A stretch of 64,000 nt of DNA from Bdellovibrionota bacterium. Its GTDB lineage: Bacteria; Bdellovibrionota; Bdellovibrionia; Bdellovibrionales; Bdellovibrionaceae. The DNA is taken from assembly GCA_963170155.1 (NCBI GenBank), contig CAUJGP010000003.1, positions 1-64,000 on the forward strand. The letters are read 5' to 3'. The notes under the pieces are model-generated. The model did no database searches and was not told the origin of the DNA. It worked only from the letters and a program-made list of their open reading frames with translations. Both the position numbers and the translations under genes were made by a program. This document shows positions 1-64,000 of the stretch, piece by piece. The first letter of the stretch is position 1, and each line of letters begins with the position of its first letter.

Positions 1-138
1 TTTGAAACCAGAGAGGATGCAAAAAGAGCAATTTTTGAATTTATCGAAGTTTGGTACAACAGAGAAAGAATCCATTCTTCACTTGATTATCAAACTCCGG
101 TGGAGTACGAAATAAAATCAATTAACCAAGCCGCTTAA
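1..138 (+). CDS. IS3-family transposase OrfB, C-terminal end (cut by window edge)
   Basis: The first 45 codons read in frame 1 to TAA at 136-138. They match the end of the DDE integrase domain of IS3-family OrfB transposases: a helix (residues about 5-16) followed by [20 protein letters not shown], the typical YN-R-HS-L-Y-P-E tail. Only this end is in the window, so catalytic residues cannot be checked and it is unknown whether the transposase is intact. Family assignment rests on this tail and on the terminal repeat just downstream. Confidence 0.85.
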
Positions 139-168
139 CCCCGTGTCCATTTTTTCGGGGGAACTTCA
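1..168 (+). mobile_element. Right end of an IS3-family insertion sequence
   Basis: The transposase stop is followed after a few bases by GTGTCCATTTTTTCGGGG and then GAACTTCA, ending near 168. This C-rich/A-rich terminus reads on the other strand as TGAAGTTCCCCCGAAAAAAT, the usual look of IS3-family inverted repeats with 5'-TG ends. The left end and the target duplication are outside the window. The element ends 11 bp from the stop of the XRE regulator at 179, so it inserted beside that operon. Confidence 0.7.
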
Positions 169-178
169 AGTGCAATGA

Positions 179-427
179 TTATTTATTTTCATCAATCCAA
201 GCTAAAAGTTCTCTCGGAGAAATCTCTAAAATATTAGCAATGGCATAGAGGTGTTCCAGCGGTAAATTGATATGACCCTCTTCAAATTCATAAATAAGAG
301 TCCTGGGTTCTATACAAGCGTGATGCGACACGAATTCAATGGTATAACCTTTTTCAATTCGGATATTTTTAAATTTTGCACCTAGGTGGTTTCTGCGTTT
401 AAAAGATAAGATTTTACATGTGATCAT
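179..427 (-). CDS. XRE-family helix-turn-helix regulator
   Basis: A small DNA-binding protein of about 82 residues. The helix-turn-helix domain runs from about residue 16 to 75: GAKFKNIRIEKGYTIEFVS, then a recognition helix around EPRTLIYEFEEG, then LPLEHLYAIANILEISPRELL, the classic XRE/Cro C-terminal helix pattern. A longer frame opens at 466, but I chose the ATG at 427 because it overlaps the stop of the upstream 80-aa gene as ATGA, indicating a two-gene operon with translational coupling. It probably represses its own operon through the palindrome at 710-740. It could be the regulator half of a toxin-antitoxin-like or mobile-element module, but its partner is not recognisable. Confidence 0.75.
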   Translation of the reverse strand: MITCKILSFKRRNHLGAKFKNIRIEKGYTIEFVSHHACIEPRTLIYEFEEGHINLPLEHLYAIANILEISPRELLAWIDENK

Positions 428-666
428 AAGTTGGCTGCTTTCTCTATTCGAGTAAGGGCTATCCAAGAGTTTGAATTAGTATTTTGAACTATAAAAGAAG
501 AGATACAATCTTGAAGGATTGCACTTTCTTCATCATTGGAAAGAGTTTCTTGAATTAAACTTTTTTTATCAAATTCTTTCTCTAAAATAACTTTTTCATG
601 ATCTATTTGTACCAGGGTAAGTGATGGTGGAATCAGAGGCGTAAACACGACTAATGGCTTAAACAC
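424..666 (-). CDS. Hypothetical 80-aa protein, first gene of XRE operon
   Basis: A GTG start at 666 sits behind a GAGGAG ribosome binding site, and the stop overlaps the ATG of the XRE regulator by four bases. The product is a small soluble protein with a hydrophobic proline-containing N-terminus (residues 1-20) and an acidic middle (residues 22-53). There are no transmembrane segments and no motif I recognise. The operon layout (small protein, then regulator, preceded by a palindrome) resembles paired small-protein/repressor modules, but no toxin or antitoxin family could be assigned. Confidence 0.55.
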   Translation of the reverse strand: MFKPLVVFTPLIPPSLTLVQIDHEKVILEKEFDKKSLIQETLSNDEESAILQDCISSFIVQNTNSNSWIALTRIEKAANL

Positions 667-686
667 AGAACTCCTCTTTTTTATTA

Positions 687-714
687 GTTATAATCATTCA
701 GTTTGCATTCTAAA
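687..714 (-). promoter_or_regulatory. Putative promoter of the XRE operon
   Basis: On the minus strand a TATAAC box (687-692) lies 16 bases from TTTAGA (709-714), about 20 bases upstream of the GAGGAG site of the 80-aa gene. The -35 box overlaps one arm of the palindrome at 710-740, as expected for a repressor-controlled promoter. The -35 match is weak. Confidence 0.4.
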
Positions 715-740
715 CTAAGGTATACTCTACCTTAGTTTAG
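710..740. promoter_or_regulatory. 31-bp palindrome, probable operator of the XRE regulator
   Basis: Two perfect 13-base arms, CTAAACTAAGGTA and TACCTTAGTTTAG, flank a 5-base centre. The dyad overlaps the -35 region of the adjacent operon, which encodes an XRE protein. Autoregulation through this site is inferred from position and symmetry. There is no U-run on either side, which argues against a terminator. Confidence 0.6.
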
Positions 741-822
741 CGTCAAATTGTTATGAGACAAAGTATTTCAAGTTTGAAATATTTTCGAAGAGAAGACTTA
801 AAGTGTTATTTATATGATAAAA

Positions 823-1806
823 TTAAATTTCACTTTCACTGGGTTTATACCAACAGTAAGGCCGATATCCTTTTTTATAGCCTTCTTTTGGAGTACAGGC
901 TCCTTGAGCCGGATCTGTTTTTGAAAAATCATCATTATGGGATTTATCGCATAATGCTCCATGAAAATAAGTATCAAGGCGACATTGTCCTTGAAGATGT
1001 CCTTCGATTGTTTTTGCCACTTTTGTTAAGTCAGGCTTGTTGAAGTCTACATGAGGATTGTTAACACGCATGGATGCTGTAAGGAGTGCTGAGGACTTAG
1101 CTGCCATAGCGAGTCTTTGACAAAGGGCTACTTCTTCTGGAGTTTTATAGACCTCCTGACATTGCTCAGTAGCCCCTGCATCGACTTGCATATTGGCGAC
1201 AACTGAAATGTTGTCATCGTTTTCAAGGATTTTTTTCATACATTTTGCTGTTGCAAAATAATCAGACTGTCCTTCATAAGAGTAACCACCAATATCTTCA
1301 CGCGTTCCTTTATTCTCTTCATCTTTAGGCGCTCCTCCCACAAAGTGTCCGACCTCATGGCAAAGAACAATCATTAATCCATCAAAGGTAACAAGAGGGT
1401 GACGAGCCAAACCCCCTGTGATGTTAATTCTCCACGAGTCTTTCCATTTCCGGGCTTCAGCGTTCACCTCTGGATCATCCCATCGGCGGTTAATAATTAA
1501 CTTCATATTTTCTTTTTCTAAAACGATAGGTGCGTACACAGCAGCAACACGATCGATAATGCTAAGAAATATTTCTTTAGTCATACCATTCTGAATAGGA
1601 TCATTTGCGAAAATCTGCATATTGTTTTTTGGTAAGAATTGATGTCCTTCATAGTCAGTCATTTTACTAGAAACTTGAGTCAATGATGTGGAAAAAGTCA
1701 GGGTTAGTAAAATAAAAATGGGAGCTAGAAAGTAAGTAGGATTTTTAATGTTTGAATGGATTTTAAAATTAAAATAAGTTCGAGTTTTTTTTGTATTGGT
1801 TTTCAA
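823..1806 (-). CDS. Membrane-anchored or secreted HEVGH zinc metalloprotease
   Basis: The protein has a single hydrophobic segment near residues 24-43 (YFLAPIFILLTLTFSTSL), acting as a signal peptide or anchor, then a domain containing the zinc-binding motif HEVGH (residues 150-154). An EGQSD motif 27 residues later fits the third zinc ligand of gluzincins (E-x-x-x-D). Several cysteines follow in the C-terminal half, consistent with a disulfide-bonded extracytoplasmic enzyme. An ATG exists at 1845, but an AGGAGG site at 1813-1818 places the likely start at the TTG at 1806. The substrate is unknown. The family is not pinned down; M48-like peptidases are the closest pattern. The gene has no same-strand neighbour and its upstream region is shared with the divergent operon at 2161. 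Confidence 0.75.
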   Translation of the reverse strand: MKTNTKKTRTYFNFKIHSNIKNPTYFLAPIFILLTLTFSTSLTQVSSKMTDYEGHQFLPKNNMQIFANDPIQNGMTKEIFLSIIDRVAAVYAPIVLEKENMKLIINRRWDDPEVNAEARKWKDSWRINITGGLARHPLVTFDGLMIVLCHEVGHFVGGAPKDEENKGTREDIGGYSYEGQSDYFATAKCMKKILENDDNISVVANMQVDAGATEQCQEVYKTPEEVALCQRLAMAAKSSALLTASMRVNNPHVDFNKPDLTKVAKTIEGHLQGQCRLDTYFHGALCDKSHNDDFSKTDPAQGACTPKEGYKKGYRPYCWYKPSESEI

Positions 1807-2160
1807 CAAAGGCCTCCTGGGAAATCCCCTCTTAATTTTAGCCATTTTAATAAGATTCTCGGCTAAGTTTATCCAGATATAAGATCCATAGTCCTAAATC
1901 CAGTAGATAATGAATTCCTACGCGCCATGTCTGGCTTGTAGGTTTTTTGCGAGCTTGCTCATGTCATTAGGTTATTTATATTTGTTATCTTAGATGAAGG
2001 ATGACTTGAGTCTAGATCGATTGAGAGCCATCCCTTTCAGAGTTTAAATATTCAGTCTTTTCAAAGACTTCATGCAAAGCTTATGTTTTCTTTTATTATG
2101 CCGATAGGAAAATAAATTCGATTAAGAGGAATTTTACTAGAATCAAAAAGGAGGAACAGG
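1807..2160. other. Intergenic region between divergent genes
   Basis: About 350 bases separate the metalloprotease from the CpaF operon and must hold promoters for both. I see the AGGAGG site of the metalloprotease at 1813-1818 and AAAGGAGGAACAGG just before the ATG at 2161. No convincing -35/-10 pair, RNA gene or repeat stands out. Confidence 0.5.
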
Positions 2161-2505
2161 ATGTTCATTCAAGGTGATCTTCAAGATTTATTTGATGCCT
2201 TATTTTCGATAGGCATGATTGACCCCGCATTGAAGGCAGATTGGTCTGTTGCTGAAAAAGAAAAATATAAGTATGTTTCTCAATGGCAAGAAATACTTAA
2301 AGTCATTCAACATTGTGAGCTTCTATATCCTAAAGGATTTGAACCATCGACCCCACTGTCAATTAAATTTCAAAAAGACAACGAAAACAAGGTAAATGCT
2401 TTGATTGAGAGTTTGAAGGATTTTGATCAAGAAGCACTTTTGTATTTAGCCATGGAGGTGGCCCGTGAATATGTGGATTATGAAGACCGTAAAATTCTTC
2501 ACTAA
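2161..2505 (+). CDS. Hypothetical 114-aa cytoplasmic protein
   Basis: The start is well supported by AAAGGAGGAACAGG directly upstream of the ATG. The product is a predominantly helical soluble protein with no signal peptide, no cysteine cluster and no recognised motif; residues 1-25 are hydrophobic-acidic and the C-terminus is rich in charged residues. It is the first gene of a short operon with the cupredoxin-like protein and the CpaF-like ATPase, since the frames overlap. A role linked to that ATPase is an inference from position only. Confidence 0.65.
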   Translation: MFIQGDLQDLFDALFSIGMIDPALKADWSVAEKEKYKYVSQWQEILKVIQHCELLYPKGFEPSTPLSIKFQKDNENKVNALIESLKDFDQEALLYLAMEVAREYVDYEDRKILH

Positions 2506-3091
2506 AAATTTATTTCAAGGAAGAGTCTCTCGGGTTGCAAAGAGCTGGTTGAAAACTCAGAGAGCAAAGTCGATGGTACGATATGTTGTTCTCTACTTTA
2601 TTTTTTTTGGGATGAATTCGCTTGGTTTTTCTTGGGAGATTGATTTTTCAAGAAGATCTCATGAATCAAATACAAAAAGAAGTAGTACTATGTCATGGCC
2701 TACCTCTCAAAAAACAACAGAAGAAGTATTTTCTGAGTCACCATTGCAGAAAATATTCACCTCATTAGAAACAGGACAGACTGTTTCGGTGATTCAAACA
2801 GAAGAGGGTTTCGTGCCTAGCACATTGAGACTTAAAAAAGGACTTTTATACAAAGTGTATGTTGTCAATGTGAATGAAAAATCTAAGAACACGAGTTTTC
2901 TTTTGGATGCTTTTGGACAAAGTTTTGGAACCTATTTCGGAAAAACAAGAAGTTTTGATTTAAATCCGAAAGTGGATGGAACGTTTACCTTTCTTTCTCC
3001 GGAAACAGGTGCACAAGGAAAAATTATTGTTTTTTCAGACCAAGGAACAAAAGCCCCTCTTGCGGTATCGCAAGGTGAGGTGAAAAAGTGA
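2465..3091 (+). CDS. Exported protein with degenerate cupredoxin-like domain
   Basis: A hydrophobic segment (VVLYFIFFGMNSLGFS, residues about 41-56) indicates export. Residues about 115-195 follow the cupredoxin beta-sandwich pattern: FVPSTLRLKKG, then YKVYVVNVN, then TFTFLSPETGAQGKIIVF. The copper ligands (His, Cys, His, Met in the usual loop) are absent; the domain has no cysteine or histidine, so metal binding is unlikely. The GTG at 2465 has GGAGGTG upstream but overlaps the preceding gene by 41 bases and adds a very basic 36-residue extension; the ATG at 2573 gives a more normal signal peptide. The stop overlaps the GTG of the ATPase gene, so the two are translationally coupled. Confidence 0.65.
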   Translation: MNMWIMKTVKFFTKNLFQGRVSRVAKSWLKTQRAKSMVRYVVLYFIFFGMNSLGFSWEIDFSRRSHESNTKRSSTMSWPTSQKTTEEVFSESPLQKIFTSLETGQTVSVIQTEEGFVPSTLRLKKGLLYKVYVVNVNEKSKNTSFLLDAFGQSFGTYFGKTRSFDLNPKVDGTFTFLSPETGAQGKIIVFSDQGTKAPLAVSQGEVKK

Positions 3092-4203
3092 ATGAAGAGA
3101 GTTCGAGTGCATCAAGAGAAGCCATTAAGAACTTTTTGGGCCCAATTGGTTATTTACTCGATGATGCATCAGTTTCAGAAATTTTAGTCAATGGACCGGA
3201 TGAAATTTTTGTTGAAAAACAGGGTCAGCTTCAACGTATTGTAAATGCCCGATTTAACAGTGAAGATGATTTGTTGGCAGCGATTAATAGCATTGCTCAA
3301 AGGGTGGGGCGAAGGATCAGTGAACAAGACCCACGGTTGGATGCACGATTAGATGATGGCTCGCGGGTCGCTGCGGTCATTCGTCCATGCTCGCTTAAAG
3401 GGCCGGCATTGAGTATACGAAAGTTCACTCAGTCTTCTATCAGTTTAAAAGAGTATGTGGAGTTTGGAGCGATTTCTGCTGATGGCGCTCAGTTCCTGAG
3501 TATTGCCATGTTTTTAGGAAAAAATATTTTAGTCAGCGGAGGGACTGGCTCAGGTAAGACAACTCTTTTGACTTTGCTTTGTAATTTAATTCCCAAAGGA
3601 CAGCGATTGATTGTTATTGAGGATGCTCATGAACTTAAAGTGCATTATGAGCATGTTTTATTTTTAGAAACTCGTCATGCAGATGCCCAAGGCAAGGGTG
3701 AAGTGAGTATGAAAGATCTCCTTAAAAGTAGTTTACGTTTAAGGCCTGATCGCATTATTGTTGGTGAAGTGCGCTCCAGTGAAGCCCTTGAGTTGATCAA
3801 TGCTATGAATACAGGCCATAAGGGGTGTTTAGGAACTATTCACGCCAATTCTCCGCCTGATGCCATTGTTCGTCTTGAGGCCTTGGCTCAGGGAGGAGAT
3901 GCTAAAATCAGTGAGAAGGCTTTAAGATATCAAGTGAGCTCTGCCATTGATTTGATCATTCAAATCTCTCGATTGGGGGATGGATCTCGTCGAATCACTG
4001 AAATTTCAGAAGTCCGAGGTTTTTTACCTGATGGCACCTATGATGTTGTTCCTCTGTTCAAAATGTCTCGATTAGTCCGTAAATCAGATGGTAAGCTTGA
4101 GGGGTCTTTGATTGTGACAGGAGAGGTTCCCAGCTTTATGGGAGAAATCACTGATAATAAATTACCTTTTCCTAAATCTAAATTTCAACTGCTTAAAGGC
4201 TAA
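3088..4203 (+). CDS. cpaF: CpaF/TadA-type secretion ATPase
   Basis: A cytoplasmic hexameric ATPase of the type II/IV secretion superfamily, CpaF-VirB11 branch, which powers Tad/Flp pilus assembly or secretion. It has an N-terminal domain (residues 1-125) including the conserved stretch SEILVNGPDEIFVE, Walker A GGTGSGKTT (151-159), Asp box VIEDAHEL (176-183), Walker B RIIVGEVR (222-229) and His box GHKGCLGTIHAN (243-254). At 371 residues it lacks the long N-terminal extension of many CpaF proteins. The GTG start overlaps the previous stop. No TadB/TadC platform or pilin genes follow; the downstream gene is on the other strand. Its partners must therefore be elsewhere, or it serves another machine. 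Confidence 0.9.
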   Translation: MNEESSSASREAIKNFLGPIGYLLDDASVSEILVNGPDEIFVEKQGQLQRIVNARFNSEDDLLAAINSIAQRVGRRISEQDPRLDARLDDGSRVAAVIRPCSLKGPALSIRKFTQSSISLKEYVEFGAISADGAQFLSIAMFLGKNILVSGGTGSGKTTLLTLLCNLIPKGQRLIVIEDAHELKVHYEHVLFLETRHADAQGKGEVSMKDLLKSSLRLRPDRIIVGEVRSSEALELINAMNTGHKGCLGTIHANSPPDAIVRLEALAQGGDAKISEKALRYQVSSAIDLIIQISRLGDGSRRITEISEVRGFLPDGTYDVVPLFKMSRLVRKSDGKLEGSLIVTGEVPSFMGEITDNKLPFPKSKFQLLKG

Positions 4204-4396
4204 GGTATCTTTTTTTCACAAAATGGTATCGCGATGGCAAAGTAAGCTCCTGCAGGGCTTACGTTGAAGTTTAAATATTTTTTAATAAAATATATTTATA
4301 CGCTATTCTTCCGTGTTGATTTTAGGATTTTTTCTTACACCTTGAAAAAGATGAGATGGATTTTTTAATTTGGTGATGTTGATGCGAATTAATTTT

Positions 4397-5701
4397 TCAG
4401 GCGGCGATATTAGGTAAAGTGATAGTGATTGTTGTTCCATGATTTTGAGTGTTTTCTGATTTTAAAGCAGAGTGAACCTCAATTTTACCATTAAATTTCT
4501 CAATATAATTTTTGACAATAGGCATTCCAAAACCAGTTCCAGTTTCACCGCTAGTCCCTTTACGGGTTGTTTTGACCGAAGTATTGAATAAATTGATGAT
4601 GAGATCGTTGGGGATACCAATTCCTGTATCCATGATAGAGCATTTCGTCACTCCGAACGTGGATTCGACGAGAATTTTAATGGATCCTCCGGAATCAGTG
4701 AATTTTATTGCATTACTAATGAGGTTATTCAAAACCTGGTAGCAAAGGCTTTTTCGATCAGCCATAACTTGAAATGTACCTCCTAGATTTTTATACTCAA
4801 TGCTATAGCTGATTTTTTTAGATTCTAGGGCGGTGTTATGAAGCTCTTTCAATTCATCAAAAATTTCTACTAGATTTACTTTTTGTAAAATCATTTCTTT
4901 TTTTCCGGAACTAATGGCTTCTAATTCCCTGACGTGTTCAAAAATACTGCTGATGACGTTAACGGAGTGATTCATTCTTTCTAAATCAATGGATGGTGTT
5001 TGCATTTGCTTTTCTAGCCTTCGAATGGAAGTTTTTAAAATGGTCATCGGCGTTGCTATATCGTGAGTGAGAACTCGGACCAAATTTGTTTTGTCATCTT
5101 TTTGCTTATCAATAACTGTTCTATAGTTTTTATTTATTTTTCGAACATAATTAATAACAACCAAAATAAGATAATGGACTAAAACGATGGAGAAAAGCTT
5201 AATGCTCCCAAGTATTTCAGAGTTCATCATGGATGGAAAGGTGTAGCCCCACCGACTCGCTAAATAACAGACTAAGGCGATAGCAACATAAACAGAAGTC
5301 CAAAAGAAGGCATAGGAAAAAGTCATGGATACAGTGGCAAAAAGGGGTACTAGAGGCCATAAATACAGCGTTGGCGCATTGAGACCTCCCATGGAGAGGA
5401 CATTGATAATGCTTGCTGCAGTTGTAATCAGTAAGAGAAATGTTCCCGCGATATTCGTGGAGCCTGTTTTTTGAAAAATAATCCAAGAAAGAAGAGATGC
5501 AATAACAATGGCTCCTTGCATGAGTGATAAGTAATAGGCTTCATGAATAAGATAATGAATTGCAAGGCCGGTGAATGAAATGGAAAGCGCTAGAACGATA
5601 AAGAAATAGAGCTTTTTAGAAATATCTGACTCAAAGTCTTTGCTCGACATTCCAAATATAGGGTAGATACTTTTTTTGATCCAAGTGATCGAAAAATTCA
5701 T
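4397..5701 (-). CDS. Membrane-bound sensor histidine kinase
   Basis: Six hydrophobic segments lie between residues about 31 and 185, with no large periplasmic loop, so the stimulus is probably sensed within the membrane. The kinase core follows: H box LTHDIATPM with phosphoacceptor His213, N box NNLISNAIKF, G1 DTGIGIP and G2 GETGTGFGMPIV near the C-terminus. All catalytic ATPase boxes look intact. No response regulator is adjacent, so it is an orphan kinase by position. The gene converges with the CpaF gene; the intervening 193 bases hold only an imperfect hairpin. The ATG at 5701 has no strong ribosome binding site, so the N-terminus is uncertain. Confidence 0.9.
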   Translation of the reverse strand: MNFSITWIKKSIYPIFGMSSKDFESDISKKLYFFIVLALSISFTGLAIHYLIHEAYYLSLMQGAIVIASLLSWIIFQKTGSTNIAGTFLLLITTAASIINVLSMGGLNAPTLYLWPLVPLFATVSMTFSYAFFWTSVYVAIALVCYLASRWGYTFPSMMNSEILGSIKLFSIVLVHYLILVVINYVRKINKNYRTVIDKQKDDKTNLVRVLTHDIATPMTILKTSIRRLEKQMQTPSIDLERMNHSVNVISSIFEHVRELEAISSGKKEMILQKVNLVEIFDELKELHNTALESKKISYSIEYKNLGGTFQVMADRKSLCYQVLNNLISNAIKFTDSGGSIKILVESTFGVTKCSIMDTGIGIPNDLIINLFNTSVKTTRKGTSGETGTGFGMPIVKNYIEKFNGKIEVHSALKSENTQNHGTTITITLPNIAA

Positions 5702-5874
5702 ATAAATTAAATCGGATTTCTTCTTTGAGAGCTTGATATCTAGAAGTTATTATTTTAAAAAAGAGAATATGATGCTTAGCATCGTTGCTAAAATGTTCAT
5801 GTGAAAGTCTTTTCAACCTAGCTTCTTGGCTAGTAAGAAGGGCAGATATTTTTATAAATAAGGGGTTTTTGTCG

Positions 5875-7524
5875 ATGCTTTTAACGGGGTTTGATCGAGA
5901 AGAAATTTTGAAACGTCGCACGTTTGCGATTATCTCCCATCCTGATGCGGGGAAAACAACTTTAACTGAGAAGCTCCTTTATCACGGTGGTGTGATTCAT
6001 GAGGCCGGAGAAGTCAAAGGCAAGTCAGGAACCAAGTCTGCAACTTCAGACTGGATGGAGCTTGAAAAGCAAAAGGGAATTTCTATTACTTCTTCAGTGA
6101 TGACATTTAAGTACGATGACTTATGCATCAATCTTTTGGATACGCCAGGACATAAGGACTTTTCAGAAGATACCTATCGTGTCTTAATGGCGGTAGACAG
6201 TGCTACAATGTTAATTGACGTTGCCAAAGGCGTAGAGGAGCGAACGCGCAAGCTTTATGATGTCTGTCGTTACCGACATATTCCCATTTTTACCTTTGTG
6301 AATAAACTAGACCGGGAGGGAAAGACGCCCCTTGATCTTATTGATGAAATTGAATCAACTTTAGGAATGAGTTGTCATCCAGTGACTTGGCCCATTGGGA
6401 TTGGATCTCGCTTTCGAGGGATTTATAATCGCTGGACAAAGGATGTGACAGTGTATGACCAGAGGCGTGAGGATGATCGAGAAGTGACCATCATTTCTAC
6501 GACGGGTATTCATGATCCACAATTGGACGCTCTCATCGAAGCAGAAATATTGAAACAAGCTCGGGAAGAACTAGAGTTGGTGGAAGGCGTCTTGCCTGAG
6601 TTCAAGCTTGATGAGTTTTTAAATGGGAAGATAAGTCCAGTGACTTTTGGGAGTGCTAAACAGAATTTTGGTGTGGATACTTTTTTGGGCTTTTTTTGTC
6701 AGTTTGCACCAGGAGTTCAGCCTCGCCAAGTGAGGGGGGGGACGGCGGCTACAAAATTAAAAGCGGAGGCTGCGGAGCCACAACGAAAAGCAATGGATCC
6801 ATTGGATGCTAATTTTTCAGGGTTTGTTTTTAAAATTCAAGCGAATATGGATAAGAGACATCGTGATCGTGTCGCTTTTTTAAGAATTTGTTCTGGCAAG
6901 TTTGAAAGAGGAATGAAGATAAAACATATGCGCTTAGGGCGAGAACTGCGCCTCTCTTACTCCAATCAGTTTATTGCGGGAGATCGCTCAACAGTGGATG
7001 TTGCTTTTGCTGGTGATATCGTAGGAGTCAATGATACTGGGCACTTTCAAATTGGGGATTCAGTGGCTTCTTCTGGAGATGTTTATTTTGAAGACATCCC
7101 TAAGTTTGCTCCGGAGCTGTTTTCGCGAATGTCAGTCAGAGATGCATTGAAAAGAGCCAAAATGCAAGAGGCCCTCAGGCATCTTTCTGAGGAGGGAGCC
7201 ATTCAATTATTTATCGATCCTTTGGTGGGAGCTCAAGACCCTTTGATTGGGGTGGTTGGAGAGCTTCAATTTGAGGTTTTGGTGCATCGTATGCAAGATG
7301 AATACAATTTAGATGTTACATTGATGCGTGCGCCATTTACCGTAGCTCGTTGGCCACGTACTAAAGAGGGTAAGCCTGTCGATCAGCTCAAGGGAGGGTT
7401 TACTATTTATCGTGATGCAATTGAGCAGCCCGTAATCCTTCTTAATCAGGAGTGGGATCTAAATTGGGCGAAGAGAGAGAATCCAGATGTGGAGTTTCAC
7501 ACTTCCATTAGCCGGGCGAGATAG
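5875..7524 (+). CDS. prfC: Peptide chain release factor 3
   Basis: A translational GTPase that recycles RF1/RF2 from terminating ribosomes. The product is about 549 residues, close to the family length. G1 is SHPDAGKTTLTEKLL, switch II DTPGHKDFSEDTYR, and G4 NKLDREGK. The C-terminal beta-barrel and domain III follow, containing IGVVGELQFEVLVHRM, as in RF3. The frame is open from 5785, but the conserved N-terminus (MLLTGFDREEILKRRTFAI) begins at the ATG at 5875, preceded by AAGGGG at 5859-5864. The 83 bases between this gene and ffh include no clear terminator. Confidence 0.95.
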   Translation: MLLTGFDREEILKRRTFAIISHPDAGKTTLTEKLLYHGGVIHEAGEVKGKSGTKSATSDWMELEKQKGISITSSVMTFKYDDLCINLLDTPGHKDFSEDTYRVLMAVDSATMLIDVAKGVEERTRKLYDVCRYRHIPIFTFVNKLDREGKTPLDLIDEIESTLGMSCHPVTWPIGIGSRFRGIYNRWTKDVTVYDQRREDDREVTIISTTGIHDPQLDALIEAEILKQAREELELVEGVLPEFKLDEFLNGKISPVTFGSAKQNFGVDTFLGFFCQFAPGVQPRQVRGGTAATKLKAEAAEPQRKAMDPLDANFSGFVFKIQANMDKRHRDRVAFLRICSGKFERGMKIKHMRLGRELRLSYSNQFIAGDRSTVDVAFAGDIVGVNDTGHFQIGDSVASSGDVYFEDIPKFAPELFSRMSVRDALKRAKMQEALRHLSEEGAIQLFIDPLVGAQDPLIGVVGELQFEVLVHRMQDEYNLDVTLMRAPFTVARWPRTKEGKPVDQLKGGFTIYRDAIEQPVILLNQEWDLNWAKRENPDVEFHTSISRAR

Positions 7525-7632
7525 AGAAAGAATGTTCTTGTTGTTGTAAAGACGCGAGAGAGTGTGTATTGAATGTCAATCAAAGAGCGTTATTTATTAA
7601 GTTCGCAGGTCGATAAAAATAGGAGATGATAA

Positions 7633-8964
7633 GTGTTTAATCAATTGTCAGATAAAATCCTAGGAAGTTTTAAAAAATTACGTGGGCAAAGCCGTATTAC
7701 TGAAGCGAATATTGAAGATGCTATTAAAGAAATACGGATGAGTCTGCTCGAGGCTGATGTTAACTTTAAAGTGGTTAAAAACTTTGTTGATCGCGTAAAA
7801 GCCCAAGCCTTAGGTGCAACAGTAATTGAGGGAGTCAATCCTGATCAGCAATTTGTTAAAATCATTCACGATGAATTGGTTAAGGTCTTAGGGACGGATG
7901 CCGTTGATTTAGAGCTTCGTCAAAAGCCAGCGGTTATTTTTCTTGTGGGCCTTCAGGGAGCAGGTAAAACCACATCTTGTGCTAAGCTAGCTTTGTTTAT
8001 TCGTAAAAAATTTAATAAGAAGGTTGGTTTGATTCCCGCTGATATTTATCGGCCCGCAGCGATTGATCAGCTTCAGATTCTTGGGAAGCAAAATAATATT
8101 CCTGTTTACAACTCTGTCCCTCATCAAAAACCAGAGGAGATTGTAGCCAATGCCAAAGTGTGGGCCGCAACTGAAAATCTTGATGTGGTTATTGTTGATA
8201 CAGCTGGGCGTATACAAATCGATGATGACTTGATGCTGGAGTTGGAGAGAATCAAGGGGGTCTGGGAACCTCATGAAATTCTACTCGTAGCGGATGCCAT
8301 GTTGGGACAACAATCTGTAAATGTAGCAGAGGGTTTTCATCAGCGTTTAAAGCTAACAGGTCTTATTTTAACTAAAGTTGATGGTGATGCTCGCGGTGGG
8401 GCTGCATTGAGTATTCGAGATGTGACGGGGATTCCTATTAAGTTTTTGGGGATGGGGGAAAAGGTTGCCGCACTTGAAATTTTTCACCCCGATCGGTTAG
8501 CTTCCCGCATTTTGGATATGGGCGATGTCTTGACCTTAGTCGAGAAGGCTCAGGAGACTCTTGATCTCAAGGAGGCTGAAGAATCCACGCGCAAGATGAT
8601 GCGCAATGAGTTTTCAGTAGAGGATTTTTTAAAACAAATTCAGCAGCTCAAAAAAATGGGAGGCTTTGAAGGTATTCTGAAGTTTATTCCAGGTATGGGG
8701 CAACTTACGAAGCAAATAAAGGATATGGCTCCGCCAGACCAAGAAATTAAGAAGATTGAAGCTATTATTCGATCGATGACGCAAGAAGAAAGGCGTAATC
8801 ATAAAATTTTGAATGGTTCTCGAAGGCTAAGGATTGCTAAGGGAAGCGGTACAGAAGTCAAAGATGTGAACCGGTTTATTAAACAATTTGAGGATGCTAA
8901 GAAAATGATGGGCCAAATGATGAAAATGGGAATGGGAAGGGGTAAATCTCCTTTAGGGTTCTAA
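7633..8964 (+). CDS. ffh: Signal recognition particle protein Ffh
   Basis: The GTPase subunit of the signal recognition particle, which binds signal sequences and 4.5S RNA and targets nascent membrane proteins to FtsY. It has an N domain (1-90), G domain with GLQGAGKTTSCAKLA (G1), DTAGR (G3) and TKVDGDARGGAAL (G4 region), and a methionine-rich M domain ending in KMMGQMMKMGMGRGK. Its 443 residues are normal. The start is GTG at 7633 behind AGGAG at 7621-7625. It heads the block of S16, KH protein, RimM, TrmD and L19 genes. Confidence 0.97.
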   Translation: MFNQLSDKILGSFKKLRGQSRITEANIEDAIKEIRMSLLEADVNFKVVKNFVDRVKAQALGATVIEGVNPDQQFVKIIHDELVKVLGTDAVDLELRQKPAVIFLVGLQGAGKTTSCAKLALFIRKKFNKKVGLIPADIYRPAAIDQLQILGKQNNIPVYNSVPHQKPEEIVANAKVWAATENLDVVIVDTAGRIQIDDDLMLELERIKGVWEPHEILLVADAMLGQQSVNVAEGFHQRLKLTGLILTKVDGDARGGAALSIRDVTGIPIKFLGMGEKVAALEIFHPDRLASRILDMGDVLTLVEKAQETLDLKEAEESTRKMMRNEFSVEDFLKQIQQLKKMGGFEGILKFIPGMGQLTKQIKDMAPPDQEIKKIEAIIRSMTQEERRNHKILNGSRRLRIAKGSGTEVKDVNRFIKQFEDAKKMMGQMMKMGMGRGKSPLGF

Positions 8965-9139
8965 GTATTGGAGCAGAAGGTGCAGTCGCACCGGTATAAT
9001 TGGTATTACTGTAGAAGTTTTTCTTGCGTTTTCAAATCTTTATCGGTAATTCTTGCCGCTGGCACAGGATTTAGCCATCATTGAAGGTCTATTTTGATAG
9101 AAGCTAATTCCACTTATTTGATTTTGAGGAGAAATTTCA

Positions 9140-9385
9140 ATGGCAGTTGTGATTCGTTTAGCCCGCTGTGGTTCCAAGCATAAGCCTAAGTATCGCTTAA
9201 TGGTTGCTGATTCACGTCGGTATGTGACTGGTAAGTATTTAGATAATCTAGGATATTACATACCTAAGGTGGGTGTTCAGCAAGAAAGTATTCATATCGA
9301 TCATACCAAAATTAATGATTGGATTAAAAAGGGAGCTAAACCAACAGCAAGGGTTGCTTACTTAATGAAACAATCTCAGAAATAA
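9140..9385 (+). CDS. rpsP: 30S ribosomal protein S16
   Basis: An 81-residue 30S assembly protein. The N-terminus MAVVIRLARCGSKHKPKYRL is the S16 signature, followed by YLDNLGYYIP and the conserved WIKKGAKPTARVAYL. A GAGGAG site sits just before the ATG. It lies in the usual ffh-rpsP-khpA-rimM-trmD-rplS order, but unusually long spacers (175 bases before, 314 after) suggest it may have its own promoter. Confidence 0.97.
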   Translation: MAVVIRLARCGSKHKPKYRLMVADSRRYVTGKYLDNLGYYIPKVGVQQESIHIDHTKINDWIKKGAKPTARVAYLMKQSQK

Positions 9386-9699
9386 TTATTGTAAGATTAT
9401 TTGTGTCGGGGTTGCTCAATTAAAAAAGCATCGGCATTGGATTTAGTTTCAAGGGTTGTGTTTCAGTTTGGCAATATGTTGTTAATTAGTCCTTGATTCG
9501 TTTTTATTTTCATATTGAACTTATGGTTGTGTCGATGTCATTGCTTTTAGTTAGATTGAGGGATAGCCTTTCTGATTAGTAAGTTTAGTGCATTATACAA
9601 AAGATCAGAATAGGTGTGTTGAATAGCATTGAAGTTAGATTGCTTTTATAGTACATCTGAATATAGGAACTAAAGCCATTATACAGTGAGGGAAATTGT
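9386..9699. other. Intergenic region between rpsP and khpA
   Basis: An AT-rich spacer, unexpectedly long for this normally tight operon. A weak promoter-like pair, TTGCTT near 9641 and TATAGG 16 bases further, precedes khpA. No coding frame, tRNA or strong hairpin was found. Confidence 0.4.
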
Positions 9700-9942
9700 A
9701 TGAGTTCAGGGTTAAAAGATATTGTTGAGTTTATGGTTAAATCTCTGGTGGATTATCCTGATCAAGTTGATGTAAAAGAGGTTGTTGGAGAGCAAACAAC
9801 TGTGGTTGAGCTTAAGGTTGCTAAACAAGACTTGGGAAAAGTTATTGGTAAACAAGGTAAAACAGCAAGAGCCATGAGAACAATTCTTACCGCTGCGAGT
9901 GCAAAAATGAATAAACGCAGTGTTTTAGAGATAGTAGAATAG
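9700..9942 (+). CDS. khpA: KH-domain RNA-binding protein KhpA
   Basis: An 80-residue single-KH RNA-binding protein (KhpA/YlqC family), placed between S16 and RimM as in many bacteria. The GxxG loop is seen in [17 protein letters not shown] (residues about 47-63). GAGGGAAATTGT precedes the ATG. In other bacteria KhpA pairs with KhpB/Jag in RNA binding and cell-envelope control; that role is family knowledge. Its stop codon TAG (9940-9942) overlaps the apparent beginning of rimM. Confidence 0.93.
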
Positions 9943-10478
9943 AGACGTCACCACTTCGCAAAATTGGTAAAGTTACAGGTATTCACGGATTAAAAGGTGA
10001 AGTCTATGTTCACGTTTTTTCTGGTGATATTTCTTGGATTGATCATTTAAAAGAAATTATTTTAGAAGACCCCAAGGGGCAGAGAATTTCATTTCAGATT
10101 TTATCTTTTCGTCCTTATAAAGAGGGCTTCCTTGTATTTTTTGACGGTATTGTTGATCGAACAGCTGCTGAAGCTCTGAGGTCTCATTTTGTTTATGTGA
10201 ATGAAAGTCTTTTTATTACGGAAGAGGGCGATTCTTCTTTTTATCTGTTGGAAATCGAAGGCTTTAAGGTTTTGGATCGAGGGCGGTTGCTGGGAGAAAT
10301 TATTGGATTTGGAAGTAATTCCGTACAAGATTTAATTGTGGTGCAAGTGGGCCAGATTAAGATTGAAATTCCTTTGGTCGAAGCTTTTTTGGAAACAATT
10401 GAATTTGAACTAAGAGAGGTTCATATGAATCTTCCTGATGGGCTTATCGAAGCTCAGTCTCCTAAGGAGTCAAAATAG
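9939..10478 (+). CDS. rimM: 16S rRNA processing protein RimM, no standard start codon
   Basis: Binds S19 and assists maturation of the 30S head. The frame encodes the RimM N-domain ([20 protein letters not shown]) and a C-terminal PRC-barrel ([21 protein letters not shown]), continuous to TAG at 10476-10478. From ATA at 9939 the protein is 179 residues, close to the usual 170-185. The frame opens at 9915 and holds no ATG, GTG or TTG before the conserved N-terminus. The best candidate is ATA at 9939, overlapping the khpA stop as ATAG; ATT at 9963 is another. A GTG at 10197 would delete the N-domain. Translational coupling from khpA with a rare start is likely; a sequence error is the alternative. 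Confidence 0.85.
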
Positions 10479-10569
10479 TTTTCCTTTTTAAGGTACACTT
10501 ATTTTATTCGTTCGTTTATATCGTATAACTGCCGATAAGAAGTGTCTTGCTTTGGCATTATGAGGATTC

Positions 10570-11481
10570 ATGTTATTTTCAATTGTCACTTTGTTTCCTG
10601 AGCTAATTCGTGAAATGACAAAATTTGGTGTCATTGGACAAGCTATTTCAAAAAAAAAAATTAAATTAAATGTATTTACTCCTCGTTCTTGGGCAACGGA
10701 TATCCATAAAACTATTGATGATCGACCTTATGGAGGCGGGGATGGAATGGTATTGATGACAGAACCTTTGGAACAGTGTCTCGAAGAAATCATACAAAAA
10801 TCATCATCTCAATATTCATTCACTATGGAGCAAGAAGGCTCATCTCAAAAGGCAATTGAAGACGTCAATGGATTTATTCCACGCATGATTTATCTTTCAC
10901 CCCAAGGTCGAACGTTAGATCATCGTTTGGTCATGGAGTTAGCAAAAGAACAGCATTTGCTGTTGTTATGTGGGCGTTATGCGGGAGTTGATCAGAGGCT
11001 GCTGAATCATTATCATTTTGAAGAGGTTTCTATTGGTGACTATGTTATAAGTGGAGGAGAGCTGGGGGCATTAGTTGTTATTGATGCCATTGGTAGACAG
11101 CTCAAAGGAGTTTTAGGGCATTCAGAATCCTCTTTGGAAGACAGTTTTGCAAAAGAGGGGCTTTTAGAGGCCCCTCTGTTTACGAGACCCCGGGTGTGGA
11201 AAGATGCTGTTGTTCCTGACTTTTTATTATCAGGCCATCATGAACAAATAGTAGAAAATCGATGGTTACTCGGAGTTTTGATAACCTATAAAAAGCGGAT
11301 AGATTTATTTGAATCCTATATTTCAAAACAGACTGTTAAGCAAAAAACTTGGATGCAATGTCTTGAGAGAGTGGATGCATTGCCTGATGAAGCACTTATT
11401 TCTTTAGGACTAGATCGTCAAATTATTGAGGATTTTAAGGAGATATTGGTGCGATTAAAAGTAATAAAGTCGATGGCATAG
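10570..11481 (+). CDS. trmD: tRNA (guanine-N1-)-methyltransferase TrmD
   Basis: A SPOUT-fold enzyme that methylates G37 of tRNAs with S-adenosylmethionine. DDRPYGGGDGM (51-60) and the knot segments IYLSPQGRTLDH, LLLCGRYAGVDQR and SIGDYVISGGELGALVVIDAIGR are present. The C-terminal tRNA-binding part includes LEDSFAKEGLLEAPLFTRP. The conserved GRYEG motif reads GRYAG (Ala138). At 303 residues it exceeds the roughly 250-residue norm, mainly through an insertion around residues 73-103 and a longer C-terminus. The ATG at 10570 follows TGAGGATTC. Confidence 0.95.
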   Translation: MLFSIVTLFPELIREMTKFGVIGQAISKKKIKLNVFTPRSWATDIHKTIDDRPYGGGDGMVLMTEPLEQCLEEIIQKSSSQYSFTMEQEGSSQKAIEDVNGFIPRMIYLSPQGRTLDHRLVMELAKEQHLLLLCGRYAGVDQRLLNHYHFEEVSIGDYVISGGELGALVVIDAIGRQLKGVLGHSESSLEDSFAKEGLLEAPLFTRPRVWKDAVVPDFLLSGHHEQIVENRWLLGVLITYKKRIDLFESYISKQTVKQKTWMQCLERVDALPDEALISLGLDRQIIEDFKEILVRLKVIKSMA

Positions 11482-11593
11482 ATTGAGGATATATCAATAA
11501 TACCAGCTAAGACGCTTCAAGTTTTTAATGAAATTGAATGAATAAATAAGACAAGTCATTATGATGAGTGAATATTTTACTCAGGGGAGATTT

Positions 11594-12172
11594 ATGGAAG
11601 TTCCGTTTGTGCCGCGAATGGCGGTAGGGTTGGTTCATTACCCTATTAAAGACAGAGCCGGTAAGGTAGTAGCAACCAATATTACTAATTTTGATATCCA
11701 TGATATTGCTAGGGCCTCTAAGGTGTATGGTGTTGAACGTTACTACTTAATTCATCCTATGAAAGAACAGCTGATGTTTGTTGATCGGGTTTTAGATCAT
11801 TGGAGAGTGGGAACGGGTTCAAGTTATAACCCTAAACGTCGGACGGCTCTGACAGATGTTTATACAGCTCCCAGTCTTGAGGCTGCTATTCAAAGCTGGG
11901 GAGAGCCTTCCTGTTTAAGGATTGCAACCCATGCTCGTGCTGTTGAGGGCGTTCCTACTTATAGCTTTGCGGGGCTAAGGAAGGTGATCCACGAGGAAAA
12001 GAAGCCTCTTTTCTTAATTTTGGGGACGGGATTTGGTCTTACGACAGAATTTATGCAGTCTTGCGATGGAATTTTAGAATCTATTCGCGGGGCGCCTCCA
12101 GAAGATTATAGGCATCTTTCTGTGAGATCTGCTGCAAGTATCTGTCTTGACCGATTAATGGGACCGTGGTAA
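11594..12172 (+). CDS. TrmD-associated SAM-dependent RNA methyltransferase-like protein
   Basis: Belongs to a family regularly placed between trmD and rplS in deltaproteobacteria-like genomes and classed as a SPOUT-type RNA methyltransferase. Visible features are VGLVHYPIKDRAGKVVATNI at the N-terminus, the segment DIARASKVYGVERYYLIHP, LFLILGTGFGLTTEF near residues 150-165, and a C-terminal LSVRSAASICLDRLMG, which resembles a trefoil-knot SAM site. The RNA target is unknown. A double ATG at 11561 lacks a binding site; AGGGGAG at 11584-11589 supports the ATG at 11594. Confidence 0.85.
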   Translation: MEVPFVPRMAVGLVHYPIKDRAGKVVATNITNFDIHDIARASKVYGVERYYLIHPMKEQLMFVDRVLDHWRVGTGSSYNPKRRTALTDVYTAPSLEAAIQSWGEPSCLRIATHARAVEGVPTYSFAGLRKVIHEEKKPLFLILGTGFGLTTEFMQSCDGILESIRGAPPEDYRHLSVRSAASICLDRLMGPW

Positions 12173-12216
12173 CCCTTGACCTCTTGACGTTTTAAACAAG
12201 CAGATTGGGGAAGTCT

Positions 12217-12618
12217 ATGAGCGATCTTGTTAGAAAAATATCACTATTAAAAAGAAAAAATAATCATCCTGCTTTTAGCTCAGGGGACACCATCAATGTC
12301 CACATGAAAGTCAAAGAAGGCGATAAAGAGCGAATTCAGGTTTATAAAGGGATTGTGACTAAAATTCAGGGATCTGGAGCGAGTCGAAGTTTTACTGTTC
12401 GTAAGATTTCAGCAGGAATTGGGGTCGAAAGGACTTTCCCTTTTTTGAGTCCGTCTATTGATAAAGTTGAAGTTTTAAGTCATGGTAAAGTTCGTCGTTC
12501 ACGTCTATTTTATCTTCGTGATCTTAAGGGTAAAGCAGCTAAGATTAAATTTAATCTTGTGGTTTCTTCAGAATCTAACAATAAAAATAGTGCAGCAGTA
12601 GAACCCTCAACTCCATGA
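12217..12618 (+). CDS. rplS: 50S ribosomal protein L19
   Basis: A large-subunit protein at the subunit interface. [20 protein letters not shown], then [15 protein letters not shown], then [25 protein letters not shown] are diagnostic. The C-terminal tail beyond residue 115 is a serine/asparagine-rich extension. The frame is open from 12205, but that TTG lies within the GGGGAAG binding site, so the ATG at 12217 is the start. Position after trmD is conventional. Confidence 0.97.
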
Positions 12619-12692
12619 GTTTAAAAAACACCCTTAAGTAAAGTCCAAAGTACTAATTAAAGACTTATTTTTTGGTTTCATATTGTTTCAGA

Positions 12693-12745
12693 TTTTCCAA
12701 AAAAGCTCTTTTTATCATTTTGATACGGTTTGTTTTTTTGGAAAA
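12693..12745. repeat. AT-rich inverted repeat between rplS and rnhB
   Basis: Perfect 12-base arms TTTTCCAAAAAA and TTTTTTGGAAAA enclose a 29-base loop. It may be a weak transcription stop or structured spacer after rplS. There is no U-run beyond the second arm, so a terminator call is not secure. Confidence 0.4.
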
Positions 12746-12836
12746 ATGAAGTTGTCTGAGATCAGAGTCTTATGATTTTGTATCGTTCTTTAGAAGACCC
12801 TTTGTCGTTTTATTTTTGTTATTGAAGGGGCATTTT

Positions 12837-13451
12837 TTGTCTAAACTTGAAAAAATAAATTGGAGAGCGCTAAGGCCTGCTCCTGTGGTGGGTGTTGATG
12901 AGGTCGGCCGAGGGTGTTTGGCTGGGCCAGTATATGCAGGGGCCGCGATTCTTTTGAGTGATATCGGGGAGTCGGATTTAACAGATTCAAAACTCCTTTC
13001 TGAATCAAAGCGAGAAATACTATCTGAGGAAATTCTTAAAAGACATCAAGTTTGTATTGCTTGGGCGACAGAGGAAGAAATTGAGGAACTTAATATTTTT
13101 CGAGCCTCTCTGTTAGCTATGAAAAGGGCCGTAGAGGGATTGGGTCTTTTGTCAGGGCATCTTTTAATAGATGGTCGATTCCCCATTCCTGACATGAGTT
13201 CTACTTTTGTACAAACATCTTTAGTTAAGGGAGATTTGCGGGCGACACCCATTTCTGCGGCTGCGATTTGTGCAAAAGTAGCTCGAGATCGGTTTATGCA
13301 GGGTCTTGCAAAGGAGTTTCCAGGTTATGGTTTTGAAAAGCATAAAGGGTATGCAACAGAAGCTCATCGCCAGGCCATTAAAGAGTTGGGTCCTTGTCGT
13401 GTGCATCGCCGTTTATTTGGTGGGGTTCGAGAATACCTGAATTCATATTGA
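12837..13451 (+). CDS. rnhB: Ribonuclease HII
   Basis: Removes ribonucleotides from DNA and RNA-DNA hybrids. The active-site strand VGVDEVGRGCLAGPVYAGA supplies the DE pair, and HLLIDGRFPIP and SAAAICAKVARDRFM are the other conserved RNase HII blocks. Length is about 204 residues. TTG at 12837 is chosen because AAGGGG (12825-12830) precedes it by six bases; an earlier in-frame TTG at 12816 lies before that site. It is followed after 29 bases by yraN, as in many bacteria. Confidence 0.95.
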   Translation: MSKLEKINWRALRPAPVVGVDEVGRGCLAGPVYAGAAILLSDIGESDLTDSKLLSESKREILSEEILKRHQVCIAWATEEEIEELNIFRASLLAMKRAVEGLGLLSGHLLIDGRFPIPDMSSTFVQTSLVKGDLRATPISAAAICAKVARDRFMQGLAKEFPGYGFEKHKGYATEAHRQAIKELGPCRVHRRLFGGVREYLNSY

Positions 13452-13480
13452 TAATACTGTATTATTTCCAGGAGGGAAAT

Positions 13481-13849
13481 TTGTTCAAGATAGGGGCTCA
13501 TCGTAAGCAAACTCAAAAAAACCACTTTGCTTCTCAGCGAGGACTACATGCTGAGCAAAAGGTTTGTGAGTACTTTCTAGAAAAAGGTTATAACCTAAAA
13601 CAGCAAAGAAAAAAAATTTTTGGTGTGGAATTTGATCTCATTTTTGAAAAGCAAGATCTTTGGGTTTATGTTGAAGTAAAATCTGTTTGTTCTGTCGAAT
13701 TTTACTTAAACCGCTGGCCACAAAGGCAAAAACAACGATTTTTAAGAGTTGCTTCCATTTTAGGTGAAAAGAAATCTTCAACATTTTTCCTAGCCTTAGT
13801 TGATTATCAAAATAACATTCATTTATTTCATGCCAATTCTGAAACTTAG
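13481..13849 (+). CDS. yraN: YraN/UPF0102 endonuclease-like protein
   Basis: A small protein of the restriction endonuclease-like superfamily, usually next to rnhB. The GLHAEQKVCEYFLEKGYNL helix is followed by the nuclease-like core VEFDLIFE and VYVEVKSV (the D and E-x-K positions). Length is about 122 residues, normal for the family. The start is TTG at 13481, five bases after GGAGGG (13471-13476). Biochemical function is not established for most members. Confidence 0.88.
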   Translation: MFKIGAHRKQTQKNHFASQRGLHAEQKVCEYFLEKGYNLKQQRKKIFGVEFDLIFEKQDLWVYVEVKSVCSVEFYLNRWPQRQKQRFLRVASILGEKKSSTFFLALVDYQNNIHLFHANSET

Positions 13850-13919
13850 GGTAAGTATAGTAAGCAGAAGTTCGGATGGCATTACGGTATCTTTTTTAGT
13901 TTGACGATTTTAATCAGTA

Positions 13920-14381
13920 TTATTTTTCAAAAAGACCTTTCTGGGTTGTATTGATTTTCGTAAGGCGCCATTGAGCGTTTTCAAATGAAAAATCAAAGTT
14001 GCAAAATTGCGCCCACTTTTTTGTACAGGTGAAAAAAGGAGATTTGGTGGGTATTTCTTTGTGGTGGAGAATCCATTGACGTTGGTTTTTGCTATCCATA
14101 ACGTCACATTTTTCACTCATGATTTTATAGAAGATATTTTGAAATTGAATCGGCCCCAAATCTTTTATTTGTTTGCCGTCGGCACTGATTAATTGAACTG
14201 GAAAATGAGTTAAAAATTTAATATCTTTCATTCGATCTTTTTCCACGGATTTTCTAAAAATAGTCCAAAAAGGGGCAAAAGAATCAGGACAATTATTTTT
14301 ATTTGTTTCTCGTGCGATAGAAAGTGCCGGAATGGAAAGAGATAAAAGTAAAGATATTAAGATGTTAAGGGTGGGGGACAT
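13920..14381 (-). CDS. Secreted hypothetical protein
   Basis: The protein begins with a clear signal peptide (MSPTLNILISLLLSLSIPALSIA) followed by a mature part of about 130 residues with five cysteines, suggesting disulfides. GAGGAA upstream supports the ATG at 14381 over the one at 14402. I recognise no domain. It converges on yraN and diverges from the membrane protein downstream. A periplasmic location is inferred from the signal peptide. Confidence 0.7.
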   Translation of the reverse strand: MSPTLNILISLLLSLSIPALSIARETNKNNCPDSFAPFWTIFRKSVEKDRMKDIKFLTHFPVQLISADGKQIKDLGPIQFQNIFYKIMSEKCDVMDSKNQRQWILHHKEIPTKSPFFTCTKKWAQFCNFDFSFENAQWRLTKINTTQKGLFEK

Positions 14382-14774
14382 GGATTTTTCCTCGTTGTTC
14401 ATTAAAAGTTCTGTTGATTTTTCAGAGAGTCTCTTAGGCGCTCTTCATTATATCAACACCATTGATTTATTAGTCTTGGTTCTCGCTTCATTCGTTGATG
14501 CGGCCATCTTAGTCTAACAAAAAATGGTCTTACTATAATAGGTATTATTATACTTCTTGGCGCTGTTTTGTAGAGAACAAAGTGCAAACCAAATTTTTTA
14601 TGTGCCGTCACAAGTTATGATTAAAGACCCTCGCCTCTTGACTCACTAAACAGGTCGGGACTATCCTTTAAGATATATTTAGTAGCTCCACAGGATGTTG
14701 CCTTTTATAAAAAGCACGATCGCAAGATTTTTGTGTATCGGTATGGAGTGAATTCATATTGTGCGAGGGGTGAT
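14382..14774. other. Intergenic region between divergent genes
   Basis: Holds promoters for the secreted protein (minus) and the membrane protein (plus). A TATAAT-like box lies at 14535-14540 and a possible TTGACT/CTATCC pair at 14638-14666. The frame of the downstream gene stays open back to 14625 without a good start. No RNA gene is apparent. Confidence 0.4.
14638..14666 (+). promoter_or_regulatory. Weak sigma70-like promoter candidate
   Basis: TTGACT (14638-14643) and CTATCC (14661-14666) are separated by 17 bases upstream of the membrane-protein gene. The -35 is good but the -10 is poor. Confidence 0.25.
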
Positions 14775-15413
14775 TTGGCACAAGTGTTTGCGCAGGGACG
14801 GCGAATCGTTTCTATTTTCTTTACGATACTTATTGTGCGTATTGGGCCGGTAGTGACATTACCGGTGGTAAAATGGTTTGATTATTGGAGCGCCCATCGC
14901 TCTATGATTGTTTCATTAACCATCGTGAACACGTTAATTACAACGACTTCAGAAGTTGGTTCAAGGACCATTATCTCCAATGTTACCGGAGCCAAAGAAA
15001 ATGGGTTTATTGTTAAGGCTCCGGATGGATCTCAGCGTGTTCATCGCCAATCTCTCATTAATATCCTCATGACAGTGTTAGCATCTCTTTTAGGTGGGCC
15101 TATTTACTTTATCAGTAGGAGGCATCATCGTTTTTTCTTTTTTATTAGTTTTGGAATTTTTAACTCTATTCTAGCTCAATCCATGAGTTCCATTTTTATT
15201 GATGGTTTTCTTTTAATTGTGCAACGGAGGTTATTCTTTGACTTTGTTTACAACGCCAGTATTAAATTTTTATTGTTTGAATATGTTCGTCCACATTTAT
15301 TGAAGCATAGGGCTTCGCCAGGGTTAATTTTAGGTTTTAGGATTACTCAGGATTTTCTAACGACAAGCATGAGAGTGATTATTTTAAACATTTTAAGGTT
15401 AAGTGGACACTGA
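14775..15413 (+). CDS. Hypothetical integral membrane protein
   Basis: About 212 residues with four or five hydrophobic segments (around residues 12-35, 46-60, 95-135 and 140-165) and many arginines in the connecting loops. No catalytic motif or family was recognised. A GAGGGG site (14765-14770) precedes TTG at 14775; a GTG at 14733 is an alternative. The frame remains open upstream to 14625, so a truncated older gene is possible. It lies 193 bases before the AAA+/CUB gene on the same strand and could be cotranscribed with it. Confidence 0.5.
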   Translation: MAQVFAQGRRIVSIFFTILIVRIGPVVTLPVVKWFDYWSAHRSMIVSLTIVNTLITTTSEVGSRTIISNVTGAKENGFIVKAPDGSQRVHRQSLINILMTVLASLLGGPIYFISRRHHRFFFFISFGIFNSILAQSMSSIFIDGFLLIVQRRLFFDFVYNASIKFLLFEYVRPHLLKHRASPGLILGFRITQDFLTTSMRVIILNILRLSGH

Positions 15414-15606
15414 GTTTGCAAGTTGCATTTGGAAATAGTCAGAGAAGTTACTTTGCAGTTGAGAATGATGAGGACAATTTGAGGGTCGAAATGACAAGAC
15501 ATTGGTTATGGTTAACATTAAAGATAAAAAATCAAATTTTTTGAAATTGGTAAAGAGTAAAAATAGAAAAAAAGTTTAAACAGATTTTACGAGGAAGGGG
15601 AAAAAC

Positions 15607-17871
15607 ATGTCATTGAATCAATTGGGTTGCTGGTTAGGAGTGGGAATCCTGGTATTCGGTGGTTTTTCAGCGGGGTGGGCGGTAGAGCCTGATTTAAATA
15701 AATTGGAAAAATCAGGATACATCATGGGGCCAGGAAATGCCAACTTTCCTATTTCAGAGGCTTGGAAAAGACAAGTTTCACTTATGACAAACGTCGATGT
15801 CTTTGATGCCCTTGCTGAGAGAATTGAGAGTGTAGTTTGTGGAGGAGAACAGAATAAATCAGTTCTCGTTGTGGGTGATCCTTCGGTGGCTTATTTATAC
15901 CTTTATGCTCGAATAGCGAGTTCGCGGTCAAATTCTCGATGCCCAAGCAACATGTGGCACGTGCAACTTAATATTGGAAAAATAGAGTCTGGAAATAGAT
16001 TTGTGGGTGATGTCGAGCAATATTGGATTAATAATGTTCTAGAGCCTTCAAGTGGGAAAGATGTTATCATATACTTAGATGCTCTGGGAATGCTTGTTGG
16101 TTTAGGATCTCATTCTAATGATGAAACTGGAATTGAAAGAGAGTATGTTGCAAGTATTACATCTGGACGAATGCGCTCTGTAGCCTTTATGGATAAGTAT
16201 GAGTATAATGAGATGATTCGCTCTCGTAATGCCTACGTGCTTGAATCTTTTGGAGACAAAATAATACTTCCTCCTGTTGATAGTGCACAAGTTTTCAAAT
16301 TAGCTCAAACTTATATGAAAGTTTTGTATCCTTCCATGGTTTTGAGGGATAAAGACTTACAGTTTATCATTAAAAATACAGCTTACTATCAACCAAATCG
16401 CAACGAACCGGATCGTACTCTTTCTGTGGTGAATGCTTTGATTCGAGATTTTGGCCCTGGTAACGAATCAAAACCGGAAATAAGGTGGATTGATGTTCAG
16501 TCGGCTCATCCTTACCCACCTAATATAACTGAAGAGTATATTATAGATCAGCCTGAGTTTGAGGCACTTCAATTGAAGTTTGATTTTTTTGATTTTGAAG
16601 ATAACTATGATTATTTAGAAATTTATGATGGCCACAAAAATGATGTAACGCCATTATTGAAGTTGAGTGGAAAGAAACCTGCTGGAATGCGAACGGCCTA
16701 TTTTGGGACTAATAAGCTTCGTTTATTAATGACTACTGATAATTCGGGTACGAACCAAGGATTTAAGATCACTACCATTTATGGTAAGAAGTTTTCGGCT
16801 TATACATTTAGCCGTGAAGAGGTACGTCGATCTATTCTGTCAGTAGCTCAAGTTCCACAATGGCTCATAGACCGAGATTATAGTATCATAAAGGATCTTG
16901 AAGCTAATTTAAATAGTGATGTTGTGGGCGTGGCGGAAGGTAAAAAGGATTTAGTTCGTTTGGCTAAAAATGGTTATGTCGCTGGTCGAACGGATGATAA
17001 ACCTATTGCAACGGCTTTACTGGCTGGACCTACAGGGACTGGGAAAAGTTACATTGCAAAGAAAATGGCTGACTTCACAGGATTAAAGCTTATTACGTTG
17101 GACATGACTAACTATAAAGAAGTGCGAAATTTTGCGAGCTTTCAAGAAGTGATGGCAAGAAGTTTAACGAATAACCCCTATGCTATTTACCTTTTTGAAG
17201 AGATTGATAAAGCATCCATTGAAGTTCTCGATCAACTGTATTTTATGATGGACGAAGGAGTTTTTTATGATGCTCATCAGCGTCCTCTTTTTGCTCGAGG
17301 TGCTTATATCCTTATGACAACGAATGCAGCTTCAAATGTGATTTTGAAAGATCCAAATAATCCTAATTTAAGATCTCTTGTGATGGAAGACCTAAGAGCT
17401 AGTTTTCGCATGAGCTTTCTGAACCGATTTGATGCGATCAGTATTTTTAAGCCTTTTACGGACCCTGAGTTTCACCAGCTTGCTCAAACTTTAGTGAGCA
17501 AGAAGCTGGAGAGGATGAAAGAGGTGTTCGAATGGGATATGTCTGTTGATGCGGGAACTTTGCATTTTATTGCTACCCATGGACGGAGCGCTGAGTTTGG
17601 AGCTCGCCCGATGGAGAGACTCATTGAAAATACACTAGGAATAGGAATTGCGGAATATCAGTTATCAATGGGAGCTATCCCTGAGCTTGCTAAGATTAAG
17701 ATTCAAAAACTAGAGGGTTTGTATGACTTTAAGATAGATGTTGATGGGCACGCGCTTGAGTATGCAGTTGATATTTCAAATAATGGATTACTGAGCTTAG
17801 AATTGCAAAATATAAAAATACCCCACTCCTTGCTCAAATTCTTTGAAGCTCATCGACTTTATGAGGACTGA
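15607..17871 (+). CDS. ClpA/ClpB-like AAA+ protein with leader and internal CUB domain
   Basis: A 754-residue protein with a hydrophobic N-terminus (residues 9-24, possible cleavage after SAGWA). Residues about 65-240 resemble the first ATPase module of ClpA/ClpB, but the Walker A reads VVGDPSVAYLYLY without GKT and the Walker B IIYLDAL has lost its Glu. Residues about 297-392 form a CUB domain: FDFFDFEDNYDYLEIYDG, then LRLLMTTDNSGTNQGFKI; acidic residues typical of the CUB calcium site are kept. Residues about 437-720 are a second module: GPTGTGKS (474-481), Walker B YLFEEIDKA (Asp to Glu), sensor 1 MTTNA, Arg finger FLNRFDAI, sensor 2 GARPMERL. AGGAAGGGG supports the ATG. A terminator follows. 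Export is likely from leader plus CUB, but the leader lacks N-terminal positive charges. Confidence 0.8.
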   Translation: MSLNQLGCWLGVGILVFGGFSAGWAVEPDLNKLEKSGYIMGPGNANFPISEAWKRQVSLMTNVDVFDALAERIESVVCGGEQNKSVLVVGDPSVAYLYLYARIASSRSNSRCPSNMWHVQLNIGKIESGNRFVGDVEQYWINNVLEPSSGKDVIIYLDALGMLVGLGSHSNDETGIEREYVASITSGRMRSVAFMDKYEYNEMIRSRNAYVLESFGDKIILPPVDSAQVFKLAQTYMKVLYPSMVLRDKDLQFIIKNTAYYQPNRNEPDRTLSVVNALIRDFGPGNESKPEIRWIDVQSAHPYPPNITEEYIIDQPEFEALQLKFDFFDFEDNYDYLEIYDGHKNDVTPLLKLSGKKPAGMRTAYFGTNKLRLLMTTDNSGTNQGFKITTIYGKKFSAYTFSREEVRRSILSVAQVPQWLIDRDYSIIKDLEANLNSDVVGVAEGKKDLVRLAKNGYVAGRTDDKPIATALLAGPTGTGKSYIAKKMADFTGLKLITLDMTNYKEVRNFASFQEVMARSLTNNPYAIYLFEEIDKASIEVLDQLYFMMDEGVFYDAHQRPLFARGAYILMTTNAASNVILKDPNNPNLRSLVMEDLRASFRMSFLNRFDAISIFKPFTDPEFHQLAQTLVSKKLERMKEVFEWDMSVDAGTLHFIATHGRSAEFGARPMERLIENTLGIGIAEYQLSMGAIPELAKIKIQKLEGLYDFKIDVDGHALEYAVDISNNGLLSLELQNIKIPHSLLKFFEAHRLYED

Positions 17872-17963
17872 AAAATTTTCTCGTGAACAGTTCAGTGTCG
17901 CGGCATTGAAAAAGAATTTTGCGATAATAAGAAATTGTATTTTTATGATGATTGCATAGCCTC

Positions 17964-18005
17964 TGCGGCGAAGTTGTTTTGAATAGCTTCGCCGCATTTT
18001 TATTT
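17964..18005 (+). terminator. Rho-independent terminator after the AAA+/CUB gene
   Basis: Ten-base perfect arms TGCGGCGAAG (17964-17973) and CTTCGCCGCA (17987-17996) enclose a 13-base loop and are followed by TTTTTATTT. Confidence 0.9.
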
Positions 18006-18086
18006 CTCTGAACTTTGGTCTATCTTTAAGAATTAGGACTATGCGTCCCTAAGAAGTCTTGCGACTCTAGGAAGAGGGAGGCCTGC

Positions 18087-18959
18087 TTGAGTTTTTTGGG
18101 AATTTTATTTTTTTCGATTATTCAGCTTCTATTCTTTTCAGGTTTGGTCTTCGTTTGGTTGCGAGTAAAAAAAGAGTCTTCGGATGATTCTCGATGGAGC
18201 CGAAATCTTCAAATTTTACAGAGTAAAATCGCTATATTTGAGGATTTAAGTGATCGGACAGAGACGCAGGTTAATCAACTCACAATTATGCTTGAAAATA
18301 AAATGTGCGATTTACAAAGAAAGATTGATGAAGCAGACAATATTTTGAATAAAATTTCGACATCCATGAAAAAATCCATGGAAGTGGCTCAGATTTTTCA
18401 GGATAAAATTCCCCATGAAGAAATTATAGAAAGACAAAATACTGTTAAATTTGTGCGGGCAGCTCTTATGGCTCATCAAGGAAAAACAGTTGATGAAATT
18501 GCACAGGTTATTCCGCTGCCTCAATCTCAAATTGAATTTATTGTTAAAGTGAATGCGCAAAGGTTGAGCTTTGATCCAAGTCAAATGCCTGATTGGCTTA
18601 AAGCAGAAATGAGGCGAGAAGAAGCTTCTGGTGATTCGATGATATCTTCGCCCTCTGTTGTATTAATGCGTTCTCCATTACGCCCTTTGAACCAGTTACT
18701 TCATCAGAGATTGGCTTTTGTGGAATCGGGAGATTCACTCAAGGTCGATGAACAAGAAAGTAAACCCCAAGAAATAGCATCAGAAGGGTCACAAAGACTG
18801 ATGAAAGAGGATTCCTTTGACGAAAAATCATCATCTTCGATAACAGGTTTGGCTTCTAAGAAAAGTTCTTTTGAAAGAGTGAGAGAGCTCGGGATTCGAC
18901 CTGTTGTATTTCCACGAATAGAGAGCCCAGTTAAATCCATTCCAACAACGTTAAAATAA
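18087..18959 (+). CDS. Membrane-anchored coiled-coil protein with DUF2802-like helix-turn-helix
   Basis: An N-terminal membrane anchor (residues 3-25) is followed by a coiled coil (about 40-115) and then AALMAHQGKTVDEIAQVIPL with SQIEFIVKVN. This is a short helix-turn-helix-like block seen in DUF2802/DUF6115 proteins. The C-terminal 130 residues are low-complexity and Ser/Glu-rich. TTG at 18087 follows GGGAGG. It ends 45 bases before ribE and may be cotranscribed with the rib genes. Function is unknown. Confidence 0.7.
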   Translation: MSFLGILFFSIIQLLFFSGLVFVWLRVKKESSDDSRWSRNLQILQSKIAIFEDLSDRTETQVNQLTIMLENKMCDLQRKIDEADNILNKISTSMKKSMEVAQIFQDKIPHEEIIERQNTVKFVRAALMAHQGKTVDEIAQVIPLPQSQIEFIVKVNAQRLSFDPSQMPDWLKAEMRREEASGDSMISSPSVVLMRSPLRPLNQLLHQRLAFVESGDSLKVDEQESKPQEIASEGSQRLMKEDSFDEKSSSSITGLASKKSSFERVRELGIRPVVFPRIESPVKSIPTTLK

Positions 18960-19004
18960 ATTCAGTGGGTTGACCTTCGAAGTGAGTAGAGCTATCCCTA
19001 ACGC

Positions 19005-19637
19005 ATGTTTTCTGGAATAATTGAAGCCACAGAAGTGATCTTGAAATCCCGTCCTCTCGACCAGGCACATGAACTGACTATTCGCAGACCATCGATTTTT
19101 GATGATATTTCATTGGGCGATAGTATTGCGGTTAATGGGGTTTGCTTGACGGTGGAATCCTTTGATGCTCAAACCCTTACGTTCACCCTTGGATTTGAAA
19201 CTCTAAAGGTCTTGGGGACAGGGTTGGACTTCTGGTTATGTTACCCTGTTAATTTGGAAAGGTCTTTGACGATAGGATCTCGTATTCATGGCCACTCAGT
19301 GACGGGTCATGTGGAGACTTTACTCCCAGTTTTAAAGAGTGAGGCGTTGGGGGAAAATTGGATTTTAAGAGTTGGATTACCCCCTATTTTTCAAGAGCTT
19401 TGCTGGATAAAAGGAAGTGTCACCCTGAATGGTGTAAGTTTAACCATCAATTCTCTCGAAGATCAGCAGTTAGAGGTTTGTTTAATCCCTGAAACTCAAA
19501 AAAGAACAAATCTCTGCCATTATAAAGAGGGTGAAAAGGTCAGTTTTGAACCAGATTCTTTTGCAAAGGCTATCAGTCATATTTTAACTCAAAAACTGCA
19601 GAATGGAGGAGCATGTTTAATACCACCGAAGAATTGA
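19005..19637 (+). CDS. ribE: Riboflavin synthase, alpha subunit
   Basis: Converts two 6,7-dimethyl-8-ribityllumazines to riboflavin plus a pyrimidine. It has two lumazine-binding repeats: [11 protein letters not shown] with [16 protein letters not shown], and [15 protein letters not shown] with [17 protein letters not shown]. Length (210) is typical. Its 3' end overlaps the next gene by 25 bases, so expression is coupled. There is no room upstream for an FMN riboswitch; the preceding gene ends 45 bases before. Confidence 0.96.
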
Positions 19638-20737
19638 TTGAAGATATTCGTATGGGAAAAATGGTGGTTCTTATTGATGATGAGGATCGTGAAAATGAAG
19701 GTGATCTTGTTTGTGCTGCTGATTTCATTACTCCATCAATGATTAATTTTATGGCGGCCGAGGCACGAGGGCTTATCTGTTTAGCGCTGTCCAAAGAGCA
19801 GGTGGAGCACTTGCAACTTCCCTTGATGGTTCGAGAAGATGAAAATTATGCACCTAATAAAACGGCTTTTACAGTGAGTATTGAGGCTTCAAGTGGAGTT
19901 ACAACAGGAATTTCAGCAGCGGATCGAGCGCATACCATTCGAGTCGCCTCTCATCGTAATGTGAAACCAAACGATATTCGCACTCCAGGACATGTATTTC
20001 CAATTAAAGCTCAAGAGGGAGGAGTTTTAAAGCGAGCGGGTCACACAGAAGGAAGTGTGGATTTAGCTAGACTTGCAGGGCACACTCCTGCGGCAGTGAT
20101 TTGTGAGGTGATGAATGTCGATGGGACGATGGCTCGAGTTCCTGATTTACGAGTTTTTGCTGAAAAACATGGCTTAAAAATAGGGACCATTGTGGATTTA
20201 ATTGAGTACCGCTTGGCTAATGAATCTTTAGTCACTGAAGTGGGGGAACCAACCTGCTTTCTTTCTTCTCAGGCAAACCTGAAGATCCGTATTTTTCGCT
20301 CAAGTATTGATGGAGCAGAGCATCTCGTTTTTCAAAAAGGAGAGATTCGTGGTGATCAACCTACTTTGGTGCGAGTGCATGTCGAGAGTTCTCCCAAAGA
20401 TATACTCTCAATCCTGTTAGATCAGGAAAGCTCGCTTTCCACAGCACGAAAAAAAATTCTAGAAGCCGAAGAGGCAGGAGTTCTTGTCATCTTAAGAGAA
20501 GAAAAAAAGGGGAGTTCACAGAAGCCGGTAGAGGATGAATTAAAAGCTATGATGGGGTTGAATGAACGGATGATGGTCATGGATGGGCGTGATTATGGGA
20601 TAGGAGCTCAAATCCTTCGTTCTTTAGGTGTGCATAAAATTAAGCTTCTATCGCGTCGCCCAGAAAAAAAGGTGGGTTTGAAAGCTTATGGGTTGGAAAT
20701 TGTTGATGTGGAGGCCTTAACATTGGATCATGAGTAA
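19613..20737 (+). CDS. ribB: 3,4-dihydroxy-2-butanone-4-phosphate synthase with degenerate GTP cyclohydrolase II domain (RibBX-like)
   Basis: Residues 1-200 are Rib[13 protein letters not shown] and [16 protein letters not shown] hold the catalytic acidic and His residues that convert ribulose 5-phosphate to the four-carbon riboflavin precursor. Residues 210-374 align with RibA, but the zinc site (normally three Cys after RVHSEC) reads [20 protein letters not shown] without cysteine. GTP cyclohydrolase II activity is therefore unlikely. Proteins of this type are called RibBX. GGAGG precedes the ATG at 19613 inside ribE. A working RibA and RibD must lie elsewhere. Confidence 0.92.
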
Positions 20738-20788
20738 ATGCCAATGAATTGCGGCATTGTTGATCTCTCTCATTGAAAAGGATTGTTT

Positions 20789-21235
20789 ATGCTCATAGGA
20801 ATTGTAACTGCCAAGTTCAACCATGAAATTACATTTAAGCTCGAGCAGGGGGCGTTTGAGACTTTAAAAAAAACAGGTCTGAAGGAAGAACAAATCAGAA
20901 AAGTTAGAGTTCCAGGAGCAGTTGAGATTCCTTTGGCGGCAAAGGCGCTTTTGGATCAAGGTTGTGATGGTGTTGTAGCCCTAGGAGCTGTGATTCGGGG
21001 AGATACAGCTCATTTTGATTATGTTTGCCAGAGCGTTGAACGAGGAATCACCCAGTTGATGCTTGAGTATGGAAAGCCTATTGGATTTGGGATATTGACT
21101 ACCGAAAATGAAGAGCAAGCTTGGGAAAGAACAACGGGATCTCATGGTAATAAGGGAGCTGAGGCTGCACTGACAGTTCTTGAGATGTTGGAGCTTCTTT
21201 CAGAAATAAAAATGCCAGTGAAAAGTAAAAGTTAG
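20789..21235 (+). CDS. ribH: 6,7-dimethyl-8-ribityllumazine synthase
   Basis: Condenses the RibB product with the ribityl pyrimidine. VRVPGAVEIPLAAKALL and the signature GAVIRGDTAHFDYV (active-site His) are present, then GKPIGFGILTTENEEQA and GNKGAEAA. Length about 148. AAAGGA at 20777-20782 favours the ATG at 20789 over the TTG six bases before. It completes the ribE-ribB-ribH set; no nusB follows. Confidence 0.96.
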   Translation: MLIGIVTAKFNHEITFKLEQGAFETLKKTGLKEEQIRKVRVPGAVEIPLAAKALLDQGCDGVVALGAVIRGDTAHFDYVCQSVERGITQLMLEYGKPIGFGILTTENEEQAWERTTGSHGNKGAEAALTVLEMLELLSEIKMPVKSKS

Positions 21236-21287
21236 CCGAATATCAAAAATGCATTCAGCATTGCGAAGGTAGAAGGTCGCTCGTATT

Positions 21288-23540
21288 ATGCCGGAAGAAT
21301 TAAAGCCATCAAGTGTAACAAATAACACCGAAGATCTGGGCTCAGAGTCCGTTCTTCCTGGTCCCAGTGAATTTAGAAAACGAAAAAGAGAGATGGTTTT
21401 TGTCGTATTAATCTCTTTTTTGTTTCTACTGCTGACATGGTTTCAAATTAAGTTGTTTGGAATTAGTCAAGAACTCCCCTTTGTGCATTCTATCTTTTTC
21501 TTTGGCTTAGTTAATTTTAATATCATTCTTTTATTACTTCTTTTGTTTTTGATTTTTAGAAATGTGGTAAAGGTTTTCGTAGAACGACGAGGAAGAGTCA
21601 TTGGGAGCAGTTTAAAGGCCAAATTAATTGCGGCTTTTGTGGCGTTTAGTTTTATTCCTACGGTATTGATGTTTTTGATTTCTGTTTTTTATATTAATTC
21701 CAGTTTTGATAAATGGTTTAGCGTAAAGATGGCTGGTGTTTTAAAGGGATCCCTAGAGGTGACAAACGCTTATTATTTCAATGCTAAAAAAAGGAATTAC
21801 CATTTTGCCAATGAAGTCGCAAAGCAAGTGCTCAGACTCTCTTCTCCCAAGCAAATTAAAGAACGTTTGAAAGAGTTGCGGCAGGTGTTTGATTTAGACG
21901 CCTTGGAGTACTATCCTTCTTTGTTTGATGAGCGTATGGTTGCGCTTTCTAGTGAGCAACGGATTTCTCGTTTACCGATATTATCATTGGAATTTTTGCA
22001 AAAAGGAATCAAAAGTAAGGTTGAAGCCAGTACGATTCATCAATTCGGTGATGGAAATTTAGTACGAGTTATTGTTCCCGTCGATGAAAAGTTGAATCGA
22101 GGGGCCATTGTTGTTTCTAGTTATGTACCGCTTTCGCTCTTGACCAAGATGAATGATATTTCTTCGGCCTACGAAGATTTCAGAGATGTTAATCCTTTGG
22201 AGTATCCACTTAAATCCATTTATACGATTATTTTATTTTTTATGACTTTAGTAATTTTATTAGCTGCAACCTGGTTTGGATTTTATTTGGCAAAGCAGTT
22301 GTCTATACCGCTTGTTATGGTGGGAAGGGCGACCCGTCGTGTGGCTGAAGGTGACTACTCAGAGGTGAATGTACAATCGGGATCTGAAGAGATTTTAGAA
22401 TTGGTAAAAAGTTTTAATTTAATGACGATGAATCTTGCTAAGTCCGAACGCGAAGTGAAAGACGCCCATCATAGTTTAGAAATTACACTTGAAAATCTCA
22501 ACAAGCACACGCGTTATGTTGAGGTGGTTTTGGCAAACGTGAGCACAGGGGTGCTGTCTGCGGACCAGGATGGGATGGTCACCACTTTGAATCGTAAGGC
22601 TTGTCAGTTGCTCAACATTGAAGATTCAAAGTATATCGGTCGGCCCGCTAAAGATTTATTCGGTCGAGATAATTATAAAATGATTTTTGAGATTTTTAAA
22701 ACAATGAAGGAGCGTGGTCTTGATAGTATTCAGAAAGAGGTGACTATCTTTGCGAATGGCCAGAATATCCCTTTGCAGGTGATGCTGAGCTCTCTCTTTG
22801 ATGAGAGAGGGACCGATGTTGGTCAGATATTGGTTTTTGATGATTTAACGCCCATTGTGAATGCTCAGAGGGCTGCGGCCTGGACAGAAGTGGCACGGCG
22901 GATTGCTCACGAAATTAAAAATCCTCTGACTCCCATTAAACTTTCCGCGGAGAGATTGCAGAGAAAGTTTGGAATGCAGGTTTCAGATAGCGCTTTCCAA
23001 GAATGTACGAGCATGATTATAAAACAAACTGACGAGCTTCGTCGTTTAGTGAATGAGTTCAGTCAGTTTGCTCGCTTACCAGAAGCTCGAAAAGTGATGG
23101 GTTCATTGAATCAAGTGATTGAGGAAGCTCTGGTTTTATATCGCTCTGCCCACTCCCAACATCGGATTGAATTTAAGAAAGATGCTCAACTTCCTGATTT
23201 TAAACTAGATCCAGAGCAAATGAAGCGAGTGGTTGGAAATTTGGTAGATAATGCCATTCACGCTGTTGCTACGGGGGAGTTGGCTTTTGTTAAACTGGAA
23301 ACACAATTTAATCCGTCTTTGAAATTGGTGACTTTAACTGTAAGTGATAATGGGAGTGGAATTCTGGCGGAAGATCGCCAGAGAGTTTTTGAACCCTATT
23401 ACTCCACAAAAGATGGAGGAACAGGTTTGGGTCTTCCTATTGTGAAGCGAATTATTGAAGACCATGATGGCTTTATTCGAGCTTTGGGTAATGAGCCTAA
23501 GGGGACAAGGATGGTCATTGAATTGCCTGTCAATGGATGA
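21288..23540 (+). CDS. ntrY: NtrY-like membrane sensor histidine kinase
   Basis: A 750-residue kinase with the NtrY layout: three hydrophobic segments (36-56, 66-90, 110-135), an extracytoplasmic domain (about 136-308), a fourth membrane segment (310-332), HAMP (333-388), PAS (about 405-520), then HisKA with AHEIKNPLTPIKLSAERL (His541), and HATPase boxes NLVDNAIHAV, SDNGSGI and GGTGLGLPIVK. It is followed by its NtrX-like regulator 86 bases later. In proteobacteria NtrY/NtrX links nitrogen or redox state and envelope properties to transcription; the signal here is not known. Confidence 0.92.
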   Translation: MPEELKPSSVTNNTEDLGSESVLPGPSEFRKRKREMVFVVLISFLFLLLTWFQIKLFGISQELPFVHSIFFFGLVNFNIILLLLLLFLIFRNVVKVFVERRGRVIGSSLKAKLIAAFVAFSFIPTVLMFLISVFYINSSFDKWFSVKMAGVLKGSLEVTNAYYFNAKKRNYHFANEVAKQVLRLSSPKQIKERLKELRQVFDLDALEYYPSLFDERMVALSSEQRISRLPILSLEFLQKGIKSKVEASTIHQFGDGNLVRVIVPVDEKLNRGAIVVSSYVPLSLLTKMNDISSAYEDFRDVNPLEYPLKSIYTIILFFMTLVILLAATWFGFYLAKQLSIPLVMVGRATRRVAEGDYSEVNVQSGSEEILELVKSFNLMTMNLAKSEREVKDAHHSLEITLENLNKHTRYVEVVLANVSTGVLSADQDGMVTTLNRKACQLLNIEDSKYIGRPAKDLFGRDNYKMIFEIFKTMKERGLDSIQKEVTIFANGQNIPLQVMLSSLFDERGTDVGQILVFDDLTPIVNAQRAAAWTEVARRIAHEIKNPLTPIKLSAERLQRKFGMQVSDSAFQECTSMIIKQTDELRRLVNEFSQFARLPEARKVMGSLNQVIEEALVLYRSAHSQHRIEFKKDAQLPDFKLDPEQMKRVVGNLVDNAIHAVATGELAFVKLETQFNPSLKLVTLTVSDNGSGILAEDRQRVFEPYYSTKDGGTGLGLPIVKRIIEDHDGFIRALGNEPKGTRMVIELPVNG

Positions 23541-23626
23541 TGAATATCAAAGCTAATATAAGATGAGGACTGGGACAATGAGAGAAGGATGTCATTAAGA
23601 TTGGCAAGAATAAAGAGAGGATGAAT

Positions 23627-25024
23627 ATGGATGAACAAAGCAAACCGAAAGTACTCATTGTGGATGATGAAGGGCCTATTCGTCAGGTTTTATCAGCGGC
23701 TTTAAAAGATGAAGGTTATGATGTCAGAGACGCTGAGAATGGAGAAATGGGTTTACAATTAATACGAGAGTTTCAGCCAGAAGTAGTACTTTTGGATATT
23801 TGGATGCCAGGGAAATTAGATGGTATGGCTGTTTTGCTAGAAGCGCGCAAAGGGCTTGCTAACGCTGATATTGTCATGATGTCTGGACATGGAACCATAG
23901 AAACTGCTGTTAGAGCCACTCGTTTGGGGGCTTGGGATTTCATAGAAAAACCTTTGTCTATGGATAAAATGATTGTGACTCTACAAAATTTGTTAGCTTA
24001 TCGCCTTGAAAAGGCGGAAAAAATATTTCTATTGAATCGTTTAAGAAAGAATATCGCCATTTTGGGCGAAGCACTTCCTATGCTGGAGTTGAAAGAAAAA
24101 ATTTCAACTTTAGCACCTAAAAATCATGGGATTTTGATTCGTGGTGAAGTGGGGGTTGGTAAGGAGTTAGTCGCTCAAAATATCCATTATTTGAGCTCGC
24201 GGTCTGGAAGAGCCTTTGTCGAATTTTCTATGAACTTTACCGCGAGTGAGTTGGCACAAGCGGAGTTGTTTGGCTATGAAAAAGGTTATTTTCCGGGAGC
24301 TGATAAAACAAAAAAAGGTCGTTTGGAATTAGCTCATTTAGGTACATTATTCATTGATGAATTGGCGGGCTTATCTGAAGAAGCGCAACTGCATTTATTG
24401 GAGTATTTAAAAACCAAGTCATTAATGCGTTTAGGGGGAGAGCAAAAGATTGAAGTGGATGTGCGGGTTTTAGCTTCATCAAGTAAAAATATGGAGGATG
24501 AAGTTCGTACAGGACGATTTAACAAAGAACTTTATGAGCTTTTGAATTTGAGTTTATTAGTTGTGCCTTCTCTAAGAGAAAGACGGGGGGATATTCCAGC
24601 TTTGTTAAACCATTTTGCAGATCAGTATGTTCGGGAAGGAAATGCTAACCGTAAAACATTCAGCGCCGACGCCATTCAGTTTATGCAAGACTATCCATGG
24701 CCTGCCAATGTCCGAGAATTGAGAAATTTTGTGGAAAGGGTTTATATTTTAACTCCCGGAGATTACGTTGATGTTCATGATCTTCATTTTGCAGGTTTAG
24801 AAGCAAAATCTGTAAAGTCAAAAGGAACATATCAGTCCACTGCTGAGCTAGGGAGTTTTCGGGATGCCAGAGCTGATTTTGAAAAGCAGTATCTTATTCG
24901 CAAGATCAATGAAAATGGAGGCAATATCACTCGCACCGCAGAGTTGATTGGCTTGGAGCGAAGTTACTTACATAGAAAGATAAAATCTTACGGAATTGAT
25001 TCTTTAATTAAGGGAATTGGGTGA
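23627..25024 (+). CDS. ntrX: NtrX-like response regulator with altered GAFTGA motif
   Basis: Receiver domain (1-120) with VLIVDDE, phosphoacceptor Asp in VVLLDIWMPG and the conserved Lys in FIEKP. AAA+ domain with Walker A GEVGVGKE and Walker B GTLFIDELAG; C-terminal Fis-type helix-turn-helix NITRTAELIGLERSYLHRKI. The sigma54-contacting loop GAFTGA reads GYFPGA (24284-24301), lacking the critical Thr. The protein may not open sigma54 promoters and could act as a DNA-binding repressor or activator instead. AGAGAGG supports the ATG at 23627 (second in-frame ATG). Confidence 0.9.
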   Translation: MDEQSKPKVLIVDDEGPIRQVLSAALKDEGYDVRDAENGEMGLQLIREFQPEVVLLDIWMPGKLDGMAVLLEARKGLANADIVMMSGHGTIETAVRATRLGAWDFIEKPLSMDKMIVTLQNLLAYRLEKAEKIFLLNRLRKNIAILGEALPMLELKEKISTLAPKNHGILIRGEVGVGKELVAQNIHYLSSRSGRAFVEFSMNFTASELAQAELFGYEKGYFPGADKTKKGRLELAHLGTLFIDELAGLSEEAQLHLLEYLKTKSLMRLGGEQKIEVDVRVLASSSKNMEDEVRTGRFNKELYELLNLSLLVVPSLRERRGDIPALLNHFADQYVREGNANRKTFSADAIQFMQDYPWPANVRELRNFVERVYILTPGDYVDVHDLHFAGLEAKSVKSKGTYQSTAELGSFRDARADFEKQYLIRKINENGGNITRTAELIGLERSYLHRKIKSYGIDSLIKGIG

Positions 25025-25036
25025 GGAGAGAAGGTC

Positions 25037-26776
25037 ATGAAATGGTCTCAATGTCATATATACACATCAAAAGAAGCTCCTGCAGATGCAGAAATAGCAA
25101 GTCATAAATTGCTTGTGCGAGGCGGGTATTTAAAAAAATTAGCTCCTGGCATTTACACGTACAGCCACTTATTGCTTCGTTCTATTCGCAAATTTGAGGC
25201 TTTGATTCGGGATGAACTCAATCGTTGTGGTTGCACTGAAGTGTTGATGCCTGTGGTTCATCCATCCAGTCTTTGGGAAGAAACCGGCAGATGGACAGAG
25301 ATGGGAGCCGGTTTGTTGAAGTTTCAAAATCGTAATCAACATTGGTTTTGTTTAGCAGCGACTCATGAAGAAGCTGTTACAGATTATATTCGTCATGATA
25401 TAAAGAGCTATCGGGACCTTCCACGCAATATTTATCAAATTCAAACAAAGTATCGAGATGAAATCAGACCTCGGTTTGGATTGATGCGTTGCCGAGAGTT
25501 TATCATGAAAGATGCTTATAGCTTTGACGCCAATCAGGCGGATGCGCTGAAGTCTTATGAGCAAATGTATGCGGCTTACAAGGCCATCTTCAGTCGTTTA
25601 GGACTGGAGTTTCGAATCGTCCAGGCAGACGCTGGAAACATTGGAGGAAGTCAAACCCACGAGTTCCAAGTTTTAGCGGAGGCCGGAGAGGACTCTCTGT
25701 TGGTGAGCACAAGTTCTGATTTTGCTGCTAATATTGAAGTGGCTCCTGCGATTGATCCCGAATCTGTGAAAGAATCAACAGAGGTTTTTTTACCGATTGA
25801 AAAATTTCCAACACCCAACCTAAAAACCATTGCTCAGCTCAGTGAAGCTTTGCAGATTAAAAAATCAGAATTGGTCAAAACGCTTTTTTATTCTACAAAT
25901 GAAGGATTTGACCCAAAGGATAAAAGTTTAAAACCCATTGCCATATTGCTTCGGGGAGAGGATGACGCTAATCCCGTAAAGATTAAAAATGTTTTAGGTT
26001 TAGTCAATCCTCCATTGATGTTGACGGATGAAGAGGTCAAAGAAGTGACCGGAGCATGGCCCGGAAGTTGTGGACCCGTAGAGTTAAAAATTCCTATTTA
26101 TATGGATACGGGTGTTTCTAAACTTAAAAACTTTATTGTAGGGGCTAATGAAGATGGGTTTCATTTAAAAAATGTAAATGAAAGCCGTGATTTCAAAGCA
26201 ACTCAAATTGCTGATTTGAGGATGGCGAAAGAGGGAGATCTTTGTCCTTCAGGTCAAGGGGTTTTAAAAGCTTATCGTGGAATTGAAGTTGGTCATGTTT
26301 TTTATCTTGGCACAAAGTATTCGAAAAAAATGCAGGCTACTTTTTTAGATAAGAATGGCAAAGCTCAGCCTCTGGAGATGGGTTGTTATGGTATTGGAGT
26401 AACCAGAACCGTCCAAGCAGCCATTGAGCAGAGCCACGATGTTGATGGGATTGTGTGGCCTAAAAGTATCGCCCCATTTCATGTGCATATTTGCGCTTTA
26501 GATGTGAAGAATGAAAAGTTAATGGCTTTGGTGCGGCAGGTGGAATATGAGCTTGAAGCCTCAGGGCTTGAAGTTTTAGTAGATGATCGTGATGAGCGTC
26601 CGGGTGTAAAATTTAAAGATGCGGATCTTTTAGGAATGCCCATTCGAATCAGTATTGGAGCTCGTGGCTTAGAGGCTGGCGAGGTTGAAGTCGTAGAGCG
26701 AAAAAACAAGGTGGTGCATAAAGTTGCTCCCCAAGAAGTTGTTGCTAAGGTACAATCCTTAATAAAGGAACTGTAA
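25037..26776 (+). CDS. proS: Prolyl-tRNA synthetase
   Basis: A class II aminoacyl-tRNA synthetase of the bacterial type with an internal editing domain. Motif 2 is YRDEIRPRFGLMRCREFIMK; motif 3 is MGCYGIGVTRTVQAAIEQ. The insertion between residues about 230 and 400 is the YbaK-like editing domain that clears Ala-tRNA(Pro). The C-terminal anticodon-binding domain starts near residue 475. At 579 residues it is normal length. It starts 12 bases after ntrX and abuts pyrF. Confidence 0.97.
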   Translation: MKWSQCHIYTSKEAPADAEIASHKLLVRGGYLKKLAPGIYTYSHLLLRSIRKFEALIRDELNRCGCTEVLMPVVHPSSLWEETGRWTEMGAGLLKFQNRNQHWFCLAATHEEAVTDYIRHDIKSYRDLPRNIYQIQTKYRDEIRPRFGLMRCREFIMKDAYSFDANQADALKSYEQMYAAYKAIFSRLGLEFRIVQADAGNIGGSQTHEFQVLAEAGEDSLLVSTSSDFAANIEVAPAIDPESVKESTEVFLPIEKFPTPNLKTIAQLSEALQIKKSELVKTLFYSTNEGFDPKDKSLKPIAILLRGEDDANPVKIKNVLGLVNPPLMLTDEEVKEVTGAWPGSCGPVELKIPIYMDTGVSKLKNFIVGANEDGFHLKNVNESRDFKATQIADLRMAKEGDLCPSGQGVLKAYRGIEVGHVFYLGTKYSKKMQATFLDKNGKAQPLEMGCYGIGVTRTVQAAIEQSHDVDGIVWPKSIAPFHVHICALDVKNEKLMALVRQVEYELEASGLEVLVDDRDERPGVKFKDADLLGMPIRISIGARGLEAGEVEVVERKNKVVHKVAPQEVVAKVQSLIKEL

Positions 26777-27511
26777 ATGCCGGCAGCATCAGATAAGCCC
26801 AACAAATGTTTTCCTTTAAAAAATCCATTGATTTTAGCTCTCGATGTGGATGATGAAAAAGTAGCTTGGAGCATGGTGGAGCAAACTGCAGAGATTGTGG
26901 GAGGCATTAAAATTGGCCCTCGATTGATGCTGAGGTATGGTCCTGCTTTTTTGAAAAGAGTGGTTCATAAGGCTCCTGTTTTTTTGGATATGAAGTTTTT
27001 TGATATCCCTTCAACAACACTCTCTGCTGTTCGTGCTGCTTTTGATTTGGGGGTGAGTCTTGTCACCGTTCATGCTCAGTCAGGCTCGGAAGCTCTCGGA
27101 CAGCTAGCAAGGTTAGAGGAGGAATACAGCAAAACGAATTCTGTTAAAATTCTTGCTGTCACTATTTTAACAAGTTTTGATTCTACAGGTTTACCTTCCA
27201 TTTTAAAACCTCAATCTATTCGTCAACATGTGGATGATTTAGTTCAATTGGTGGTGTCTTCAGGTTTAAACGGAGTGGTATGCAGTCCTCATGAGCTAGA
27301 AGTTTTTTCAAAAAAAAATAACTTATATTTGGTCACTCCTGGAATTCGACTCGTTAAAAAAGAAGAGAAAGTTGGGGATGATCAGAAGCGAGTAATGGGG
27401 CCTCGAGAAGCTTTGTCTGCCGGAGCGACGGCACTTGTTGTAGGTCGGCCGATCCTAGAGGCTGCTTCTCCCGCCGTTGCTTGCCAAGAAATTTTGGAAC
27501 TCATTCGTTAA
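26777..27511 (+). CDS. pyrF: Orotidine 5'-phosphate decarboxylase
   Basis: Last step of UMP synthesis. The catalytic D-x-K-x-x-D motif is LDMKFFDIPSTT (residues about 71-82), with LILALDVDD at the N-terminus and VTPGIRL and GATALVVGRPIL as phosphate-binding blocks. The ATG begins on the base after the proS stop, so the two genes are cotranscribed. Length 244 is slightly long through a polar N-terminus. Confidence 0.95.
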   Translation: MPAASDKPNKCFPLKNPLILALDVDDEKVAWSMVEQTAEIVGGIKIGPRLMLRYGPAFLKRVVHKAPVFLDMKFFDIPSTTLSAVRAAFDLGVSLVTVHAQSGSEALGQLARLEEEYSKTNSVKILAVTILTSFDSTGLPSILKPQSIRQHVDDLVQLVVSSGLNGVVCSPHELEVFSKKNNLYLVTPGIRLVKKEEKVGDDQKRVMGPREALSAGATALVVGRPILEAASPAVACQEILELIR

Positions 27512-27843
27512 GAAAAATTATATTTCATTGATTGTGTGCCTACCTACTAGGTCATAACTATGTGATTTTTATATTTAAAGACGGGTTCTCTGATTTTCCT
27601 GGAAGGTGATATTTGAAGTAAGACTCAAAAAGAGGGTTTGTTTCATAAAATTAGGCTCTTTCCTAGCTATATCAATGGTTTAAATTATTGGAGTTTAAGA
27701 GTCCCATTTTCCTCAATTGCATTTTTACGCAATAAATGTCCATCATTATGACAATGTGAAATAATTTCCCTTTATAAATAAATAATATTTATTTTTTACA
27801 CAAATGATGTATTTATTACCATTAATAAATTGAGGAGATTTTT
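27512..27843. other. AT-rich promoter region of a secreted-protein gene
   Basis: About 330 bases with no coding frame, strongly AT-rich toward the 3' end. TGACAA near 27751 and TATAAA near 27775 (18-base spacing) form a possible promoter, and TTGAGGAG precedes the ATG at 27844. No terminator for pyrF was found. Confidence 0.35.
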
Positions 27844-28440
27844 ATGAAGAATTTAATCAAGTGCACCCTATTAGGTTTACTCAGTGTTAGCACCATGGCA
27901 TTAGCACAATCTACGGATCATAGACTCATGAAGGATGACGTTAGTAATGATCATGCCTCTTCTCGTTTCATTTGTATATCTAAATACAATGACGGAAGAT
28001 CTCCTTATACCGTAGGGGTTCAAAATGCCTTGGATTTATCAATAATTAAAACAAATTTAATCTATAATGATGAAAATGAGTGTCGAGATGCTATTGAATC
28101 TTCTGTCATTTTCAATGATAAAGCCTATGTTTGTGCTTCTAAATACAAGGATGAAGCGCCACCTTATAGCATTTATACCATTCATGGTAATGTGGACACT
28201 CAATTGCAGTTAATCTATAAGAGCACTCAATTATCACAGTTAACTTATAGTGATGCTGATTCATGCCAAATCGCATTGGCACGAGCAAAAATAACTCCTC
28301 AAGTTCTTGGAATCTGTGCTCCTAAGTATGGAAGCAAGGCTTCGTCTTGGTCTCTTCTTGCAGTTCATCACCATACAAATGCAATTTCTAATAAAAATGT
28401 AACGTTTTCTTCACGCGATGACTGTGAGCGTGGTTTATAA
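27844..28440 (+). CDS. Secreted protein with three tandem two-cysteine repeats
   Basis: Signal peptide (residues 1-21, ending MALAQ) followed by three related units at residues about 42-88, 95-150 and 156-198. Each begins Cys-x-x-Lys-Tyr (CISKYND, CASKYKD, CAPKYGS) and ends with a second Cys (Cys80, Cys141, Cys194). This implies one disulfide per unit. I do not recognise the family. The gene has its own AT-rich promoter region and a terminator at 28573, so it is probably monocistronic and exported in quantity. Function unknown. Confidence 0.75.
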   Translation: MKNLIKCTLLGLLSVSTMALAQSTDHRLMKDDVSNDHASSRFICISKYNDGRSPYTVGVQNALDLSIIKTNLIYNDENECRDAIESSVIFNDKAYVCASKYKDEAPPYSIYTIHGNVDTQLQLIYKSTQLSQLTYSDADSCQIALARAKITPQVLGICAPKYGSKASSWSLLAVHHHTNAISNKNVTFSSRDDCERGL

Positions 28441-28527
28441 TTATCATATTTGAATGACTTTATTCATTTTCAATGAATTAAAATAAATAAAGTCACAAAG
28501 TTATTTTTCAATTTCAAAAAATCGTAT

Positions 28528-28571
28528 CATAAGAGAGTTATAGTTTATTCACAAACTATAACTCTCTTATG
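28528..28571. repeat. Perfect 19-bp inverted repeat with 6-base loop
   Basis: Arms CATAAGAGAGTTATAGTTT and its exact complement flank ATTCAC. It sits directly before a second, smaller hairpin with a T-run. It may form the first stem of a double terminator or a structured mRNA 3' end; no U-run follows this stem itself. Confidence 0.8.
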
Positions 28572-28572
28572 C

Positions 28573-28605
28573 ATTGCAAGTTTAAATGATTTGCAATATT
28601 TTTTT
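28573..28605 (+). terminator. Rho-independent terminator of the three-repeat protein gene
   Basis: Seven-base arms ATTGCAA and TTGCAAT with an 11-base loop, followed by ATTTTTTT. The stem is AT-rich, so it may depend on the adjacent 19-bp hairpin. Confidence 0.55.
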
Positions 28606-28652
28606 AATATATTTATTTATTGAAATAACTAAAAATAAAAAGGGGAGGAAGT

Positions 28653-29132
28653 ATGAAGTATTTAATTTTAGCAAGTTTAGTCACTTTAGTTTTTAACGCT
28701 CAAGCAAGTGAATATAAGTTAGAGGCCTGTACAACACAACTTATCCAAGAGGAATTCTATGGAGAATGCGGTGAGCATGGTAGTCACCCTTGTGAATCCG
28801 AAACAATTTTGTTAGGTGATACAGAGTTTTCTCTTACATTCAATGCTCAAACAAAAATAGGAAATGGGCATATCGTTGCACGGACTGTGTCAGGTGAAAA
28901 GCAGTCATCTTCGCTTCAATGTTCTGCATCTAGTGACAGGCATTGGATTGAATGTGCGTCTACAGAACCTGTGTTAAATGGTCGTAAAATTTATGTTACA
29001 ACAAATGTCAATGGAATTGGCGATAGATCTAAACCCGTCTTTTTTATTCCTGTTTTCTTAGAAGGTTTCAATTCTCCTAACGGCCATGTTAATACAGATA
29101 GTGATTGTCAAAAGGTTTCTATCCCTAATTAA
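28653..29132 (+). CDS. Secreted hypothetical cysteine-rich protein
   Basis: A typical signal peptide (MKYLILASLVTLVFNAQA) is followed by a mature domain of about 140 residues with eight cysteines, including ECGEHGSHPCESE. The AAAGGGGAGGAAGT site before the ATG is strong. Beta-strand-like alternation suggests a small disulfide-stabilised periplasmic or extracellular protein. No family recognised. It converges on folA, sharing an overlapping pair of terminators. Confidence 0.7.
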   Translation: MKYLILASLVTLVFNAQASEYKLEACTTQLIQEEFYGECGEHGSHPCESETILLGDTEFSLTFNAQTKIGNGHIVARTVSGEKQSSSLQCSASSDRHWIECASTEPVLNGRKIYVTTNVNGIGDRSKPVFFIPVFLEGFNSPNGHVNTDSDCQKVSIPN

Positions 29133-29168
29133 TTATGGATGCTGTAGATGGCTGGAGTTGAGTAAGTT

Positions 29169-29256
29169 AAAAAAACAGGTTGTTGGGATGAGACATTATT
29201 GTTTTCGTTCCCAGGTTGTAAATGCAAAGGGAATAAGACCCTCAACCTGTTTTTTT
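29169..29256 (-). terminator. Minus-strand terminator of thyA-folA
   Basis: Perfect 14-base arms (29169-29182 and 29243-29256, AAAAAAACAGGTTG and its complement) enclose 60 bases that include the folA stop. On the minus strand the second arm ends in a run of seven T. The first arm in the transcript lies inside folA. Confidence 0.6.
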
Positions 29257-29690
29257 TCTGTTAATTCAAACTGTTCCGGAATATCAGGATAATAGACATC
29301 GCCTGAAAACTCTTTGTCGATCAAGGTTAAGTATATTTTGTTTGTGACCGGAAAGGATTCTTCAAACACACCACTGCCACCAATAATAAAAACCTCTTGT
29401 GGCCATTCAGGGAGTCGCTTGGCGGCAGCCTGAATTGCTTGTTCTAGGTTTGGAACTACTTCGACATGGGGGTGGTTGTAGTTTAAATTGGTTTGACTAG
29501 AGATTACAATATGGAAACGCCTAGGAAGGGGCTCACCGAGAGAATCAAAAGTTTTTCTTCCCATGATCATAACATGGCCTTTCGTTTTTTCTCTGAAAAA
29601 CTTCATATCTTCAGGAATATCCCAGGGCAAAGTATTATTAATGCCCATCACTTTGTTTTTAGCTACAGCTACAATTTGAGAGAGAATCAT
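29196..29690 (-). CDS. folA: Dihydrofolate reductase
   Basis: Reduces dihydrofolate with NADPH, regenerating the cofactor consumed by Thy[32 protein letters not shown] (catalytic Asp), [13 protein letters not shown] and FIIGGSGVF are the family blocks. Length 164 is typical. Its ATG overlaps the thyA stop by four bases (ATGA), so thyA-folA form an operon. Its 3' end contains a terminator for the opposing gene. Confidence 0.97.
29212..29257 (+). terminator. Plus-strand terminator inside the folA 3' end
   Basis: CAGGTTG (29212-29218) pairs with CAACCTG (29243-29249), with an inner AGGG/CCCT stem, followed by eight T. It would stop the transcript of the secreted protein ending at 29132, and it lies wholly within the last codons of folA on the other strand. 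Confidence 0.65.
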
Positions 29691-30481
29691 ATCGCAACCT
29701 CCGCTTTGATAGCCGGATAAGGATCGTATTGTGTAATTTGAATATCTTCGAATTGAAACTGAAATAAATCAGTGACATTGGGATTTAATATGAGTTGAGG
29801 CAACGGACGAGGGGATCTTGAAAGCTGTTGTTGAGCTTGTTCAAGGTGATTGAGATAAAGATGAGCATCACCCAAGGTATGAATAAAGTCTCCGGCCTTT
29901 AACTGGCAGACCTGAGCCACCATATGGGTTAAGAGTGCGTAACTTGCAATATTAAAAGGAACACCTAAAAATACATCAGCGCTTCTTTGGTAGAGCTGGC
30001 AAGACAGGGCGCCATTCGCCACATAAAATTGAAAAAAGGCATGGCAAGGAGGGAGAGCCATTTGTTCCACATCGGCGGGATTATAAGCCACAACCATGAG
30101 ACGACGGGAATCAGGATTGGATTTAATTTGATTTATCACTTGGGTTATTTGATCAATGGTTCTTCCATCAGGACAGGACCAAGATCTCCATTGTTTTCCA
30201 TAAACAGGACCAAGATCTCCATTCTCATCGGCCCATTCGTCCCAGATACGCACTTTGTTGTCCTTGAGATATTGAATATTAGTATCCCCTTTAAGGAACC
30301 AAAGGAGTTCATGAATAATAGAGCGAAGATGAAGTTTTTTGGTTGTAAGAAGGGGAAAACCCTCTTGAAGGGGAAAACGCATTTGATAGCCAAAAGTACT
30401 AAGCGTGCCAGTGCCCGTACGGTCTGATTTTTGTGTCCCATTTGTTAGAAGAAAACGCATCAAGTTTTGGTAGGTTTGCAT
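29687..30481 (-). CDS. thyA: Thymidylate synthase
   Basis: Makes dTMP from dUMP with methylene-tetrahydrofolate. Exactly 264 residues, the common length. [12 protein letters not shown] (phosphate-binding Arg), the catalytic Cys in [12 protein letters not shown], and [19 protein letters not shown] are present. TGAGGAGATTTTTC-type binding sequence lies upstream. It is the first gene of a thyA-folA operon. Confidence 0.98.
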
Positions 30482-30576
30482 GAAAAATCTCCTCGTTGAG
30501 GTCGGTGAACACGAGGTATTTTAATTGTGGTAACTGGTCTTAAGCAAGGAGAAGTTTTTGTCGATAGAAAAGGTGT

Positions 30577-31107
30577 ATGGGTGAGCCAGAACTAGTAGAT
30601 CATAATAACGAAAAAAACACGCTCGATATCGAAGAGTTAAGAAATGAGCTGCTGAATGCAGTGGCGGATGACGCTTTTGATCGCGCCATTGAAATCCTGC
30701 AGCAATTTTTAAATCAACCTTCTGATTACCCTCAATTTCGTCAAAGGCTTGTTCGGTTAGTGGGGCATGCCATTGATCTGGTGAATGCGATCCGAGCTAA
30801 AAAGAGTTTTCCTGGAATAAATGGGTTAACACGTTCAAAGCAACAGGAAATTGCAGATAAGATCCGAGATCATTTTAGAGAGTTGCAAATGACGATTACA
30901 AAAATGGAGCGGATCTTGGATCAGTTGCGCAGAGAAGATGTCCGTTCAACTCTTTGGATTATCAGAGCTGTAATTTATGCAGCAGGGGTCATTGTGATCG
31001 TTGCGTTCCTTAAAGAGATCACGGGAGGACTCTGGAGTGTTTTTGAGACAGTTCTTTCCAATTTTTTAGATAAAGGGCTCGATTGGGTGATTGGCCTCTT
31101 TAAATAA
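30577..31107 (+). CDS. Hypothetical protein with C-terminal membrane anchor
   Basis: The N-terminal 120 residues are helical and charged, with heptad-like stretches (about 85-120) suggesting a coiled coil. A single membrane segment (LWIIRAVIYAAGVIVIVAFL, about 125-144) and an amphipathic tail follow. This is a tail-anchored-like layout without catalytic motifs. AAAAGG precedes the ATG closely. No family recognised; it converges on the VKOR-DsbA gene. Confidence 0.6.
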   Translation: MGEPELVDHNNEKNTLDIEELRNELLNAVADDAFDRAIEILQQFLNQPSDYPQFRQRLVRLVGHAIDLVNAIRAKKSFPGINGLTRSKQQEIADKIRDHFRELQMTITKMERILDQLRREDVRSTLWIIRAVIYAAGVIVIVAFLKEITGGLWSVFETVLSNFLDKGLDWVIGLFK

Positions 31108-31132
31108 TATGAACCCTTCATGGAAAGTCTGA

Positions 31133-32329
31133 CTACTTTAGAGACTTGTAGACTCTTTGAAGGACAGGAATAAGTTGTCCACGAGATAAATATTTATTAT
31201 TTGCAAATATGGTGGGTGTCCCTTCAATTTGAGCCTGTAGGCCTTCTTGGGTTTGATCCAAAACACTTTGGTGCATTTCTTCACTGTTGCGACAGGTTTC
31301 CATAGTCGCTAAATCAATATTATTTTTTTCCATCATGGCTTTGAGGATTTCTTGCGATTGACCAGAACTGTAAATTTTTTCTTGAAGTTCGAAAATTTGA
31401 TCATAAATGACCCAACCCTTTTGAGCTATTTTTTCAGCACATAAAACACTTTTAGCTAAAAGACAGCGCATTCCATCTCCTTTAGGCATTTTAGGATCAG
31501 CATTACAAGAGCCATCAAGAGGAAAGGCTTTAAAAATGAATCGAACATCAGGGTGAGAATCAGTGAAAACTTTGAGACTTGGAGCTGCGTTTTTACAATG
31601 GGAACATAAAAAATCAGCAAATTCGACAATCACTAATTTAGCATTATCAGGTCCCTTGCTGAGTCCCTCATGTGTAAAAGTTCTTGTTGGTGTGGAGGGG
31701 TCACTCCATCTAGCAAAAGAGGACTCTACCGAATCTTTGAGTAAAGACCCACCGAAGTGATCTAAAAACATATTATTAAAAAGGAAGGTTAATGGAAGAA
31801 TGCTAAGAACGGAGATTCCAATTCCTTTATTTTGTGTAAGAGAAAGACGAAGATCTTCAGCACAGTGAGACCATCGTTGAGCGTCCAAAGTGGAGTGAAT
31901 GGCATAGAGATGGATAAAGCTTAGTAAATAAGCAAGAATACAAAATAAGCAGTAGCTGGAGAGAAAGAGCATGCTAATGCTCCCCATCACGACTGAAGTT
32001 ATGGCTACAAATAGACTGATGTAAAAGGTGTAGCGACCGATTCGGGGACGGTCAGGTGAAAACCCTAAACTATAATTGAGCGTAAATAGGAATACTATTA
32101 ATTGAGTTGTAAGGCCCCAGAGAGCCATGGGGATCCCGAACAAAGTTGAAAACTTTGAAGCAGAGACAGTATCACAGTTAAAGGTGTTATTGATATTGCA
32201 GACAGCAGAACCCGATGAAAGGCCCAAATTTAATTCGAAATAGTGTTTACTGAGATAAAAATGGGTGGCAAGAGTGGCGAAGCTCGCAAATAAAGCTAAA
32301 TAAAATTTCCATGGTTTGTGTGAACTCAT
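31133..32329 (-). CDS. VKOR-DsbA fusion, periplasmic disulfide-forming system
   Basis: Residues 1-190 are a vitamin K epoxide reductase homologue with four or five membrane helices, loop cysteines Cys44 and Cys52 and the quinone-linked pair CLFC (127-130). Residues 215-398 are a DsbA-like thioredoxin domain with active site CSHC (242-245) and cis-Pro in GTPTIF. The fusion oxidises substrate cysteines in the periplasm and passes electrons to quinone, replacing DsbA/DsbB. GAGGGAGGG precedes the ATG. It fits the many Cys-containing exported proteins nearby. Confidence 0.93.
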   Translation of the reverse strand: MSSHKPWKFYLALFASFATLATHFYLSKHYFELNLGLSSGSAVCNINNTFNCDTVSASKFSTLFGIPMALWGLTTQLIVFLFTLNYSLGFSPDRPRIGRYTFYISLFVAITSVVMGSISMLFLSSYCLFCILAYLLSFIHLYAIHSTLDAQRWSHCAEDLRLSLTQNKGIGISVLSILPLTFLFNNMFLDHFGGSLLKDSVESSFARWSDPSTPTRTFTHEGLSKGPDNAKLVIVEFADFLCSHCKNAAPSLKVFTDSHPDVRFIFKAFPLDGSCNADPKMPKGDGMRCLLAKSVLCAEKIAQKGWVIYDQIFELQEKIYSSGQSQEILKAMMEKNNIDLATMETCRNSEEMHQSVLDQTQEGLQAQIEGTPTIFANNKYLSRGQLIPVLQRVYKSLK

Positions 32330-32376
32330 AGACCCTCCCTCAATATGTTCTTAGTGATTGAAATCATAAATTAAGA

Positions 32377-33996
32377 ATGAAACAATCATATTCAATGTCA
32401 ACTAAGTCATTGAAGAAATCAACCAGTGAATGGGTTCTTATCAGAAAAAAATTGTATTATCAGATTAAGTCAGAAGTGATTCGTCTTTTGGGCGAAGCTT
32501 GGGATGAGCTTACTTTTCTTGAGGAGGCTTATACCAAAGAGCTCTCTCAACCATGGCGGCCTGTTAGTAAGGGCGAGATGATGGAAAGTCTCATGGAATC
32601 TCAGATTATACTTATGGGAGATTTTCATGCCCTACAGCAATCGCAGCGAGGGCACTTGAGAATTTTAAGAGAATGGAAGGAGCCATCAAAACAATTGGTT
32701 TTGGCAGTTGAGTTTTTTCAAGCTCGTCATCAGAAATATATTAATCAATGGATGAAAGATACCATTACAGAAGAGAAATTTCTCGAAAAAATCCAATGGG
32801 AAAATAACTGGGGGTTTCCTTGGGAATACTATAAACCTTTGTTGGAATGGTCAAAAAAAAATCAGATTCAAGTGATAGGGGTCAATTGGGGGTTAAAACA
32901 AAAAAGTTTGGCATCCTTGAAAACCAGAGAAAATTACTCAGCTATGTATATTAAAAGAATTTACCAGCAGTTTCCTCATAAAAAAATAATTGTTATTTAT
33001 GGGGATTTGCATCTCGCTAAAAATCAATTACCGGCAGCCCTAAAAAAATACAAAGAGTTTCGTAAAGTCTCTATCAAACGAATTTTTCAAAATAGTGAGA
33101 ACTTGTATTTTCAGGCTTTACGTCGAGGATTAGAAACAAAAATAGAACTCATTCAATTTAAAGATGGAGACTTTTGTGTTCAATCGGTTCCTCCATGGGT
33201 GAAATGGCAAAGCTATCTTCTCTTTTTGGAGAAAAATTATGATCATCAAATTGACGAGTGGGGTACCGATATTGATCATACGGATCATGTTGCGAAATTG
33301 GTGGGGTTTCTAGGGGCTGAGTTTAAGATGAAGTTGAAACCAGCTCATTTGGCTGTTTACACCGCGGATGATACCCAGATTTATGCAAAAATGAGGAAAG
33401 TCCTTAAAAAAACTGAATGGTTTATGGTTCGAAAATGGATCACGGATCAACGAAGTTTTTATTTACCTCCCCTTGAAATAGGATACTTGGGGCAAACAAC
33501 AGTGAATCACGCGGCTATGTTAGCAGGAGAGTATGTTCACGCGCAATTTTCCAGAAGAACGAGTGTCTTTTCTTCTGGAGTTAAGGATTTTGAAAGGCAT
33601 ATTTGGATTCAAGCTATGGCTTATCTGGGGTCTAAAATCATTAATCACAAACGAAAAACAAGTTCATTAGAAGATTTAAAAAAATCGATACTTATGAGGG
33701 AAACAAACAAAAGACAAAGGCAAGTTTTACTATTAGCTCTTCAGCAGAAAGTGCGTGAAATTCGGTTTCTTTCCCATGGCCAGGTGGCGCAATTGAGAAT
33801 TGGTGCGACCAAGCATGATTATTTTATTGATTCAGCTCGGCTTCTTGGGTCTATGTTAGGTGAAAAGATCTTTCATTTGTATCATTCACAGCGATGGCCC
33901 TTAGATAAATTAAAAAAAACGATGCACCATTCAGTTGAAAAAACTAATTTTCATCAAAAATACTACCAAATCTTACGCGAAGTTTATACTCGGTAA
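32377..33996 (+). CDS. ChaN-like (Tiki superfamily) protein with long C-terminal region
   Basis: Residues about 70-230 carry the ChaN/DUF399 pattern: ILMGDFHALQQSQRGHL, LVLAVEFFQARHQKYINQW, then VIGVNWG and IVIYGDLHLAKNQLP, the GD-x-H, E and D-x-H positions. ChaN proteins bind haem or act as metal-dependent hydrolase relatives. There is no signal peptide here, unlike lipoprotein ChaN, so it appears cytoplasmic. Residues about 270-539 form a second helical, basic domain I do not recognise. It diverges from the VKOR-DsbA gene. Function uncertain. Confidence 0.75.
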   Translation: MKQSYSMSTKSLKKSTSEWVLIRKKLYYQIKSEVIRLLGEAWDELTFLEEAYTKELSQPWRPVSKGEMMESLMESQIILMGDFHALQQSQRGHLRILREWKEPSKQLVLAVEFFQARHQKYINQWMKDTITEEKFLEKIQWENNWGFPWEYYKPLLEWSKKNQIQVIGVNWGLKQKSLASLKTRENYSAMYIKRIYQQFPHKKIIVIYGDLHLAKNQLPAALKKYKEFRKVSIKRIFQNSENLYFQALRRGLETKIELIQFKDGDFCVQSVPPWVKWQSYLLFLEKNYDHQIDEWGTDIDHTDHVAKLVGFLGAEFKMKLKPAHLAVYTADDTQIYAKMRKVLKKTEWFMVRKWITDQRSFYLPPLEIGYLGQTTVNHAAMLAGEYVHAQFSRRTSVFSSGVKDFERHIWIQAMAYLGSKIINHKRKTSSLEDLKKSILMRETNKRQRQVLLLALQQKVREIRFLSHGQVAQLRIGATKHDYFIDSARLLGSMLGEKIFHLYHSQRWPLDKLKKTMHHSVEKTNFHQKYYQILREVYTR

Positions 33997-34367
33997 GTTG
34001 AGTTATTTTTAACGCAAGGCTGATTTGAATACTAACCTTTCATCGACGTTCTGGTAAAACTCCAAAACTGAAAAAAGAACTCGTCGGAGGTCAAAAGAAT
34101 CAATCTTTAAGGAGCGGAGGCAAGGAAACCAATACCCTTTTGAAGAAGGTAATGGTAAGGTAGGCCAAAAGAGCATAGTTTTGTATCAATACTGTTCGCT
34201 TTTTCCAGATTTTAGTTCTTGTCCTAACTTACTTGTTGGAGTTGTGGTTGACGCGAAATCAGCTTTATCTGACTTGCCAGGGATGAGCCTTGATTGGACT
34301 AAAGTGATCATTATTGAGGTTTAGAAAAAATACATTTTGTTAAGGTCAATTTTAAAAGAGGTTTTTC
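33997..34367. other. Intergenic region before the AceE-like gene
   Basis: AT-rich, with one frame (34058-34324) open for 88 codons but without ATG or GTG near its start; it begins Arg/Lys-rich and ends VIIIEV. It could be a gene remnant. TTAAAAGAGG precedes the ATG at 34368. No clear promoter or RNA gene. Confidence 0.4.
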
Positions 34368-37124
34368 ATGTTAGAAGTTAAAAAAGCTCAAGAGTCCTCA
34401 AGCAAGACATTACTTTCACAAGAGATTCTCAATAAAATATCGTTGAGAGCTCATTATTTAGCAACCCAAATGATTTTCCTGGCGAACCATCGATCCGATA
34501 AAGAAAAAGGGGATCCTAAGATTGGAGGCCATGCTTCAGCCTCTGCGAGTGCGTTGCATATTTTAGGAGCGCTTCATTTAATGGTAAAATCAGGATTTGA
34601 TTTTATTGCCAATAAACCACATGCTTCGCCCACAGATCATGCCTATAATTATCTTTTGGATTTATTTTTAAAACCAGATTTACAGCGCCTTAGTTTAGAA
34701 GAAGCGAATCGAGCGATGACGGGATTACGAAAATACTCCACTCAAGGAGAGCCCGTATTTCAGAGCTATCATTCTTCATTGGATCCTGACCAACATAATT
34801 TTTTTCCTTCAGGAACGGTCGGAATCCCACCTGTGCAAGCAGGTTATTTAGCTCTGGCTTATCGATTTGCTAAGGAACATAATTATGAAGTTCCTGAGGC
34901 TCATTTTTGGGCCATTTGTGGTGATTCTGAGTTTCGAGAAGGCTCCATGTATGAAGCTATTCCGGATTTTGCCGAGCGAGAGATTGGAAATTTAACTTGG
35001 ATTGTGGACTATAACCGCCAGAGTTTGGATGGTCATCGTATCACTAATAAAGAAATCATGAAGGGGACTGATGCTCAAAGAATTGAGCGAACAATGGTCG
35101 CTAATGGTTGGGAAGTCATCCAGGTGCGACATGGCAAATTCCGGCAGGAGTTATTTCAGCGTCCAGGCGGCGAGCATTTTCAAAAGTTCCTTGAAGAGGA
35201 ATTAGAGGATTTTGAACTTCAGGCGCTTTTGTTGGTCAAAGATATGCCAACCTTAAAAGCGGGAATTGTGAAAGAACATCCTCATTTGAAGAAGTTTTTG
35301 GAGAAGTTGACAGAAGAAGAGCTGCAAAGAGCTCTGCATGATATGGGCGGACATGACATCATCGCATTGGCGGAAGCCATGAACCGATCTAAAAAGAGCA
35401 CTCGACAACCAACATTGATTATCGCTCATACGGTTAAAGGTTGGAATTTAAGATGTGCAGCTCAACCAGGGAACCATTCCGCTTTGCCTTCAGATGATGA
35501 AATGGAGATGTTGAGGCAAAAACAAGGTTTATCTGTTCAAACTCTTTTTTCGCGTTTTGATGATAAAACTCCTGAGGGACAATTTTGTCGCAAACGAGGA
35601 GAGTCTCTTTATCAGGAGATTTTAAAACAAAATTCTTTAAAGGAAAAAAATAAAAATTATTTTAGAAAATCATTGGGAGAAGAACTGCCTGCATCTCTTG
35701 AGATTAACACTAAAATGGCGAATTACCCTCACACTCAATGGATGTTGGGACAGTTGACGGCTAAGTTAACAAGAATTGCGAATACGTCCCTAGATTCCTC
35801 AAAATTGAGTCAAGGTCAAAAACCATTGTCTGAAGGAGAAAGGGTTTGGAAGGTTCCCGGAGAACTGATGGTCTCTATGGCACCGGATGTGGGAACAAGC
35901 ACGAATTTGAACCCAACCATGGACGGAAAAATCTTTGGAGCTGTCGTCGTACAAGATTATGAAAGTGATTTGGATGTTAAAGATGATAAAATGCCAGATT
36001 TAATCCCTGGTGAGGATGTTTCGGACCGGTATTTGCGCTTTGAAATCGCGGAGGGAAATGTCATGTCTTGTGTGGGCTCCTTCGGGCGCTTGCGTGAGAC
36101 CTTGGGGATTCCTATTTTACCTCTTATGACAATCTATGATTTTTTTATCAAGCGAGCGTTAGATCAATATTTTTATAATTTATATTGGAAATCCAGTTTT
36201 ATTTGTGTGGGTACGCCTTCGGGTGTGACATTGTCACCAGAAGGTGCTCAGCACGGTTGGAAGTCTGATTTTCAAATTCCAAATCAAATCACGTGGGAGC
36301 CCTTTTTCTGTATAGAGTTGGATTGGATCCTTTGTGACGCCATTAAGAGACACTTAACTTTTGACAATGAAGGGCGTTCCGGAGTTTTGATTCGAGGTGT
36401 GACTCGTGGCGTGGAGCAAAAGGATTTATTGAAATATTTGAAAAAACAAAAACGATTTAAGAAGGATAGTTCTGAGAGTTTACAGCTGTGTCGCGAGGAG
36501 TTCGTACTGGATGGAGCTGTTGTTGAATCAACTATCGAGACGGTGCCAGAAGAAGAAATTCTAGAGGTGCTTCGAAGCAATGTTTTGCAGGGAGCATATT
36601 CTCTGATTGATTACAGTGGTTACGCTGGCTATGAGCCTGGTGACAATGTGATTAATGTTTTTGCAATGGGAGCATTAGGGACTGAAGCGATTAAAGCTTC
36701 AGAGACTCTTTTGAGCAAAGGAATTTATGCCAATGTGATCATGGTGACGAGTCCAGATCTCCTTGTGGGAATTCAAGGCGATCAATCTGGTTACCAGCAT
36801 CTTCAAGAAAGCTTGGGCATCAAAGGAGATTTGTATCTATCGGGACAAGAAGGGATGTCAAAAGAGGTCTTTACATTGGCAGGCCGTCGCATTCCAGTGG
36901 TGAGTGTACATGATGGCGAGGCAGGATTATTGGATAATTTAGGTTCCATTGTAGGAGTGAAGCAGGTCAGTTGTGCGGTGAGAAAACATTCTAAATGTGG
37001 TCGGCCTAGCGAAATTTACCACTATCATGGAATTGATGCTGAAGCGGTTGTTCAAGCTGCTGAAAAAGCATTAGCTGAGACGGCGCTTGAAAATATTCAT
37101 GTGACGTTCAATGCTTTCAGTTAA
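34368..37124 (+). CDS. AceE-like thiamine diphosphate-dependent E1 dehydrogenase
   Basis: A 918-residue transketolase-superfamily enzyme like the homodimeric pyruvate dehydrogenase E1. IGGHASASASALHIL opens the TPP domain. The TPP/Mg motif is GDSEFREGSMYEA (185-197) with Asn in DYNRQSLDG. The pyrimidine domain and a transketolase C-terminal domain (NVINVFAMGALGTEAIKAS, about 765-785) follow. Decarboxylation of a 2-oxo acid is the expected reaction; pyruvate is inferred. The E2 and E3 genes are not in the window. Sequence motifs differ noticeably from enterobacterial AceE, so another 2-oxo acid is possible. It is followed 5 bases later by an O-methyltransferase. Confidence 0.8.
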   Translation: MLEVKKAQESSSKTLLSQEILNKISLRAHYLATQMIFLANHRSDKEKGDPKIGGHASASASALHILGALHLMVKSGFDFIANKPHASPTDHAYNYLLDLFLKPDLQRLSLEEANRAMTGLRKYSTQGEPVFQSYHSSLDPDQHNFFPSGTVGIPPVQAGYLALAYRFAKEHNYEVPEAHFWAICGDSEFREGSMYEAIPDFAEREIGNLTWIVDYNRQSLDGHRITNKEIMKGTDAQRIERTMVANGWEVIQVRHGKFRQELFQRPGGEHFQKFLEEELEDFELQALLLVKDMPTLKAGIVKEHPHLKKFLEKLTEEELQRALHDMGGHDIIALAEAMNRSKKSTRQPTLIIAHTVKGWNLRCAAQPGNHSALPSDDEMEMLRQKQGLSVQTLFSRFDDKTPEGQFCRKRGESLYQEILKQNSLKEKNKNYFRKSLGEELPASLEINTKMANYPHTQWMLGQLTAKLTRIANTSLDSSKLSQGQKPLSEGERVWKVPGELMVSMAPDVGTSTNLNPTMDGKIFGAVVVQDYESDLDVKDDKMPDLIPGEDVSDRYLRFEIAEGNVMSCVGSFGRLRETLGIPILPLMTIYDFFIKRALDQYFYNLYWKSSFICVGTPSGVTLSPEGAQHGWKSDFQIPNQITWEPFFCIELDWILCDAIKRHLTFDNEGRSGVLIRGVTRGVEQKDLLKYLKKQKRFKKDSSESLQLCREEFVLDGAVVESTIETVPEEEILEVLRSNVLQGAYSLIDYSGYAGYEPGDNVINVFAMGALGTEAIKASETLLSKGIYANVIMVTSPDLLVGIQGDQSGYQHLQESLGIKGDLYLSGQEGMSKEVFTLAGRRIPVVSVHDGEAGLLDNLGSIVGVKQVSCAVRKHSKCGRPSEIYHYHGIDAEAVVQAAEKALAETALENIHVTFNAFS

Positions 37125-37129
37125 GTTTT

Positions 37130-37783
37130 ATGGCAAGAGTTACTTCAGACAATACTAAGGAGTATCTTGAATCTTTTTTGCCAGAGGAGAATTCCTTCGT
37201 TTTAAAGGCGAAGGCTGAGGCTCGTCGATGGCAAAAAGATCAAATTTCTCTTTCTGCCTATGAAGCTCATCTTGTCTGTTTTTTTATTCGTCAATTTCGT
37301 TGTGTTCGTTTCATTGAATTAGGAACATTAGCTGGATATTCAGCTTTAAAGATTCTTGAAAGCCTTCCTACTGAGGGGCATTTGTGGACCTTTGAACTTA
37401 ATTCTGAGCGAGCACAGTTTGCTTCTGCTCTTTTTGATGAAGCTGGCTACAAAGGTCGCTATACAATTATTGTTGGACGAGCGGAAGAGCAGCTTGCAAC
37501 GATTGTGGCTGAAGCTCCCTTTGATGGCATTTTTATTGATGCTAATAAATCATCTTATCCTTTTTACTTGGATTGGTCTTTAAAGCATCTAAAACCGGGT
37601 GGGTTGCTTTTGGCTGATAATACTTTGATGGCAGGTGTTGCAGACACTCACTCTCCTCATCCTGAAAAAATGATTCGTGAATTACGTGCTTTCAATCAAG
37701 AGCTTTTCCAAAATCCCGGCTTAGAGGCCGTCATTTTACCAACTATGGAAGGATTAGCGGTGGGAGTAAAACGGTTTTCTTGA
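37130..37783 (+). CDS. SAM-dependent O-methyltransferase (family 3, CCoAOMT-like)
   Basis: A 217-residue cytoplasmic methyltransferase with Rossmann SAM site FIELGTLAGYSALKIL, acidic LWTFELNSERAQFA, FDGIFIDANKSSYPFYLDW (metal-binding Asp) and GGLLLADNTLMAG. These are the blocks of catechol-type, metal-dependent O-methyltransferases. Only 5 bases separate it from the E1 gene, so it is cotranscribed. The substrate is unknown; a link with the E1 enzyme is only positional. Confidence 0.9.
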   Translation: MARVTSDNTKEYLESFLPEENSFVLKAKAEARRWQKDQISLSAYEAHLVCFFIRQFRCVRFIELGTLAGYSALKILESLPTEGHLWTFELNSERAQFASALFDEAGYKGRYTIIVGRAEEQLATIVAEAPFDGIFIDANKSSYPFYLDWSLKHLKPGGLLLADNTLMAGVADTHSPHPEKMIRELRAFNQELFQNPGLEAVILPTMEGLAVGVKRFS

Positions 37784-38055
37784 AAATCCCTATATTGGTG
37801 TTCATCAATTTTATTAGAATTAATGTTTATTTGCTTGTTCGAGGTCGTTTATCAATTCTTTGTACTCGCGTCACTTCTTGAAGTTTACAGTAAATAGAAA
37901 TTATTTTCATTCACTTCAAAAGATTTGACTTTAACTCTGGTAAAAAAGAGCCAACTTTATATCCATTGGTAGGACCATTTAATAATAGAACCTCATTTTG
38001 GGTGTGAGCTTTTCTTCTACTTTACAGCGATTCATTCGATAAAAAATTTTTATAC

Positions 38056-38061
38056 TATAAT
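38056..38061 (+). promoter_or_regulatory. Possible -10 box of the OmpA-like gene
   Basis: TATAAT, a perfect -10 hexamer in an AT-rich stretch; the -35 sequence is poor (ATTCGA, 16 bases upstream). Confidence 0.3.
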
Positions 38062-38096
38062 AAATATGGCTTCCTTGAGCAGAGAGCTTGTATTCT

Positions 38097-38119
38097 CCAA
38101 GACTCACCTTAAGTCTTGG
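38097..38119 (+). repeat. 8-bp perfect hairpin in the OmpA-like leader
   Basis: CCAAGACT and AGTCTTGG flank a 7-base loop, with no U-run after it. Possible mRNA leader structure. Confidence 0.45.
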
Positions 38120-38307
38120 TAGTTCAAGAGAGAGTAACCTACAATGTCATTTTCGTTTTAAGTTTTTCTATCTTTTTAATGGGAGTTTTTCTACACTTTA
38201 TTTAAATCTCTATTGCCAAAATGATTTTGGAGTTGTGTTGTCAGTCACATGGAAACATCACTTCATTATTGGCGTTAGACATAAACAATAAGAATACGGG
38301 AGTTTTT

Positions 38308-38961
38308 ATGAAAATAGTTTTTATTTCTTTATTATCCGGAGCCTTGGTGGCATCCAATTTAGCTTGTGAATCGGCAGGAAAGAAAACAGCCGTTGGTGCG
38401 GGCGTTGGTGCAGCAGCAGGAGCTGTTCTTGGCTCTGTGGTTGGTGGTCAACATGGAGATAAGAAAAAAGGAGCTCTGATTGGTGCTGCTTTGGGAGCTG
38501 CTATGGGTGGAACAATAGGAAATCGTTTGGATAAACAGGCTAAAGAGTTAGAGAAAGTGGCAGAAACCAAGCGTACAGAACAAGGTATTATTACCAAACT
38601 GAAAAGCGATATTTTATTTGATACAGGAAAATCTGATCTTAAGCCTGCTGCTAAAGATAATATTATGAAATTAGCAGATATTTTAAAGAAGTATCCTGAA
38701 AACGTAATTGCGGTGAAAGGCTATACAGACAGTCAGGGCTCTGATCAGATTAATAAGACTCTTTCAGAAAAAAGGGCCACCGCTGTAAAAGATCAATTGA
38801 TTCAAGGAGGCGTTCCTAGTGAAACTCTTTCAGTTATTGGGATGGGAAAAGAAGATCCTGTTGCTGATAACTCTACTGCGACAGGACGCTCGAAGAATCG
38901 ACGTGTTGAAATTGAAATCACGGTAGATGAAAGCAAAGTCCCTCAAGATCAAAAATCTTAA
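38308..38961 (+). CDS. OmpA-family peptidoglycan-binding outer-membrane protein with glycine zipper
   Basis: From the ATG at 38308 (GGGAG upstream) the protein has an export signal ending near NLAC, a possible but non-standard lipobox. A glycine/alanine zipper (AVGAGVGAAAGAVLGSVVGG and GALIGAALGAAMGGTIG) and a C-terminal OmpA domain follow. The OmpA domain (ILFDTGKSDLKPAA, VKGYTDSQGSDQIN, LSEKRATAV, GRSKNRRVEI) binds peptidoglycan; the Asp and Arg contact residues are kept. It tethers outer membrane to cell wall. An in-frame ATG at 38221 would bury the signal and is rejected. Confidence 0.92.
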   Translation: MKIVFISLLSGALVASNLACESAGKKTAVGAGVGAAAGAVLGSVVGGQHGDKKKGALIGAALGAAMGGTIGNRLDKQAKELEKVAETKRTEQGIITKLKSDILFDTGKSDLKPAAKDNIMKLADILKKYPENVIAVKGYTDSQGSDQINKTLSEKRATAVKDQLIQGGVPSETLSVIGMGKEDPVADNSTATGRSKNRRVEIEITVDESKVPQDQKS

Positions 38962-38982
38962 GCGATTCGAAGTAAAAATGAG

Positions 38983-39019
38983 AGAGCTATCAGTGGTACA
39001 AAAAACCATTTATAGCTCT
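38983..39019. terminator. Hairpin between convergent OmpA-like and purA genes
   Basis: Perfect 8-base arms AGAGCTAT and ATAGCTCT with an inner TGGT/ACCA stem. On the minus strand it is followed by CATTTTTAC, so it best serves as the purA terminator; a plus-strand role is weaker. Confidence 0.5.
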
Positions 39020-39077
39020 ATAGAAATTTGAATGATCCTTTTCAGCATTTAAGTATGTTTACAATGCCGATGAATCC

Positions 39078-40436
<1,359 letters not shown>

Positions 40437-40630
40437 TTATTTAAAGCCAGGAGAGCGGCGGCAAAATACAGAACAAAGTCTCTTATGGCATTGAACTTAT
40501 CAAGAGTCATTGCTGTGTGATGAGTAAGATATTTATAGTTTGATTAGTTTCTATTCAGCTAGAGACTACTTTGTACGGAAGAGAGGGTTACTAATGAGGA
40601 GTTAATGCGTTGTTCCAGGTAGTATCAGTC

Positions 40631-41965
40631 TCATATTTGTGGGTGTTCGTAATAAGAGATAACGGCGTCGTGGCCAATCCAAGTAACGGGCTCTTGGGGT
40701 TGAAAAGTTTCTTGAAGCATCATAGAGCCGCTAGCATGAATGATGAGTTCACTCAAAGCTGTGGTCATAAGAGCCTGAGGATTATGATGAAGAGAGATGA
40801 TTTCATCAGAAGTTTTCAGCATTAATTCCATGAGAGGTTTTGTAGAGTGTTGGGGCCAAAGATCAATATTCAAAGTTTTTTGCATTTCGGAGCTGTGTAA
40901 AAAGTGTGAAATCAATTTTTGAATCTGTTCGAGGCCGCCGGGTTTGAGGAGAGATTCCGCTTGTTGCATCATTTGAAGAACAAGAGGATGCTGAATTTTG
41001 CGACGTTGAAGTTCAAAGTAAAGTGGATACAGAAAGATTTCGACTCCAGGAAAAATACCACTAGAGCTTGTGAGAATTTCGGGACAATTGTAAACAGTGG
41101 CCTTGACTCCTTGGTCCCAGTGTTGCCGAGCAAAGTTTTCCAGTTGTTTTTTCGCAAAGCCTTGAAGGTAAGGAGTATAGCAAAGCCATTGAAGTTGATT
41201 CTCAAAAAAGATAGGGGTCCCATGATAGCCATAGGCGGAATAATGAATAAAGCCACCTTGCTCCTCCAGTTTTTTACGAAGAGGAGCACTTTCTTCAATC
41301 AGAATGTTAAAGCTATTAGCTGTAACTTCAAAGAAACTTTTTTGGCAGAATTGACCAAGGTCGGAATTCCAAAAATCTTCTGAACTTAAATAGCGGTCAC
41401 CAACACCTTTGAATACTCGATTCATCAGGCTAAGGATAATTTTAGAGCGCGGTACACCGCCTGCCATCAGATGGGCCATAAAAACTTTGCTATTGGGCTT
41501 AAGATGTTGATGAAGTTCTTGGAGCCAAGCTCGCACTTGATTGCGAAAGCGAGCAACTCCCTTTTCTTGCGATTGGGAAATTAAGTTAAGGTCAATGTGG
41601 CCATGAATGCCTTCTTTTAATCCGATGGATTTACAAAGATCCACCGGAGTGTTCCCTTCAGGGCTTGATGGCTCTAGGTCAAAACCACACTCCAAAGGAA
41701 CATTGATCCACGGCGAAGGAATACTTTTGCTTTCTTCAGAGTTCAAGGACCTTAAGTTTTGTTGTTCGTCACGTCGGCCTACTGTGGAGTAGATGATTTT
41801 AAGTCCTTTTTTTTGAGCGGCATCGACCAAGCCGTTGGCATATCCCTTTTGAAAAAGCTCTCCGAACAACACAAGAACATCACCCGTTTGAAAAGATTCA
41901 AGTGGGTTGAGTGAATTTGATTTATTGAGTTGTAAACGATGAGTTTTTGAAAGTGAGTTTGTCAT
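40631..41965 (-). CDS. Putative NAD(P)-linked reductase-like protein
   Basis: A 444-residue soluble protein. Near the N-terminus GDVLVLFGELFQKGYANGLV and a following IIYSTVGRRDEQQ suggest a modified nucleotide-binding fold, and a second block reads VFMAHLMAGGVPRSKIIL. From memory this resembles proteins annotated as FabMG-like enoyl-ACP reductases in predatory bacteria, but I cannot confirm it. No signal peptide or membrane segments. No operon partner; purA lies on the same strand about 250 bases downstream. A role in fatty-acid synthesis is tentative. Confidence 0.6.
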   Translation of the reverse strand: MTNSLSKTHRLQLNKSNSLNPLESFQTGDVLVLFGELFQKGYANGLVDAAQKKGLKIIYSTVGRRDEQQNLRSLNSEESKSIPSPWINVPLECGFDLEPSSPEGNTPVDLCKSIGLKEGIHGHIDLNLISQSQEKGVARFRNQVRAWLQELHQHLKPNSKVFMAHLMAGGVPRSKIILSLMNRVFKGVGDRYLSSEDFWNSDLGQFCQKSFFEVTANSFNILIEESAPLRKKLEEQGGFIHYSAYGYHGTPIFFENQLQWLCYTPYLQGFAKKQLENFARQHWDQGVKATVYNCPEILTSSSGIFPGVEIFLYPLYFELQRRKIQHPLVLQMMQQAESLLKPGGLEQIQKLISHFLHSSEMQKTLNIDLWPQHSTKPLMELMLKTSDEIISLHHNPQALMTTALSELIIHASGSMMLQETFQPQEPVTWIGHDAVISYYEHPQI

Positions 41966-42124
41966 TTTGCAATGTGATCTTATTGTTTTAAAAAGGTCAA
42001 GAGAATGTTTGCTTTTTCCATCTTCGTGACTAAAATTAAAACTAGGATTTTTATCGCTATTTGAAAAATGATGGTTTGTGAGTGGTTTTGATCATTTTTG
42101 AAAATTGGAAAAGAGGAATGGATT

Positions 42125-43366
42125 ATGTCATTGGTGATTTCTCCTGTTTTGTTTACTTTTGTCTATGTGCTTTTCATTTCTTTTTGTTTATCTCCTCGAG
42201 CTCAGGCCAATATTTTAGGGGTCAGTTATCAAGGGTTTAATCCAACGCCGAGTCAGACTGATTACATTACGGTTCATTCAACGGAGAGTGTACGATCTAA
42301 GAAATGGCGCATGAATATTTATGGATTTGTCAGTGGCAATAATTTAGTGGCTCATGATCCTGCCAGCCCCAATCAAACTCCTCATGATATTTCTGATCAA
42401 TTGACGTCAGCGTCACTCGGTTTTGCTTATGGAATCACTTCACAGTTAGAATTGGGCGTGAGCCTTCCGTTCAATCTCCATCATACAATAACCCCAGAAA
42501 GCGATAGAACTTTTATTGCTCAACGGATGGGTACTATGATTCATACGCAGTTCAAATATGTTTTTCAGCGCCGAGGAGAATTAACGCAAGATCCGAGAGG
42601 GTTTGCTTTGGTAGGGTCTTTGGGGTCTCCGAGCACTCGTCAGGATGGTTATCTCGGTCATCGACAGAACCCCATCCTATCCATTGAAGCTGTTTATGAT
42701 CATGGGAATGAATCAGAATCTTATTCCATTAATGCGGGTTACCGCTCTCGTTCTCCAGGAGATGCATATCTTGGGGCTCCTGTGCTTCCGCTCGAGGATC
42801 AAATTATTTTATCAGCGGCTTTTCAAAGACGTTTTTTGGTACATCGGAAAATGAGTTGGATTACAGAATTTTATGGGGCCTTTCCTGTTGATCAAGGGAA
42901 GTATAAAAGAGCTAAAGATATTTCATCTACTGAATTTATTTTCGGGATTCGTGGAGATAGAAACAAACAGAGTCGCTGGACAGTAGGATGTGGTACTGGA
43001 ATATTTAAGGGCATGATGAACCCCGATTGGAGAGTTTTTGGCGGATGGAGCTGGGATTTCTCATGGGCAGGGAAAAGCTCACCTAAGGATGCTTTACTGG
43101 AAAGAAGAAAACTCCATGGCAATGCCGATGATATCATGGATCCTCTTTCTTCTGAGGATTCTGGCCCCATCATTGAAGATGGGGATCGAGATGGGGTTTC
43201 AGATGATGATGATATGTGTCCTCGCACTCCTCGGGGTGTAAAGGTAGACCGCGATGGTTGTCCTTTGGATACGGATAATGATTCTATTCCTGATTATGAG
43301 GATCGATGTCCAAATACTCCAGCAGGAGATGTGGTGAATGGTCAGGGATGTACTATAATGCAATAA
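42125..43366 (+). CDS. Outer-membrane barrel protein with C-terminal thrombospondin type 3 repeats
   Basis: A signal peptide (ending SPRAQA) precedes about 270 residues of alternating strand pattern (SITSQLELGVSLPF-like segments) typical of an outer-membrane beta barrel. Residues about 355-410 hold calcium-binding thrombospondin type 3 repeats: DGDRDGVSDDDDMCPRTPRG and DTDNDSIPDYEDRCPNTPAG. In many relatives such repeats lead into an OmpA domain, but this protein stops after GCTIMQ. AGAGGAA favours the ATG at 42125 over the TTG at 42098. The aminopeptidase gene follows closely. Confidence 0.8.
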   Translation: MSLVISPVLFTFVYVLFISFCLSPRAQANILGVSYQGFNPTPSQTDYITVHSTESVRSKKWRMNIYGFVSGNNLVAHDPASPNQTPHDISDQLTSASLGFAYGITSQLELGVSLPFNLHHTITPESDRTFIAQRMGTMIHTQFKYVFQRRGELTQDPRGFALVGSLGSPSTRQDGYLGHRQNPILSIEAVYDHGNESESYSINAGYRSRSPGDAYLGAPVLPLEDQIILSAAFQRRFLVHRKMSWITEFYGAFPVDQGKYKRAKDISSTEFIFGIRGDRNKQSRWTVGCGTGIFKGMMNPDWRVFGGWSWDFSWAGKSSPKDALLERRKLHGNADDIMDPLSSEDSGPIIEDGDRDGVSDDDDMCPRTPRGVKVDRDGCPLDTDNDSIPDYEDRCPNTPAGDVVNGQGCTIMQ

Positions 43367-43382
43367 TGAGAGGGAGGTGGCT

Positions 43383-44933
43383 TTGAAGTTGAAAGTTGAA
43401 ATTCCTAGGTGGAGCGAAACCTTTCGGTTTAAAAAAGAAAAATTAAAAAAAGTGAAGAATAATATTTCTCAGCAGGGGTTTTATTTTTTTTTAGGTGAGG
43501 CTTCTGAGAAAAAATACCAGTCTATTGTAAAAGACTATGCATTGGATTATCAAAAGGATTCTTTTTTAAAGAGTGATCGAGAGATGGTTCATTTTTTAGG
43601 GACTCAAGGACCTGTTTGGATTCAGCGACGATCCAGTAAAAAAAATCCCAATCATGATGGTGCTTTTCAAGACTCCGAATATTCCCAAGCCAAAGAAGGA
43701 GCTGGGGCTTTAGTTTCTTCGATCAAAGCTTACCATCTAAAGCAGATGATGATAGAGCTCTGGGATGCTTCACAACAAGAAGAGATAGGAATTCTTGTTG
43801 GCTTGGATTTAGGAGCTTATCAGTTTCGTCCTTTGAATGAGGGGCAAAATATGTTAGAAGGATTGCCTCAAGTCACTTTTTCAAGTTCGTCATCGAATTC
43901 ATCATCTAAAAGTTTTATAGAAAAAAATAAAAAAGAAGCTCAAGCTTTGGCTTCGGCCATTAATTTAGCTCGTCATTTAGTGAATTTGCCAGGGCAGAGT
44001 TTAAATCCGAAAAGTTTTGTTCAATTGGCTGTAGATCATTTTAAAAAATCCACTCAACTTAAGGTGACTCTTTGGGATAAAAATCGATTGGAAAAAGAAG
44101 GGATGGGGTTACATTTGGCTGTTGGACAAGGTTCGCAGCACGAACCTTGTTTGGTGCATATTTCTTATCGCCCAGCCTCTTCTCGTTCTTCATCCTCCTC
44201 TCAAGGGCCAATTGCGATTGTGGGTAAAGGGATCACTTTTGATACAGGAGGATTGGATATTAAGCCTTCTTCAGGGATGCGCTGGATGAAAAAAGATATG
44301 GGCGGAGCCGCAGCTGTATTTGCTCTTTGTTCTTGGATCAATGAGGTTGGGTTAAAGGTGCCCTGCGATTTTTATTTAGGAATTGCAGAAAATGCGGTGG
44401 GTCCAAATTCCTTTAGGCCAGGTGATATTTTTAAAGCTAGAAATGGATTGATGGTAGAGATTCATAATACTGATGCAGAAGGAAGACTTGTTCTTGCCGA
44501 TGCTTTAGACGTGGCGGTGAAAAATAAAGAAAAGCCTCGTTTTGTCATTGATATTGCAACTCTCACGGGAGCCATTAAGGTCGCTTTGGGCGCTGATATT
44601 CCAGGTTTATTTTCCAATGATGACATTTTGGCGAAAAAAATAGAAAAGGCTTCCCAATCGTCAGGAGAGCCTTGTTGGCGAATGCCTTTATTTGCAAAAT
44701 ATGCCTCCCAGATGAATAGCCCAGTTGCTCATTTGACAAATGCCGTGGATGGTTTTGCTGGGGCAGTGACCGCGGCGCTTTTTTTAGAAAAATTTGTTGG
44801 TCAGCAAGCATGGGCTCATTTGGATATTTATGCTTGGAACGACAAGCCAACGGGGGGGTTAAGCTTTACGGGAGGAAGTGGTCAAGGGGTTCAGACACTC
44901 GCTTTCTTTTTAAAAGGATTGGCAGATGAGTAG
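43383..44933 (+). CDS. pepA: Leucyl aminopeptidase (M17 family)
   Basis: A two-zinc cytosolic exopeptidase. Active-site blocks: VGKGITFDTGGLDIKPSSGM (Lys and Asp ligands, catalytic Lys), MKKDMGGAAAVF, and NTDAEGRLVLADAL (signature with catalytic Arg). Length about 516. Serine-rich inserts occur around residues 170-185 and 275-285. The N-terminal domain is poorly conserved, as usual. TTG at 43383 is preceded by AGGGAGG (43371-43377); a GTG inside that site is less likely. Ten bases separate the preceding gene from that GTG. Confidence 0.95.
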   Translation: MKLKVEIPRWSETFRFKKEKLKKVKNNISQQGFYFFLGEASEKKYQSIVKDYALDYQKDSFLKSDREMVHFLGTQGPVWIQRRSSKKNPNHDGAFQDSEYSQAKEGAGALVSSIKAYHLKQMMIELWDASQQEEIGILVGLDLGAYQFRPLNEGQNMLEGLPQVTFSSSSSNSSSKSFIEKNKKEAQALASAINLARHLVNLPGQSLNPKSFVQLAVDHFKKSTQLKVTLWDKNRLEKEGMGLHLAVGQGSQHEPCLVHISYRPASSRSSSSSQGPIAIVGKGITFDTGGLDIKPSSGMRWMKKDMGGAAAVFALCSWINEVGLKVPCDFYLGIAENAVGPNSFRPGDIFKARNGLMVEIHNTDAEGRLVLADALDVAVKNKEKPRFVIDIATLTGAIKVALGADIPGLFSNDDILAKKIEKASQSSGEPCWRMPLFAKYASQMNSPVAHLTNAVDGFAGAVTAALFLEKFVGQQAWAHLDIYAWNDKPTGGLSFTGGSGQGVQTLAFFLKGLADE

Positions 44934-45093
44934 TCCTTGCTTGGGTAGGCCAGACGAAAAACTAGTTCCATAAGATCAAAAACTTTTATAGTCATCGTAG
45001 TCCCTTCTTTTTGTTACTCTATCTAAGAGCTGGCAAAACCAAACAGCATTGATTTAAGAATGCGAATTAAAGATTGGCTTTATAGAGGGGACT

Positions 45094-45858
45094 ATGCAGG
45101 CATATTTTATTTCTAGAAAAGGTTACCAAGAAGGCCCTCATTCTTTGGAACTCATTGAGGATAAAATAAAATCTGGTTATTTAGACGCTCAAGATTACAT
45201 ATACGACTCTAAATCAGGGGAATGGACTTGGCTTTCTCGATTTAGCTTAACGCAACCTTTTTTTGAAAAATCAGAAATAACAGAGCCAATTGATAATTCC
45301 AAATTTGAAGAAAATTGGTATTTATTGAAGGATCAAAACCAGTTAGGTCCTTATAGCTATCAAGAGATTATTTCTATGCTTTTGGAAAAGAAGGCTTTTG
45401 AGTACGACTATGTATGGACAGCGGGTATGGATGCTTGGCAAAGGGTTTCTGAATGTGCCCATTTTGAAGAAGATAAGTTGAAAAAACATTTAGCAAATAA
45501 TAAGAATATAGAGCCAACGCATTTTAGAAGACGAAGTGCTCGTTTTGACCATGTGACTTCTTTGGTTTTTCATAACAATAAAAAATTGTGGAATGGAAAA
45601 GCCTTTGAATTGAGTGCGAGTGGAGCCAGCGTACAGGTCGAGGGACAGGCTTTTAAAAAAGGAGAGCTGTTGTTGCTCCACTGTCGGCCTGCAAAAGAAG
45701 TTCCGGCCTTCAATGTTCAATGTGAAGTTATCAGTTGCCAAAAAGTGAAGTCAGAAAGTGGTTCGGGGTTGTACCGCTTAGGCTTGAGATTTGTTAAGAT
45801 TAATGTCGTTGCTCAGAAAGCCATTAATAAAATTGCGTATAATCAAGTGGCTTCATAA
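45094..45858 (+). CDS. Double GYF-like domain protein with PilZ domain
   Basis: Two GYF_2-like domains at residues about 2-55 (YFISRKGYQEGPHSLELI) and 73-120 (WYLLKDQNQLGPYSYQEI then VWTAGMDAW) precede a C-terminal PilZ domain (about 145-250). The PilZ arginine motif RRRSAR is present, but the D/N-x-S-x-x-G motif reads ELSASG, with Glu in place of Asp or Asn. c-di-GMP binding is therefore plausible but not assured. GAGGGG precedes the ATG. It is followed by a second PilZ gene, suggesting a pair. Confidence 0.8.
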   Translation: MQAYFISRKGYQEGPHSLELIEDKIKSGYLDAQDYIYDSKSGEWTWLSRFSLTQPFFEKSEITEPIDNSKFEENWYLLKDQNQLGPYSYQEIISMLLEKKAFEYDYVWTAGMDAWQRVSECAHFEEDKLKKHLANNKNIEPTHFRRRSARFDHVTSLVFHNNKKLWNGKAFELSASGASVQVEGQAFKKGELLLLHCRPAKEVPAFNVQCEVISCQKVKSESGSGLYRLGLRFVKINVVAQKAINKIAYNQVAS

Positions 45859-45925
45859 AAAACTGATTATCATTGTTAGAAATTAAAGGCTCTCCATTAA
45901 AAAAATTCAGAAGAGGAATAGGTTT

Positions 45926-46654
45926 GTGAGTAAAAAGAAAAAAGATATGGAGCTAATTCACTACTGGCTTTTTGTTGATTCAAGGACCAGGGTGGTCTCT
46001 CGTCGTTTATCACAGCAGGCAGCTGAAGATTTTATCGCAGGATTGAGAAATATGAATCTTGATCATTGGTGGGCTTGGAATCCGTTTTTTCGCGATTGGA
46101 TTCCCCTTCAAAATATTATTGATACTAAAAGGCCGAGAATCCGCATGTTGGTGCAATTACCGGAGTCCAACCTTTCACAGTTTGATCAAGATGAAAGAAC
46201 CGAGGCTTCAGAGCAAACTCAAATTCCAGAAGAATACTCTGAAGTGCGTAATTTTTTGCGAGAAGAGACCGTTGATAATTTTAGAGATTTTCATGGAGAT
46301 GATTTAACCATTTCTGGTGTCCCGAAACCTCCCTCTCTCGCATTTGGTATTGATCGAAGGGGTGCTCGTCGCCACGAAAAGCATATTGAGGTCTTAATAG
46401 CAGGAAAAGGTAAAAGTTTTCGTACGCAAACAATAAACGTGTCTTTAAGTGGTTTAATGCTGGAAAAACCTATTCCAATAGAAATGCAAGGTGGGTCTTT
46501 TGAGATTGTTTTTTATTTTCAAAGCAATAAAATCAAAAAACAAATGGTTTTTCAGGGAAAAGTCTCTGGGGATTTGAAAGACCGCAGACGCTTAGTCTTT
46601 GGAGAGCTTTCTCCTAACAATCACAAGTTATTAACCGAAATATTGGCCGCCTAA
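45926..46654 (+). CDS. PilZ-domain protein with N-terminal GYF-like region
   Basis: The N-terminal 60 residues (YWLFVDSRTRVVSRRLSQQA, WAWNPFFRDWIPL) are a diverged GYF-like domain, then an acidic linker (70-130) and a PilZ domain. The PilZ motifs are RRGARRHEKHIEV and NVSLSGLMLE, matching RxxxR and NxSxxG for c-di-GMP. GTG start behind AGAGGAA. It lies 67 bases after a paralogous protein; both probably act in one c-di-GMP response, possibly motility or surface behaviour (inferred). Confidence 0.8.
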   Translation: MSKKKKDMELIHYWLFVDSRTRVVSRRLSQQAAEDFIAGLRNMNLDHWWAWNPFFRDWIPLQNIIDTKRPRIRMLVQLPESNLSQFDQDERTEASEQTQIPEEYSEVRNFLREETVDNFRDFHGDDLTISGVPKPPSLAFGIDRRGARRHEKHIEVLIAGKGKSFRTQTINVSLSGLMLEKPIPIEMQGGSFEIVFYFQSNKIKKQMVFQGKVSGDLKDRRRLVFGELSPNNHKLLTEILAA

Positions 46655-46818
46655 ATTCATAGAGTTTAAAATATCTTAATCATGCAAGCCTAGGGTAGGG
46701 TGAATCGAATCAAATGAGCTGAAAATAAAGAATATTTATTAACGGCAGAGATCCTGCGTTAAAATCTGTCAACACATAAACCTTAACATGGTTTTTATTT
46801 TTTGTTAATCTGACCGCT

Positions 46819-47493
46819 ATGCATCCCATAGAATTAGTGAATGTTAAAAAAGATTATTTGTTAGGAAATGTGAGAGTGCCAGCCCTTAAGGGAGTGAGCT
46901 TTGCTATTGAACCCGGTGAATTTACCGTGATTGCAGGTCCTTCAGGAAGTGGAAAGACAACGGTACTTAACTTAATCGGTTGTGTTGACACCGCTACGGA
47001 AGGCGATGTGGTCATTGCAAGTAAGAAAACTTCAGATCTTAATGATCGAGAATTGACAAGTCTTCGACTCAATACATTGGGATTTATTTTTCAATCTTTT
47101 AATCTAATACCGGTGCTAGACGTTTACGACAATATCGAATTTCCACTTCTTCTTAAAAAAGATTTAACTCCTAAGCAGCGGAAAGAGAGAGTGGATTATT
47201 TTATAGAGCGTGTAGGGTTGAAGAATCACAGAAAGCATCGCCCCTCAGAGTTATCAGGAGGGCAGCGACAAAGGGTTGCGATTGCGCGAGCTCTGGTGAC
47301 TAAACCGCAAATTGTTCTCGCTGATGAACCTACGGCTAATTTGGATTCAAAAACAGGCCAGAGCATTATCGACTTAATGAAAGAAATCAATAGTATAGAT
47401 AAAACAACATTTATTTTCTCTACACATGATTATTCCATTATGAACCAAGCTCGCCGCATTATTCAGTTGCAGGACGGGATGATACTGAAATGA
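46819..47493 (+). CDS. ABC transporter ATP-binding protein (LolD/MacB type)
   Basis: A 224-residue ABC ATPase: Walker [10 protein letters not shown] (about 39-47), Q-loop [10 protein letters not shown], signature [15 protein letters not shown], Walker [13 protein letters not shown] and switch His in STHD. This subclass drives FtsX-like permeases (LolCDE, MacB). It is the first gene of a five-gene run with two permeases, a LolA-like protein and a barrel. Its stop overlaps the next ATG by four bases. Confidence 0.94.
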
Positions 47494-49562
47494 ACTGGAT
47501 TCTTTTCAAGTTGGCATTTCGAAATATCTTTCTTCATAAGATGAAGACGTTGATTGTGGGGAGTATTTTAATTTTTGGTTCATTTTTGGCAGTGATGGGA
47601 AATTCCATTGTGGATGCCATTGCTTCAGGGATGAAGAATTCCATTACTCAAAGCGTGACTGGAGATTTACAGATTTACTCTGAAAAGGCAAAAGAAGCCC
47701 TTTCTGTTTTTGGTAATATTGATGGATCTCCTTCAGATGTAGGGTACGTTCCTAATTTCGATAAAGTTAAAACAGCGCTTCTTAAGCATTCCAATATCCG
47801 TTCCATTATTCCAATGGGGGGAAATTTTGCATTGATGAACCCTGGAAATTTTATTGATATCCAGGTTGAAAAATTGAGAACATTATACAAAAAGAAAGCG
47901 CTTAAGGATCCTCAAGTGAGTTCCCTTGAAATCGAGAGTGCCAAACAACAGCTGCTTTTTCTTTTGAATGATTTAAATGAGGGAGTGAAACAAAATAGAG
48001 CAGAAGTGATTTTAGATACTCAAAGTGAGTTGGAATCAGCTCAAAGGGATTTGCAAATAGCCTTGGCTCCTTCTTTTTGGGAGGATTTCGATGACAACTT
48101 TGAAAGTAAATTAGAACTGATCGGAAATAAAGTAGCTCCTTTGGTTTTTGATGATTCGATGCTCTATTTTAATTATTTAGGGACGGATTTGGAGGCCTTT
48201 AAAAATAATTTTCCACAATTTGAGATTGTAAAGGGGCAATTCATTCCTGAGGGTGAGCGAGGCTTTCTTATCCATGATTATGTTTATGAAACGATGGTGA
48301 AAAACAGAATCGCTCGCCGAATGGATGAGATTAAAAAAGCGGTGGTAGAAGATCAACAAAAAATCTCAGAATCCAAAGAATTGCAGGAGTTGATTAAGGC
48401 AAATAAAGAACAAATTGCGGAACTTTACCTGACATTGGATTACTCTCACAAGCCAGTGCTCACTCAAAAGTTAAAAACCTACTTAAATAAAGAAGAAGAG
48501 GATCTCCGTCTTTTATTGGATCATTTCTTTGAAATCCAAGAAGAGAATTTTCTTTCAAGATATGACTTTTTTTACAAAGAAATGGCTCCTTATTTTCAAT
48601 TGTATAAGATCTCTATTGGCGATGTCATTCCCCTTACGGCTATGACTAAGGTTGGAAACTCTTCGGCCATTAACGTCAAGGTTTGGGGGACTTTTCATTT
48701 TAAAAGTTTTGAAAATTCTCCCTTGGCGGGAAGTTTTTCATTGATTGATTTGAATTCTTTTCGAGATCTTTATGGATTTTTAACGGAATCCCGTCGTAAA
48801 CAAAATCAAGAGATTGCCAGTGAAATGGGTGTTCTGGATTTGAGTAAAGATGATCTCGAGGCGATTTTTGGCGATGATAAAAAAGCGGAAGAATTGTCCG
48901 AGGCTCAGCAGGCTCAGGTTTCGCAGGAGAAGATTGCTGAGAATTACACCGATGCTCCAGTTGTGGAAAAAAATGAGGCTTTCATCAATGCGGCTCTTTT
49001 TTTGAAAGATTCAAGCCAAATGGAAGACAGTATTGCCGCGATTCAAGAAATCAATAAGCAAGAAAATTTAGGGATTAAAGTTGTGGATTGGCGAAGTGCT
49101 AGTGGAATGGTTGGTCAAATGACGATCGCTTTACGGATCATTTTATTCGGCTTTGTGTTAATTCTTTTTATGATTGCGGCTCTGATGATTATGAATTCTT
49201 TGCTCATGGCGACGATGGAGCGTCAACAAGAGATCGGAACGATGAGGGCGATTGGTGCACCCAAGGGGTTTTTGTATAAAATTTATTTAATAGAGACAGC
49301 GGTTACAAGCATTTTGTTTTCTTTTATTGGGACAGTGTTGGCATTAGCCGTGATTTACACTGTAGGTCGTGATGGTATTCCTGCCCAGGGAGATGTGGCG
49401 AAATTTTTCTTTTCAGGCCCTCGGTTGCATTTCTATCCGCAGTGGGGGCAAATATTGGTGGTATTTATTATCATTCTTTTTATTTCATTTATTGCGACAC
49501 AATATCCCGCTTGGAGAGCTATGAAAATATCTCCCTTAAGAGCGATGCAGAATAGAGACTAA
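47490..49562 (+). CDS. FtsX/LolC-like ABC permease with large periplasmic domain
   Basis: A 690-residue permease with one membrane helix near residues 17-38 and three near the C-terminus (about 545-570, 595-617, 645-667). A very large extracytoplasmic region (40-540) with long helical, charged stretches (for example 115-175 and 270-350) lies between. The [14 protein letters not shown]-like block after the second helix is typical of FtsX domains. It is larger than LolC/LolE (about 400 residues). It overlaps the ATPase gene by four bases and is followed after 4 bases by the second permease. Confidence 0.9.
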
Positions 49563-49566
49563 GATT

Positions 49567-50961
49567 ATGTATATTTTTACTCTCATTGCTTTTCGAAATC
49601 TTTTTAAAAATAAATCAAGAACTCTTATTTTAGGAGGGGTGGTTGCGGGCATTGCACTTGTAATGACGGTTTTGCTTTCATTGATTCAAGGGATTCAATC
49701 CACAATGATTCACAACGGAACAGCATTGATGTCTGGACATGTTAATATTGCTGGTTTTTATAAAATTTCATCCAGTTCATCATCGCCGACAGTGACGGCT
49801 TTTAAGGAGCTTCTTGAGATTGCCAAGACAGAAGTTCCGGAAGCTGAGTTGATTGTGGATCGAGTGAAAGCCTATGGGAGAGTAATTTCCGAAATGGATT
49901 CTATTCAGGTTCCTATGTGGGGCGTGAATTTCGATCAAGAAGAAAAAAACTTGAGACGCTTAGAATTGGCACCTATCAAAGAATATTGGGATGAAAGTTT
50001 TTGGCGGCAGGAGAAGGCTGATGCAACTTCAGAAACTTCGCTCAAAAACGGTGAAAGGATCGAAGGACGTTGGGATGATCTTAATTCTAGAGGGACTTTG
50101 GTGCTTTTTGCTTCTCAGGCAAGAAAATTAAAAGTGCGCGTGGGTGATATGGTGACACTTTCTATGCCGACGTACCGTAACATTAGCAACACAATGGATG
50201 TGCGAGTGGTGGCTGTCTTGAGAGACTTGGGACTTATGTCGCAATTTAGCTTGTTTCTTCATGCTGATGATGCTCGTGAAATTTATCAGATCAAGAAAGA
50301 AACCACGGGGCAAATTATGCTTTTTTTGAAGGATATAAAGAGTGTCCCTCTGGTTGAAGAACGGCTGCGAAAAATCTTAGCTCAAAAAGGTTATGTGATG
50401 ATGGAGAAAGAAGCTAAACCTTTTTTCTTAAAGATGGAGCGAGTTTCAGGAGAGTCTTGGACAGGACAAAAAATTGATATCACCACATGGGAAGATGAAA
50501 CCTCTTTTTTAAAATGGGTGGTTCAGTTGCTTTCCAGTATGAGCTCCATTTTGATTCTGGTGCTCTTAATGATTGTGGTGCTCGGATTGATGAATACTTT
50601 GTGGATGTCGATTCGCGAGAGGACTTCAGAGATCGGAACATTGCGGGCCATCGGTTTACAGAGACGACAGGTATTTCTCTTGTTTTTATTAGAGTCTTTC
50701 TTTCTTATTTTTGGAGGGACGTTAATTGGAGCTTTGTTGGGATTCAGTCTTGTTGAGTTGCTTAATTCCTTTCAAATTCCATTGACTATTGAAACTTTAA
50801 AAGTATTTTTGATGTCGAATACCCTATCTTTTGAAATAGGTTGGGTGCAAATTTTCCAGGTTTTTATAATAATGCTGACTTTTTTACTTATAGGGGCTTT
50901 ATTTCCAATATGGCAGGCCACTCGACTAAAACCAGTGTCAGCCATTCAAAATGTGAATTGA
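49567..50961 (+). CDS. FtsX/LolE-like ABC permease
   Basis: A 464-residue permease with an N-terminal helix (about 16-38), an extracytoplasmic domain (40-310) and three C-terminal helices (about 320-345, 370-395, 430-452). SEIGTLRAIGLQRRQVFLL is the FtsX-domain loop. With the 690-residue permease it would form a heterodimer over the shared ATPase. The cargo is unknown; neighbours suggest lipoproteins or lipids. Confidence 0.9.
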   Translation: MYIFTLIAFRNLFKNKSRTLILGGVVAGIALVMTVLLSLIQGIQSTMIHNGTALMSGHVNIAGFYKISSSSSSPTVTAFKELLEIAKTEVPEAELIVDRVKAYGRVISEMDSIQVPMWGVNFDQEEKNLRRLELAPIKEYWDESFWRQEKADATSETSLKNGERIEGRWDDLNSRGTLVLFASQARKLKVRVGDMVTLSMPTYRNISNTMDVRVVAVLRDLGLMSQFSLFLHADDAREIYQIKKETTGQIMLFLKDIKSVPLVEERLRKILAQKGYVMMEKEAKPFFLKMERVSGESWTGQKIDITTWEDETSFLKWVVQLLSSMSSILILVLLMIVVLGLMNTLWMSIRERTSEIGTLRAIGLQRRQVFLLFLLESFFLIFGGTLIGALLGFSLVELLNSFQIPLTIETLKVFLMSNTLSFEIGWVQIFQVFIIMLTFLLIGALFPIWQATRLKPVSAIQNVN

Positions 50962-50978
50962 TTCAATTCCCTAAAAAA

Positions 50979-51007
50979 ATGCCAATCGATAATTTTAATA
51001 TTGGCAT
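50979..51007 (+). repeat. Hairpin upstream of the LolA-like gene
   Basis: Perfect 8-base arms ATGCCAAT and ATTGGCAT with a 13-base loop end two bases before the GAGGTG binding site. It may adjust translation or protect the downstream transcript. Confidence 0.45.
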
Positions 51008-51021
51008 TGAGAGGTGCTGAT

Positions 51022-51867
51022 ATGCGAGAGTCTCAACGAATAAACTTTTTTAAGTTTAAATTAAAAATAGCTTTATGTGTAATTTGTTGGCTGGGGTTTG
51101 GAGCTGCTTTTGCTCAAAAAGAGTCTGTTAAAGCGAATGAAAAAAAAGAAGCTGATTTCACTCCAGCCAAAGCACTGGAACTCGTTAAAGAGCTTGATGA
51201 GCGACAAAGAAGCTCAGGAGATTACAAGGCTACCGCTTTTATCAAAGAAACTGAAAAAAATAAGGCACCGAAGCTTTTTCAAACCACTATTTATCGCCGC
51301 GATGGTTTAGATAAGTTTGTGATGGTTTTCAACAAGCCAAAAGAGGATTCTGGCAAAGCCTATCTGAAAATTGATAAGAATCTTTGGAATTTCGAGCCTG
51401 GGACAGGAAAATGGGAACGACGGACCGAAAGGGAAAAAATTGGAGGAACTAACTCAAGACGCAGCGATTTTGATGAATCACGGCTCACTGATGAGTATAC
51501 AGCCATTCCTGAGTCTATGGGTTCTTTGGGAAAGTTTACCACCTACATTGTTAAGCTAGCAGCTAAAGAGGGCGTGGATGTCTCTTATCCCGTTTTGAAG
51601 CTATGGATTGACAAAGGGGATGGGAACGTTTTGAAAAGAGAAGAATACGCACTGAGCGGTAAATTGATGCGCACAATTTTTTATCCTCGGTGGCAAAAAA
51701 TTTTTAGTGATTCTAAAAAATCTAATGTTTATGTTCCAGAAGAAATTCGTGTTTTTGATGAGCTAGAAAAAGGAAATTCCACCATTATCGCCCTGAAGGA
51801 TGTAGACCTTAAGAAACTGGAGGATAATATTTTTACAAAAGCATGGGTGGAATCTAAATCTCGATAA
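51022..51867 (+). CDS. LolA-like periplasmic outer membrane lipoprotein-sorting protein
   Basis: Signal peptide (IALCVICWLGFGAAFA) then a domain of the family annotated outer membrane lipoprotein-sorting protein. Visible pieces are KATAFIKETEKNKAP, YRRDGLDKFVMVFNKP, GKAYLKIDKNLWNFEPGTGK and LKRITIFYPRW-like strands building a half-barrel that carries lipid. GAGGTG supports the ATG at 51022 over that at 51001. It would shuttle cargo from the adjacent FtsX-type ABC permeases to the outer membrane. Confidence 0.87.
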   Translation: MRESQRINFFKFKLKIALCVICWLGFGAAFAQKESVKANEKKEADFTPAKALELVKELDERQRSSGDYKATAFIKETEKNKAPKLFQTTIYRRDGLDKFVMVFNKPKEDSGKAYLKIDKNLWNFEPGTGKWERRTEREKIGGTNSRRSDFDESRLTDEYTAIPESMGSLGKFTTYIVKLAAKEGVDVSYPVLKLWIDKGDGNVLKREEYALSGKLMRTIFYPRWQKIFSDSKKSNVYVPEEIRVFDELEKGNSTIIALKDVDLKKLEDNIFTKAWVESKSR

Positions 51868-51899
51868 ATGAGCATAATGAGATAGGAGGAGTTGTTCTG

Positions 51900-53138
51900 A
51901 TGTTTAAAGGTTTATTCGTTTTATTTTTTTTAATGACCCCTTCTCTCTACTCCGCCACCGGAGATGATTTCCCTTTTGATGCTCAGGAATCAAGTGCTGA
52001 TCAAATTGAAAAAGGTCTTTCTCAAGAAGGCGGTTTGAGCGAAAGCGAAAAAACGATCCAGGAGAACGAAAAGACGGAATGGGGCGGCTCCTTAAGAAGT
52101 GATCTTATGTTTTATCAATTTGATCATACAATACGAGATGATTATATTTACTCTCCTTTTGTGACATCGTTATTTTTGGATCATAAATGGTCTGACCATC
52201 TTCGATTTTTTTTTAGAGGGCAGGGAACTTATCATCTCGTCAAAGACCCCATTGAGAATGAGTTGAACTCATCGGCTGAAGAAAACAAAGATGTGGAGAC
52301 TCAACTGGATGAATTGAAAGTACAATTTCTTGCATTCAAGAATCTTTTTGTCAGCTTAGGAGTTCAAAAATTAAAATGGGGAGCCGGTCGTTTTTGGAAT
52401 CCTTCGGATTTTCTCAATCAAGAAGTAAAAAATTTGGTGGAAAAAGAAGACCGCCGAGCTGGATTACGCTTAGCAAAGTTTCATTTACCGGTGAATGAAT
52501 CTAATTTCTACTATATTACTCATTTTAGCCCTTCTCATGAGCAGGATTGGACGGGACATGCTCTGCGCTATGAAGTTCCAATCCCGAGTTCGATAACACC
52601 GGGAGAGATCAGTTTAACCTATTACGGTAGAAAAAATCAGGAAGGACGTGGCGCGGGAGATATCAGTTTTGCCCTGGGGCCCATCGATGTTTATTTTGAA
52701 GGAGCTTTTGCTCAGTCTAAAGAAATGAATTCTTTTGTTGCTGGTGTAAATTATGAGTGGCAATACTCCGATCAGGACTTTTTAGTTTTTAATTTAGAAT
52801 CATTTTCCAACCCAGGGGGAGTCTCAAGCCCAGATGATTATCTAGGAAAGATTATGAATGAGCAGTTCATTCCTTTTCATGTGGCTCAAAGATATCTTGC
52901 CGGCTCTCTTTATTTTCCAAAACCATGGCATCTCACACATACGGATTTCAGCATTATGTTGATTCATAATCAAGTCGATCATGGTCACTACCTCCGATGG
53001 GGAGCACTCTGGTACGGTTATAAAAAATTTACTGTTTCTTTTTTTGCCGGAACTCGTTTTGGTGGGTCTCAGAACAGTGAATTCCGTCTTGGTGGGCTTA
53101 ACCACGATTATTTAGCCAGAGCTGAATATCAATTTTAG
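51900..53138 (+). CDS. Outer-membrane beta-barrel protein of the ABC export cluster
   Basis: Signal peptide (residues 1-18), an acidic linker (20-60) and a predicted barrel of many amphipathic strands ending in YLARAEYQF, with a terminal Phe recognised by the BAM machinery. GVQKLKWGAGRFWNPSDFLN resembles conserved pieces of barrels found next to LolA-like proteins. Translation starts behind AGGAGG. The likely job is the outer-membrane step of the export system. Exact family not assigned. Confidence 0.8.
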   Translation: MFKGLFVLFFLMTPSLYSATGDDFPFDAQESSADQIEKGLSQEGGLSESEKTIQENEKTEWGGSLRSDLMFYQFDHTIRDDYIYSPFVTSLFLDHKWSDHLRFFFRGQGTYHLVKDPIENELNSSAEENKDVETQLDELKVQFLAFKNLFVSLGVQKLKWGAGRFWNPSDFLNQEVKNLVEKEDRRAGLRLAKFHLPVNESNFYYITHFSPSHEQDWTGHALRYEVPIPSSITPGEISLTYYGRKNQEGRGAGDISFALGPIDVYFEGAFAQSKEMNSFVAGVNYEWQYSDQDFLVFNLESFSNPGGVSSPDDYLGKIMNEQFIPFHVAQRYLAGSLYFPKPWHLTHTDFSIMLIHNQVDHGHYLRWGALWYGYKKFTVSFFAGTRFGGSQNSEFRLGGLNHDYLARAEYQF

Positions 53139-53323
53139 TTTTGAGTGAATTGATTTTATTTAGAAACAATTTTTGATTGCACGGCTTTGATCAAGCCAGC
53201 CTCTACTTTTGATCCTCGAGGTTCTCGAGAGGGTCTGGACTTCAGCTTTCAAGTGTATTTCCGATATAAAAGCGAGTTTTTAATTATTAAAATAATGAAT
53301 TATTAATACAAGGGGTGCGGCTC

Positions 53324-54718
53324 ATGAAGAATGAATTATCTCATCAAGATTCACAAAGAGTTGCGATGATGGCAAAAGAGTTGTTGAGCTCAGATAATGA
53401 AAAATTGGCAATATCGACGGATCGATTTTTTAGCTTTTTACTGGTCGGCCAGTGGCTTCTTGCGGTTATTTTATCTTATACCTTGACCCCAAAAACTTAT
53501 TTAGGCGCAGGAGGACAATCCTTTGTATGGATGGCTATGTTAGCCGGGGGTATTTTCGCTGGTATTCCTTTTTTATTCCATATTTTGAAACCTGGTGCTG
53601 GGGTTAATCGATTTATTAATGTCATTGCTCAATCCTTATTTTCTATTTTACTCATTCATTTATCAGGGGGAAGGATTGAAGCTCATTTTCATGTTTTCGC
53701 CTCATTGGTGTTATTTTCTTTTTATGCCGACCGCCGTGTGATTTTTTTAGGAACTGGTTTGGCGATATTAGATCATTTTGTCAGGGGTGTTTGGTTTCCT
53801 GAATCTATCTTTGGAGCTGCTGATGTAACAGGTTTTCGTTGGGTAGAGCATGTTGGTTGGTTAGCTTTTGCCTCTATCATTCTTTTTGTCTCTTGCTCAC
53901 GGGCTCGTTTTCAAATGATCAATGCTGCCTTTGCGAGGGCGGAATATTTCTTTCAAAGAGAAATTATGGAGGGTCAAAGTGAAAAATCAAATCGTGCTTC
54001 GGATAAAGACACTAATATTGGGCACAACTTCAAAGAACATTTAGAGAATATTTCAGCAGCATTATCAGAAATTGCAGGAATGGTTGAGGCTAACGTGAGA
54101 AGTGCAGAAAATGTGAATAGTGTGGCGGGTGAGGTGCATGGAGTGAGCGAATCAACAAGACATGTGATGGAGGAGTTGACCTCTGCTATGCAAAACATAT
54201 TGGAATCGAATGAAAGAATTGAAAAATTAGTAAAAATTATCGAACAGGTCGCCGAAAAAACAGAAGTTATTGATGATATCGTTTTTAAAACTCAGTTGCT
54301 TTCCTTTAATGCTTCCGTTGAAGCTGAACGAGCCGGTGAACATGGAAGAGGATTTGCCGTGGTAGCACAAGAGGTTGGAAATTTAGCTCAAATGAGTGGT
54401 GTTGCGGCGACAGAAATCGCATCGATTGTTAAAAATAGCATTCGGGAAGCGGAGCAAGTGGCCTCAGAAAATAAATCAAGGGTTGAGAAGGGGGGAGATC
54501 TCGTGACTCAGACTCGTGATAAAACATCAGGTGTTTTGAATCGTATTACTGAAATCCTCCATGCCACGGACCAAATTGTTGCAGCGAGCAAGGAGCAAAG
54601 CCAAGGGATTTCTGAAATTACAAAAAGTGTTAATATGTTGAGCCAATCTCATAGTGAATCTGGTGATAGTGATTTTAGTATAAAACATAGCTCCTCTCCT
54701 TTTTTGAAAGTGTCTTAG
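53324..54718 (+). CDS. Methyl-accepting chemotaxis protein with polytopic membrane sensor
   Basis: The N-terminal half has six membrane segments with histidines in conserved-looking contexts: [25 protein letters not shown] and WVEHVGW (His121, His123, His151, His176). The C-terminal half is an MCP signalling domain with tip [39 protein letters not shown]. No HAMP domain and no large periplasmic loop are visible, so sensing is probably intramembrane, perhaps of haem or metal (inferred from the His). AAGGGGTG supports the ATG at 53324. A terminator follows. Confidence 0.9.
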
Positions 54719-54766
54719 ATTATTAAAAATCTATTTTGAAATACGTTTTTCTATTTTATTTCCAAT

Positions 54767-54816
54767 GGAGCTGCATGCATTCTGCTTGATGGGATGAGGC
54801 AGCTTCATTTTATTTT
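54767..54816 (+). terminator. Rho-independent terminator after the chemoreceptor gene
   Basis: GGAGCTGC (54767-54774) pairs with GCAGCTTC (54799-54806) with one G-U pair and a 24-base loop, followed by ATTTTATTTTC. Confidence 0.55.
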
Positions 54817-54852
54817 CTTGCCTTCAATTTACCACTTCGAGACAATCTTCTC

Positions 54853-56037
54853 ATGTTAGCTATTTTCTTGAGTTTTGTTCCAGTTTTAACCGCGATTGTG
54901 GTCTTTTTTTCGACAGTGGAAGTTCACGCTTATCCTGAATTTATAGGGATGGGTTACACGGGTTGTATGACATGCCATTATAATGGAGCGGGAAATGGCG
55001 GATTGAATGATTATGGGAGAGGATTGTTTGCGGCGGAAATTGCCTCTAAATTACTTTGGAACTCCAAAAAAACAGATGAATCCCTTTCTGAGAAAAGTGG
55101 ATTTTTAGGATCAAAAACCCTTCCCTTTTGGTTTCGGCCCAGCTTGAAGTATCGTGGATTAACTTTAGAAAAAAATCCGGGAGGAAAAGAACTTCAAAGT
55201 AGAACCTACTATCAAATGCAGCAGGATTTTAATTTACATATACCCTTTAATGAAGAGCAAACATTGTTATTTGCTTTGAATTTGGGGACAGTCACAACAG
55301 AAGCCGCAGCCACCCCCAATAAAACTTTCTCTGGTAGCCTTATTTTAACTCGAGAACACTATTTAAGAGGCCAGATGACAGAGTATTTTTGGTTTTATCT
55401 GGGTATGATGGATAAGGTCTTTGGAATAAGGCACCCTGATCATACCGCTGTGAATCGCGGGTTTCTTGGTTTAGGCCAGAACGATCAGGTTCATGCCCTG
55501 GTGCTTCATTATGCCAAGGATTCCCATGAGTTTTTTTTCAATCCTTTTGTTGGCAATTTATTCGTGAAATCCAAAGCTCAGATACCAGGTTTTACAGTTC
55601 ATTATGAGCATGATATCGAAGAAATGTTTCGTGTGGGCGTAAGCTTCATGAGAGACCGAGATGCCGTTGCGGTTGAAAAAAATACTTTGGCTCTCTTATT
55701 AAAAAAAGGCATTCAAGGAGGGCATTCGCTTTTATTTGAAACAGGAATAAAAAATGCCGTTGGAAGTAATTCTAAAGCGACAAATAGTGCCTACATTTGG
55801 AGTCAAGCCACAATGAGATTTGTCAGAGGGTTGTTTTTTCAATCCAGTATGGAGTATTTTAAAGGGGATATTTCAAAGTTATCCACTGAAAACCTGCGCT
55901 TTGGCATTGGTCTCTTAGCTTTTCCTTTTCAAAGAGTGGAGTTCAGGGTTTCTGGTGTGAGTGGAAGAACAATCAATCCAGTGGTAGTAGATAAAGATTC
56001 TTGGGATTTGATGTCACAGTTACACTTATCGTTTTAA
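54853..56037 (+). CDS. Cytochrome c/outer-membrane barrel fusion
   Basis: A signal peptide (residues 1-26) is followed at once by a c-type haem site, GYTGCMTCHYNGAGNGGLNDYG (CxxCH at residues 38-42). About 330 residues of barrel-type strands then end in DLMSQLHLSF, a terminal Phe. This suggests a haem placed at the mouth of an outer-membrane pore, as for electron transfer to or from the surface. The pattern of YPEF, CxxCH, YGR recurs in other genomes as I remember, but a function is not established. Start-site signals are weak. Confidence 0.8.
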   Translation: MLAIFLSFVPVLTAIVVFFSTVEVHAYPEFIGMGYTGCMTCHYNGAGNGGLNDYGRGLFAAEIASKLLWNSKKTDESLSEKSGFLGSKTLPFWFRPSLKYRGLTLEKNPGGKELQSRTYYQMQQDFNLHIPFNEEQTLLFALNLGTVTTEAAATPNKTFSGSLILTREHYLRGQMTEYFWFYLGMMDKVFGIRHPDHTAVNRGFLGLGQNDQVHALVLHYAKDSHEFFFNPFVGNLFVKSKAQIPGFTVHYEHDIEEMFRVGVSFMRDRDAVAVEKNTLALLLKKGIQGGHSLLFETGIKNAVGSNSKATNSAYIWSQATMRFVRGLFFQSSMEYFKGDISKLSTENLRFGIGLLAFPFQRVEFRVSGVSGRTINPVVVDKDSWDLMSQLHLSF

Positions 56038-56145
56038 AGGCTATTGCTGCGAAAATGGATTTTTAATATTGCTCAATTGACGATAAAGTTATTGTAACTC
56101 ATTTGAAATTAGGATGTCGGTTGTCAGGTTGGTGTGGGGTGAACG

Positions 56146-56862
56146 GTGATTGTAAAAGCAGTTTTACTTTTTAATTTTATTTTTATTTTTTCTCATCTTC
56201 TTTGGTCACAGACCTCCATTCCAGCAACTGAGGTCCCTACGCCCACCTCAAATCAACAAGCGACATTGGATATGGCAGAAGCTCCAAAAGCTGAAGCAAA
56301 CTTGATAAAAAAACCATCATTACGACCCAGATTAAAACCAAGACTTAAAAAAACAACTTATCCCAACACCTTTGAGTGGTTTGTTATGGCAGGGATATGG
56401 AAAGAAAACTCTCTTTTGTTAAAAGACGACAGTACAGAATATAAAATAGATACGTTAAATACAGTGACTCGATTAGGGCTCATACATGTTTTTTATAATG
56501 CACGCTTGTTTGCTCGATATGGTCTTATTATTGGTCAGAGTGAGAATAGCAGTGCTGTGGATAATTTTGCTTATTTCCAGAGGTCGGTACTTTTAACTGG
56601 TGGTGAGTTAGCGCTAGGGTACCACCTTTTTTTTAATTCAGAAATAGCTTTGGGAGTATCACTTGGGGGTATTTACCGAACAATCAAGCATTCACTACCC
56701 AGCGAGGAATATCGATTCAAAACAACAGCGCAAGCAATTCCCAATCTATCGCTTGAGCTCTCATGGAAGTTGAGCGAAAAATGGATTTGGCGACAAAGTG
56801 TGGGAACACAGGGCAAACCTCTGGATACGCTTTGGTCAGCAGGTGTTAGTTTTCTTTTTTAG
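56146..56862 (+). CDS. Small outer-membrane beta-barrel protein
   Basis: Signal peptide ending about residue 21, a proline/lysine-rich linker (25-72, KKPSLRPRLKPRLKK) and a barrel of about eight predicted strands ending VSFLF. The GTG start follows GGGGTGA. It is separated by about 110 bases from the cytochrome-barrel gene and converges on the hybrid kinase. Probably an OmpW/OmpA-size barrel; no family assigned. Confidence 0.7.
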   Translation: MIVKAVLLFNFIFIFSHLLWSQTSIPATEVPTPTSNQQATLDMAEAPKAEANLIKKPSLRPRLKPRLKKTTYPNTFEWFVMAGIWKENSLLLKDDSTEYKIDTLNTVTRLGLIHVFYNARLFARYGLIIGQSENSSAVDNFAYFQRSVLLTGGELALGYHLFFNSEIALGVSLGGIYRTIKHSLPSEEYRFKTTAQAIPNLSLELSWKLSEKWIWRQSVGTQGKPLDTLWSAGVSFLF

Positions 56863-56892
56863 GAATGCAGTGAATGAAAAAATTGGGAATGC

Positions 56893-59451
56893 TTATTTTC
56901 CTAAACAAAATTGCGCAACAATATTAAGTAATGTATTGCGATTAACGGGCTTGCTGATGTGTTCATTAAATCCACCCATAAGGCATCGTTCTCGATCTTC
57001 TTGTAAGGCATTAGCTGTGAGAGCTATCATAGGAGCTTTAATCCCATTTTTGTGGAGTTCTTTCACTGTAGCATACCCATCCATGATTGGCATTTGGATA
57101 TCAATGATAAAAATATCAAAAGGACCTGAGCGGGTTTTTTCTAAAGCGGTTAATCCGTTATCAGCGATTTCTACAAAAGCGCCTGCTTTTTTAAGAATTT
57201 GGCTAATTAAAAATTGATTATCAGGTGAGTCTTCCACCAGTAAAATTTTAATGCCTTTAATAATGGGGGCACTTTGAGGGTAAGAAGGTGACTTCAATAA
57301 GGTTGAGGGAGCTCCTAAGGTTTTATTGGATGGAACTTGTGCTAATCGAGGGTCAATTGTAATAATGAAAGTGCTGCCTTTTCCTTTTTGACTCTCGCTT
57401 AAAATAATATCTCCTCCAAGAAGATTAGCAAATCGCTTTGATAAAACGAGGCCAAGACCTGTTCCGCCAAATTTACGAGTTGAAGAGGTATCCGCTTGCG
57501 AGAAGGGTTGAAATAGCTTGTCTCGTTCGTTGATGCTGATTCCAATGCCGGAGTCTTTGATGGTAAAGACCAAATGGGAGATTTGATTTTTTTCTATTGC
57601 TTTAGAAAGAATAATTTCTACCCCGCCTTGATCTGTGAATTTAATCGCATTTCCAATGATATTGAGTAAAATTTGTTTTAACCTGAGGGTATCTGTATTG
57701 ATGATTGTTGGGATACCCTGACCGTAGCAAACAGAGAGTTTTATCCCTTTTTGAGAAGCTTTCATACTCAGTGTCGCAACAACGTCTGAAATTAATTCCT
57801 GGAGGATGCAATTGCTATAAATAACATTGAGTTTTCCAGATTCTACTTTGGATAAATCAAGGATTTCATTGATAAGATTGAGAAGTAATTCTCCATTACG
57901 TTTAATGGCAGCGTTGAAGTTAGCTTGGCTTTCATCATCAATATTGGGATCTGTTAAAAGCTCTGCAAACCCTAAAATAGCAGCGAGAGGAGAGCGAATT
58001 TCGTGAGACATATTAGCGACAAAAGCGCTCTTTGCATCATTAGCGCTTTCGGCTTGATTTTTGGCTTGCTGTAGTTGGCCTAGGACGCGAACTCTCTCGG
58101 TGATATCTCTAATGAAACCATAGAAAATAAAGTGACCCCTTGATTTAACGGGAGTCACTGTCAATTCAATAGGAAAAATGGTTCCATCTTTTTTTAATCC
58201 TTCGAGTTCAAGTCTTTTATTAAGCATTCTTCCGTAGCCAGTATTTAAAAACTGATTAAAGCCGTTCCTGTGTTGTTGACGGTAGGAAATAGGAATAATC
58301 ATATCAGCCATCGGTTGGCCAATGGCTTCTACTTTAGTCCATCCGAATGTTTTTTCAGCCTGTGAGTTCCAGTGTGTGATAACGCCAAAATTATTAACTC
58401 CTAAGACGCAATCTAAAGCATTTTCTAAAACGCTATCTAGAATTTTGAGGTCTTGAACCTTTCTCAGGGCTAAAAGATTTTGAACGCGAGTGAGAATGAC
58501 TTCTGCTTGAAAGGGTTTGATAATGTAGTCCTGTAAACCTTTTCTAAAAAATTGGAATCGTAAAATATCCTCCGCATTTTCAGTAATAAAAATAAAAAGA
58601 GATTGGTTCAGTTCAGGAAAGGAACGAATCTTATTCAAGATAGTATTCCCATCCATCTTAGGAATGTTGAGTTCACATAAAATCAAATTGGGTTTGAATT
58701 GAAAGCATTTCTCAAGTCCTTCTAATCCATTCTGGGCAACTTCAACTTGATAAAAAGGCTTCAATAATTTTAAAAGAAATTGTAACAACTCGGGATTGTC
58801 TTCGATGACTAAAATTCGTTCTTTTTGACTTTCTAATGAATTAGAATCCTGTAACAGGAAATGATCTTGGCTTTCTTCAGAGGGGTTAATTAAAAAACTG
58901 TTGGCTTCTTCGCTTTGATGTAATTTTTCATGAGCTAATTTAAGGGCCGTTTCTATTAAAAAATCTGATGAAAGGGTGGAGGGCTCTTGCGTGGTTTTAC
59001 TTAGATTTATTTTCCTACGCTGAAAATTAATAAATTCAGTTACATCTTCTGTTTTGTGGATGATGTGAGTTAACTCGCCATTTTTTCCAAAAATAGGTGA
59101 GTTGATGACACTCCAATAGCGTTCTTCATAAACATTTTCATTCCCTGGTGCTTTGAGATCATATTTTTGAATATCCATCTTATTCGATGTTTTTGTTTGA
59201 ATAACTCGAGCCAAAGATGCAGATAAATTTTTAACGATAGTGTCTTGTTGTTCCCCTGGATTTTCATGAAAAATTTCAAAAAGGCCACGGTTTAACATGT
59301 CAGATCGTTTAGTTCTGGTAATGCGATTGAAAGAATCTGTCATGGCAACAATAGTAAATTTAGGATCGGGCAACAAAACCAAATAGTGAGCTGGACAGCT
59401 TTCAAAGAGTACTTGAAAGTCGAGACCATTCGTTGAATTTTGCTGTTTCAG
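56893..59451 (-). CDS. Hybrid sensor histidine kinase (PAS-REC-PAS-HisKA-HATPase-REC), probable CTG start
   Basis: A soluble 852-residue kinase: PAS (about 10-140), receiver (210-325), PAS with C-terminal motif (340-455), HisKA (SHEIRSPLAAI, His483), HATPase (NIIGNAIKFTDQGG, DSGIGI, GGTGLGL) and a C-terminal receiver (LLVEDS, FIIDIQMPIMDG with Asp). In the first receiver the phosphoacceptor is Glu260 (codon 58672-58674), so it is probably unphosphorylated or constitutively on. The PAS frame opens upstream of the first TTG at 59382; AGGGAGG on the minus strand precedes CTG at 59451, and no ATG, GTG or TTG lies between. No partner regulator adjacent. Confidence 0.88.
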   Translation of the reverse strand: MKQQNSTNGLDFQVLFESCPAHYLVLLPDPKFTIVAMTDSFNRITRTKRSDMLNRGLFEIFHENPGEQQDTIVKNLSASLARVIQTKTSNKMDIQKYDLKAPGNENVYEERYWSVINSPIFGKNGELTHIIHKTEDVTEFINFQRRKINLSKTTQEPSTLSSDFLIETALKLAHEKLHQSEEANSFLINPSEESQDHFLLQDSNSLESQKERILVIEDNPELLQFLLKLLKPFYQVEVAQNGLEGLEKCFQFKPNLILCELNIPKMDGNTILNKIRSFPELNQSLFIFITENAEDILRFQFFRKGLQDYIIKPFQAEVILTRVQNLLALRKVQDLKILDSVLENALDCVLGVNNFGVITHWNSQAEKTFGWTKVEAIGQPMADMIIPISYRQQHRNGFNQFLNTGYGRMLNKRLELEGLKKDGTIFPIELTVTPVKSRGHFIFYGFIRDITERVRVLGQLQQAKNQAESANDAKSAFVANMSHEIRSPLAAILGFAELLTDPNIDDESQANFNAAIKRNGELLLNLINEILDLSKVESGKLNVIYSNCILQELISDVVATLSMKASQKGIKLSVCYGQGIPTIINTDTLRLKQILLNIIGNAIKFTDQGGVEIILSKAIEKNQISHLVFTIKDSGIGISINERDKLFQPFSQADTSSTRKFGGTGLGLVLSKRFANLLGGDIILSESQKGKGSTFIITIDPRLAQVPSNKTLGAPSTLLKSPSYPQSAPIIKGIKILLVEDSPDNQFLISQILKKAGAFVEIADNGLTALEKTRSGPFDIFIIDIQMPIMDGYATVKELHKNGIKAPMIALTANALQEDRERCLMGGFNEHISKPVNRNTLLNIVAQFCLGK

Positions 59452-59792
59452 AAAACCTCCCTTATGAGGATTATCACAACTAAAAAGTCAAGCACTCGTC
59501 ATCACTGATGCTATTAATACTTAAAAATAAAAACTATATCTGAATAGCAATAAAACAGAGTTCATTGCGATTCAATACCGTTTGTGTTAAGCTTTCTTAA
59601 CATTTAGATTGGTATGAGTCATTTGATATAACTAAGAACTATCGTGTCGAGAATTTGTGACACTCTAATGATGGTTGCTTTTTAGTAGCAAGTTAAATTT
59701 TCCTTAACTAAATAGTTGTTAATTGTAAAGTTAATTTCAATCTTAATGAGGTAATAAAAGTAAATGAGAGTTAGGGAAGAAGCAAGTGAAAG
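59452..59792. other. Intergenic region upstream of the hybrid kinase
   Basis: 341 AT-rich bases between two minus-strand genes, so they hold the kinase promoter and possibly the terminator of waaA. Small dyads occur (GTTAAG/CTTAAC near 59588, TTGCT/AGCAA near 59677) but without convincing U-runs. No gene or RNA seen. Confidence 0.4.
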
Positions 59793-61118
59793 TTAGTCCA
59801 AATATTTTTGGAGTTCTTGAAATGTTTGTGCTGTAGCACCACATCGCTTTATGAAGGCTTCTTGGATTTGCCTTTTCATTTCTTGGAGATGGTTGTTGTC
59901 CCAACAACTAATAAGATGAATGTAATGCTGGAGGCCTTGGTGTTTTTCTGCAACGACCATAACAAAGGGATTTGTTTGATAGCTTAATTGAGAGAACTCT
60001 ATGGCTTCACGATTATTTTTATAATAAGGCCCCACAATCACTGGAAGACCGCAACCTAAAGCTTCCATAACACTATGAACTTGTCTTTTAAAGCTGCCCC
60101 CAATGAAGGCAATGTCAGCGAGTTGATACAACTCTGCAAGCCACCCTTTTTCATCAAAAATTAATAAAGAACATGAGGATGAAAGGGGTTTGTTTTTTTC
60201 TTCACTCCATAAGAGAAAAGGGATTTGGAGAAGATGAAGCTTTGCCTTTATTTTTTGAAGATGCACAGGGTGGCTCTCGTGAGGGACTATGATCCATTGG
60301 GATTGAGAGGGGCTTATTGATGTGAAACTGTCAAACAAGGCTTCTTCGTCTTCCTCCCAGGTTGATCCTGCAATAAAAACTTTACGCTGAGAGGATGCAA
60401 TCCAATCCCTAAGGTTCAGGGGAAGGGGACGTTGGAGTTCCAATCGTGTTTGTACTTGATCAAAACGAGGGTCACCTGTCACGTGGATTTCTGGGGCTTT
60501 TGAGATATGATTTTGAATCCAAGTGCGGTCTTCTTGGCTAACGACGCAAACTTCATTGAGATAGGGTAAGCACCATTGGCTCATGAAGCGTCCCAGCCCT
60601 TGAGTTTTTTTACTTCCTTCGGACCAAGTGGAGGCCACTAAAACTTTAGGAGTGTTATGGAGTGTTTTCAGAAGAGTGGGCCAGAGATCCGTTCGCGCAA
60701 TGATGAATAAATAGGGATTCAAGGTTTCTATAAATATTTGACAGGGCTTTGGCAAGTCCACTGGTAAAGGAGCCCAACCATCCAGTTCTGAAATCCGGGG
60801 AATAAGGTCAAGAGCTGATGTCGAAAAATAGGTGAGAAAAAGCAAGTCTTCAGGGTATTGAGATTTCCATAGTTTCAAAAGAGGTTTGATATACTCTACT
60901 TCACCGGATGCAGCATGAAACCAAATGCGCCGTTGGTTCGAATGAGGAGCTTTTTTCCAAACCAGGTGGGGGTGTCGGCGTTCTTTTTGGTATCTTTGCC
61001 ATTTAAGAGGGAGATATGGATTGAATACTCGCATTGAAAAAAATGTTATTCGAAGGAGAAAATGATAGAGAATAAAGATTATTTTATTTTTGAAAGGTTC
61101 TTTTGGCTTTATGGTCAT
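59793..61118 (-). CDS. waaA: 3-deoxy-D-manno-octulosonic acid transferase
   Basis: Adds Kdo to lipid A at the inner membrane, a family 30 glycosyltransferase. An N-terminal membrane-associated helix (about 12-33), WFHAASGEVEYIKPLL, FIIARTDLWPTLLK, TGDPRFDQV, IAGSTWEEDEEAL and VPHESHPVHLQ are the blocks seen, then the C-terminal IGGSFKRQVHSVMEALGCGLPVI. The usual Glu of the acceptor loop is Asp here (TDLWP), a conservative change. Its 441 residues are normal. It starts 28 bases after a heptosyltransferase gene, so both form an LPS-core operon. Confidence 0.92.
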   Translation of the reverse strand: MTIKPKEPFKNKIIFILYHFLLRITFFSMRVFNPYLPLKWQRYQKERRHPHLVWKKAPHSNQRRIWFHAASGEVEYIKPLLKLWKSQYPEDLLFLTYFSTSALDLIPRISELDGWAPLPVDLPKPCQIFIETLNPYLFIIARTDLWPTLLKTLHNTPKVLVASTWSEGSKKTQGLGRFMSQWCLPYLNEVCVVSQEDRTWIQNHISKAPEIHVTGDPRFDQVQTRLELQRPLPLNLRDWIASSQRKVFIAGSTWEEDEEALFDSFTSISPSQSQWIIVPHESHPVHLQKIKAKLHLLQIPFLLWSEEKNKPLSSSCSLLIFDEKGWLAELYQLADIAFIGGSFKRQVHSVMEALGCGLPVIVGPYYKNNREAIEFSQLSYQTNPFVMVVAEKHQGLQHYIHLISCWDNNHLQEMKRQIQEAFIKRCGATAQTFQELQKYLD

Positions 61119-61146
61119 GATGGATCCTAGTGGAATGGTTAATAGC

Positions 61147-62232
61147 TTACAGAGGGTGCCGTTGCGGATGATCTGGATATTGCTGAGCCCAGATTGTTTT
61201 GGCCTCTTTAAGAACAGCCTCGGGTGTGATTCCTACAAGGCACCATTGATGATGGGGATTTCGACAAGGGCCCTGTCCGTGTTTGCTGCAAGGGCGACAG
61301 TCTAACTGCAGTTCCATAATTTTTGTTTTATCTTTGCGAGAAGGGAATCCAAAAGGAGCTGGGCCCATCAGGGCAATGCAAGGGCGCCCTAATTGCTCCC
61401 CGGCATGAAGTAAGCCAGTGTCGTTCGCGATTAATAATTTTGAGTGTTTAATAACCTCAGCACTTTCACTCAGGCTCAATCGACCCGCAAGATTGATGAT
61501 ACGTTGAGGGTTGATTTGCTGCAACGACTCCAAGAACTGATCTTCTGGGCCTCCTAATAAAATAAAATTTATATTATTATCAGCAGCAAGCCATAATTCT
61601 AAAAGACTTTTCCAGTGAGCGAGAGGCCAACGTTTCAGTTCAAAAGCGGCGGAAGGGGCTAACGCCACAAAAGGATCTTGCAGGATTGAAAAGCGCGTTT
61701 CAAGAGCCAAGGTTATATTGGGGGGAAGAAATAATTGAGGTGCAGGAGGACTGTTTGAAGGAATATCCCATTTTTTTAAAGGCTCCAACAGATCTCTTTG
61801 GCCAGAAAAGGGTTGTTCAAAATAGTTAATTCTAAAACGGAACAGTAGAAAGCGTTTCCAGCGCTTGAGAGAGCGTCGAAGAATTTGAGGAATTTTGAAA
61901 GGTGTTTGAAAAAAACTTTTAGTCAAAAGATAAAAACAAAGAAATTGCGAACGCAGACTACGATGAGCATCGTAGATACGATCAAAAGATTCCGCATTTA
62001 ACTCTTTTCCTAATTTTAAAAGACCTGAAAACCCATTTTTTTTATCTAGGCCCCATGCCTTGGTGAGATGAGGATGATGTTCAATTAAAGGAACAAATTC
62101 AGACCGTGTAACCCAATGAATATGAGATTGGGGCCAGCGGTTATGAAGAGCATCAATGACACTGAGGGTTTGTAAGACATCTCCCAGGCTTGAAAAACGG
62201 ATAATTAAAATTTTTGGTGCATCGTTTGACAT
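61147..62232 (-). CDS. Heptosyltransferase (glycosyltransferase family 9)
   Basis: A 361-residue LPS core enzyme transferring ADP-heptose. ILIIRFSSLGDVLQTLSVI is the N-terminal family signature. VALAPSAAFELKRWPLAHW, FILLGGPEDQ and LLIANDTGLLHAGEQLGRPCIALMGPAPFGF are the donor-site blocks. A C-terminal cysteine group (DCRPCSKHGQGPCR with a later Cys) is notable. It could be WaaF- or WaaC-like; I cannot tell which. It precedes waaA in one operon. Confidence 0.92.
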   Translation of the reverse strand: MSNDAPKILIIRFSSLGDVLQTLSVIDALHNRWPQSHIHWVTRSEFVPLIEHHPHLTKAWGLDKKNGFSGLLKLGKELNAESFDRIYDAHRSLRSQFLCFYLLTKSFFQTPFKIPQILRRSLKRWKRFLLFRFRINYFEQPFSGQRDLLEPLKKWDIPSNSPPAPQLFLPPNITLALETRFSILQDPFVALAPSAAFELKRWPLAHWKSLLELWLAADNNINFILLGGPEDQFLESLQQINPQRIINLAGRLSLSESAEVIKHSKLLIANDTGLLHAGEQLGRPCIALMGPAPFGFPSRKDKTKIMELQLDCRPCSKHGQGPCRNPHHQWCLVGITPEAVLKEAKTIWAQQYPDHPQRHPL

Positions 62233-62590
62233 AGTTTAATTTAATCTTTTCTCGGGATTTCGTCTATGGCAAAGTCGCTCATTGAGTTCTGATTTTAAAC
62301 CTTCATAGGTTATACTTTTGCGAATAAAAAATAGGTTTATGGCCTTCTGTGCATCAAGCGAAGCGGTTGTATTTCTCTGTTGAAATAAGAGATTTGAGCG
62401 AGGTTACAAAGAAAGCAAAAGCCTCATTGTGTCTGCTTTAAGGATATTTAAGAGTTTGAGCCTAGGGGGTAGGAAAATTTTATCCACCAGAGGGAACATT
62501 TTTTTGTACATTGTGATTTTGATGGATTTTTGCTCACTCTGAGGCCATAAATTCTCAAAGGGTTTTTTAGTCAGTTTCTAAGGGGGTGGA
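62233..62590. other. Intergenic region between divergent LPS and barrel genes
   Basis: 358 bases that must contain promoters for the heptosyltransferase operon (minus) and for the barrel gene (plus). I see AGGGGG directly before the ATG at 62591 and no reliable -35/-10 pair, RNA gene or repeat. Confidence 0.4.
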
Positions 62591-64000
62591 ATGCACTTGG
62601 GTTGGTCCTTTTGGGAGATATTTATTGAGGGGCGACAAGTGGCTTTTGTGGCTTTTTTGGTCGGTGGATGCTTTTTTAATAGCATAGCCCTTAATGCAAA
62701 AAATTCAAATTTGGCTTTTATTGAGAATAATGTCGATAATAATCATAGCAGCTTCTTTCGTCCTATTAAGAACCAGACCAAAAACCTCATGGTAAGAGGT
62801 TACTTGGGTATGCAATCAGTTCATCATTTCAATGAACACTTTGCCCAGCCAGAAGCGCGCTCTATTCATTATGTGGAAGGACGATTAACTCGTCCTGTTC
62901 AGGAGAATTCATTAGAGTGGGGAATGGATTTGCAAGGCCACTTTGGGATGGCTCAAAGCTGGTTGAATAGTTATTCTGTGAATGAACTTTTTATCCAATG
63001 GACTCATCCTGGTTTTAGCTCAGAAAAGAGCGAAAGAGCCGTTTTTTTTATGGGGAGGCGTCAATCCTCTTGGAGCTACTTGGATGAAAAATGGAAAATC
63101 GGCGCTTTTCAACCCCTTAATAAAGTAGATCCGTTTAATGTATCATCACAGGGATTGACGGGAGCCTTTGTGAATTGGCAAGAATCCTCTTGGAGCCTCG
63201 AGTTTTTTGCGACGCCTTTCTTTTTGCCAGATCAGGGGGCCCCTATTGAAATTACTCATGGGCGTTTTATTAGAAAAAATCCATGGGTTTACTATCCGCC
63301 TTCAGAAAAAAAAATAAACGGAGTCTTAACTCCTATTGCTTATACGTTGGATCAGCCTACGGATTGGGAAATTGTCTCTCATGCTGGAGTGGGTTTGAAA
63401 GCTCAGTGGGGCTCGGAGAAGGGCGATGGATTTTTAGGAAGAGTGGCTTGGGCTCGAAAACCTATGAATCAAATGCTCTTGGGACTCAATGGCTTTTTGG
63501 TTCTGCAGGAGGAAGCTATTGAGCACCAAGAGAGCCAAGTGCAGGTTCAGCTTCGTCCAGAAGTTGGATATCATGATTTGAAGTCGATAGATTTGATTTT
63601 TAGAAAAGACATTTGGTTTTTCGCTTTTAGTTTTTTGGAGGATCTTCCGGATAAAAATGAATTTGCTTACCCATGGACTTACCAACGCCCTCAAGCAGCT
63701 GTATGGAAAGGGATCAGCTTTGGATATACTGTTGGAGAAAGGCATTATTTCGGAGGCGACTATCTTCAGCGCCAGGGAGGAGATGGCGAAGTTTATGGGC
63801 CGGAAAAGGACCTTGTAGAAGATTATATTCCAGAGCGTTACGCTTTTGCAGATCTTGTTAAGATGGAATACCGCTTTCAAAAAAACATTCGTTCCTCTTT
63901 GGGGTTTGAAGGCATTGGAGAATGGAAAAAAGAACTTCGTGAAAATAGTGAGTGGCTCACGATAAAAAATGCTTTGTTAATAGGAAAATCTTGGAAAGCC
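62591..64000 (+). CDS. Large outer-membrane barrel-like protein, cut by window edge
   Basis: The ATG at 62591 follows AGGGGGTGG and an in-frame TAA. A signal peptide lies at residues about 16-36 (QVAFVAFLVGGCFFNSIALNA). The frame is open for 470 codons to the last base. The sequence has repeating aromatic-rich amphipathic strands (LEWGMDLQGHFGMAQSW, AVFFMGRRQSSWSYL, WSLEFFATPFFLP) typical of an outer-membrane barrel. The C-terminus is outside, so neither length nor terminal Phe can be seen. Family unknown. Confidence 0.8.
   Translation, partial: MHLGWSFWEIFIEGRQVAFVAFLVGGCFFNSIALNAKNSNLAFIENNVDNNHSSFFRPIKNQTKNLMVRGYLGMQSVHHFNEHFAQPEARSIHYVEGRLTRPVQENSLEWGMDLQGHFGMAQSWLNSYSVNELFIQWTHPGFSSEKSERAVFFMGRRQSSWSYLDEKWKIGAFQPLNKVDPFNVSSQGLTGAFVNWQESSWSLEFFATPFFLPDQGAPIEITHGRFIRKNPWVYYPPSEKKINGVLTPIAYTLDQPTDWEIVSHAGVGLKAQWGSEKGDGFLGRVAWARKPMNQMLLGLNGFLVLQEEAIEHQESQVQVQLRPEVGYHDLKSIDLIFRKDIWFFAFSFLEDLPDKNEFAYPWTYQRPQAAVWKGISFGYTVGERHYFGGDYLQRQGGDGEVYGPEKDLVEDYIPERYAFADLVKMEYRFQKNIRSSLGFEGIGEWKKELRENSEWLTIKNALLIGKSWKA

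Follow-up and report, generated by a model that had tools for sequence, protein, structure and literature searches.

P0001, a Clp-type AAA+ protein of 754 amino acids encoded by a member of the Bdellovibrionota related to the predator Bdellovibrio, is composed of a leader, a first Clp module (D1) with a dead ATP site, a CUB domain, a second Clp module (D2) with intact nucleotide-site motifs and a beta-rich tail, in this order. The aromatic pore loop is found in D1 and is missing from D2, and a gene for a membrane protein is conserved upstream. Judging from the leaders, the CUB domain and the orthologues, the bulk of P0001 most probably lies outside the cytoplasm, whether the protein is exported or anchored; we regard this conclusion as well supported. 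To our knowledge, the ATPase of bacterial AAA+ unfoldases operates in the cytoplasm, since that is where ATP is found, and we know of no unfoldase powered by ATP whose activity outside the bacterial cytoplasm is established. A Clp-type protein that is conserved, that combines a leader with an extracellular-type domain and whose ATP site appears to be under selection would be a clear and testable exception, and it raises the question of where ATP would come from outside the cytoplasm.

The window (the whole stretch of 64,000 nucleotides analysed here) contains the following features, all on the plus strand.

14775–15413, plus: P0007, polytopic membrane protein of about 212 amino acids, directly upstream of P0001
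15591–15600, plus: Shine-Dalgarno-like GAGGAAGGGG, six bases 5′ of the ATG (judged from the sequence)
15607–17871, plus: CUB-AAA protein P0001, 754 open codons
15607–15681, plus: leader, residues 1–25 (hydropathy), with possible cleavage between GWA and VE
15784–16470, plus: D1 module, residues 60–288 (alignment with ClpA and ClpB of the same genome and with orthologues)
15874–15897, plus: D1 P-loop remnant GDPSVAYL (alignment)
15991–16008, plus: D1 aromatic pore-loop motif GNRFVG (GRKYVG or GYMYVG in orthologues)
16495–16785, plus: CUB domain, residues 297–393 (Pfam, PDB sequence matches, AlphaFold, Foldseek)
16879–17676, plus: D2 module, residues 425–690, large and small subdomains (Pfam; pLDDT mostly >85)
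17026–17049, plus: D2 Walker A GPTGTGKS, invariant in orthologues
17188–17214, plus: D2 Walker B YLFEEIDKA, invariant in orthologues, its first acidic residue Glu and not Asp
17964–17996, plus: terminator-like hairpin 3′ of P0001, 15 pairs and a T tail (pattern match only)

The two Clp modules and the CUB domain

In D1 of P0001, GDPSVAYL replaces GEPGVGKT and LDAL replaces IDEL, leaving no functional Walker A or B motif; the Lys-Thr of Walker A and the Walker B motif are gone from every orthologue read as well. The place of the pore loop nevertheless keeps G-x-x-[FY]-V-G in the orthologues read. D2 presents the reverse arrangement. Pfam recognized AAA_2 at residues 465–611 (E 5.1e-19) and ClpB_D2-small at residues 621–687, and sensor 1 (N573), the Arg finger (R607) and sensor 2 (R667) are all in place. 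The D2 motifs GPTGTGKS, YLFEEIDKA, MTTN, SFLNRFD and GARPMER are unchanged in the orthologues, but the GYVG pore loop is absent, according to the alignment, from D2 of P0001 and of all orthologues.

Identity between P0001 and its orthologues was 53–60% in D2, 36–45% in D1 and 28–48% in the CUB domain. Since D2 is the most conserved part and its nucleotide-site motifs are identical, an ATP-dependent function is probably under selection, and the same conservation suggests that D2 hydrolyses ATP. Its Walker B motif reads EE, not DE, an Asp-to-Glu substitution that could make hydrolysis slower or abolish it. Conservation of the ATP site in D2 and its decay in D1 point to a division of loop and motor between the rings, and ordinary two-ring threading is doubtful because D2 lacks the GYVG loop. 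P0001 might also be an exported pseudo-ATPase, whose AAA rings would serve as a scaffold presenting CUB domains without hydrolysing ATP. The dead D1 of every orthologue read, the EE of Walker B and the missing D2 pore loop are consistent with such a scaffold, and free ATP is not known to occur in the periplasm or elsewhere outside the cytoplasm. We consider this explanation unlikely, since Walker A, sensor 1, the Arg finger and sensor 2 of D2 have stayed invariant at about 45% overall identity whereas the D1 site has decayed.

The CUB domain and the full-length protein were folded separately. Structural matches of the full-length AlphaFold model were all of the Clp/HSP100 type (ClpC, ClpA and ClpB by Foldseek); its CUB region was poor (pLDDT <50), because the alignment used contained no CUB domains. 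When residues 284–401 were aligned with 18 other CUB domains, AlphaFold gave an all-beta fold with a pLDDT of 90, for which the best Foldseek matches were the CUB domains of C1s, C1r, MASP, enteropeptidase and neuropilin. Pfam placed CUB (PF00431) at residues 301–389 (E 6.6e-9; score 36.5 bits, cut-off 21.4), and the PDB sequence matches of the region are CUB proteins. E331, D335 and D378, at the calcium positions, occupy the only acidic columns that are invariant across 19 CUB domains of the clade, and they would form the triad of a putative calcium site. Of six orthologues read, four have the whole triad and two (L232 and L236) have lost part of it. Elsewhere in the clade the CUB domain sits in subtilases, of which the example in the same genome (L007) has a leader; the CUB matches in the class are proteins of about 550 amino acids.

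An earlier note, written from the DNA alone, had described a leader and a CUB domain between two Clp/HSP100-type modules, a layout borne out by Pfam, alignment, AlphaFold and the orthologues. Its degenerate first module was confirmed by the alignment with ClpA, ClpB and orthologues, and the Walker A, Arg finger, sensor 1 and sensor 2 motifs that it ascribed to the second module are all present in the alignment. The same is true of its CUB domain with E331, D335 and D378, seen by Pfam, AlphaFold, Foldseek and the 19-CUB alignment; the note would have abandoned its view if no CUB fold existed at residues 297–392, and the fold was found there. Its term ‘unfoldase-like machine’ holds insofar as the protein is of the Clp/HSP100 type, but has to be tempered because D2 lacks the substrate-threading GYVG. 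The note missed this absence of GYVG from D2 as against the aromatic [FY]VG loop of D1, the EE of Walker B, the conserved upstream membrane-protein gene and the repeated export of HSP100-type proteins in the phylum.

Orthologues, leaders and the upstream membrane protein

Within the class, a search of 144 genomes turned up no second protein built in this way, and an exact short-peptide scan of genome contigs with P0001 returned nothing. The uniqueness suggested by the class-only search was overturned by a search of 369 genomes of the phylum, many of them fragmented and some of them MAGs, in which two candidates were scored per genome. Full-length relatives with 42–47% identity occur in four genomes of family f12, one of which has two copies, and a fifth f12 genome has the CUB-AAA orthologue in two pieces. 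These genomes belong to another class of the phylum and are of the Bacteriovoracaceae type. The earlier note had proposed to look for the same architecture in related genomes, and it is thus present in five genomes of another class; homologues lacking both leader and insertion would have spoken against the note, and the complete orthologues keep both, together with the dead D1 and D2.

All leader calls are based on hydropathy. Residues 6–25 of P0001 are moderately hydrophobic, GWA/VE is cleavage-like, and the crude score of the leader lies at the 71st percentile among genes sampled from the same genome. Taken alone the leader is weak, because its n-region has no Lys or Arg; it becomes convincing because the orthologues carry textbook signal peptides. 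Every orthologue with a readable N-terminus has a leader, with a positive n-region (MK-type) and an AXA-like or Cys end, and that of L232 is lipoprotein-like, ending in ISISC-GSE. Leaders of this kind would place the rest of the protein outside, and the CUB domain is a binding module that is normally found outside the cell. The leaders and the CUB domain thus support the note's suggestion of an exported or membrane-anchored protein, and the orthologue leaders speak against its other option, a protein of the cytoplasm held by its N-terminus. If the leader were such an anchor and the AAA modules stayed in the cytoplasm, where ATP is certain, the CUB domain would have taken on a binding role inside the cell, and the P0001 leader, having no positive n-region, could insert with its N-terminus out. 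We find this very doubtful in view of the MK-type orthologue leaders with AXA-like or Cys ends, the location of the other CUB domains here in secreted-type subtilases, and the ordinary character of the P0001 CUB by AlphaFold and Pfam.

P0007 gave no Pfam match. Its longest open reading frame runs from a GTG at 14733 to 15413; judged by its homologues, the likely start is the TTG at 14775. In three genomes (G180, G200 and G182) the gene immediately preceding CUB-AAA encodes a homologue with 40–45% identity, and in a further one (G181) a homologue in the same identity range lies beside the N-terminal piece of the CUB-AAA gene. Thus, a P0007-type gene is conserved upstream of most CUB-AAA orthologues. 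Across 143 genomes of the class of P0001, the only clear copy is that of the window's own genome (G000), where 193 bp separate P0007 from P0001; the two need not share one transcript. Recent transfer of this gene pair is unsupported by its base composition, which is ordinary for the window.

In the genome with two copies (G201), each CUB-AAA gene adjoins a leader-bearing subtilase, and the P0007 homologue (37% identity) lies away from them in a run of seven genes whose gaps do not exceed 51 bp (L245 468–10664, contig G201:C140). This run encodes four exported proteins (two of the AAA+ type, one VWA protein and one trypsin-like protease), the P0007 homologue, an RCC1-repeat protein and a putative TLC/NTT-type ATP/ADP transporter. 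The transporter is a distant TLC match (1.2e-15 in Pfam, far below the NCBIfam cut-off), and it was seen beside exported AAA genes at this one locus only. NTT genes occur also in free-living bacteria, where their roles are unknown (PMC5381601), and for this reason we take the G201 gene as a lead and not as proof of an ATP supply.

Other exported ATP enzymes in the phylum

Besides P0001, the same genome encodes another Clp-like protein with a leader and two AAA modules, P0002 (L004 463–2976, G000:C11). A profile search found its family in 12 genomes of the class and in five from other classes. Wherever the N-terminus is complete, the protein begins with a leader-like segment, least clear in L077 and L078; those read (L069–L078, L118–L122 and L124) have no GYVG in D2, and a beta-rich N-terminal domain is frequent. 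In a tree of D2 sequences, the CUB-AAA proteins form a clade of their own (100/100 support), separate from the P0002 type, which for D2 argues against a single exported clade of the two. It follows that HSP100-type proteins have seemingly been exported more than once in the phylum. Nor do all exported Clp-like proteins lack GYVG, as P0009, an exported AAA+ protein of the G201:C140 run, has both a leader and GYVG.

Two unrelated families extend the picture. Exported AAA-AAA-M41 proteins of 1300–1450 amino acids with HExxH kept occur in 26 of the 369 genomes (L135 748–5004, L143–L168), and leader-bearing ABC1-kinase-like proteins of about 660–840 amino acids occur in many, including those of genus g4 (L133 2766–5057, L169–L188). 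Most P0002-type proteins end in a short one-Cys tail (SCTKLFY-type), the AAA-AAA-M41 proteins in a tail of the same kind, and the ABC1-kinase-like proteins in a C-terminal Cys tail of the RCEMVF type. The tail is rare among the other exported proteins sampled, and P0001 does not have it; it is possibly a C-terminal sorting signal common to unrelated exported ATP enzymes. A likeness of the tail to torsin GCK was ruled out, as GCK is the torsin sensor-2 motif (PMC4999309). We found no description of exported AAA+ proteins of this phylum in the open-access literature.

Three further leader-bearing or exported proteins were noted in passing: a PrkA-like protein, of the AAA-type serine kinases, encoded close to the gene of an exported Clp-like protein (L142 12565–15012), a protein of about 440 amino acids with kinase-like H..N and DFG motifs and a C-terminal LCGRVFNH tail, for which Pfam gave no more than a weak match to FhuF (L224 17592–18965), and, at 27844–28440 of the window, a Cys-rich protein of 198 amino acids with repeated C-containing units.

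The earlier note had thought of action inside a prey cell, where ATP is available. The known predators of the lineage, and the several families of ATP enzymes exported in the phylum (Clp-like, AAA-M41 and ABC1-kinase-like), would suit a secreted machine of this kind. We think it distinctly improbable; with a conserved polytopic membrane protein as neighbour and a lipoprotein-like leader in one orthologue, attachment to the predator's own envelope is the better fit. A wider proposal, which we put forward tentatively, is that the Bdellovibrionota run ATP-powered remodelling and proteolysis outside the cytoplasm, combining exported ATP-enzyme families (CUB-AAA with its membrane partner, P0002-type Clp-like proteins, AAA-AAA-M41 proteases and ABC1-like kinases) with secreted serine proteases, and obtaining ATP through an NTT-type exchanger or from prey.

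Possible mode of action and likeness to known systems

From the evidence above we infer how P0001 might act, at which site and with which ATP. The explanation that we favour, and to which we give about an even chance, is an extracytoplasmic, membrane-associated remodelling ATPase partnered by P0007, in which D1 grips, D2 drives and the CUB domain docks. In its favour we count, besides the orthologues, their leaders and the conservation of D2, the subtilases beside both CUB-AAA genes of G201, the G201 run that joins exported AAA+ proteins to a trypsin-like protease, a P0007 homologue and a TLC/NTT-type transporter, the P0002 family, and torsin as a precedent. P0001 would leave the cytoplasm through its Sec-type leader and work, paired with P0007, on the outward-facing side of the inner membrane or farther out. 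D1, no longer binding ATP but retaining its aromatic loop, would contribute passively, as a ring for gripping or assembly. D2 would be the sole ATP-using ring and, without a pore loop of its own, would drive a conformational change in a torsin-like manner, instead of threading by itself. The CUB domain, of the type fused to secreted subtilases in the clade, may dock substrates or secreted proteases. The swap between a dead ring with a loop and a live ring without one would amount to a natural experiment on how HSP100 proteins divide gripping and power.

P0001 shares with ClpA, ClpB and ClpC (HSP100, class I) the order of two Clp-type AAA+ modules and the D2-small domain, and within D2 the Walker A, sensor 1, Arg finger and GAR sensor 2 motifs. 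It differs from them in having a leader and an inter-module CUB domain, in lacking the N-domain, the M-domain, D1 ATP binding (as predicted) and the D2 GYVG, and in the EE of its Walker B; its score against the ClpA equivalog (TIGR02639, NCBIfam) was 137.1 bits, below the cut-off of 993.15. P0002-type proteins resemble P0001 in their leader, Clp-like D1-D2 and D2 without GYVG, but differ in their separate D2 clade, their lack of a CUB domain and, mostly, their Cys tail and beta-rich N-terminal domain. The CUB subtilases of Bdellovibrio and its relatives, one of which has been noted in B. bacteriovorus (PMC2605481), have the same type of CUB as P0001 (27–39% identity, with the same conserved acidic residues), placed C-terminal to the protease and not, as here, within an AAA+ protein. 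Torsins, the AAA+ proteins of the animal ER lumen, have a signal sequence and no pore loop (PMC4999309), and share with P0001 an HSP100 D2-like ATPase, a leader and the missing loop. P0001 differs in being bacterial and in its two modules, its CUB domain and a GAR, not GCK, sensor 2; against Torsin (PF06309) it scored 18.2, below the cut-off of 27, which only L233 of the scanned orthologues passed (28.2). By analogy, and not as a family assignment, torsins may thus be the nearest working counterpart of P0001.
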